Source of the DNA: Candidatus Thermoplasmatota archaeon
GTDB taxonomy: Archaea > Thermoplasmatota > E2 > UBA202 > DSCA01
Direction: 5' to 3'
Assembly (NCBI GenBank): GCA_034660695.1
Contig: JAYEJS010000075.1
Location: 1 to 34,003 of the forward strand
DNA length: 34,003 nt
Shown piece by piece: positions 1 to 34,003 of this stretch. Positions within the stretch are counted from its first letter, which is position 1. Every line of letters begins with the position of its first letter. Both the position numbers and the translations under genes were made by a program. The notes below the pieces were generated by a model. The model searched no databases. It was not told the DNA's origin and worked only from the letters and a program-made list of their open reading frames with translations.

Positions 1-2920
1 TACGTAACTGGAATGAACCACCTTTTACCAATGCTATTCCATGAGCATTAACTACTGCTGAGGGTTTAACCCACATTTCAACAGTAATTGTATCAGTAAT
101 ATCTAAGCTTGCATCGTTTCCACAATCTATGTAATCATTGGTTCCATCGAATTGTAAAGCAGTTCCTGCCTTGCTTACATTTCCATCACCGAAGTTCCAG
201 AGCCAGTCAACGATGGTTCCGTCTGCATCGGTGCTTGTATCGGTGAAGGTGATTGTGTCATCAGTAGTTGGGGAGGTTGGTGAGTGAGTAAAGTTTGCTG
301 TTGGAGCATAATTTGGTGACACCAGCGGATGCATGTCGCCTCCACTTAGGATGTTTCCATTGGAGTCGCATGGAAGGAGTGTATCTCCTAAACCGTCTCC
401 ATTTATATCATAGCCATTGTAATTGCTCCAATAATTGCCTCCAAGGTATGGTCCCCCAATGATGTTTGTGCCTGCTGTTTTTGTTATATTCCATTTATTG
501 TTTCCATTATCCCAAGCATTGTTCGTATTGTTGAAATAATTGTTATAGATAACATTGGTGGATGAAGATGTAAGATAAATGCCGTAGCCTGTGTTTTGCT
601 CAAAGGTATTGTTCTTGATGACGGTATCGCTAGACGAGAAAAGGTACATTCCCTCCTGACCGTTGTCATGGATGTTGTTTTTAATAACATCATTGCCAGA
701 GGATGTTTCCACCAAAATTCCGTCGTAGGTGTTGTCATAAACATTATTGTCGTAAACAAAATTTTCGTTGCTTGAATTAGATATTAATATGCCACAATCA
801 GCATTTCCGTAGCAGGTATTATTGAAAACATTGTTGTAACTGCTATCTGGCTCCAGAATGATTCCATCCTCTCCATTGTCATGAGCAGTGTTGTTGGCAA
901 TGTAGCAGTAATGCGAATACATGAGTAAAATGCCCTCACCGTTGTTGCCCACACCGTTCCAGTAGGCGTCGTTGTTTGTTATATCCGTATAGTTTGAATA
1001 TTCCAGTAAAATGCCGTCGTAGGTGTTGTTGTGGATAACATTGCTCTCTATACTGCAATAATTGGAATGATTGAGGAGGATGCCTACATCTCCGTTGAAG
1101 GAAACATCGCAGTTAGTGATGCTACCGTTATCAGCATTGACCAAATAAATGCCTTCCTGCCCTCCATTTTGAATGGTGAAGTTGGATATGTTCACCCAAT
1201 CGATGCCTGTGTACACCACGTCACCAATACCACCACCATCGATAACAGTATTATCTCTGCTCTCTCCGGTAAGATTTATGCTTTTACTAATAACCACGTT
1301 TTCATAATATGTGCCGTTGTAAACGTGCACACTCCCGCTGTCCGTAACCGCATTTATACCATTCTGTATGTTGGCAAAATGGTCGTATTGCCATCCTGGG
1401 GTTGAAGCATCAAAGTTGTCATCAACATAAACAATGCTCGGTGGCGGAGAAGAAAAGGAAACTGTGACATAACCTGGAGTAGTTTGAGGAACATCCGGAG
1501 ATTCTGATGATGTTTGAGTGGGCAAGCCAGGGTTGTAACCTCCCTCATAATACTCTACTTTAAAGGAGGTGATGGTGCCGTCGGTACCGGTATCGCCGAT
1601 ATCCAAATAGAAGCCAGACGTGCCGCCACTCCATTCATCATAAAATTCGGTGATATCCAGGCACATGAAGTTTGGATAGCCATGCGAACCCCCCTCCCAC
1701 CAAGGTGTTCTTGTATCCAAAGGGCTAGCATGAGAGCCGACACCGAGCTCAACAGATGCCTGTCGATCACACTGCGGGTTCAGTTCCCAGGTGCTGAGCA
1801 GCGAAGGGCTATCCGTGATATACAAATCATCAAACCAGGTTACAGCAACAATATTTCCTCCCATGAAAGCGTCGTATGTCATCCAGTAATAGCCATTATC
1901 CCCAAACCCCGAACCCCATGAATTCACTACTTTGAATGCACCAGTTTCGCCGCTCTCTACATCCGTTTTTGAGTCATTATATCCAACAATGCAGTTTCCG
2001 TGATTTACACCCGGCAGCATGTTACCAGAGTTGAGTACATAATCACTCCCCCAATAATAATAGCTGCTGGCATTCAGTGCAAATGTCACTGGCAACCCAC
2101 TATCCAGCAAACCTTTAACGGTGCTTACATCAGTGTAGCCAACCGGCGTGCCAAGATAGTATGTCTCGTTGATGCGATACGATGGCGCATCTCTCCAAGC
2201 ATTTTCGTCACCCCAGCTCACCGGATCTAAGTCATTATAGGGCATTTTGCTCCATATGGATACACCAACTGTTTCCATGACATATCCATTAGTATACATC
2301 CAAGACCCACCATCATATCCACCGTTGCATTTGTTGTAGGTAAACGCCGGGCTGAGCAACTGGCTGTTATTGCCGATACTGGCTTCAGTCCACCCGTTGC
2401 CGCTGGCTTGTATGTAGCCGGCTGCGTAGTATGTGGATGCCCAAGCTGCACACGAACCCTGACCTCCCTGGCTACGAACTTGGGGGAAACAAGGATCAGC
2501 AGATAGGTCTCTGGAAGCACCCACTGAGGGGAATGAGCTGTTTCCCGGAGTGGGGTTCACTATCCGTATATTTCCAACCATTGCATTCCATTCCTCCTCT
2601 GTTGGAGGGGCAAATCCGGTCCCATAGCCATCGTATATTACATTATAGTTTTTGTTTGGATCATAGATGCCCACTCTTTCCTTCATCCTATTTATTTCTT
2701 CACGAGTAGCAAGATGCGAGTAGAGGTACAAATCGCTCTCACCATCGTTGCTATTATTACCGTCTATTATTGTCTTACCATCAGCCATTCCGGAATGTTC
2801 CATACCGATAACACCAAATCCGCTTCCCAAAAACAACCCCACAATCACTATTGCCATCACTTTCCCAAAACTACTTTTCCAAATTTTTCTTTTTTTATTT
2901 TTATCCATTTTGCCTATCAT
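1..2920 (-). CDS. Secreted papain-like (C1A) peptidase with NosD beta-helix, PKD and LamG-like modules (C-terminus outside window)
   Basis: One open frame runs unbroken from an ATG at 2920 past the left edge (at least 973 codons). A hydrophobic signal segment lies at about residues 17-37. The C1A triad is visible: Gln151 and Cys157 in QGGQGSCAAWAS, His307 in GVNHGNCIVGYN, and Asn333 in VVNSWGSGFG. From about residue 500 to 850 there are Asn/Gly-rich repeats such as NNTYDGILLEYSNYTDITNN, typical of NosD-type right-handed beta-helices. A PKD domain follows (WNFGDG near residue 912), then the start of a LamG-like domain (TVEMWVKPSAVV). GGAGG lies just upstream of the start. The family knowledge suggests an exported peptidase that binds polymer or cell surface; the substrate is unknown. 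I checked the reading frame at the catalytic residues, the beta-helix, the PKD domain and the left edge. Confidence 0.85.
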   Translation of the reverse strand, partial: MIGKMDKNKKRKIWKSSFGKVMAIVIVGLFLGSGFGVIGMEHSGMADGKTIIDGNNSNDGESDLYLYSHLATREEINRMKERVGIYDPNKNYNVIYDGYGTGFAPPTEEEWNAMVGNIRIVNPTPGNSSFPSVGASRDLSADPCFPQVRSQGGQGSCAAWASTYYAAGYIQASGNGWTEASIGNNSQLLSPAFTYNKCNGGYDGGSWMYTNGYVMETVGVSIWSKMPYNDLDPVSWGDENAWRDAPSYRINETYYLGTPVGYTDVSTVKGLLDSGLPVTFALNASSYYYWGSDYVLNSGNMLPGVNHGNCIVGYNDSKTDVESGETGAFKVVNSWGSGFGDNGYYWMTYDAFMGGNIVAVTWFDDLYITDSPSLLSTWELNPQCDRQASVELGVGSHASPLDTRTPWWEGGSHGYPNFMCLDITEFYDEWSGGTSGFYLDIGDTGTDGTITSFKVEYYEGGYNPGLPTQTSSESPDVPQTTPGYVTVSFSSPPPSIVYVDDNFDASTPGWQYDHFANIQNGINAVTDSGSVHVYNGTYYENVVISKSINLTGESRDNTVIDGGGIGDVVYTGIDWVNISNFTIQNGGQEGIYLVNADNGSITNCDVSFNGDVGILLNHSNYCSIESNVIHNNTYDGILLEYSNYTDITNNDAYWNGVGNNGEGILLMYSHYCYIANNTAHDNGEDGIILEPDSSYNNVFNNTCYGNADCGILISNSSNENFVYDNNVYDNTYDGILVETSSGNDVIKNNIHDNGQEGMYLFSSSDTVIKNNTFEQNTGYGIYLTSSSTNVIYNNYFNNTNNAWDNGNNKWNITKTAGTNIIGGPYLGGNYWSNYNGYDINGDGLGDTLLPCDSNGNILSGGDMHPLVSPNYAPTANFTHSPTSPTTDDTITFTDTSTDADGTIVDWLWNFGDGNVSKAGTALQFDGTNDYIDCGNDASLDITDTITVEMWVKPSAVVNAHGIALVKGGSFQLR

Positions 2921-2959
2921 GTTTTTGCCTCCAACAAACGATTATACATATATATCATT

Positions 2960-2983
2960 GGCTCTAATATTGGCTCTAATAAG
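2960..2983. repeat. Two tandem copies of a 12-bp repeat upstream of the C1A peptidase gene
   Basis: The unit TTGGCTCTAATA occurs twice in direct succession, about 40 bp upstream of the start codon at 2920. AT-rich TATA-like stretches flank it on both sides (around 2944-2956 and 2985-2996). It could be a regulator binding site, but there is no direct support for that. Confidence 0.5.
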
Positions 2984-3062
2984 TAGTATAAAAAAAAAGC
3001 TTACTTAAATTTTTCCTCGTCCCTTTGGAAAATTGGATGGGGCATTACATTAACAGTGCATG

Positions 3063-5255
3063 CTAACTGGAAGTCCACAAAATATTATTCTCCATCAACA
3101 GGGAAAGGAATTCATTCAGCCTCTCGAACAGCAATTGAAACAATTTTGGATAGTATAGGGGCGTTGATACTTCTAATGGATCAGACCATGCGCTCTCGGC
3201 ACCGTATAAATCCATGGCTTTTACTTTTATTTCGTAATTCCCTCTCTTATCCCACGTATGTGATGCGTTTACCTCTCCACCAGAATCATATGGGCCAATC
3301 CAGCCCGTATTTGTTCCGTCCCCCCAATCAAACATATAATAAATTTGATCGCCGTCGGGATCAACAGAAGATGTGGTATATCCATATTCCTTCCATCTTT
3401 TGCCGGAAGTTGGGCCAGTGGGTTTTTCCGGCTTATTCGGCGGCTTATTTTCATCTGGCGACTGTATTGCGACTTGCAGGGAAGGATCGCCCAATGGCTC
3501 CCACTCTTCTACAGTCTTGTAGTCGAGCTTATCCATGCTGCTGCCAAATCTATTTACATATTTGTTTATTGTTTCCTTCCATATCTCACCAAAGGTTTCA
3601 GCACCACCTGCATATGACCTAAAAGAATTCAGTTCCATAAGACCGCAGAGTCTTTGAACAGTGCTTCTGCCGTCATAGCCCCATCCGAGCCCGGTGTTGC
3701 CGCAGACTGCGATTCCGCCCCCGTCCGGATTTGATAAAAATGCCCAGCCAAAACAATTCATGCTAAATTTGCAGTTAGAACATACATTTAAAATAACGAT
3801 GGGCAACTTATCTCCATTCACAAGTGAATTGATATTTCTTATTTTATATCCTCCATAAGGCAACCATACTTTATCTTTTCCATGTGGATGTGTAACCCAA
3901 CTGCCTGGGCTGCCGTGCCCGGAAAAATCGATGAATCCTGCCCCTTCATACAGCGCATGGTCTATATTTGCAGGAGAATCTATTTTGTTATTAGAAGCCC
4001 ATAATTTTGTGGGGTTGAAATTTCCCATAATATCCAACACTTTTTGATTGGCATACTCCCCCTCATCAATGTTATCATCGTCACCGGGAAATGTATCTCC
4101 CCCGCATACGATAATATTTTTAAACCACGGCTTCTCATAGGCCTCCATATTTTCATGGGATATTATTTTGTTCACCACCACCGTAACTTCCTCGTTGGTA
4201 CTGCAGGCAGCCCTACCAATGAATACATCGGGATATAAGTCCACAAAATCTATCTCATTTTCATCATATTCCCCGAATTTGTCATTCCCATTTGAATCCC
4301 AGCTAACAAAATTACCATCCGAATCATAAATGTCAGCATAGTAAAGATCGCTTATGTAACTGCTCTCCTCCCCATCTTTAACGTAGGCACGTCTAACCGG
4401 CAATTTTTCCGAGTTTCCAACAAGCATTACATAATCTATACCCCATTCTTCTACTGCATTTTTAATGAAATATTTTATCTTCTCTGCGTCATCCCTGCCC
4501 CGAACGGTGAAATAATTGCTATTATAGATTTCATCAAGGGAAACGAGCATGGTTTTTACGTCATAGCTTTCCTTATGCTCTATCAATGGCTGCAGAGCAT
4601 CGCTGAACTCAGATGGCGATACAATGAGCAGATCGTAAGCATCAGCAAAAAGCGGCTGTATCGACTCTTCATAGCTGATTTTTATTTTGATATTGGTTGC
4701 ATATTGCAGGATATTCAATGCCGGCAAATATCTCACTGGGTAGACACTGACGGATAGAAACGTCACACGTTCTCCGTTATCTATTCCGCCACCAGTTCTG
4801 TAATAACACCATCTTTCTGGATAGGGGGCAGTACTGCCATATACTCCCTCGTTTTCAACTACCTTTTTGGGAGAATATTTGCCATCAAGCAATATAGGTT
4901 CTGGAGCAGGTTCAATTTTCTTATCCAGTTTCATTGTTCTAATAGCCAGTGGTATACATTCCACTCCAAGTATCTTTGTTCCGAGTGGGAACGTTAGTAC
5001 GGTTGAATGAACGGGCAGGATGGGTTCGCTGGCAACCAGTGTGGAATTTGCCTCTTTTACATTTACAGCCACATAGTTTTCATTGCTGCTCACAGTAGGC
5101 CTGGAAAAACTTAATGAAATTTCAGTAATAACATTCACATTTCCAACGCCCGCCTTTCCGGCATTATATACCCCAGCTATTCCACCACTGCTAAAAAGTA
5201 ATATCGCTACCACCAGCATAACAGCGACTTTTGTCTTTTCTGTTTTTACTGCCAT
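3063..5255 (-). CDS. Secreted gingipain-like C25 cysteine peptidase with C-terminal PKD domain
   Basis: The 730-residue protein has a basic N-terminus and hydrophobic signal segment (residues 8-30), a propeptide-like region to about residue 200, and the C25 catalytic fold at about 205-600. The catalytic His447 sits in FSGHGSPGSW and Cys492 in LNVCSN. The LGDPSLQV motif at 588-595 is typical of the end of C25 catalytic domains. A PKD domain follows (FDWGDG at 642-647, HTW near 666). The last 30 residues are short and amphipathic (FQLLFERLNEFLSLLM), possibly a surface-sorting or anchoring tail, which is inference. A TATA box at 5271-5283 lies about 25 nt before the ATG, suggesting a leaderless transcript. 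It neighbours another secreted cysteine peptidase of an unrelated family. Confidence 0.9.
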   Translation of the reverse strand: MAVKTEKTKVAVMLVVAILLFSSGGIAGVYNAGKAGVGNVNVITEISLSFSRPTVSSNENYVAVNVKEANSTLVASEPILPVHSTVLTFPLGTKILGVECIPLAIRTMKLDKKIEPAPEPILLDGKYSPKKVVENEGVYGSTAPYPERWCYYRTGGGIDNGERVTFLSVSVYPVRYLPALNILQYATNIKIKISYEESIQPLFADAYDLLIVSPSEFSDALQPLIEHKESYDVKTMLVSLDEIYNSNYFTVRGRDDAEKIKYFIKNAVEEWGIDYVMLVGNSEKLPVRRAYVKDGEESSYISDLYYADIYDSDGNFVSWDSNGNDKFGEYDENEIDFVDLYPDVFIGRAACSTNEEVTVVVNKIISHENMEAYEKPWFKNIIVCGGDTFPGDDDNIDEGEYANQKVLDIMGNFNPTKLWASNNKIDSPANIDHALYEGAGFIDFSGHGSPGSWVTHPHGKDKVWLPYGGYKIRNINSLVNGDKLPIVILNVCSNCKFSMNCFGWAFLSNPDGGGIAVCGNTGLGWGYDGRSTVQRLCGLMELNSFRSYAGGAETFGEIWKETINKYVNRFGSSMDKLDYKTVEEWEPLGDPSLQVAIQSPDENKPPNKPEKPTGPTSGKRWKEYGYTTSSVDPDGDQIYYMFDWGDGTNTGWIGPYDSGGEVNASHTWDKRGNYEIKVKAMDLYGAESAWSDPLEVSTPLYYPKLFQLLFERLNEFLSLLMENNILWTSS

Positions 5256-5270
5256 AACCCATTATCTCTT

Positions 5271-5283
5271 GTATATTTTTAAA
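5271..5283 (-). promoter_or_regulatory. TATA box of the C25 peptidase gene
   Basis: Read on the minus strand this is TTTAAAAATATAC, with its centre about 22-25 nt upstream of the ATG at 5255. This is the expected archaeal TATA spacing for a leaderless mRNA. Confidence 0.55.
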
Positions 5284-5318
5284 CGTTTTTGTGCTGACAA
5301 GCTGCCAATTCCTGCATA

Positions 5319-5328
5319 CTATATATTT
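5319..5328 (+). promoter_or_regulatory. TATA box of the TatD-like hydrolase gene
   Basis: CTATATATTT is centred 26 nt upstream of the ATG at 5350, which supports that start and a leaderless transcript. Confidence 0.6.
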
Positions 5329-5349
5329 GATTGTATATTACACCCGGTT

Positions 5350-6180
5350 ATGATAATTCTCGACAACCACATGCATCTTCGCCGCGACGGCCGTTACATT
5401 CAGGCAGTGAAAGAATTTAAGCGGGCGGGAGGGACTCATCTCATACTCTGCCAAATGCCCATGGTGGAAAAAGTGATCGGGGAAAAGAGTTATATGCCCG
5501 CTTACAAGGAAACAGTGAAAATGGCTGAGGGAGCAGGCATTGCTACGGGCATAAAAATTTTTGTTACAGTTGGGCCATATCCAGCAGATTATCTTGCACT
5601 GAGAAAAAAATTCGGGAGGGATGAAGCAAAGAAAATCATGTTCAGAGGCATGGAGGAAGCACAACAGTTTTGCATTGAAAGAAATGCGATAGCAATCGGG
5701 GAGATAGGCCGCCCCCACTTTGAAGTGGATGAGCAGGCATGGGAGGACAGCAATAAAATAATGGCATACGGAATGAAAATGGCTGAAGAAGCAAACGTGC
5801 CGGTCGTTCTTCATACGGAGAGCATTGGCCCAGACGGTTTTAAAGAACTGGCAGAAATGGCAGACAGAGTTGGCATGGAAAAGGCAAGAGTTGTGAAGCA
5901 TTTTTCCCCGCCTCTTGTAAAGGAAGAAGAAAACCACGGCATATTTCCTTCAATATTGTCAACAGAAAAAGCGATCAAGGAAGCTCTGGCCAAGGGAACA
6001 AGATTTTTTATGGAAACGGATTATATTGATGACCCGCTGCGTCCCGGCGCCGTGCTTGGATTGAAGACAGTGCCGAGGAGAGTGAAAAAATTTCTGGAGG
6101 AAGGGATAACGAGCGAGGAAGATGTGTACAAGATTCATAAAGACAATCCAGAAAAAGTTTATGGAATTTCGATGGATTAG
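5350..6180 (+). CDS. TatD-related metal-dependent hydrolase (archaeal COG1099-type)
   Basis: The 276-residue protein opens with the metal-binding motif DNHMHL, followed by [23 protein letters not shown] and METDYIDDP. These fit the metal-ligand strands of a TatD/amidohydrolase TIM barrel. The archaeal COG1099 subgroup is predicted to be a metal-dependent hydrolase; the physiological substrate is not known. The frame is open further upstream, but the extra sequence would overlap the C25 gene and is not conserved-looking. The ATG at 5350 puts the family motif at the N-terminus and has a well-spaced TATA box. The stop codon overlaps the convergent zinc-ribbon gene by 4 nt. Confidence 0.85.
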
Positions 6181-6314
6181 TGTATTGTGCCCAGTACGAT
6201 CTCTGCACTCTTGGGCGTTACAATTTCTTTGCCGCATTTTTTGCACATCCAGTATACTTTATTGCCATATACGTGGTGAATCATTTCAGTTCCGCAATAC
6301 GGGCAGTGTCTCAT
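6177..6314 (-). CDS. Small zinc-ribbon protein (45 aa)
   Basis: This small protein is [11 protein letters not shown] followed by [11 protein letters not shown], giving one Cys4 zinc site (CxxC-x16-CxxC). The frame is open upstream to 6434, but that extension would overlap the divergent dCMP deaminase start, and the zinc ribbon starts cleanly at the ATG at 6314. A TATA-like GTTTATATAG (6361-6370, minus strand) lies about 50 nt upstream. The function is unknown; such single ribbons often bind nucleic acid or act as protein adaptors. It has only four Cys, so it is not a RING finger. Confidence 0.6.
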
Positions 6315-6379
6315 TTTATCATCATTTTGCTTTCTTTTTGCTTTCAATATGGCGTTTTGTCTATATAAACATTTCGACG

Positions 6380-6390
6380 TATATTTTAAA
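6380..6390 (+). promoter_or_regulatory. TATA box of the dCMP deaminase / signal peptidase operon
   Basis: TATATTTTAAA is centred about 28 nt before the ATG at 6413. A second TATA-like element of opposite polarity at 6361-6370 can serve the divergent zinc-ribbon gene, so this is a compact divergent promoter. Confidence 0.55.
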
Positions 6391-6412
6391 AAAAGGCGAT
6401 ATATTACAAGCG

Positions 6413-6871
6413 ATGAAAACGTCCAGGCCGGCATACGACGAGTATTTTATGAGGATAGCAAAAATCGTTGCAACACGCTCTACTTGCCTGAGAAGACATG
6501 TAGGGGCGGTAATTGTAAGGAATAACCACATTTTGTCAACGGGGTATAACGGCCCTCCAAAGGGTTTCAAGCATTGTGATGAAACTGGATGCATGAGAGA
6601 GAAACTGGACATACCGCGCGGGGAAAGACATGAATTGTGCAGGGGCCTGCATGCAGAACAAAACGCTATAATCCAGGCGGCGGTGTTTGGCGTTTCCATA
6701 AAAGGTGGAACTATATATGTAACTCACTTTCCGTGCAGCGTTTGTGCAAAAATGCTGGTGAATGCCGAGTTGAAAGAGATTGTTTATAAAATAATGTATC
6801 CGGATGAACTTTCATTGGAAATTTTGAAGGAAAGTAATTTAAATGTGAGGCAATTAAGGGTGCCGCAATGA
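6413..6871 (+). CDS. dCMP deaminase-family protein (ComEB-like)
   Basis: The 152-residue protein has the zinc-dependent cytidine/deoxycytidylate deaminase signature: His80-Ala-Glu82 in [10 protein letters not shown] and Cys108/Cys111 in [11 protein letters not shown]. Extra Cys/His residues (HCDETGC, RHELC) match the second zinc site of dCMP deaminases. The expected reaction is deamination of dCMP to dUMP, which supplies the dTMP pathway. The start at 6413 follows a well-placed TATA box; an upstream extension in the same frame lies within the neighbouring gene and looks non-coding. The gene overlaps the signal peptidase gene by 4 nt (ATGA), so the two are probably co-translated. Confidence 0.9.
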
Positions 6872-7650
6872 ATGAAAAAATTCTCCTTACAATTAGGGAT
6901 GTTCTCGCTGCAGTAGCCATAGTGGGCATAATAATCACTGCATTATGGGCATACACAGGCCAGTTCCCCGATACGCCGATGGTTGTCGTTACCTCCGGCT
7001 CGATGATGCATGACAATGCCCCTTACGGAAAGATTGGGACGATAGACCCCGGAGACCTAGTTCTGGTGAAAAAAATTTCCAGCAGGGATGGCATAACAGT
7101 AAGAGGTGAAAGTAGCAATCCTGCAACAGGCCACAGGACATACAGCGATTACGGGGATGTAATAATTTATTATCCAATGGGAAATAGGGATAGAACGCCG
7201 ATCATACACCGCGCCATATGCTGGGTTGAGTATAAAGGAGGAAAATATACGGTAAGGGAATACGGAATAGAAGATGCATCGGTAATATCCATACCAGAAC
7301 TCCACATATCTGGCTATAAGCCCATGAACAGCGGATTTATAACGAAGGGTGATAATAACGAATTGCCAGACCAGTATCCCAGCGGGGGGATATGTGCACA
7401 GCCCGTAAAGCCGGAGTGGATTATCGGGAAGGCGAGAGGTGAACTGCCCTGGTTTGGAATGATAAAATTGATGATAGCAGGCAATCAAGAAGTGAATGCC
7501 GAGAATGGATGGGTAAAGGTGGGAAAGGCTGTAGCCCCTAAAGATATATGGGTCTGTCTTGGCCTCTCATTAGTTGCTATTTCAGCCATACCCATTTCAC
7601 TGGATGCCTACGAATATTACCGGAAAAAAAAAGATTCGGAGAGCCTATAA
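6868..7650 (+). CDS. Archaeal signal peptidase I (Sec11-like, S26B)
   Basis: The 260-residue membrane protein has an N-terminal TM helix (about residues 12-30) and a second near the C-terminus (about 227-247). The catalytic Ser45 lies in VVTSGSM, and His114 in TPIIHRA is the S26B general base that replaces the bacterial lysine. Acidic residues sit in [13 protein letters not shown] (Asp162/Asp168). It should cleave signal peptides of exported proteins such as the secreted peptidases in this window. It overlaps the deaminase gene by 4 nt, and its 3' end overlaps the convergent orc1/cdc6 gene by 6 nt. Confidence 0.92.
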
Positions 7651-8880
7651 TAAACGCGATTGTATTTTAAGTTTTAAACTTTTTAAGTCGGGAAGATCTG
7701 GTATAATGTCATCTTTTGACAATATTTTCTCTATCTTCCTTATGGGCGTGGAAACCTGTATTTCTTTTGTCCTTCCATACCTGCCCTTCGAAATAACTCT
7801 GGCGGTTATGATGCCCAGCATGTCCAGTTCCGATATCAAATCTGCTATCCTCCTTTGCGTCAGAATATCCATCCCTGCCTTCATGCAAAGCTGCTTGTAG
7901 ACATTATAGATGTCTCCCGTATTCGGAGGAACATCAAATATCTGGTCTCCGATAACAGCGGCCATGAGAACCATTTTGGACTGTGCGGGCAGTGTGGACA
8001 CAACTTCCTTGACCCTGTCGATTTCTATTTTGTTAACGGCCAGCCTTACATGTTCCTCCAGTATTTTATTTTCTCCAGAGCGGTCAGCGATTTCAGCGGA
8101 CACACGCAGCAGGTCCAGCGCCCGCCTTGCGTCGCCATGCTCCTGCGCCGCCAGGGCCGAACATAGGGGTATTACCGATTCATCAAGAACATTTTCTTTG
8201 AATGCAATTTTCGCCCTCTCCCCGAGAATATTTTCTAGCTGGTTTGCCGCATAAGGGGGAAAAATCATATTTTCCTCGCCGAGAGACGACTTAACCCTCG
8301 GGTCAAGAAATTCGGTGAACTTCAGATCATTTGATATTCCTATCAGGGATGTCTTTGCCTTTTGCAGACAGCTGTTCATGCGAGAGAGGTTATAAAGCAC
8401 CTCGTCCCCTTTCAACTTGTCCACTTCGTCAAGGACGATTATCACAACGCTCTCACTGTTATCTATTCGCTTTACCAATTTTGAATAAACCTCATCCGTC
8501 GGCCAGCCCGTAAATGGAATGCGCTCCGACCAGTCTTCCATAAAATGATTTGCTATATTCTGCAAAACCCTGTACTGGGTGTCAACTATCTCACAATTAA
8601 TGTATACGAAATGTGTAACCCTGTTCAATTCCGAGCCTTTTATGGACAAACGTTTGCCAACATATCTTGTCACTGCAGTCTTACCCGTACCTGTCTTCCC
8701 ATAAATAAATACGTTGGAAGGCGTTTCTCCCTTCAACGCCGGCACGAGCACGGAAGCCAATTCGTCTATATTTTTCTCCCTGTGAGGCAATATATCAGGC
8801 ACATATGATGGACGCAAAACTTCTTTATTTTTAAATATATTGCTGGATTTCAGTAAACTTTTGAATATGTCATCATTCAT
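7645..8880 (-). CDS. cdc6: Replication initiator Orc1/Cdc6
   Basis: The 411-residue protein is an AAA+ ATPase with Walker A GKTGTGKT (61-68), Walker B IIVLDEVDKL (about 147-156) and the following sensor regions. A C-terminal winged-helix part includes IYNVYKQLCMKAGMDILTQRRIADLISEL. The length and order match archaeal Orc1/Cdc6, which binds origin repeats and loads MCM. GGGGG lies just upstream of the ATG, and there is a TATA-like TTAAATAAAC at 8910-8919. The adjacent 200 bp lacks an obvious set of origin recognition boxes, so I do not call an origin. Confidence 0.95.
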   Translation of the reverse strand: MNDDIFKSLLKSSNIFKNKEVLRPSYVPDILPHREKNIDELASVLVPALKGETPSNVFIYGKTGTGKTAVTRYVGKRLSIKGSELNRVTHFVYINCEIVDTQYRVLQNIANHFMEDWSERIPFTGWPTDEVYSKLVKRIDNSESVVIIVLDEVDKLKGDEVLYNLSRMNSCLQKAKTSLIGISNDLKFTEFLDPRVKSSLGEENMIFPPYAANQLENILGERAKIAFKENVLDESVIPLCSALAAQEHGDARRALDLLRVSAEIADRSGENKILEEHVRLAVNKIEIDRVKEVVSTLPAQSKMVLMAAVIGDQIFDVPPNTGDIYNVYKQLCMKAGMDILTQRRIADLISELDMLGIITARVISKGRYGRTKEIQVSTPIRKIEKILSKDDIIPDLPDLKSLKLKIQSRLL

Positions 8881-9080
8881 TTTTCCCCCTTAAAATGAAT
8901 ATGAGTTGGTTAAATAAACCTTGTGGGATATGTGTTAGCATGTTCTTTAGAAGGATAAAGATATGGTAAAAAGTTTTTTAAGCACGATGTTAAAAATAAA
9001 TGGATTTGTATGTTAAAGGCAAAAAGCCTATACTTTATATCACGATAAAAATAAATAAAACGGCTGTTTTATTCGATGTA

Positions 9081-10103
9081 ATGGAAATCAAACTCGTATG
9101 GTTCGACTCCATGGGAGCAAAGTCAGCCTGCACATTAATTAAAACGAAGGATACAAGCATACTAATCGACCCGGGTGCAGCAGCGATGCAGCCATCATAC
9201 CCGCTACCAAAAGAAAAGAAAATATTTTATAAGAAAAAAGCGATGGAAAACATAATCAATACTTCTAAAGAAGCTGAATTTATAGTAATATCCCATTATC
9301 ATTACGACCATTATTCATCGCCCCTCTCAAATAAGGAATTGTATGAAGGGAAGGAATTGTGGATAAAAGATCCAAATCAATGGATAAATCTCTCCCAATG
9401 GAAGAGGGGCAGGAAATTTTTGGAAGAATTGTGTTTTGCCTTTAATGGCAACCTTAAAACGAAAGATAGCGAGAAAAAAATTTTTGAAGATCCATTCGAT
9501 GAATTGGATATAGCAAAGAATAAGGATTTTGGCAAGTATCAATCTAGGAGGGAAGAACTGTTGGATAAATGGAGGAAGAATTTCATTTCATTAACGAATC
9601 ATTGGTCAACGAATGAGTGGATTGAAGAACCGATATTGGAAAATGCATCGGTGTATTTCGCCGATGGAAAGAAAATGAAAATAGGCGATACGACTATCCG
9701 ATTCACGAAACCATTATTCCACGGAATAGAATATGCACGAACCGGGTGGGTCATTGCAACGATTGTCGAATGCAATGGAGAAAAAATCATACATTCCTCA
9801 GATTTACAGGGGCCTGTCATCGAGGATTATGCACAATGGTTGATCGATGAAAAGCCGGATATATTGATATTGGATGGACCGGCAACTTATTTATTGGGCT
9901 ACATGTTGAATAAAATAAACATGAATAGGATCATTCAAAATGCTTGTCGAATCTCTAAGGAAGGAAACCCTGGGCTGATGATATACGACCACCATTTGCT
10001 CAGGGGAAAGAAATTTAGGGAGAGGACAGAAGAAGTCTGGCTGAAAAATGTAACTACGGCAGCTGAATATAATAGAGAAGAGCCGCTTATTTCCAGATTG
10101 TGA
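9081..10103 (+). CDS. UPF0282-family metallo-beta-lactamase-fold hydrolase (COG2248)
   Basis: The 340-residue protein starts MEIKLVWFDSMGAKSACTLI and has the metallo-beta-lactamase motif HYHYDHY at about residues 72-78. Further candidate metal ligands are in KPLFHGIEYA, HSSDLQGP and YDHHLLRG. This is the layout of the archaeal UPF0282 family, whose biochemical role is unknown. An upstream in-frame ATG at 9000 would add 27 Lys/Ile-rich residues that do not fit the family N-terminus, so 9081 is preferred. Codon usage resembles that of its neighbours. Confidence 0.8.
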   Translation: MEIKLVWFDSMGAKSACTLIKTKDTSILIDPGAAAMQPSYPLPKEKKIFYKKKAMENIINTSKEAEFIVISHYHYDHYSSPLSNKELYEGKELWIKDPNQWINLSQWKRGRKFLEELCFAFNGNLKTKDSEKKIFEDPFDELDIAKNKDFGKYQSRREELLDKWRKNFISLTNHWSTNEWIEEPILENASVYFADGKKMKIGDTTIRFTKPLFHGIEYARTGWVIATIVECNGEKIIHSSDLQGPVIEDYAQWLIDEKPDILILDGPATYLLGYMLNKINMNRIIQNACRISKEGNPGLMIYDHHLLRGKKFRERTEEVWLKNVTTAAEYNREEPLISRL

Positions 10104-10171
10104 CAACAAAAGTTATTTTAATGATGATTACTTGGTAATTATTGAATATAGTGTCCGATAAAAAATTAAAA

Positions 10172-10657
10172 ATGAAAGATCTAATTTTAGTCTCCAATAG
10201 AGAGCTATATATTCAAGAAAAGACGGGAAAGGGCATTAGATGTAGGAAGGCTACTGGAGGATTGATCTCCGCTCTAGATTCGGTAATGCAATTATGCAAT
10301 GGATTGTGGATAGCGTGGGGAAGTAGCAAGGGCGATTTTACCACCGGCAATACAACAGAAGTTCCTCCCGAAGATCCAAAATATAAGTTGAAAAGGATCA
10401 AATTGTCGGAGGACGAAGTTGAAAATTATTATCGAGGATTCTCAAATCGCACTTTATGGCCATTATTTCATTTATTCATTGATAAAACAATATTTAGCAA
10501 AAAATATTGGAGATACTACCAAAGAGTGAATTCCAAATTCGCGACCACTGTTTTGGAAGAAAACAAGAATTTTATCTGGATTCGTCCTTACCATCATTCT
10601 TGTTGTATTAATTTTGTAAATTTTTTGCTAACAAAAATTCATTTAATATTTGCGTAA
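10172..10657 (+). pseudogene. otsA: Truncated trehalose-6-phosphate synthase (OtsA, GT20) remnant
   Basis: The first 130 or so residues match GT20 trehalose-phosphate synthase well: LILVSNRELY, TGGLISALDSVM, GLWIAWGS, VPPEDPKYKLKRIKLS, VENYYRGFSNRTLWPLFH and YWRYYQRVNSKFA. At the conserved HDYH motif the sequence reads IRPYHHSCC, so the His-Asp pair is replaced by Arg-Pro. The similarity then stops, and a short unrelated AT-rich tail ends at 10657. Full-length OtsA is about 450-500 residues; the C-terminal UDP-glucose-binding half is missing. A TTG at 10142 would add ten residues; the ATG at 10172 matches the family start. The gene is almost certainly inactive. Confidence 0.85.
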
Positions 10658-10757
10658 CACGTCCTGCGGCGGGACATTCTCTGTTCAGGGAGTTATATTA
10701 AATTGATATACTTCCTGTCAGCCAAACAATACTTAAGTAATAATATATTACACAAGC

Positions 10758-11549
10758 GTGGGCGAGGAATTACTGAAAGTTGGTGCTATTGACGAGGATA
10801 AATACGAGAGGTCGAAACGTTTGGGATGGTTTAAGCTAGATAAGGTAAAAAAGGCAAAGGTGCTTGTGGTAGGTGCCGGAGCCCTTGGAAACGAGACGTG
10901 CAAGGATCTCGTGCTTTCAGGATTCAGGAATATCACGCTCGTCGACATGGATTACGTAGTTATGTCGAATTTGAACAGGTGCATCTTTTTTTCGGATGGA
11001 GATGCAAGAAAAAAGAGGAATAAGGCAGAGGTTGTGGCGGAGAAATTAAAAATGCTCGACGAATCTGTTAACGTACGTGCATTTGTTAGCAAAATTGAGG
11101 ATTTTCCAGATGATTTCATTCCATCACATGACATAGTCCTCGGCTGTCTGGATAACATTTTGGCAAGGCTCCATGTAAACGCTCATTCATATTTTCACAA
11201 TGTGCCCTACATCGACGGAGCCACACGGGGCCTCATCGGCAAAGTTCAGATAGTAATCCCTCCAGAAACCAGTTGCCTTGAATGCGGGATGAATTCAACA
11301 CACAACAAAATCAGAAATTTAAGATACAGCTGCACGGGCAGGAACATCTCATTTTTTGAGCCGAAATTAGCGGCCGATGTGAATACAACAAGCATCGTAT
11401 CGGCAGTCCAGGTTCAGGAAGCTTTAAAGATTGTGCACGGGAGGGACAACCTCATAAAAAATATTTTTTATTACGATGGAAACAGAAACTTCTCGGATGT
11501 TATGGAATTGCCAATAAATCCTGCATGTCCGCATCATGACAAACGATAA
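10758..11549 (+). CDS. E1-like ubiquitin-activating enzyme (ThiF/MoeB superfamily)
   Basis: The 263-residue protein adenylates the C-terminus of a ubiquitin-like modifier. Visible motifs are the nucleotide loop GAGALGNE (39-46), DMDYVVMSNLNR (63-74, with Arg74), Lys89 in NKAEVV, and LDNILAR (Asp132, Arg137) followed by Asn141. A zinc site is suggested by CLEC (173/176) and CPHH (257-260). Cys192 in RYSCTGR, ahead of the TTSIVSAVQVQEALKIV helix, is the best candidate thioester cysteine. The protein is compact and has no UFD domain, like minimal archaeal E1s. Translation starts at GTG. It is followed by a ubiquitin-like gene, an E2 and a JAMM peptidase, which favours conjugation over thiamine or molybdopterin sulfur transfer. 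Confidence 0.9.
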   Translation: MGEELLKVGAIDEDKYERSKRLGWFKLDKVKKAKVLVVGAGALGNETCKDLVLSGFRNITLVDMDYVVMSNLNRCIFFSDGDARKKRNKAEVVAEKLKMLDESVNVRAFVSKIEDFPDDFIPSHDIVLGCLDNILARLHVNAHSYFHNVPYIDGATRGLIGKVQIVIPPETSCLECGMNSTHNKIRNLRYSCTGRNISFFEPKLAADVNTTSIVSAVQVQEALKIVHGRDNLIKNIFYYDGNRNFSDVMELPINPACPHHDKR

Positions 11550-11558
11550 ATATTTAAG
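11546..11558 (+). promoter_or_regulatory. TATA box of the ubiquitin-like gene, overlapping the E1 stop codon
   Basis: ATAAATATTTAAG begins inside the last codons of the E1-like gene. It predicts a start site at about 11578, a few nt before the ATG at 11585. This suggests that the modifier, E2 and JAMM genes can be transcribed separately from the E1 gene. Confidence 0.55.
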
Positions 11559-11584
11559 TTATTCCCCAATTTTGGACTGATAAA

Positions 11585-11824
11585 ATGAAACTATCAGTAA
11601 AAGACGCCGAGACGGGAAATAAAATCAGTATGGATGTTGAGGGCGATAACACGGTAGAAGAAATTGTGGAAAGCGCTGCCAACTACTGGAATAAGGACCC
11701 GGGCGCATATGTCGTAAGGTTCGGGAAAAAAGTGCTTGGGGGACAGACAAGTATTGATGGAACAAAACTGCAGGATGGGGACGTTGTTGAGTTAATTCCT
11801 GACCCAGAAGGCGGCTATTGGTGA
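11585..11824 (+). CDS. Ubiquitin-like modifier (beta-grasp) with GG-YW C-terminus
   Basis: This 79-residue protein has a beta-grasp pattern: strand LSVKDAETGNKISMDV, helix TVEEIVESAANYW, strands YVVRFGKKVL, then the typical DGTKLQDGDVVELIPDPEGG end. The diglycine is at 76-77 and is followed by Tyr-Trp, so the precursor would need two residues removed before an E1 can activate it. That resembles eukaryotic pro-ubiquitin and the archaeal pro-ubiquitin processed by an Rpn11-like enzyme in Caldiarchaeum. It lies between E1-like and E2-like genes. An alternative role as a SAMP-like sulfur carrier is less likely given the E2 next door. Confidence 0.9.
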   Translation: MKLSVKDAETGNKISMDVEGDNTVEEIVESAANYWNKDPGAYVVRFGKKVLGGQTSIDGTKLQDGDVVELIPDPEGGYW

Positions 11825-11830
11825 TGAAAA

Positions 11831-12391
11831 TTGCCCCTCCCTAAAGACCTCCTCGTATCCAGATTGAAAAACGAGCTTCGGGAATGCAGGAAAGATTTTA
11901 GACACTATTTTTCTTTATCTGACCCAGATTTTAATAAATTCCCTGTGAGTATAATGGTTACGCTTGTGAATACGCCCGGCCCGATAATGGAAGGAAACAA
12001 AATAAGAAGCAGGTACAATCACAAGTTACAGATTACCATAACCGAGGATTATCCGTTCCAGACGCCGATAGTCAGATGGCGGAGTAAGATTTTTCACCCG
12101 AATATAATGCTCCCCTCTGATGGAGGGTATATATGCACCAAGTTGCTAGATGAATGGAGCTTCCGGTCAAATCTTCCGGCTTTTATAAGGGGCATCGAAT
12201 CGCTGCTTTTGAATCCCAATCCCGATAACCCATACGATAATGATACCTGTACCAAGGCTGCCGAGTATTTCAACAAACACCCGTATAATCCGCCGTTGCC
12301 GGACAAATCAAGGGCCGGACATAAAAAGCCGTTAATTATTGGAGAAGAAGAGAATGGTACGGATAACAGGCGAAAAAAGAAAAAATCCTAG
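11831..12391 (+). CDS. E2-like ubiquitin-conjugating enzyme (UBC fold)
   Basis: The 186-residue protein shows the UBC order: helix 1 (residues 5-23), the strand region HKLQITITEDYPFQTPIVRW, the HPNI motif (89-92), catalytic Cys102 in GGYICTKLLDEWS, Trp109, and LLLNPNPDNPYDNDTCTKAAEYF. HPN followed by Cys about ten residues later is the E2 active-site hallmark. A basic tail (RRKKKKS) ends the protein. A stop at 11825-11827 closes the frame just upstream, so the start must be the TTG at 11831, six nt after the modifier's stop and preceded by GGTGAT. The 3' end overlaps the JAMM gene. The role would be transfer of the activated modifier to targets. Confidence 0.9.
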   Translation: MPLPKDLLVSRLKNELRECRKDFRHYFSLSDPDFNKFPVSIMVTLVNTPGPIMEGNKIRSRYNHKLQITITEDYPFQTPIVRWRSKIFHPNIMLPSDGGYICTKLLDEWSFRSNLPAFIRGIESLLLNPNPDNPYDNDTCTKAAEYFNKHPYNPPLPDKSRAGHKKPLIIGEEENGTDNRRKKKKS

Positions 12392-13013
12392 AGAGCATAG
12401 ACCTCCAGAAAACATATTGTTCGACTACGCCCCCGAAAAAAGCGGTGATGCCCTAAAAAATTTTGTATCACAGCGATTGTATAATCTCGGCATTGAAAAA
12501 ATTGACAGCGATTTCGTGACGAAAGAAAAAGAAGTTGCCACATACTACGACAAAAAACTTAATCTTTATATTGAGAGCCATGCAGTCGATGAAATACTGG
12601 AACACTGTGCCGTGATGGCCAACAAAGGGCTGGAGGCGCTGGGTTTTTTGGCCGGAGATTTGTACAGATGGAATGGAGAAGATTTCTCTGTCATCCATGA
12701 TATTGTTACGGGCAAATTGAATTCCACTCCAGTATCTGTAAAATTTAAAAAAGATGCATTCGAAAATCTTTTTGACCAGCTTGATGAAATTGGGTATGAT
12801 TACATTCTTATCGGTTGGTACCATTCCCATCCAGGATATACGAGTTTTATGTCCCCTGTTGACATGGATACGCAGAGCAGAATGTTTAATAAGCCATTTC
12901 ACGTGGCACTGGTCGCCGACCCCATAAATATGGAATTGAAAGCTTTCCGTATTGTAGACGAAAGGTGCATAGAGATACCGTATGCTGTCTTTGAAGATAA
13001 CGATAGCATATAA
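12354..13013 (+). CDS. JAMM/MPN+ metalloprotease (Rpn11-like deubiquitinase)
   Basis: The 219-residue protein has a complete JAMM motif: Glu94 in GLEALGFLAGD, then HSHP with His157 and His159, Ser167, and Asp170 in FMSPVDMD (H-S-H-x7-S-x2-D). The wider context GWYHSHPGYTSFMSPVD closely resembles Rpn11. About 80 residues precede the MPN domain and have no recognised fold. The ATG at 12354 has GGAG about 10 nt upstream; a TTG at 12339 would add five residues. It overlaps the E2 gene by 38 nt, so the two are probably translationally coupled. Expected roles are trimming the modifier's GG-YW tail and removing it from conjugates. Confidence 0.93.
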   Translation: MVRITGEKRKNPREHRPPENILFDYAPEKSGDALKNFVSQRLYNLGIEKIDSDFVTKEKEVATYYDKKLNLYIESHAVDEILEHCAVMANKGLEALGFLAGDLYRWNGEDFSVIHDIVTGKLNSTPVSVKFKKDAFENLFDQLDEIGYDYILIGWYHSHPGYTSFMSPVDMDTQSRMFNKPFHVALVADPINMELKAFRIVDERCIEIPYAVFEDNDSI

Positions 13014-13025
13014 ATGACCAGGGCA

Positions 13026-13853
13026 CTATTTTCTCCTGTCCAGTTCTTTCAAAACTTTAACTGCTTCCCCTTTAAAATAATCCTTTATTGACCTGTAATA
13101 TGCATCCGGAATTTTTTTCTTGTCATGTTCGATTTCAAGTGCTTTGAGCGAATTTGTCAGCAGTTTCTTTCTCAACTCCAAAGCCTCAACCGGTTCTTTC
13201 CCAAGCCTTCTTTCATCCTTACGTTTTTTTCCGGCCAATGCAATGAGAACTATGGCCAGCAATATTGCGACCGAGCCCGCCAAAATGGACAATATGTCTA
13301 TATTTGTTTTCCCACCGGGAGATATCTCCACGAATTCTACCCAGAAACCATCACCTTTTTCAAGTGATTTTAAAGTAGAGGCATACTCATTGCCGCCCTT
13401 ATATTCTATCGGGATATTCCCCCTCGGATATTTTGCGGACTCTATATTTATCTCCATCAAATCCGTATGATAAATAATTCTATTCTCAAATTTGCCGTCG
13501 ATAGTATAGCTCACATTTATTGATATATTCCCTCCCGCAGGTATGACTATTCCATTCTCTCCCAGATTTATCTCAACTATATTTTCTTCAAAAACCCCGG
13601 CCAATTCTTTTCCCTCGCATTCTATCTTAGGGTTGGAAGTCGCCCAAATCTCTATCGTACCATTATATTTTCCGAGCGTGCTAGTAAAAAAAATCCTTTC
13701 GTTTACTTCATCCCCCACTATGCTTATATCTTCCTTTTCGACCTTTATATTGTCTCCAGGCGATGATGCAGAGTATGGCATTAACAACAAAGCCACTGCA
13801 GATAATGCGATTGCAATTACGGCAATTTTTCTCACAGCATCACTCTTTTGCAA
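13026..13853 (-). CDS. Membrane-anchored protein with extracellular domain and cytoplasmic helical tail
   Basis: This 275-residue protein has an N-terminal signal or TM segment (about residues 8-27), an extracellular beta-rich domain to about 180, a TM helix (about 185-206) and a basic, helical cytoplasmic tail. The tail motif (ELRKKLLTNSLKALEIEHDKKKIPDAYYRSIKDYFK) has the pattern of short coiled tails found in CcmH-like and other archaeal membrane proteins, but I do not recognise the family. The listed start is TTG; a GTG at 13835 fits better with a TATA-like TTATTTATTA at 13861-13870. It is convergent with the JAMM gene, separated by 12 nt. The function is unknown. Confidence 0.7.
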   Translation of the reverse strand: MQKSDAVRKIAVIAIALSAVALLLMPYSASSPGDNIKVEKEDISIVGDEVNERIFFTSTLGKYNGTIEIWATSNPKIECEGKELAGVFEENIVEINLGENGIVIPAGGNISINVSYTIDGKFENRIIYHTDLMEINIESAKYPRGNIPIEYKGGNEYASTLKSLEKGDGFWVEFVEISPGGKTNIDILSILAGSVAILLAIVLIALAGKKRKDERRLGKEPVEALELRKKLLTNSLKALEIEHDKKKIPDAYYRSIKDYFKGEAVKVLKELDRRK

Positions 13854-13879
13854 TACATTTTAATAAATAACTTTTTGGG

Positions 13880-14080
13880 TCACTTTTCCATCAATTTTTT
13901 ATTTATCTCAGCCACTGCAATGCCTATCTCCCTGGCATCCTTTGCCCTGTAAAGTATTCTTCTTTCTTTCACTTCAAATTTCTTACCGCATCTGGTACAT
14001 GCCGTCGTTTTTTGTCCCAACCTTACAGCCCGTGCCATCCTGCATTTTGGACAGACCACAACCCCGTAATCGTCTTTCAT
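13880..14080 (-). CDS. Archaeal zinc-ribbon protein (DUF1922/DUF5817-like)
   Basis: This 66-residue protein has VVCPKCRMARAVRLGQKTTACTRCGKKF, giving one Cys4 zinc site (Cys10, 13, 28, 31). It is followed by VKERRILYRAKDAREIGIAVAEINKKL, which matches small archaeal zinc ribbons of the MTH1184 type. The function is unknown. The ATG at 14080 agrees with a TATA box at 14104-14116; a TTG at 14092 would add four residues. The four Cys make a single ribbon, not the cross-braced two-zinc RING of an E3 ligase, despite the nearby ubiquitin-like genes. Confidence 0.7.
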   Translation of the reverse strand: MKDDYGVVVCPKCRMARAVRLGQKTTACTRCGKKFEVKERRILYRAKDAREIGIAVAEINKKLMEK

Positions 14081-14103
14081 CCGCAATGGCAAGAATCGAT
14101 AAT

Positions 14104-14116
14104 GTAATATTTAAAG
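14104..14116. promoter_or_regulatory. Shared bidirectional TATA element
   Basis: GTAATATTTAAAG reads as a TATA box on both strands. On the plus strand it lies about 26-30 nt before the methylase start. On the minus strand it lies about 28 nt before the zinc-ribbon ATG at 14080. One nearly palindromic element may serve both divergent genes. Confidence 0.5.
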
Positions 14117-14141
14117 TATTATGTGCATTCTTATGGCAGCC

Positions 14142-14756
14142 ATGAAAAAGAAAGAACTCGAGATGATACTGCAGAAAGTTTCCGGTATAGAAAACCCCTC
14201 TCCATCACTGGAACAGTACCAGACGCCCGCTGGCATAACGGCAGACATACTCTTCAATGCCTATGGCGATATAAATGGAAAAGAAGTCATTGATCTGGGC
14301 TGTGGCACGGGAATTTTTTGTATAGGGGCTGCCCTGCTCGGTGCGAAAAAAGTTGTGGGAATAGACATTGACAAATCTGCTGTCGAAACGGCGGAGAAAC
14401 AGGCAAATGAATTGGTGGGCGAGGAAAATGACATTACATTCATTGTGAAAGATGTGGAAAACGTATCAGTAAAAGCAGACGTTGTGATAATGAATCCCCC
14501 TTTTGGCTCGCAGCGGAGCAACAGAAATGCAGACAGAATTTTTTTAAAAAAAGGATTGGAGATAGCCCCCATCGTTTATTCCACCCATTTGAAAAAAACG
14601 ATTCCTTTTATAAAAACGCTTATATCCTCATTGGATGGAGAAATCACATTCTCCAGGGATTACTCTTTTCCAATAAAAAGGATGTTTGCATTCCACAGAA
14701 AGAGAATGGCAACATATGATGTAACATTGCTCAGAATAGCAAAACAGCAAAAATAA
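14142..14756 (+). CDS. METTL5-like predicted RNA methyltransferase (COG2263)
   Basis: The 204-residue Rossmann methyltransferase has EQYQTPAGITADIL (24-37), the SAM loop IDLGCGTGIF (50-59), GIDIDK, and the catalytic NPPFGSQ (118-124) typical of N6-adenine and related amino-methylases. The whole layout matches archaeal COG2263, related to eukaryotic METTL5, which methylates an adenine in small-subunit rRNA. An rRNA target here is inference. Starts at 14121 and 14133 are also possible; 14142 is preferred from TATA spacing and because the LEQYQTP region then sits at the usual distance. The 3' end overlaps the convergent DUF92 gene by 26 nt. Confidence 0.85.
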   Translation: MKKKELEMILQKVSGIENPSPSLEQYQTPAGITADILFNAYGDINGKEVIDLGCGTGIFCIGAALLGAKKVVGIDIDKSAVETAEKQANELVGEENDITFIVKDVENVSVKADVVIMNPPFGSQRSNRNADRIFLKKGLEIAPIVYSTHLKKTIPFIKTLISSLDGEITFSRDYSFPIKRMFAFHRKRMATYDVTLLRIAKQQK

Positions 14757-15480
14757 ATGCTATGAGGGATGCAATAGAAATTGATAATAAATTGACATCG
14801 CTGTTTGTAAGAATTGCATCTGATGGAAGCTGGCTCTCCCGCCCCTTATCCCCCCCCTGAAGCGTGGCACCTAGCAGTGAATCGATATGACAGCCGATGA
14901 ACCCCATGACGATTGAGAATATGAACCATTTAAGTTCCATGTTAATTAAAAAAAATGCCGAAATTGAGATTACGAATGCTCCAAGAACAGCGGCACCCTC
15001 CCCGAGCAATGATATGCCACCATTTGCGCCCGTTTCGGTTCTCTTGAGATTGGTTATAAGGTATACGTCATCCGAAAGAACTCCTATTTCCGAGGCAAAT
15101 GTGTCAGAGGTTGCAGTTGCTATTGCCACGACGAACGGAACAGCCATTTTTTCCGAAGAAAATGACAGCGACAGAAAAGCGAGCACGGCCGGCACCATCC
15201 CGTTGGCAATAACATTTCTGGCTTTTCTCATTCCGTTTCCCCGCTCATGCAGCCCCTTCCTTTCTTTATAACCGAAGCGGAATTTTGTCGATAAAAAACC
15301 CAGAAAAAGGAATAGTATAAGCAACAGGAACCACTTTATTCCGGTTGAGAACAGTATTATAACGCCTATCAATACCGCAACCGCCGTGCCCTTAACATCA
15401 AGCACCTTATATCTCAATGAAAATAGGGCGAAAAGAAGGCATATTATTATTTTTATTGCCACACCGATAATCTGGTCCAT
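14731..15480 (-). CDS. DUF92-family integral membrane protein
   Basis: This 249-residue hydrophobic protein has about six TM segments. Motifs LDVKGTAVAVLIGVII, TATSDTFASEIGVLS and TGANGGISLLGEGAAVLGA are typical of the DUF92/TIGR00297 family. The plant member VTE6 is a phytyl-phosphate kinase, so isoprenoid phosphate metabolism is possible for the archaeal form but not shown. The ATG at 15480 is preferred over a TTG at 15492. The gene is divergent from rpoK. Confidence 0.8.
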   Translation of the reverse strand: MDQIIGVAIKIIICLLFALFSLRYKVLDVKGTAVAVLIGVIILFSTGIKWFLLLILFLFLGFLSTKFRFGYKERKGLHERGNGMRKARNVIANGMVPAVLAFLSLSFSSEKMAVPFVVAIATATSDTFASEIGVLSDDVYLITNLKRTETGANGGISLLGEGAAVLGAFVISISAFFLINMELKWFIFSIVMGFIGCHIDSLLGATLQGGDKGRESQLPSDAILTNSDVNLLSISIASLIAFIFAVLLF

Positions 15481-15648
15481 GCATAACACCAATTTCTATT
15501 CCCTCTCAAATTGCTCAACTCCACAACATAAAGAAAGAAAACTATTTAGAGTTTATGTAATTTTGTATGTACCCCTAACCGAATTTAACAATAAAACTTT
15601 TAAATAACGTCTGCATACATAGCTCGCAAAAGGTTTTAGAGGTGTAAT

Positions 15649-15846
15649 GTGCATTATACTAGATTTGAGAAAGCCCGGATAATCGGTGCAAGGGCGTTGC
15701 AAATAACAATGGGTGCTCCCCTACTGATAAAGCAGCCTAAAGGTAAAGGCAACCCTGTTGAACTTGCATTAATTGAATTAAACAAAGGAGTTATCCCGAT
15801 GACTGTAAAGCGAAAGGGAAAGATTATAAAAGGTCCTGTTGTATAG
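15649..15846 (+). CDS. rpoK: DNA-directed RNA polymerase subunit K (Rpo6)
   Basis: The 65-residue protein contains the highly conserved [22 protein letters not shown] core of archaeal RpoK (omega/RPB6 homologue) and ends with [14 protein letters not shown]. It is a structural subunit that stabilises the largest polymerase subunit. It starts at GTG, with GAGGTG closely upstream and a TATA-like CTTTTAAATAAC at 15596-15607. It is followed 10 nt later by rps2, the usual archaeal order. Confidence 0.95.
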
Positions 15847-15856
15847 GGGGGATTAC

Positions 15857-16459
15857 ATGGAAGAAGAAAAAATGCTTGTATCTGAAGAAATGTACATTTC
15901 CTGTGGTACTGAAATAGGGACACAACAAAAGACAGTACATATGGAACCATTCATAGCTAGGGTGAGAAATGACGGGCTTTATATCATAGACATAACGGAG
16001 AGCGATCGCCGTATAAGAATCGCAGGTAAACTTCTTGCGAGATACGATCCAAAAAAAATTCTCGCCGTGGCAGTACGTCAATACGCCCAAAAACCCATAT
16101 CCAAGCTTACTGAAGCGACGGGCATAACCGCCATGCCGGGAAGATTTTTGCCTGGAACGCTTACAAACTCCCACTGCGACACATTTACAGAGCCGGATAT
16201 CATCCTTCTAACAGACCCCATAGGGGACTCTCAGGCACTTAAGGAGGCAGTAAATGTTGGCATACCTGTAATTGCTCTCTGTGACACAAATAATGAGACA
16301 AAATATGTGGATTATGTCATACCCGTGAACAATAAGGGAAGAAAATCCCTTGCTCTTACCTATTGGCTTATTACAAGAGAAATTCTTAAGAATAGGGGAG
16401 AGATAAAGAGTTACGAAGAATTTGAGATGAGGGCTGAAGATTTTGAGGCTGAATTGTAA
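15857..16459 (+). CDS. rps2: 30S ribosomal protein S2
   Basis: The 200-residue protein shows S2 signatures: YIIDITESDRRIRIAGKLLARY, GITAMPGRFLPGTLTN, EPDIILLTDP, and VNVGIPVIALCDTNNETKYVDYVIPVNNKGRKSLALTYWLI. The length is normal for archaeal S2. The ATG at 15857 has a strong GGGGGGA ribosome-binding site and lies 10 nt after rpoK, so the two form an operon. Confidence 0.96.
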   Translation: MEEEKMLVSEEMYISCGTEIGTQQKTVHMEPFIARVRNDGLYIIDITESDRRIRIAGKLLARYDPKKILAVAVRQYAQKPISKLTEATGITAMPGRFLPGTLTNSHCDTFTEPDIILLTDPIGDSQALKEAVNVGIPVIALCDTNNETKYVDYVIPVNNKGRKSLALTYWLITREILKNRGEIKSYEEFEMRAEDFEAEL

Positions 16460-16462
16460 AAA

Positions 16463-16474
16463 GTTATAAATATG
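16463..16474 (+). promoter_or_regulatory. TATA box of the receiver-domain gene
   Basis: GTTATAAATATG, which begins a few nt after the rps2 stop codon, is centred 24 nt before the ATG at 16492. Confidence 0.55.
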
Positions 16475-16491
16475 TCTCTATTACTTTGGAG

Positions 16492-16902
16492 ATGACAGAA
16501 GAAACAAAAATTGTACTGGTTGTGGATGACGAAGAAACAATGCAGGATTTGATAAAGAGGAATCTTTCTCGATCCAGCATGCCAATAAAAGTTTATAGTG
16601 AACTGAGTGGGGAAGGAGGCGTTGATAAATACAGGGAGCTTATGAAAAAAAATAGAACCCCCCATTTAGTAATAATGGATCTCAATCTTACCCAGTGGGG
16701 CGAGGGAAAGATAGACGGCGTGGAAGCGACGAAGAGAATATTGGACATGGATCCCGATGCCCAGATATATGGATATACTGCATGGTTTGCCACCAGATGG
16801 GCAAAGAATCTGGAGGATGCCGGTGCAAAGAAAGTAATAGAGAGAACAATTCTTCCATCCGAATTTAGAAGGATGGTCGAAGAAGTTCTGAGAGGAAAAT
16901 AG
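16492..16902 (+). CDS. Stand-alone response-regulator receiver domain
   Basis: The 136-residue protein is a single CheY-like receiver. The acidic pair is Asp12/Asp13 (VVDDEE), the phospho-acceptor Asp63 is in VIMDLNL, the switch Thr96 is in YGYTAWF, and Lys113/114 is in AGAKKVI. No output domain follows. It may act with PAS/HisKA sensors such as those elsewhere in this window, which is inference. The ATG at 16492 has the TATA box GTTATAAATATG (16463-16474) 24 nt upstream, suggesting a leaderless mRNA independent of rps2. Confidence 0.88.
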   Translation: MTEETKIVLVVDDEETMQDLIKRNLSRSSMPIKVYSELSGEGGVDKYRELMKKNRTPHLVIMDLNLTQWGEGKIDGVEATKRILDMDPDAQIYGYTAWFATRWAKNLEDAGAKKVIERTILPSEFRRMVEEVLRGK

Positions 16903-16966
16903 TCCGGTTCGTCAGTCCGTTTACTTCCCAATCCGTTCAATACATTATGCTTTTTTTCCATCAAAC

Positions 16967-16979
16967 TTTTTATAAAACC
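16967..16979 (+). promoter_or_regulatory. TATA box of alaS
   Basis: CTTTTTATAAAAC is centred about 25 nt before the ATG at 16998. This supports that start over an upstream in-frame ATG at 16947, which precedes the TATA box. Confidence 0.6.
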
Positions 16980-16997
16980 TTTCCATATATAGGCAGA

Positions 16998-19556
16998 ATG
17001 CAATCAGATTTGCAAAAATTCCTGCAGTTGGACTTCTTCGGGCAGGAAGGCTTCTCGCGAAAAAAATGCAAAAAATGCGGTTCTTACTTCTGGACAACGG
17101 GCAAGGGCCAAGAATTGTGCGGGGATGCTCCCTGCGTTCCCTACTCTTTCATAGGCAGCCCTCTCGGAAACAAAAAACATGACCTTTCTTCCATGAGAGA
17201 ATTATTTCTCTCTTTTTTTGAGCGTAACGGCCATACAAGATTGAAACGCTACCCTGTCGTGGCAAGATGGCGTTCCGACGTTTATTTGACCATAGCGTCG
17301 ATAGCGGACTTTCAGCCCCATGTAACTTCAGGTGAAGTACCCCCTCCAGCAAATCCCCTCGTAATATCCCAGCCGAGCATACGCCTCAACGATCTGGAGG
17401 AAGTCGGAAGAAGCGGCAGGCATCTGACGATGTTCGAAATGATGGGGCATCACGCTTTTAACAATCACGACAAGGTGTACTGGAGCGAGGAGACAATCAG
17501 GTATTGCAGCGATTTCCTGGAGAAGCTGGGTATAAAAAAAGATAGGGTGACATACAAGGAAGGAAAATGGCATGGCGGAGGAAATGCGGGAGCATGCCTG
17601 GAAGTTATTGTTTCGGGTATGGAAGTGGCAACCCTTGTATTTATGAATTTGAGGAAAGATAAAAATGGAAAGTATGAGGTGAATGGAGAGCATTACTCCG
17701 AGATGCCCATGCGTATTGTTGATACGGGGTACGGGCTGGAAAGGCTTGTATGGTTGACTCAAGGCTCCCCCACAATATATGATGCCATATTTCAGGATGT
17801 GATAAAAAATATTGTGGATAAGGCAGGAATCAAAGGCAACAAACTTCATGACATTTATGCGGTGGCAGATCATGCCAGATGTCTTGCATTTATGCTGAGT
17901 GATGGTATAGTTCCTTCAAATGTAGAGGAAGGATATCTCGCACGACTGCTTATCAGAAGGTCATTGCGTCTTCTCTCGCATCTTGATATAGATATTCCAC
18001 TGGCAGATATCGTAAACATGCATCTAAATTCTCTTTCCCCTGATTTTCCGGAACTTATTGAATCTCGAGAAGTGATTAGAGACGTGCTGGAAAACGAGAC
18101 AAAAAAGTTTTATGCAACCCTTGAAAAAGGAAAAAGGCTTGTCGCCCGGTATATGGAGGGAAAGGACAGCATACCCGCTGAAAAACTCATCCAGTTTTAT
18201 GATACTTACGGAATACCCCCTGAGGTCGTAAAGGAAGTTGCAGGAAAAGTAAACATTCCAGAAAATTTTTATCCCATGGTGGCCGAAATCCACAGCCATG
18301 CTTCAGATGAGAAAAAAGAGGAAGAAAAATCAGACTACACGACAGAGCTTTTGTTTTATGATAAACCGTACGACAAAAAATTTGAAGCCACCGTTCTGTG
18401 GAAGGGAAACATCAGGGGCAAAACAGGTGTTATACTTGATAGAACCCTTTTTTATCCAGAAGGCGGCGGACAGGAATCCGATACGGGTGTGTTAATCCAG
18501 AACGGAAAGAAGTGCAGGGTTTTAAGGGCGGAAAAGAAAGGAAATGCTGTTGTTCATATAATAGATGGGAAAATCAACGAAGGGGACGTGCAGGGAGAAA
18601 TAGACTGGCAGAAGAGATATGCGTCCATGCGTCATCATACTGCGACCCATATAATAAACGCTTCTGCAAGAAAAGTCCTTGGAAAACATATATGGCAGAG
18701 GGGCTCGCAGCTAAATGAGACTGAGGCAAGGCTCGATGTTTCCCACTTCAGGAGGATTTCCCCGGATGAAATAAAAGAAATAGAGAGAAAGGCTAACGCT
18801 ATTGTGATGCAGGCAAAATCTGTAACGAAAGAGTGGCTTCCGAGGAGTGAAGCCGAGAAAAAGTATGGAATGCGTATCTATCAGGGCGGCCCACCCAAAG
18901 GAAGTGTTCTTCGTATAGTCGATATTCCCGAAATAGAAGTTGAGGCATGCGGCGGCACTCATGTTGACAATACAGCGGAGATAGGATTCATAAAAATCAC
19001 GGCAACGGAAAGGATACAGGATGGGGTGGAGAGAATAAAATTCTGTGCGGGCTATAAGGCACTGGAGTACGTGCACAGGCAGGAAGATATCCTCAAAGAA
19101 ACGGCGGGCATTTTGAATGTCGATACTTCAGTTCTGCCAAAGACAGTAAAAAGATTTTTCGATGAATGGAAAAAGTTACGGAAGCAGGTAGAAAAGTTGC
19201 AGAAAAGTACGGCATACAGTACAGCCGAGACCGCTGAAGGCACAGAAATAGTTACACAGGATGAGCTCACTCCATCAGCCATAAAGGATATAACCAGCAG
19301 GGGCAATGCCGTTGTCATCTCAGGAAGCAGGGCGGAAAAATCGGCCGTGATAAGAGTAGCATCTTCTCCGGGCATAGGCGTAGATTGTTCGGCAATATCC
19401 AGGGCAGTTGGCCGCATCCTGGGCGGGCGCGGGGGTGGGAGGCAGGAGGTGGCACAGGCCGGAGGGCCCATAGTCGAGAAACTTGAAGAAGCAAAAAAGA
19501 AAGCAGTTGAAATGGTGAGAAGACAATTGAAAGAAAAGAAAGAAAAAAATTTATGA
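16998..19556 (+). CDS. alaS: Alanyl-tRNA synthetase, archaeal type
   Basis: The 852-residue class II synthetase carries the archaeal N-terminal zinc element (Cys24, Cys27, Cys41, Cys46) ahead of the catalytic domain. The catalytic domain includes FEMMGHHAFN and the MPMRIVDTGYGLERLVW region. The editing domain has HTATH (547-551) and CGGTH (Cys651, His655), which clear mischarged Ser/Gly. A C-terminal coiled-coil and glycine-rich region ends with LGGRGGGRQEVAQAGG. Length and order are normal for archaeal AlaRS. Its own substrate, a tRNA-Ala, starts 23 nt after the stop codon. Confidence 0.97.
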   Translation: MQSDLQKFLQLDFFGQEGFSRKKCKKCGSYFWTTGKGQELCGDAPCVPYSFIGSPLGNKKHDLSSMRELFLSFFERNGHTRLKRYPVVARWRSDVYLTIASIADFQPHVTSGEVPPPANPLVISQPSIRLNDLEEVGRSGRHLTMFEMMGHHAFNNHDKVYWSEETIRYCSDFLEKLGIKKDRVTYKEGKWHGGGNAGACLEVIVSGMEVATLVFMNLRKDKNGKYEVNGEHYSEMPMRIVDTGYGLERLVWLTQGSPTIYDAIFQDVIKNIVDKAGIKGNKLHDIYAVADHARCLAFMLSDGIVPSNVEEGYLARLLIRRSLRLLSHLDIDIPLADIVNMHLNSLSPDFPELIESREVIRDVLENETKKFYATLEKGKRLVARYMEGKDSIPAEKLIQFYDTYGIPPEVVKEVAGKVNIPENFYPMVAEIHSHASDEKKEEEKSDYTTELLFYDKPYDKKFEATVLWKGNIRGKTGVILDRTLFYPEGGGQESDTGVLIQNGKKCRVLRAEKKGNAVVHIIDGKINEGDVQGEIDWQKRYASMRHHTATHIINASARKVLGKHIWQRGSQLNETEARLDVSHFRRISPDEIKEIERKANAIVMQAKSVTKEWLPRSEAEKKYGMRIYQGGPPKGSVLRIVDIPEIEVEACGGTHVDNTAEIGFIKITATERIQDGVERIKFCAGYKALEYVHRQEDILKETAGILNVDTSVLPKTVKRFFDEWKKLRKQVEKLQKSTAYSTAETAEGTEIVTQDELTPSAIKDITSRGNAVVISGSRAEKSAVIRVASSPGIGVDCSAISRAVGRILGGRGGGRQEVAQAGGPIVEKLEEAKKKAVEMVRRQLKEKKEKNL

Positions 19557-19579
19557 GGGCAGGACATTTCACAACAGAG

Positions 19580-19652
19580 GGGCCGGTAGATCAGTTGGAA
19601 GATCGCCACCTTGGCATGGTGGAGGCCACGGGTTCAAATCCCGTCCGGTCCA
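19580..19652 (+). tRNA. tRNA-Ala (anticodon GGC)
   Basis: A full cloverleaf can be folded: acceptor GGGCCGG with CCGGTCC, D stem GATC/GATC, anticodon stem CCACC/GGTGG around the loop TTGGCAT, T stem ACGGG/CCCGT around TTCAAAT, and discriminator A. The anticodon GGC reads GCC/GCU. The acceptor carries the G3:U70 wobble pair (position 3 G with position 70 T), the identity element of AlaRS. No CCA is encoded. It lies directly downstream of alaS; a TATA-like AAATTTATG overlaps the alaS 3' end. Confidence 0.95.
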
Positions 19653-19662
19653 TTTATCAGGG

Positions 19663-20240
19663 TCATTCCCTTACGTCTCCATTATTTATGACATTTTTAA
19701 CCACAGATTCTATCCTGTTGATTGCTGTTTTCGCAGCTTCCAGCTTTTTCTTTTCTTCATCGTCTGCCGTTTCATCTATAACAAGCTGGATATACCCCTT
19801 CGCAATCACCAGCGGGTTAAAAAAATAATGGGATATACTCTCTTTAAAAATCCTCTCCCTGTGTATGGCATTCTTCCTGTCTCTCTCCATCTTCCTGATG
19901 TGTGTAATATCTCTGATTGTTCCTATAGACATTATAATTTTTTTGTTCTGGGTTATGGGATATATATTTATTTCAAAATTTGGAGTTGTATACATAACGC
20001 TTTCCCCATTAAACAAATTCCTGCATATAGCATAAAGTTTCTGCCTGTCCTTTTTGGGGCAATGGAAATAAATGGCTTGCCTATCAACCTTTCATGTTTT
20101 TTTCCAATAAAGGCCAGTGCTTTTTCATTTAAATGGACAAAGTTACCATCTGAATTGAGGATAAATATTCCTTCCACTGCCATTCCATGGTTTGTGTCCA
20201 TACATGAATACATACTTTCCAAACTTTTTGGCATTACCAT
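19663..20240 (-). pseudogene. PAS-HisKA sensor protein with a single-base frameshift
   Basis: Two adjacent frames make one protein. The first (from an ATG at 20240) encodes a PAS start, MAVEGIFILNSDGNFVHLNE, up to GKPFISIAP. The rest of the PAS domain continues in another frame (QKLYAICRNLFNG, then SIGTIRDITHIRKMERDR) and leads into a HisKA-like helix pair with ISHYFFNPL. Continuity is restored by adding one A in the A5 run at 20051-20055. No ATPase domain follows, so even the repaired protein (about 190-200 residues) would be a short sensor. It may be a real pseudogene or an assembly error in a homopolymer. Confidence 0.75.
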
Positions 20241-20356
20241 TTTATTCGCCGTGTTTGATTGCAATTTACAAACAATATATGTCTTCCCCTATATATTGCT
20301 TATTTTTGACAATATTGTGCTCAGCTAACAATTTTTCTTCCTTTGGCCTGTCGATA

Positions 20357-20369
20357 GATTTATATTATG
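20357..20369 (+). promoter_or_regulatory. TATA box of alba
   Basis: GATTTATATTATG lies about 25 nt before an ATG at 20385 and about 50 nt before the preferred ATG at 20412. Confidence 0.5.
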
Positions 20370-20411
20370 CAGTGCTATTTAACTATGGATAAATCCAGTG
20401 AGGTGAAAAAA

Positions 20412-20696
20412 ATGAATCAGGAAACGGGCACAGATAACGTGGTATACGTCGGAAATAAACCGCCAATGAACTATGTACTGGCGGCCATAACCCAGTTAAA
20501 TTCTGGGTCGAACGAAGTAGCTATTAAGGCACGCGGAAGGGCCATATCCAGAGCAGTAGATGTGGCAGAGATAGTACGAAGACGTTTTATGCCGGAGACA
20601 CAACTGAAGGACATAAAGATAGCTACAGAGGAAGTAACCAACGAGGAAGGAAATAAAATAAATGTATCTTCCATAGAAATATACCTCTCAAAGTAA
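20412..20696 (+). CDS. albA: DNA/RNA-binding protein Alba
   Basis: This 94-residue chromatin protein has [16 protein letters not shown] with the conserved Lys16 that contacts DNA and is the acetylation target in Sulfolobus Alba. It continues with [23 protein letters not shown] and the C-terminal strand SSIEIYLSK. The length is normal. The start is chosen from GAGGTG about 7 nt upstream; an in-frame ATG at 20385 would give a nine-residue longer, nearly leaderless version. Confidence 0.95.
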
Positions 20697-20702
20697 GAGA
20701 GA

Positions 20703-20738
20703 TCCTATTTCCTCTTCCTATTTTTACTATTTTTAACG
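20703..20738 (+). terminator. Probable alba terminator (T-rich tract)
   Basis: Several T runs (CCTATTT, CCTATTTTTACTATTTTTAAC) follow the alba stop codon directly. That is the usual form of archaeal intrinsic termination. Confidence 0.45.
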
Positions 20739-20784
20739 TTAATTATTTAAATTATAATGATATTTAGATACTGGAGGCGATAAT

Positions 20785-22371
20785 ATGAGCTCAGCAAAAA
20801 TAAGAAATATGGCAATAGTAGTTGTAGCAGTCGCTATGATGTGTGCCCCTGCGGTAACCTCTCTTTCAGTAAACGAAAAAGAAAACACACTAATAGCGAC
20901 AACAACTATGGAGAAGGCGACAATAGTTTTTCCAGCAAATGACGGAAATTCTATGATAGGATACATGGGAAATGTCCAGATTTCCTCAGGTACAACAGAC
21001 GAAGAACATCCAACTATCGTAAAGGCTCCCGATGGAAGCTTTTTGGTTGCATATGACTGTAGGCTAAGTGGTATAGAGGGACACGTTTATTTCATGCGTT
21101 CAACCGATAACGGCAATACGTGGTCAGAAATTTGGAATACAAATGTAGATATTGGAGAAATGAAAAATGGCGTTCAGACTTGGCCCGTTCTTTGTACACC
21201 ACCGGGAGGACAAGCCATCTACGGCTCATGGAATGATGAAGCACTTGATATTATATTCTTTATTAACATCTCCAATCCATCTGACCCGGGTAGCTACGGC
21301 GAGAAGATATATGGATATGATGCAAGCGGATGGGACTATGAGAGACATACATTTACCATAGCGGCATTCGATGAAAACAGATTTGCTGTCGGACACGTTG
21401 GTCATATTGAGTTTGGCGGCTATGATCTCCCGAGTTCGTGTCAAATTTGTTGCTTTACAGGCGGTTTTTCAGGAGGTTTTGGTATTACGGGTGACGAGGA
21501 CTACCCGATTGGGTACAACAATGAGGTAGCGGTTACGAGCAGTCTCTTTTGGATGATATGGGACTTCCCAAATGAGGCGAGTGGAACAAGTGATTTACTC
21601 CTCAAATGGGGTGATCCAGGTGAGGAGTCAGATTGTCATCTCTGGCCAGATAAGGAGATCACCTCTAACAAAGATTATGTTGATCCAGCATTAGATGCTA
21701 GTGGAGACAATCTCTGTATCGTATATATGACAAATGACAATATTTATGGCGATTGGGATCTTGCCTGCAAATATTCTACCGATGAAGGAGGCACATGGCA
21801 TGACGGAACATTCCCGTCAATGGCACAGGCGGACGAGAAAAGCCCAGAGATATTTGTCAGTGGCTCAACGGTTTTCTGCACATTCGTTCGCAACGGCAAT
21901 CTGTATTTGACAAAGTCTACTGACCTTGGGCAAATGTGGGAAGAACCAGAGCAAATAAATGAAGTAGACGGAACAGTTGTAGACGAAGAAGGGGCAGTTG
22001 AGGTATCTCCAGCAGGAATCGTCTGGGTTGACACCAGAAATGGAAATAAGGACATCTACTATGCACCATTGCCCTGTGCTATAATCAATGTCAACAGCAT
22101 ATCTGGAGGAATGGGAATTTCGGCGACAATTACCAATACAGGAACAGAAGATGCAAGCAACATGGACTGGTCAATTGAATTGACAGGACTGATATTCATT
22201 GGCAAGGAAACAACAGGAACAATTGACAGCTTGCCGGCAGGTGGAGAAGAAGCAATCAAAAGCGGCTTGGTTTTCGGCATCGGACCGACAACAATAACAA
22301 TAACAGCAGGCGGAGCATCAAAGACAGCCAAAGGTTTTGTACTTGGACCGCTGGTACTGGGAGTGAAGTAA
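20785..22371 (+). CDS. Secreted BNR/sialidase-like beta-propeller protein
   Basis: The 528-residue protein has a signal peptide (residues 8-27, cleaved near VTSLS). It then has Asp-box-like repeats: RSTDNGNTWSE, KYSTDEGGTWHD and TKSTDLGQMWEE, with strands that suit a six-bladed propeller. The C-terminal 100 residues (from about NVNSISGG) form an Ig-like module rich in Thr and Gly, ending GFVLGPLVLGVK, of a kind often seen at the ends of exported euryarchaeal proteins. The catalytic Arg triad of true sialidases is not evident, so an adhesive or carbohydrate-binding role is equally possible. The ATG follows GGAGG at 20773-20777, and there is a TATA box at about 20743-20757. Confidence 0.75.
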   Translation: MSSAKIRNMAIVVVAVAMMCAPAVTSLSVNEKENTLIATTTMEKATIVFPANDGNSMIGYMGNVQISSGTTDEEHPTIVKAPDGSFLVAYDCRLSGIEGHVYFMRSTDNGNTWSEIWNTNVDIGEMKNGVQTWPVLCTPPGGQAIYGSWNDEALDIIFFINISNPSDPGSYGEKIYGYDASGWDYERHTFTIAAFDENRFAVGHVGHIEFGGYDLPSSCQICCFTGGFSGGFGITGDEDYPIGYNNEVAVTSSLFWMIWDFPNEASGTSDLLLKWGDPGEESDCHLWPDKEITSNKDYVDPALDASGDNLCIVYMTNDNIYGDWDLACKYSTDEGGTWHDGTFPSMAQADEKSPEIFVSGSTVFCTFVRNGNLYLTKSTDLGQMWEEPEQINEVDGTVVDEEGAVEVSPAGIVWVDTRNGNKDIYYAPLPCAIINVNSISGGMGISATITNTGTEDASNMDWSIELTGLIFIGKETTGTIDSLPAGGEEAIKSGLVFGIGPTTITITAGGASKTAKGFVLGPLVLGVK

Positions 22372-22376
22372 ACTCT

Positions 22377-22405
22377 CTCCTTTTCCCTTTTAATTTTTTA
22401 ATATT
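22377..22405 (+). terminator. Probable terminator after the BNR protein gene
   Basis: T-rich sequence (CCTTTTCCCTTTTAATTTTTT) follows the stop codon at 22371 and precedes the por operon promoter. Confidence 0.45.
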
Positions 22406-22454
22406 GATTTTAAAGTTAGGCACGGAACGCTACTGTGTTACATTTCACTGAGAA

Positions 22455-22465
22455 AAGTATTAAAT
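22455..22465 (+). promoter_or_regulatory. TATA box of the porGDAB operon
   Basis: AAGTATTAAAT is centred about 27 nt before the ATG at 22487, giving a likely leaderless start for the operon. Confidence 0.5.
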
Positions 22466-22486
22466 GCCTTTTTGCATTGCATTTCT

Positions 22487-23044
22487 ATGCCATTAACCGA
22501 GGTTGTCTTTTACGGACGGGGCGGGCAGGGAGCTGTCACAGCCGCTAACATTCTTGCATCTGCCGCCCTTGAATCTGGAAACAAGGATGTACAGGCATTT
22601 CCTATTTTTGGGGCGGAACGGAGGGGGGCCCCAGTAAAAGCATTTGCCCGTATTTCTGACAGCGAGATCCATCTGAGAAGCCAGGTATACTCTCCAAATG
22701 TTGTCGTTGTTCTCGATACAGGAATAATGGATACCGTAAATGTTACAGATGGACTTAAAAAAGACGGTACGATCGTGCTTAATACACCGCGCTCCCCGGA
22801 TGAGGTTTACATGCCGTTTAAAGTTGCTACCGTTGATGCAACCGGAATAGCGATAGAAAGGAAAATAATGGTGGGCGGCATCCCCATAGTCAACACTCCC
22901 ATAGTCGGTACCCTCCCGAAGTTGATGGACAATTTATCCATTGATTCTGTTAAGAAGGCAATAATGAACCGATGGAAGGGAAAGGCCGGAGAAAGGAATG
23001 CTGCTGCGGCAGAAGATGCATATAAAAGGTTGAGGATAAAATGA
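22487..23044 (+). CDS. porG: 2-oxoacid (probably pyruvate):ferredoxin oxidoreductase, gamma subunit
   Basis: The 185-residue protein begins MPLTEVVFYGRGGQGAVTAANILA, the signature of POR/VOR gamma chains, and has FPIFGAERRGAPVKAFARIS in the middle. It works in the four-subunit enzyme that oxidises 2-oxoacids to acyl-CoA with ferredoxin as acceptor. An upstream TTG at 22472 would add five residues. The operon order gamma-delta-alpha-beta and the 1-4 nt overlaps show coupled expression. Pyruvate is the likely substrate from the operon order, but 2-oxoisovalerate cannot be excluded. Confidence 0.92.
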   Translation: MPLTEVVFYGRGGQGAVTAANILASAALESGNKDVQAFPIFGAERRGAPVKAFARISDSEIHLRSQVYSPNVVVVLDTGIMDTVNVTDGLKKDGTIVLNTPRSPDEVYMPFKVATVDATGIAIERKIMVGGIPIVNTPIVGTLPKLMDNLSIDSVKKAIMNRWKGKAGERNAAAAEDAYKRLRIK

Positions 23045-23286
23045 AAACCACAATATCTTACCCGGAAAAGGCTGCAATGGGAAAGACAGGAAGCTGGCGT
23101 GTGTTCCGCCCCCTGTTTCATGAAGATAAATGTATAAAATGCTGGAGATGCTGGATTTTCTGTCCCGAAGGGGCAATATCGCGTAATGAACTACCATCAA
23201 TAAACTACGATTTTTGTAAGGGTTGCGGGGTATGCGCCAATGAATGCCCCGTAAATACCATAGAAATGGGGAGGGAGGAAAAATGA
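23041..23286 (+). CDS. porD: 2-oxoacid:ferredoxin oxidoreductase, delta subunit (2x[4Fe-4S] ferredoxin)
   Basis: The 81-residue protein has two [4Fe-4S] motifs, CIKCWRCWIFCPEGAI and CKGCGVCANECPVNTI. They carry electrons from the thiamine-diphosphate site to external ferredoxin. The start overlaps porG by 4 nt (ATGA) and the end overlaps porA by 4 nt. The length is typical of PorD. Confidence 0.94.
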   Translation: MKTTISYPEKAAMGKTGSWRVFRPLFHEDKCIKCWRCWIFCPEGAISRNELPSINYDFCKGCGVCANECPVNTIEMGREEK

Positions 23287-24416
23287 AGATTATAGACACT
23301 GCAAATAATGTTGTCGCACTGGCCGCAAAAATGGCACGCCCGAAGGTAATAGCGGCCTACCCGATAACTCCTCAGACAACCATCGTTGAAAGACTGGCAC
23401 AATATGTTGAGTCGGGCGAATTGAAAGCAGAATTTATAAGAGTTGAGTCGGAACATTCTGCAATGACCTCATGTATAGCGGCAGAAGCTACGGGCGTGAG
23501 AACATTTACAGCCACATCTTCCCACGGCCTGCTTTTAATGCATGAAATGCTTCACTGGGCGGGGCTTGCAAGATTGCCCATCGTTATGGTAAATGTCAAC
23601 AGGGCTATTGGGCCAGGGTGGAGTATATGGAGCGATTGCAACGATTCCATGTCTCAGAGGGACACAGGATGGCTGCAGTTTTACTGTTCAAGCAATCAGG
23701 AGGTTTTTGATACGGTTATACAGGCTTACAAAATTGCGGAGCATAAGGACGTTCAATTGCCCGTAATGGTAAATTATGACGGCTTTATTTTATCCCATAC
23801 ATCAATGCCGGCAGATATTCCCTCCCAGAAAGAGATTGATGATTTTCTTCCGGCGTACACTCCCGAATGGAAGCTGGATGTCGAGCACCCAATAACTCAC
23901 GGGAACATTATAGGGCCCGAGTATTACATGGAAGTGAGGTACGATATGCAAATTTCCCAGCAGAAGGCAAAGAAAGTAATCAAAAATGTTGACGACGAAT
24001 GGAACAAAAAATTTGGCAAAAGTCACGGCAATCTGATAGAAACATACAGGTGCGATGATGCGGACATAATTATTGTTGCAATGGGGGCCATCGGGGCAGA
24101 GGCACACGCATCGGTTGACGGGCTGCGAAAGAAAGGAGAGAAAGTTGGGCTTGCAAGATTGAGAGTTTTTCGTCCCTTCCCAAAAGAGGATTTGCAAAAA
24201 ATTGCGGAAAAAGCAAAATTGATAGTCATAGACAGGGACATATCTGTTGGAATAGAGGGGGCAGTAGCAACTGAAATAAAAGCATCTGTTGATGGAAAGG
24301 TATGTGGATTTATTGCAGGACTTGGTGGCAGGGATGTCACCCATAAAGACATTATGAGGATGTACAATCTGGCGAAAGAAAATAAGGATGGATGGTACTC
24401 GGTGGAGGTGAGATAA
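23283..24416 (+). CDS. porA: 2-oxoacid:ferredoxin oxidoreductase, alpha subunit
   Basis: The 377-residue protein begins MKIIDTANNVVALAAKMARP and shows the domain I signature VIAAYPITPQTTIVERLA, with ESEHSAMTSCIAAEATGVRTFTATSS and later domain II regions such as DADIIIVAMGAIG. It binds part of the substrate and coenzyme A side of the enzyme. The ATG at 23283 sits in the ATGA overlap with porD; an earlier in-frame start at 23244 lies inside porD and is not needed. The stop TAA shares a base with the porB ATG. Confidence 0.94.
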   Translation: MKIIDTANNVVALAAKMARPKVIAAYPITPQTTIVERLAQYVESGELKAEFIRVESEHSAMTSCIAAEATGVRTFTATSSHGLLLMHEMLHWAGLARLPIVMVNVNRAIGPGWSIWSDCNDSMSQRDTGWLQFYCSSNQEVFDTVIQAYKIAEHKDVQLPVMVNYDGFILSHTSMPADIPSQKEIDDFLPAYTPEWKLDVEHPITHGNIIGPEYYMEVRYDMQISQQKAKKVIKNVDDEWNKKFGKSHGNLIETYRCDDADIIIVAMGAIGAEAHASVDGLRKKGEKVGLARLRVFRPFPKEDLQKIAEKAKLIVIDRDISVGIEGAVATEIKASVDGKVCGFIAGLGGRDVTHKDIMRMYNLAKENKDGWYSVEVR

Positions 24417-25303
24417 TGGCCATAAAGGATTTACCGAAAGAAGAATATGTTCTTCAGGGCAATGCGGCATGTCCGGGATGTCCTGCCACTATTGCTTTGA
24501 GGACGGTGCTCAAGGCTCTCGGGAAAAAAACGATAATTACCGTTCCAGCGTCATGCAGTGCCGTCATTCAGTCATTGTATCCAAAAACATCTTTTTCAGT
24601 GCCCACGATGAATATCGCATTTGAAGCGGCGGCGGCATCAGCATCCGGCATAAAAGCAGCACTCCATGCCGAGGGAAAGGACGATGTGACAGTGATGGTA
24701 TGGGCTGGTGATGGCGGGAGCTACGATATCGGTCTGCAGGCATTGAGCGGTGCCCTAGAAAGGAAAACGAATTTCATTTATATATGCTATAACAACCAGA
24801 TGTACTCCAATACTGGAATACAACGAAGCGGGGCCACACCGTACGGAGCGTGGACGACTACCACATGGGCTGGAAAAAAGGAGAAAGCAAAAAATCTCGC
24901 TGAAATAGTGATGGTTCATGACACACCCTATGTGGCAACGGCTTCGATAGCATACCCCACGGATTTGTACAGGAAGGTGAAAAAAGCAAAGGGAATAGAA
25001 GGGCCGAAGTATATAGAGATACTGTGTCCATGCCCTCCAGGCTGGAGGTTTGACATGAGCAAGACTGTCGAAATTGCACGTCTTGCCGTGGAAACAGGGT
25101 CATGGCTGATGTATGAGTTCGAGGGTGGCAAATTGACATTCAACGGCCCTTCAAAAGGAATAATTGAAGGAACAAAAGAAGCCAAGCCCATAGAAGACTG
25201 GCTTCGTATGCAGGGGAGATTCAGAAATCTTACTGATAATGATATCAAGGAAATAAAGAATGAGCTAAAGGAGGGATGGGAATTTTATCAGAAAAAAAGC
25301 TAA
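24416..25303 (+). CDS. porB: 2-oxoacid:ferredoxin oxidoreductase, beta subunit
   Basis: The 295-residue protein binds thiamine diphosphate: GDGGSYDIG is followed after about 20 residues by NNQMYSNTG, the classic TPP motif. The N-terminal CPGC plus later cysteines (PASCSAVI, LCPCPPGW) match the ligands of the beta-subunit [4Fe-4S] cluster. The start overlaps the porA stop by one base. The 3' end overlaps the convergent PHP gene by 4 nt. Confidence 0.94.
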   Translation: MAIKDLPKEEYVLQGNAACPGCPATIALRTVLKALGKKTIITVPASCSAVIQSLYPKTSFSVPTMNIAFEAAAASASGIKAALHAEGKDDVTVMVWAGDGGSYDIGLQALSGALERKTNFIYICYNNQMYSNTGIQRSGATPYGAWTTTTWAGKKEKAKNLAEIVMVHDTPYVATASIAYPTDLYRKVKKAKGIEGPKYIEILCPCPPGWRFDMSKTVEIARLAVETGSWLMYEFEGGKLTFNGPSKGIIEGTKEAKPIEDWLRMQGRFRNLTDNDIKEIKNELKEGWEFYQKKS

Positions 25304-25938
25304 ACTCTTCTGAATCCTCGCCGGGTGTATGAAGATAATGCCATTACGGAGGATTTCAGAGGCCTTATTATTGATGGAGCCCCTCCAGTTTTTGTCCTCT
25401 TTTTCAATATTTCTTCGATGACATCATCAACACTTTCGGCATCTGCCGTCGTATAGCCTTTTCCCACTTCCCATGCATAGTGTGCATCGCTTCCGCCGGT
25501 TTCCGGAAGTTTCATTGTTTTTGCAAGTTTTCCTGCCCTTTTATTCTGACTGGGGAAACTTCTCGCATTAAAAGTTTCTATTCCATCCAGTTTCAGCCCA
25601 TCAAAATTTTTTATCGCCCCTGAAAATATGCGGCAAGGATGGGGTAAAATTGCTATTCCGCCCTTGTCATGTATTTCCTCAATAGATTCCTCTACTTTTC
25701 TACCCTTTATCTCTTCCCTCATTCCAAGTCCAAGCAGATGCCCCCTGTCGGTGGATATCTCAGTTCCGGGAATTATAATAAATTCGTCTAAATCATATCT
25801 TTTCAGCGCCCCTTTCATTGTATTGTGATCGGTTATCGCCATCCCCCTGAAACCTTTCTTTTTTAAAATTCCGGCCATTTTCTCGGGCTTTTCATGTCCA
25901 TCATCGGAATAATATGTATGAACGTGCAGGTCAAACAT
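25300..25938 (-). CDS. PHP-domain metal-dependent phosphoesterase
   Basis: The 212-residue protein carries the PHP metal ligands: HVHTYYSDDG at the N-terminus, ITDHNT, GTEIS, LPHPCRIF and GGSDAHYA. This fits a trinuclear-metal phosphoesterase of the PHP superfamily, alone and not fused to a polymerase. The substrate is unknown; relatives hydrolyse small phosphate esters or oligonucleotides. The ATG start is clear, and the gene is convergent with porB. Confidence 0.85.
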   Translation of the reverse strand: MFDLHVHTYYSDDGHEKPEKMAGILKKKGFRGMAITDHNTMKGALKRYDLDEFIIIPGTEISTDRGHLLGLGMREEIKGRKVEESIEEIHDKGGIAILPHPCRIFSGAIKNFDGLKLDGIETFNARSFPSQNKRAGKLAKTMKLPETGGSDAHYAWEVGKGYTTADAESVDDVIEEILKKRTKTGGAPSIIRPLKSSVMALSSYTRRGFRRV

Positions 25939-25982
25939 TGTGGAATAATGAGGAAGAGCTATTTAATCCCTTTTAGCGTGGC

Positions 25983-26915
25983 TTAAGCATGATATCTTAT
26001 GACGGCAAGGTCGGCAGGTCTCCCCTCGTATTCTATGATGCGCATCGATGCCTCTATTTCTCTTATTTTTCCATCCTTGGAAATAAGCTTATATCTGACT
26101 ATGGATGGGACATCTTTTCCTTCAATTCTCTTTCTGTAATTCTCTTCGACTCTCTTTTTGTCTTCCGGGGCGACAATATCTAAAAAATTTATCCCCGTTA
26201 ACTCTTCAGTTGAATAGCCAGTAGCCCTGCATTGCCCACCCGCAAACTTTATTTTTCCGTCTTGAAGTACGGTTATGGCATCACACATTTCAGTTAAAAT
26301 GAGTGAATAGAGTTCTCTCTCTTTTTTCAGCCTTGCCTCTACCATCTTCCTCGCAGTAATGTCTTTTCCAATGCCGATATACTTTTCAACTTTTCCACGT
26401 TTCTTTATTGTTCCGACAGCCAGTATAAAATCTAGGGCTTTTCCATCTCTTCTTAGCAGTTTAATTTCATAATTTTTTACAAAACTCCTGCTATTAATGT
26501 ATTCCATCATTTCATTCATTTCACGTTCATCCGAAAATATTGTGGATATGTTCTCATCGAGAAGTTCCTCCTTCCTGCTGTACCCAAGGCTATCCACGGT
26601 TTCATCATTGCAGTTAATTATCCTGCCATCAGGTGATATGATAAAAGCAGGAGCTTTCAAATTTTCAAATATTTGCCGATATTCTCCCCCATTGGTAGAT
26701 GCTGCCAGTTCTATCTTTTTTAATAGCTCCCCAAAATCTATCTGCTGGAGGAGTGCCTCCCTTCTTTCCATTCTCACGTTGGAAACATGGATGCGAATCG
26801 CTTCCTTGCAAAACTCTGCAATGCTTGAATACCCCAATTCTGGTTTTCTATTTACCTTTTTTTGCAGTTCGTCATGCAATTCTCGTGGAACAGATATTAT
26901 ACTGTATTTTGACAT
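25983..26915 (-). CDS. RHH-PAS-PAS one-component sensor-regulator
   Basis: The 310-residue protein joins a ribbon-helix-helix DNA-binding domain (residues 1-50, beta strand YSIISVP, helices from PRELHDELQ and YSSIAEFCKEAI) to two PAS domains. The PAS domains are at about 80-195 (PAFIISPDGRIINCNDETV ... IGIGKDITARK) and 205-310 (AITVLQDGKIKFAGGQCRATGYS). It has no kinase or ATPase part, so the PAS domains probably control DNA binding directly. An upstream in-frame start at 26972 lies within the promoter; the ATG at 26915 fits the RHH start and a TATA box at 26942-26956. Two 17-bp operator-like sites lie just upstream, which suggests autoregulation. Confidence 0.85.
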   Translation of the reverse strand: MSKYSIISVPRELHDELQKKVNRKPELGYSSIAEFCKEAIRIHVSNVRMERREALLQQIDFGELLKKIELAASTNGGEYRQIFENLKAPAFIISPDGRIINCNDETVDSLGYSRKEELLDENISTIFSDEREMNEMMEYINSRSFVKNYEIKLLRRDGKALDFILAVGTIKKRGKVEKYIGIGKDITARKMVEARLKKERELYSLILTEMCDAITVLQDGKIKFAGGQCRATGYSTEELTGINFLDIVAPEDKKRVEENYRKRIEGKDVPSIVRYKLISKDGKIREIEASMRIIEYEGRPADLAVIRYHA

Positions 26916-26941
26916 GCATATCGTGCACACATAATGTATTA

Positions 26942-26956
26942 CGTTATATATAAATT
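26942..26956 (-). promoter_or_regulatory. TATA box of the RHH-PAS regulator gene
   Basis: On the minus strand this reads AATTTATATATAACG, centred about 33 nt before the ATG at 26915, giving a short leader. Confidence 0.55.
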
Positions 26957-26957
26957 G

Positions 26958-26993
26958 TTGTGCTATGAGCACAATTTTGTGTTATCACGACAA
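26958..26993. promoter_or_regulatory. Two tandem 17-bp operator-like palindromes
   Basis: TTGTGCTATGAGCACAA (26958-26974) is a perfect palindrome with 7-bp arms. TTGTGTTATCACGACAA (26977-26993) is a related copy that matches 13 of 17 positions. Their starts are 19 bp apart, and they abut the TATA/BRE region of the RHH-PAS gene. RHH proteins bind tandem palindromes cooperatively, so this is the likely operator. The second site reaches the position just after the metG stop codon. Confidence 0.65.
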
Positions 26994-29105
26994 TCAATGT
27001 ATAGGGGCGCCTTTCGCTACATTTCTGTCGAGTTTTATCGCTCCTTTTTTATCCCTTAAAATTTTTCTTTTGTATTCTACAAGTCCCTTTTCATTGACTT
27101 TCATATGAATTTTTTCAAACTCCTTGAAATCCACCACTTCTACTGGCTTCGGTTCTATTCCTTCAATGCCCACCCTTCCTCCAGGCTCATCATCTGGAAT
27201 GAGCAATGATGGTGTTCCATCATCGGCAGCGAGCAGCATTCCTTGAGATCGTATACCCCTTACCACGGCCGGTTTCAAATTTGCCACCATGACGATTTTT
27301 TTATCCTGCAACTGCTTTTTATCATACCATGGTTTTATGCCTGCCACAATCCTCCTTTTCCCAAGCTCCCCCACATCTATGTCAAGTGCATACAGTTTAT
27401 CGGCGGATGGATGTTCCCTGACTTTTACTATTTTTGCGATTCTTAAATCCAGTTCTGAGAACGGTTCTTCCATAACTATCTCCGCCAACTCCAGCTTTTT
27501 AAACAATGGTACGGGCTTTTCTAACTTTACTTTTTTTAGCTCCTTCAATCCTTCGTCCCATTTCTGGTCGTCTATATTTCCCTCATACCCGAGCATCTCC
27601 CATATTTTGTTTGCCGATTTTGGGATATAAGGCGCGGAGCATACCGCAAGAGCTTTTACTATTTTGAAGCATATGTGGAGAACGGTTGCACACCTTTCTC
27701 TATCACTTTTTATCAAATTCCACGGGGCTTGCTCATTTAAATATTGATTTCCGGCTTGAGCCAGTCCTATTATTCTTTTTATCCCTTCCTTGAATCGGCA
27801 TGCTTTTATCGACACTCCCACTTCTTCGACCGTTTTTACTATCTCCTCCTCTATTTTTTTGTCCACATCCCTTATCTTGCCTGCTTCAGGCATTTCCCCG
27901 AAATTTTTTTGGGTGAATGTTACAACTCTATGGATGAAATTTCCATAAGTGCCCACAAGTTCATTGTTGTTCTTTGCAACAAAATCTTCCCAGTTCCAAT
28001 CCGTATCATGTTTTTCCGGCATGTTTATTGAGAGGTAATACCTTATCGTGTCCACATCAAATTTTTTTAGCATATCTGGAATCCATATCCCTATGTCCCT
28101 CGACTTCGAAAATTGTTCTCCGGAAAAAGTGAGATACTCATTGGCGGGCACATCATAAGGCAGATTTAAATCACCATGCCCCATGAGCATTGCAGGCCAT
28201 ATTATTGTATGAAACGGTATATTATCCTTGGCCAGGAAATAATAATGCTTTGCATTTCCTGTCCACCATTCTTTCCATTTGTCCGGGTCATTTCTCATAA
28301 CAGCCCATTCCTTGGATGCAGACAAGTAGCCTATGACTGCTTCAAACCATACATAAATCCGTTTGTCCTCAAAACCTTCTAAAGGTATTCCTACGCCCCA
28401 TTCGAGGTCTCGCGTTATTGCCCTGTCATTAAGCCCGCCCTTTATCCAGTTTCTCGTGAATTTTATAACATTGTCTTTCCAGTAGCCTTTGTCTTCCAGC
28501 CAGCCCGCCAATTTATCCTCGAATTCAGAGAGTTTGAAGAAAAGGTGTTCCGTTTCTTTCGTGACCGGCGTGCCGCTGCATATCTTGCATTTCGGGTCTA
28601 TCAATTCCGATGATTCAAGCGTTTTCCCGCATTTGTCGCATTGATCTCCCCTCGCCTCCCCGCCGCAGTACGGGCATATTCCCTCAACATATCTGTCCGG
28701 CAAAAACCTTTCACAGTTTTCGCAGTATGGGGCAAGCATCTTTTTTCGGTAAACATGCCCATTTTCATAAAGGCGGAAAAAAAAATTCTGTACAACCTGC
28801 TTGTGAAATGCATTGCTTGTTCGGGAAAAATTTTCGAAAATTATGCCTAACTCCCTGATATTCTTCATATGCTGAGCATTGTATCTATCCGCAATTTCTT
28901 TGGGACGGACCCCCTCCTCTTCAGCAGTCAGTGTTATAGGCGTTCCATGTTCATCGCTTCCCGAAACCATGAGAACATCATTTCCAACCATCCTGTTGAA
29001 CCGTCCGAATATGTCGGCAGGAAGGAGGCAGCCGGCCAGCGTACCCAGATGTAATGGGCCATTTGCATACGGCCAGGCGACGCCTATGAATATGCGATCT
29101 TTCAT
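26994..29105 (-). CDS. metG: Methionyl-tRNA synthetase with C-terminal tRNA-binding domain
   Basis: The 703-residue class I synthetase has the HIGH-type motif PYANGPLHLG (12-21) and the KMSKS-type FSKSR (332-336). Four CxxC knuckles (Cys128/131, 144/147, 156/159, 173/176) mark the two-zinc archaeal form. A fused EMAP/Trbp111-like OB domain follows at about residues 545-650 (LDLRIAKIVKVREHPSADKLYALDIDVG). In many archaea this domain is a separate protein, but fusion is also common. An ATTTTAAATTTA element on the minus strand lies about 25 nt before the ATG. Confidence 0.96.
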   Translation of the reverse strand: MKDRIFIGVAWPYANGPLHLGTLAGCLLPADIFGRFNRMVGNDVLMVSGSDEHGTPITLTAEEEGVRPKEIADRYNAQHMKNIRELGIIFENFSRTSNAFHKQVVQNFFFRLYENGHVYRKKMLAPYCENCERFLPDRYVEGICPYCGGEARGDQCDKCGKTLESSELIDPKCKICSGTPVTKETEHLFFKLSEFEDKLAGWLEDKGYWKDNVIKFTRNWIKGGLNDRAITRDLEWGVGIPLEGFEDKRIYVWFEAVIGYLSASKEWAVMRNDPDKWKEWWTGNAKHYYFLAKDNIPFHTIIWPAMLMGHGDLNLPYDVPANEYLTFSGEQFSKSRDIGIWIPDMLKKFDVDTIRYYLSINMPEKHDTDWNWEDFVAKNNNELVGTYGNFIHRVVTFTQKNFGEMPEAGKIRDVDKKIEEEIVKTVEEVGVSIKACRFKEGIKRIIGLAQAGNQYLNEQAPWNLIKSDRERCATVLHICFKIVKALAVCSAPYIPKSANKIWEMLGYEGNIDDQKWDEGLKELKKVKLEKPVPLFKKLELAEIVMEEPFSELDLRIAKIVKVREHPSADKLYALDIDVGELGKRRIVAGIKPWYDKKQLQDKKIVMVANLKPAVVRGIRSQGMLLAADDGTPSLLIPDDEPGGRVGIEGIEPKPVEVVDFKEFEKIHMKVNEKGLVEYKRKILRDKKGAIKLDRNVAKGAPIH

Positions 29106-29176
29106 GTCCTGGTAATAAGAGGTAAATTTAAAATATGTCCGTAAGGTTTTAATAGCACCTCTGTATAGTGGAAATG

Positions 29177-29264
29177 AAATTAGTGCATCATCATGTTTAC
29201 AAATTCACTTAGTCGCTTTCGGGATCATTCAAGCATTTGCAGAATTTTCATGATGTACTATTTT
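29177..29264 (+). promoter_or_regulatory. Predicted long-stem structure in the dnaG leader
   Basis: Segment 29177-29191 pairs with 29250-29264 over about 14 of 15 positions, counting one G-U pair (core TAGTGCATCAT with ATGATGTACTA). The loop of 58 nt contains a smaller stem, GCTT...AAGC. The ribosome-binding site AAGGAG starts at 29265, immediately after the stem. It could be a regulatory leader or a small RNA; neither is shown. Confidence 0.4.
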
Positions 29265-29278
29265 AAGGAGTGATGAAA

Positions 29279-30454
29279 ATGTCAATAGATCCATCATCAG
29301 CAAAATATTTAATTAAAGCAAAAATAAAAGTAGACGGCGCTGTAGAAAAATCGGATGTCATAGGTGCAATATTCGGTCAGACCGAAGGCCTTATAGGCGA
29401 TAGTCTCGACCTCCGCGATTTGCAGAAGTCGGCAAGAGTCGGGCGCATCGAGGTCGATATGCACCAAAAAAATGGGAAAAGTGAAGGGACTCTTACCCTT
29501 ACCTCTGCGCTTGAAAAAGTGGAAACGGCAATAATAGCAGCGGGAATAGAGTCCGTTGATAGGATAGGCCCCTGCAAGGCAGAGATTAACATAGATAAGG
29601 TTGAGGACATAAGAATTTCCAAGAGAAAACATGTTATAGATAGGGCAAAGAATATACTTACAGGAATGATAAGCGAGGGCAGGGAAGAGATAGAAGATAT
29701 TGTGGAGACTATACGCCAATCTGTACAGGTTGAGGAAATAGAATATTACGGTAAAGATCGTCTACCTTCCGGACCGAATGTAAGCAAAAGCGATGGCATC
29801 ATTGTTGTTGAAGGAAGGAATGATGTGGTTAATTTACTAAAGCACGGGATAAAAAATACCATATCTGTTGAAGGTACCAGTGTCCCCCAGAGCATAGTTG
29901 ACCTGTGCACCGAAAAAATTGCCACAGCTTTTGTTGACGGAGACAGGGGCGGCGAACTAATACTTAAAGAGTTGCTTCAGGTTGCAGATATAGATTTTGT
30001 GGCAAGGGCGCCAAAGACCCGGGAAGTAGAAGAGTTGCCGTATAAACTTATAATGAAAGCCCTGAAGAATAAGATACCCGCGGAGCAATACATGGAGATG
30101 CATGGAATTGAGAGAAAAAATAATAGAGTCAATAAGAAAAAAAACAATAATGAAAGCGAACTCAGTGATAAGCAGAAAAATTACAAAAAATTACTTTCTG
30201 AAGTGAAAGGAACGCTTACAGCCATTCTTTTGAATAAAGATGGGACAGAGATTGACAGGGTGAAAGTGGATTCTCTGGTCAACACCCTGTCTAAAAATAA
30301 GGCCCATACGGTCATATTTGATGGCATAACAACACAGCGACTGATTGACACTGCATTTGATAGGGGCGTGAGCACAATAATTTCAACGAAAGAAGGAGAA
30401 ATATCAAAAATACCTACTTCCCTTACGATTATTACAGAGGATCGCATTAAGTAA
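29279..30454 (+). CDS. dnaG: Archaeal DnaG (TOPRIM) primase-like / exosome-associated protein
   Basis: The 391-residue protein has an N-terminal archaeal DnaG domain (AKYLIKAKIKVDGAVEKSDVIGAIFGQTEGLIGDSLDLRDLQ) and a TOPRIM domain. In the TOPRIM, Glu178 is in IIVVEGRNDV and Asp220/Asp222 are in FVDGDRGGE. The C-terminal part ends VIFDGITTQRLID...GVSTIIST. In archaea DnaG has primase activity in vitro and is a stable partner of the RNA exosome. The preferred ATG at 29279 has AAGGAG 8 nt upstream; ATG 29273 and GTG 29270 are alternatives. It is divergent from metG and 19 nt upstream of the cobO-type gene. Confidence 0.95.
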   Translation: MSIDPSSAKYLIKAKIKVDGAVEKSDVIGAIFGQTEGLIGDSLDLRDLQKSARVGRIEVDMHQKNGKSEGTLTLTSALEKVETAIIAAGIESVDRIGPCKAEINIDKVEDIRISKRKHVIDRAKNILTGMISEGREEIEDIVETIRQSVQVEEIEYYGKDRLPSGPNVSKSDGIIVVEGRNDVVNLLKHGIKNTISVEGTSVPQSIVDLCTEKIATAFVDGDRGGELILKELLQVADIDFVARAPKTREVEELPYKLIMKALKNKIPAEQYMEMHGIERKNNRVNKKKNNNESELSDKQKNYKKLLSEVKGTLTAILLNKDGTEIDRVKVDSLVNTLSKNKAHTVIFDGITTQRLIDTAFDRGVSTIISTKEGEISKIPTSLTIITEDRIK

Positions 30455-30473
30455 TGCGTTCAGATAAATCGAA

Positions 30474-30965
30474 ATGAAGGGACTTATTTATGTGTATACG
30501 GGCGATGGCAAGGGAAAAACCACAGCAGCCATAGGTACTGCCATCCGTGCCGTAGGCCACGGAAAAAGAGCTGTTTTAATCCAATTTTTAAAAAAGGGGG
30601 ATTATGGGGAAATTAAAGCGTCCATTCTCGAGGTATATCAGTTCGGACGCAAGCAGTTTGTTTTAAAACCTACTGAGAAAGACCATGAGCTGGCTGAAAA
30701 AGCCCTAAAATTTGCAGAAAAAATTTTGGAGGAAAAACCCTTCCTGCTTATTCTTGATGAAGTGAATGTTGCAGTCTCAATGGGGCTGATTAATACAAGG
30801 AACGTGATAGACATGGTGAAAAAAAGGGGTGAGACAAATATTATACTGACGGGAAGAGGTGCTCCGGAGGAATTCATAGAAATCGCAGACTTGGTAACAG
30901 AAATGAAAAAAATAAAACATCCATTTGATGAAGGCGTTAAAGGAAAAGAAGGACTGGAATACTAG
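30474..30965 (+). CDS. cobO: Cob(I)yrinic acid a,c-diamide adenosyltransferase (CobO/CobA/BtuR type)
   Basis: The 163-residue protein begins with the P-loop YVYTGDGKGKTTAAIGTAIRA, then VLIQFLKKGDYGE, LLILDEVNVAVSMGLI and NIILTGRGAPEEFIEIADLVTEM. This is the full CobA/CobO signature. The enzyme transfers the adenosyl group of ATP to the corrinoid cobalt, which makes coenzyme B12 forms. It probably shares the dnaG transcript. No other cobalamin genes are near, so a salvage role is possible. Confidence 0.92.
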   Translation: MKGLIYVYTGDGKGKTTAAIGTAIRAVGHGKRAVLIQFLKKGDYGEIKASILEVYQFGRKQFVLKPTEKDHELAEKALKFAEKILEEKPFLLILDEVNVAVSMGLINTRNVIDMVKKRGETNIILTGRGAPEEFIEIADLVTEMKKIKHPFDEGVKGKEGLEY

Positions 30966-30976
30966 ACAGATTACAC

Positions 30977-31882
30977 TTACAGAAGTTCTGCAACCTCATC
31001 GACGATATCTACTTTCTCCTTAAATCTCTCCACTTTCTTCTTCATTTTCTTTTTCCTCTCGTCAAAAAACTTTATGCCTTCCAGAGCTTTTATCACCCCG
31101 GATACATTTGCATTCCTAAAAATTTCCACCTTCCTTCCATCAACATTTCCCGCTATATTGCATAACCCAATTTTGATAAAACCACCTTCTACATTTCCCT
31201 CAACCTTTACGCCATCCTCCAATGTTACATCGCCCGAAGATTTTAAAGAGCCATGTATGGCACTTCCTTTCCCTACAAATATACTTCCCTTTACTTTATG
31301 GTTTCCAGTTATAACACAATCTTTGCCCACATGAAGCCTGCCGTTTATTATGGCATCGCTTCCTACAGAGGAGCCGTTCGGCAGGAAAAAGTATTTTTCA
31401 GAAATGGATATTATGTCATTATTATTTTCAAGTTCCTGCAAGATACGTTCGACCTCCTTGCTGTGCCCTCTTTTTATGAGCTCCAGGATGTAAAGAAGCA
31501 CGTATATAACCATTGGTATTGGACTTCTTATGTTTATCCATCCCTTTGCCTCGAACCCATCTCGTATTTCAACATTATCCCCGACATCCAGGTCTCCTTT
31601 AAGGGACAGATTTCCATTTATTTTTGTTCCGTCAGCGATGTATGCATTTGCCCCGCAAGAGACATCCCCCTCTATTGCCGAGAAAAGGTCCATTCGCACA
31701 TCGCCTTTTGTAATTATATGCCCATTTATTTTTGTTCTCTCGCCAGCAAAAAATCTTTCGGATTCGACATTGAAATCTACTATACAGGAATTTCCTATCA
31801 CGGCATCTCCATCCACCTTTATTGTTCCATCATCGAATTTTGTCCCATCCGGTATGATGTATGCCCTTCTATCAAATCCCAT
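30977..31882 (-). CDS. Bactofilin-like polymer-forming protein with two beta-helical domains
   Basis: The 301-residue protein is built of short hexapeptide-like repeats: GTKINGNLSLKGDLDVGDNVEI, GSDAIINGRLHVGKDCVITGNHKVKGSIFVGKGSAIHGSLKS. They form two parallel beta-helical blocks (about residues 8-115 and 170-270). A helical segment of about 50 residues (IPMVIYVLLYILELIKRGHSKEVERILQELEN) separates them; its first part is hydrophobic enough to touch the membrane. A lysine-rich helix ends the protein. This matches the DUF583/bactofilin group of polymerising scaffold proteins; the cellular role in archaea is not established. Confidence 0.75.
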   Translation of the reverse strand: MGFDRRAYIIPDGTKFDDGTIKVDGDAVIGNSCIVDFNVESERFFAGERTKINGHIITKGDVRMDLFSAIEGDVSCGANAYIADGTKINGNLSLKGDLDVGDNVEIRDGFEAKGWINIRSPIPMVIYVLLYILELIKRGHSKEVERILQELENNNDIISISEKYFFLPNGSSVGSDAIINGRLHVGKDCVITGNHKVKGSIFVGKGSAIHGSLKSSGDVTLEDGVKVEGNVEGGFIKIGLCNIAGNVDGRKVEIFRNANVSGVIKALEGIKFFDERKKKMKKKVERFKEKVDIVDEVAELL

Positions 31883-32269
31883 CCAGATTGTAATATATGA
31901 GGGGATATAAAGAATGTACTATTTTTTTTCACAGAATGATGAGAACAGAAGCAATGGCATAAATTTTCAACAAAAATATAGATGCAAAGAAATATGAAAA
32001 GCCTCGAATTCTGGACGAATTCACGGGCTTTTGGATACGTAGGTCTCATATTTTGGATAAGACTGAAGATAGGGGTATAATGGAGTAATGGAGTAGGAGA
32101 TGGGAATGGAATAACAGTACTTCCACAAGTAAGATAGGATGATTTTTATTTCTGCTCTTGTTGGAAGTATCAGATCAAAGAAATAACGAAAAGGAAAAGA
32201 GTTCTAAGAATGTTATACGCCCCGAAGGGTCGGAGCGAATGTAAGTGAGCGGAGAAGTCCCAAGAACGC
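31883..32269. other. Gene-free stretch at the border of the cassette region
   Basis: No credible coding frame is visible. The stretch holds a strong hairpin at 31997-32032 (AAAAGCC...GAATTC pairing with GAATTC...GGCTTTT). It also has a 12-bp inverted repeat, TACTTCCACAAG (32118-32129) with CTTGTTGGAAGTA (32157-32169). The cassette-boundary motifs AAATAACG (32181-32188) and GTTATACG (32212-32219) follow. The hairpin may terminate transcripts; the rest looks like a degraded end of the array. Confidence 0.6.
32181..32219. repeat. Short attC-like boundary at the left end of the cassette array
   Basis: AAATAACG and GTTATACG face each other 23 nt apart. GTTATACG is the exact complement of the CGTATAAC box at 32885-32892, at the other end of the toxin-antitoxin cassette. 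It lacks the long conserved body of the two sites further right, so it may be a degenerate attC or an attI-like boundary. Confidence 0.4.
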
Positions 32270-32270
32270 C
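32259..32270 (+). repeat. Left member of the cassette 1 inverted repeat
   Basis: CCCAAGAACGCC is the exact reverse complement of GGCGTTCTTGGG at 32869-32880. The pair flanks the toxin-antitoxin cassette and is not found at the other cassette. Confidence 0.85.
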
Positions 32271-32605
32271 TATTTTCTAATGAGGTTATCAATGATGTTT
32301 ACTACTTCAGTGTATTGTTTATCTTTTATCATACAGATTTTTTTAAGAATTTGTGCCTTACTTGCTGTGAAAATCATGTTTGCACGAATATAACTATCAA
32401 TTTGAAGGTTTCCATCAATAGTGTTGTTTTGCTTGATTTCAACACAATATTTATCCTTCCGAATTTTTTTAGAGGTGATTTGGCATAAAAGAATGTCTTC
32501 ACCCATTTCATCAGATATGACAAGGGTGGGGCGAAGTTTCCTATTACTTAAATCAGTGTATGGAAACAGAAATAACACTATATCTCCTTTTGTAAATGTG
32601 CCCAC
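32270..32605 (-). CDS. PemK/MazF-family toxin
   Basis: The 111-residue protein has the PemK/MazF opening KGDIVLFLFPYTDLSNRKLRPTLVIS followed by LLCQITS and a C-terminal helix ending VVNIIDNLIRK. Family members are mRNA-cleaving ribonucleases kept in check by a small antitoxin. The gene overlaps the upstream RHH gene by 28 nt, which is a normal toxin-antitoxin arrangement. It lies inside a cassette bounded by CCCAAGAACGCC/GGCGTTCTTGGG repeats. Confidence 0.85.
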   Translation of the reverse strand: MGTFTKGDIVLFLFPYTDLSNRKLRPTLVISDEMGEDILLCQITSKKIRKDKYCVEIKQNNTIDGNLQIDSYIRANMIFTASKAQILKKICMIKDKQYTEVVNIIDNLIRK

Positions 32606-32826
32606 GCTTCATCCTCCTCGGGTGAAAGCCAGTATCGAGCAAGTGACTCTTCGCTTGCTAAATAGGTGGAAAAACCTCCAAAGGCTCCAGTTTCACCTTC
32701 AAATAACCTTTCTCTTATGAGTTCTCTGATAAAATTCTGCAAAGTATCAAATCCATGGGTTTCTGCATAGACCTTTGCAGATGAATATATCCTATCAGAC
32801 AACTTAAGACTTATTTGCGTACCCAT
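32578..32826 (-). CDS. Ribbon-helix-helix antitoxin
   Basis: The 82-residue protein starts MGTQISLKLSDRIYSSAKVYAE, an RHH DNA-binding domain, with helix 2 in DTLQNFIRELIRERLF. It ends in a more variable acidic part, YWLSPEEDEAWAHLQKEI, that would bind the toxin. The frame is open far upstream to 33078, but that extension translates the attC-like repeat and is not coding. The ATG at 32826 has a TATA-like AAATTTAAATATC at about 32848-32860, so the cassette carries its own promoter. Confidence 0.8.
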   Translation of the reverse strand: MGTQISLKLSDRIYSSAKVYAETHGFDTLQNFIRELIRERLFEGETGAFGGFSTYLASEESLARYWLSPEEDEAWAHLQKEI

Positions 32827-32868
32827 GAATACACATATGTACAATATGATATTTAAATTTATCGTACA

Positions 32869-32880
32869 GGCGTTCTTGGG
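32869..32880 (+). repeat. Right member of the cassette 1 inverted repeat
   Basis: GGCGTTCTTGGG is the exact reverse complement of 32259-32270. It lies four bases before the CGTATAAC box of the attC-like site. Confidence 0.85.
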
Positions 32881-32884
32881 GTTG

Positions 32885-33025
32885 CGTATAACGTTTTCGG
32901 GGATATACGACGTTGCGACCGAAGGGAGGAATGTCCCGAAGGGCGGGGCGTCAGCCCGCAGCGTATATCCACCTGTTATATGACCGAGTCGAAGGCGAGG
33001 CAAGGCACGAAGTGTCGCAGAGTTG
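32885..33025. repeat. attC-like recombination-site repeat, copy 1
   Basis: The outer boxes CGTATAAC (32885-32892) and GTTATATG (32975-32982) face each other. The inner boxes GGATATACG (32901-32909) and CGTATATCC (32962-32970) are perfect complements. The arms are of unequal length, and the centre is a GC-rich hairpin region. This is the R''-L''...L'-R' layout of integron attC sites. The stretch 32931-33025, including a 43-nt tail after the last box, matches 33645-33739 at 94 of 95 positions. Confidence 0.7.
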
Positions 33026-33031
33026 GCACAC
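33023..33031 (+). repeat. Left member of the cassette 2 inverted repeat
   Basis: TTGGCACAC is the reverse complement of GTGTGCCAA at 33594-33602. Together they bound the cassette that carries the zinc-rich protein gene. Confidence 0.75.
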
Positions 33032-33074
33032 GAGAGATTGGGATTACCCATGTCCCGATCCCTTTTCTTTCTTT

Positions 33075-33533
33075 TCATATATCAAAACCTCCGCATTTTA
33101 TACAGAAATATTCATTACCTTTTTGAGTATATCCATCTTCACCCAATTTGATAATTTTTCCACACTTTGAGCACCTTGTTGGTTCATAATCGGGAGGATT
33201 CTCAAGTTTCTCAAAATTATACTCGTTTGTTCCATACCATACATACATTTCTGTCTCGAAATCCTCCCTACATTTCGGGCAGTCCTTCCAGTCCCCTGGA
33301 TGTCCTTCATGGTAATGATACGAGCAAAGAGTGTACCTATCATGGTTTCGATAGCAACTATTTCGAGCATAAGAAAAGAGAACATACTGGTCTGCATCAT
33401 CACAAATCCACTGATCGCAACATTCTGTTTTTGTAAGTTTACCCGTTTTTCCACATAGCCCGCAACGAGGACGACTTTTAGAAGATTTTGTTTTGCGATT
33501 TTTCTCTATCTTTTGCTTTTTTCTATGTGCCAT
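33075..33533 (-). CDS. Zinc-rich cassette protein of unknown function
   Basis: The 152-residue protein has a Lys/Arg-rich N-terminus (MAHRKKQKIEKNRKTK). A Cys/His-rich core follows: CGLCGKTGKLTKTECCDQWIC, CYRNHDRYTLCSYHYHEGH and CPKCREDFETEMYVWYG. It closes with a zinc ribbon, CSKCGKII ... CIKCGG. At least three metal sites are likely. The look of the core is that of a conserved prokaryotic hypothetical protein, but I cannot name a family. A TATA-like AAAAATTATTAAAA lies about 40 nt upstream. It sits inside a cassette bounded by the TTGGCACAC/GTGTGCCAA repeats. Confidence 0.75.
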   Translation of the reverse strand: MAHRKKQKIEKNRKTKSSKSRPRCGLCGKTGKLTKTECCDQWICDDADQYVLFSYARNSCYRNHDRYTLCSYHYHEGHPGDWKDCPKCREDFETEMYVWYGTNEYNFEKLENPPDYEPTRCSKCGKIIKLGEDGYTQKGNEYFCIKCGGFDI

Positions 33534-33593
33534 ATTTGTTATCTATCGTACAGTATGAGAATACCGTGGATTTTAATAATTTTTCTATGTGGA

Positions 33594-33602
33594 GTGTGCC
33601 AA
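33594..33602 (+). repeat. Right member of the cassette 2 inverted repeat
   Basis: GTGTGCCAA pairs with TTGGCACAC at 33023-33031 and lies a few bases before the AGATAACG box of the second attC-like site. Confidence 0.75.
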
Positions 33603-33606
33603 TTTC

Positions 33607-33739
33607 AGATAACGTTTTGCGGATAAAAGAAGTTGCCGAAGGCAATGTCCCGAAGGGCGGGGCGTCAGCCCGCAGCGTATATCCACTTGTTATATGACCG
33701 AGTCGAAGGCGAGGCAAGGCACGAAGTGTCGCAGAGTTG
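33607..33739. repeat. attC-like recombination-site repeat, copy 2
   Basis: This is the second copy of the boundary repeat: AGATAACG (33607-33614), a degenerate inner box GCGGATA, then CGTATATCC (33676-33684) and GTTATATG (33689-33696). The 43-nt tail is identical to that of copy 1. The 95-nt conserved part differs from copy 1 at a single base (33687). Confidence 0.7.
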
Positions 33740-33780
33740 TCCGAACTTTTTTCTGTGCCTGTGACCTAATATAAAAATTC

Positions 33781-34003
33781 TTAATATGGATGAAAATGAG
33801 GCATATCTTCAATTGCTTCAAAGCATTCCTCTAATGGAATTTCATAAAATATTACCCACCATTTCCCAGTGTGGCGAAAGTAAGCTAAATTATATTTGCT
33901 TTCTTTAATATATTCAATACGAGCTAACTTCCAATCGTAAGTGGGTTCAATTGCCTCTGGTCGAGTATCTTGATATTTTGCATAGAAATATATGAAATTC
34001 TTC
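33781..34003 (-). CDS. Unidentified protein, N-terminus outside window
   Basis: An open frame enters from the right edge and stops at TAA (33783-33781). The visible 73 residues include YAKYQDTRPEAIEPTYDW, ARIEYIKESKYNLAYFRHTG, KWWVIFYEIPLEECFEAI and the end EDMPHFHPY. The alternation of charged and aromatic residues looks like a real small domain. I do not recognise the family. It is the third minus-strand gene in the cassette region and ends about 40 nt before attC-like copy 2. Confidence 0.6.
   Translation of the reverse strand, partial: KNFIYFYAKYQDTRPEAIEPTYDWKLARIEYIKESKYNLAYFRHTGKWWVIFYEIPLEECFEAIEDMPHFHPY

Follow-up and report, generated by a model that had tools for sequence, protein, structure and literature searches.

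A four-gene E1-Ubl-E2-JAMM locus conserved in Thermoplasmatota, a probable ubiquitin-like conjugation system without a dedicated RING ligase

The window, that is, the whole stretch of 34,003 nucleotides that was analysed, is an entire contig from a genome of 1.63 Mb that is 99.6% complete. Four consecutive genes on its + strand, at positions 10758–13013, encode an activating enzyme (E1), a ubiquitin-like modifier (Ubl), a conjugating enzyme (E2) and a JAMM peptidase (Table 1). The initial annotation had read these as four co-directional genes of one set, and the open reading frames are indeed present. The HMM searches that it had proposed assigned three of them to ThiF, UQ_con and JAB (E-values in Table 1), while the modifier gave a weak match to Pfam ubiquitin (0.0036, under the Pfam cut-off) and was identified by its AF2 model. 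The hallmark residues lie where they had been placed: Cys192 in the E1, HPN 89–91 and Cys102 in the E2, HSHx7SxxD in the JAMM, and GG followed by YW in the Ubl. These motifs are invariant or nearly so across 67–83 relatives, which rules out chance.

Table 1. Coordinates of the four genes and of the RING-like domain found in the genome. Positions refer to the window unless a contig is named.
Feature	Position	Strand	Remarks
E1, minimal single-domain activating enzyme	10758..11549	+	263 aa; ThiF 6.5e-52
Ubl, ubiquitin-fold modifier	11585..11824	+	79 aa; ends in PDPEGG, then YW
E2 conjugating enzyme, UBC fold	11831..12391	+	TTG start; UQ_con 6.5e-16
JAMM, Rpn11-like (putative Ubl isopeptidase / precursor protease)	12354..13013	+	219 aa from ATG; JAB 8.3e-11
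RING-like domain	G000:C20:44168-44320 (L156/L157)		C terminus of PKD-repeat protein

At the TTG start of the E2 the relatives open with MPLPKD. The JAMM open reading frame reaches upstream to a TTG at 12339, but the start is probably the ATG at 12354, because the JAMMs of the relatives open with MVKI or MVRI; from this ATG the gene overlaps the end of the E2 by 38 nt. A scan for sigma-70-type promoters, a model not applicable to archaea, gave no more matches than in shuffled sequence. The neighbours examined in the window were a metallo-beta-lactamase-fold protein, a truncated GT20, a zinc-ribbon protein, a methyltransferase and a DUF92 membrane protein. Genes for Orc1/Cdc6, AlaRS, MetRS, DnaG and POR subunits are found farther out. 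The truncated family-20 glycosyltransferase, located just upstream of the E1 (10142–10657), covers 171 aa of a 473-position model and is probably a pseudogene. Orc1/Cdc6 is found about 2 kb upstream of the E1 (7645–8880), and in one related genome (G006) it adjoins the E1 (L153 7679–9894). Also a gingipain-like C25 peptidase with a PKD domain and a C25 propeptide is present in the window (3063–5255).

The ThiF domain spans residues 26–258 of the 263 residues of the E1, with GxGxxG at 39–44, DxD at 63–65 and Cys192 as the candidate catalytic cysteine. Judged from the sequence only, both the ATP site and the candidate thioester cysteine are present. Cys192 was invariant in all 67 relatives, and so were C173, C176, C257 and H260, which are probably zinc ligands. 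When the profile of the E1 relatives was compared with solved structures, the best matches were UBA1 (6e-40, a figure that sums over the two adenylation domains of the target) and UBA3 (9e-38), followed by MoeB (5e-30). Structure models were made of the E2 and the Ubl (AF2), and the E1 and JAMM were assigned by sequence profiles.

The Ubl model shows a ubiquitin fold (pLDDT 91.0). Foldseek placed ubiquitin first and SUMO and other ubiquitin-like proteins after it, with TM-scores of about 0.82–0.86 and 22–25% identity to the ubiquitins. The tail is strongly conserved: P72-D73-P74-G76-G77 (motif PDPxGG) was invariant in 75 of 75 relatives and E75 was present in 72 of them. No residues follow the Gly-Gly in 35 of these 75 modifiers, one or two follow in 27, and three to fifteen in 13. 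Ubiquitin itself ends in LRLRGG, and the acidic tail PDPEGG is a reversal of charge in comparison to it, predicting an E1 with a specificity of its own. The last Lys or Arg lies 12–28 residues upstream of the Gly-Gly end, which suggests that the conjugates would escape standard trypsin/diGly proteomics.

Whether the E2-like protein has a UBC fold had been set beforehand as a possible refutation of the annotation. The AF2 model is a UBC fold (pLDDT 88.9), and the Foldseek matches listed were E2 enzymes throughout (probability 1.00, TM by target up to 0.72). Among solved structures the profile of the E2 relatives was nearest to UBE2A/Rad6 (2e-14), and at E ≤ 1 the E2 matched UQ_con, the other E2-type Pfam models giving only weak UEV/RWD matches. 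The HPN motif (H89-P90-N91) and the catalytic Cys102 were invariant in all 83 relatives. A second cysteine, Cys140, is also present in 83 of 83 and sits where the last helix of the model begins.

In the JAMM, residues E99, H162, H164, S172 and D175 (numbered from the TTG at 12339) were invariant in 80 of 80 relatives and S163 was found in 78. The profile of these relatives matched Rpn11 (4e-25), CsRpn11 of Caldiarchaeum (2e-24) and CSN5 (8e-20). The JAMM gene is kept at most loci whose Ubl ends exactly at GG; being retained with both tailed and GG-ending modifiers, it is therefore not there for maturation alone, and removal of conjugates is likely to be its constant role.

The size of the E1, which is that of MoeB, and weak ThiS/MoaD matches at the C terminus of the modifier would also be expected of a sulphur-carrier pathway of the SAMP/Urm1/MoaD kind, to which the E2 and JAMM were incidental. 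Such a pathway is very improbable here, as the E2 is canonical, has an invariant active site and is inherited together with the E1, and the fold of the Ubl is nearest to ubiquitin and SUMO. Furthermore, a separate ThiF-family E1 in the genome scores better, and the E1 of the locus reaches 69 bits against a SAMP-E1 cut-off of 450.

Searching the genomes of 84,980 species with an E2 alignment produced 120 relatives, of which 80 were kept as named loci. All these were labelled Thermoplasmata, Thermoplasmatota, Methanomassiliicoccales and kin, 'Euryarchaeota' or plain archaeon, and these names point to Thermoplasmatota as the host, in agreement with the euryarchaeal-type host supposed earlier. The E2 was detected in 16 of the 22 genomes of the same order (11 of the 12 good ones) and in 78 of 390 Thermoplasmatota genomes, 72 of these at E below 1e-30. 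A dedicated E1 was present in 67 of the 390, all of them among the 72 with a strong E2 (67/5/0/318; Fisher p 5e-70, kinship uncorrected); in five genomes with a strong E2 no dedicated E1 was detected. All four genes occur together in 55 of the 80 named loci, and the E1 is close by in 47 of the 63 loci that extend far enough, the E1 of one family (f2) being mostly located elsewhere in the genome. For E1, Ubl, E2 and JAMM the distances are correlated among the four proteins and also with the distances of ribosomal proteins (30 loci; rho 0.37–0.69, Mantel p 0.001), which fits long shared inheritance.

The set is conserved across much of Thermoplasmatota, gut-type methanogens included. Outside this order, the majority of the class members sampled lack the E2, a patchy distribution from which it follows that loss or transfer took place. 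The locus had been described as unusual; it is not confined to one genome (78 of 390), and sets of this E3-less kind were partly foreseen as the 'JAMM-3' group (PMC6043591). Two E2 genes and one E1 were found in genomes G025, G037, G059 and G093, and some loci consist of Ubl-E2-JAMM or Ubl-E2 without an E1 (L085, L101). The extra E2 genes and the loci without E1 suggest a second modifier pathway using a shared E1.

In many loci TrpS and PheS are located upstream of the operon and eL18-uL13-uS9-RpoN downstream. The neighbours were counted in 80 loci (eL18 39, uL13 38, uS9 36, RpoN 33, TrpS 32, PheS 28), many of the remaining loci being cut by contig ends. Altogether, about half of the named loci have the operon near PheS/TrpS and/or eL18-uL13-uS9-RpoN, and three f2 loci have the ribosomal genes downstream but on the opposite strand. 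The annotated conserved neighbours comprise tRNA synthetases, TrmO, ribosomal proteins, RpoN and others. Both the neighbours in the window and these conserved flanks bear out the initial description of housekeeping surroundings with no RING gene alongside. A protein that gave no Pfam match directly follows the JAMM in 17 of the 80 loci; as it is limited to part of the family, it was rejected as a conserved fifth gene of the operon.

The synteny with PheS/TrpS and eL18-uL13-uS9-RpoN argues for inherited core machinery rather than defence, and this is what the operon looks like in its genomic context. The opposite reading, an antiviral ubiquitin-like conjugation system of the Bil or type II CBASS kind, draws on the four activities being the same as in Bil, and the E1 matches the PADLOC E1-E2 models moderately (best 5.8e-14), as is expected of any ThiF-fold E1. 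The E2, however, matches UQ_con, its match to the PADLOC E2 reaching only 0.03, there is a single Ubl and a single-domain E1, and the housekeeping synteny is common across the phylum. A search of 72,556 plasmids gave no match, and among viral contigs there was a single short match (35% over 57 residues); a defence or mobile origin was rejected on these grounds, and an antiviral function has little to recommend it.

No RING gene was found among the annotated conserved neighbours, and only the four genes make up the conserved cluster. A ligase could also be encoded at a distance, the set then belonging to a complete cascade of the Caldiarchaeum type with E1, E2 and E3. When the genome was searched with one RING model, the sole match, a weak one, was a C-terminal Cys/His domain in an 802-codon open frame for a PKD-repeat protein that is probably membrane-anchored (Table 1). 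Such a domain is present in 15 of the 22 genomes of the order, but it does not track the E2: both were found in 10 genomes, the E2 only in 6, the RING-like domain only in 5 and neither in 1. Common in the order but not following the E2 in its presence, the PKD-repeat protein was dismissed as the E3 of the operon. Also the E2 itself argues against a partner of this kind. In Caldiarchaeum, PxxPP in loop 4 and D/ExWSP in loop 7 of the E2 have been named as the motifs that contact the E3 (PMC5654768), and both RING-binding loops are degenerate family-wide in the present E2: at the PxxPP position P78 is found in 1 of 83 relatives, Lys or Thr replacing the first proline of PP in 81, and at the WSP position P111 is found in 1 of 83, with Phe instead in 76. 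The lack of a RING neighbour, the degenerate loops 4 and 7 and the RING-like domain not tracking the E2 together suggest that the E2 acts independently of an E3, and a Caldiarchaeum-like cascade with a distant ligase is unlikely.

Of the proteasome, the assembly contains an alpha subunit only (G000:C114, L155), apparently next to genes resembling SBDS and Rrp4. Two or more proteasome subunit matches were obtained in most relatives, and the missing beta gene is therefore probably due to an assembly gap; a proteasome link based on the alpha-only content was rejected for the same reason.

The reading preferred here is that the four genes form a working system of ubiquitin-like conjugation and deconjugation, inherited as a housekeeping trait and probably operating without a dedicated RING ligase, to which a probability of roughly 0.8 is given. 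It builds on the observed gene content, the predicted folds of E2 and Ubl, the invariant catalytic residues, the co-occurrence and the synteny. Under this reading, precursor trimming would come first, with the Rpn11-like JAMM removing the residues beyond Gly-Gly where they are present (YW here). In the thioester relay that we infer, the small MoeB-type E1 would adenylate the Gly-Gly end, load the modifier onto Cys192 and hand it over to the E2 at Cys102. From the E2 the modifier would go to lysines on target proteins, a step that probably needs no dedicated RING ligase, and the JAMM would subsequently strip it off. Rather than a mobile defence cassette, the system would be a housekeeping trait passed down in those lineages of Thermoplasmatota that possess it. 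Against this reading count the E1 without a ubiquitin-fold domain for E2 docking, the RING-like domains in this and related genomes, which make a ligase elsewhere possible, the five genomes that have a strong E2 but no detected dedicated E1, and the patchy distribution within the class.

A simple ubiquitin-like system is thus probably part of the ordinary cell machinery in Thermoplasmatota. To our knowledge, an archaeal cascade with a true E2 has been reconstituted for Caldiarchaeum alone, its Asgard relatives being known from genomes. The Thermoplasmatota set would be a simpler, ligase-less version conserved over a large phylum. Among the members of this phylum are the Methanomassiliicoccales, of which enrichment cultures and also isolates exist, and therefore two questions can be tested in living cells: whether an E2 functions with a minimal E1 in the absence of an E3, and which role an archaeal ubiquitin-like tag has. 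More tentatively, much of Thermoplasmatota may have inherited an E3-independent ubiquitin system in which the E1 is MoeB-sized, the E2 of eukaryote type and the peptidase of Rpn11 type, and which is positioned with the translation machinery. This system might represent a living intermediate on the way from sulphur-carrier systems to the eukaryotic cascade and act on core cell functions.

The SAMP/UbaA/desampylase system of Euryarchaeota uses no E2. The present set shares with it a MoeB-sized E1 and a JAMM peptidase, but has an E2, and both its E1 and its JAMM fall far under the cut-offs of the SAMP-system models. In type II CBASS (Cap2/Cap3) E1, E2 and JAB peptidase are encoded in one bacterial operon without E3. 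Bil, as reviewed, is a bacterial operon of E1, E2, JAB peptidase and Ubl (PMC11354881). A single operon that encodes E1, E2 and JAB peptidase without E3 (and the Ubl too in Bil) is common to these and the present locus; Bil and CBASS, however, have a two-domain or fused E1, the tandem-domain BilA, E2s of different families and an antiviral role, whereas here the E1 has a single domain, the Ubl is single, the E2 belongs to UQ_con and the context is housekeeping.

The E1-E2-RING cascade of Caldiarchaeum has been reconstituted (PMC5654768). With the operon of Candidatus Caldiarchaeum subterraneum and Asgard archaea the present one shares the clustering of a Ub-fold modifier, an E1, a canonical UBC E2 and an Rpn11-type JAMM (PMC5654768, PMC6043591), and in some members also the precursor tail after GG. 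It differs in lacking the adjacent RING-type E3 (srfp) and in the acidic modifier tail, PDPEGG. The E1 of Caldiarchaeum is reported to have a Cys domain and a C-terminal UBL domain, whereas the E1 here is one 263-aa domain without either, and the PxxPP and D/ExWSP motifs reported as conserved in the Caldiarchaeum E2 are both missing from the Thermoplasmatota E2. The architecture of the E1, the loop motifs of the E2 and the tail of the modifier thereby set the locus apart as a distinct lineage, as the initial annotation had suspected.

A literature search combining Methanomassiliicoccales or Thermoplasmatota with ubiquitin found no title or abstract describing the operon, most subscription papers and preprints being outside its scope. 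RING and UCH genes have been reported from one marine group II euryarchaeote by Grau-Bove et al. (PMC4327156). Fuchs et al. (2018) described a 'JAMM-3' group, nearer to Rpn11/CSN5 than to other eukaryotic JAMMs, in which JAMMs close to Rpn11 share operons with Ub, E1 and E2 but no E3; the main text neither names taxa nor treats anatomy, synteny or distribution (PMC6043591). By this published description the present operon, with a JAMM nearest to Rpn11/CSN5 together with Ub, E1 and E2 and no E3, resembles the group, which probably includes the Thermoplasmatota family. E3-less archaeal Ub-E1-E2-JAMM operons are already known as 'JAMM-3' (PMC6043591), and the Thermoplasmatota set is probably a variant of them.
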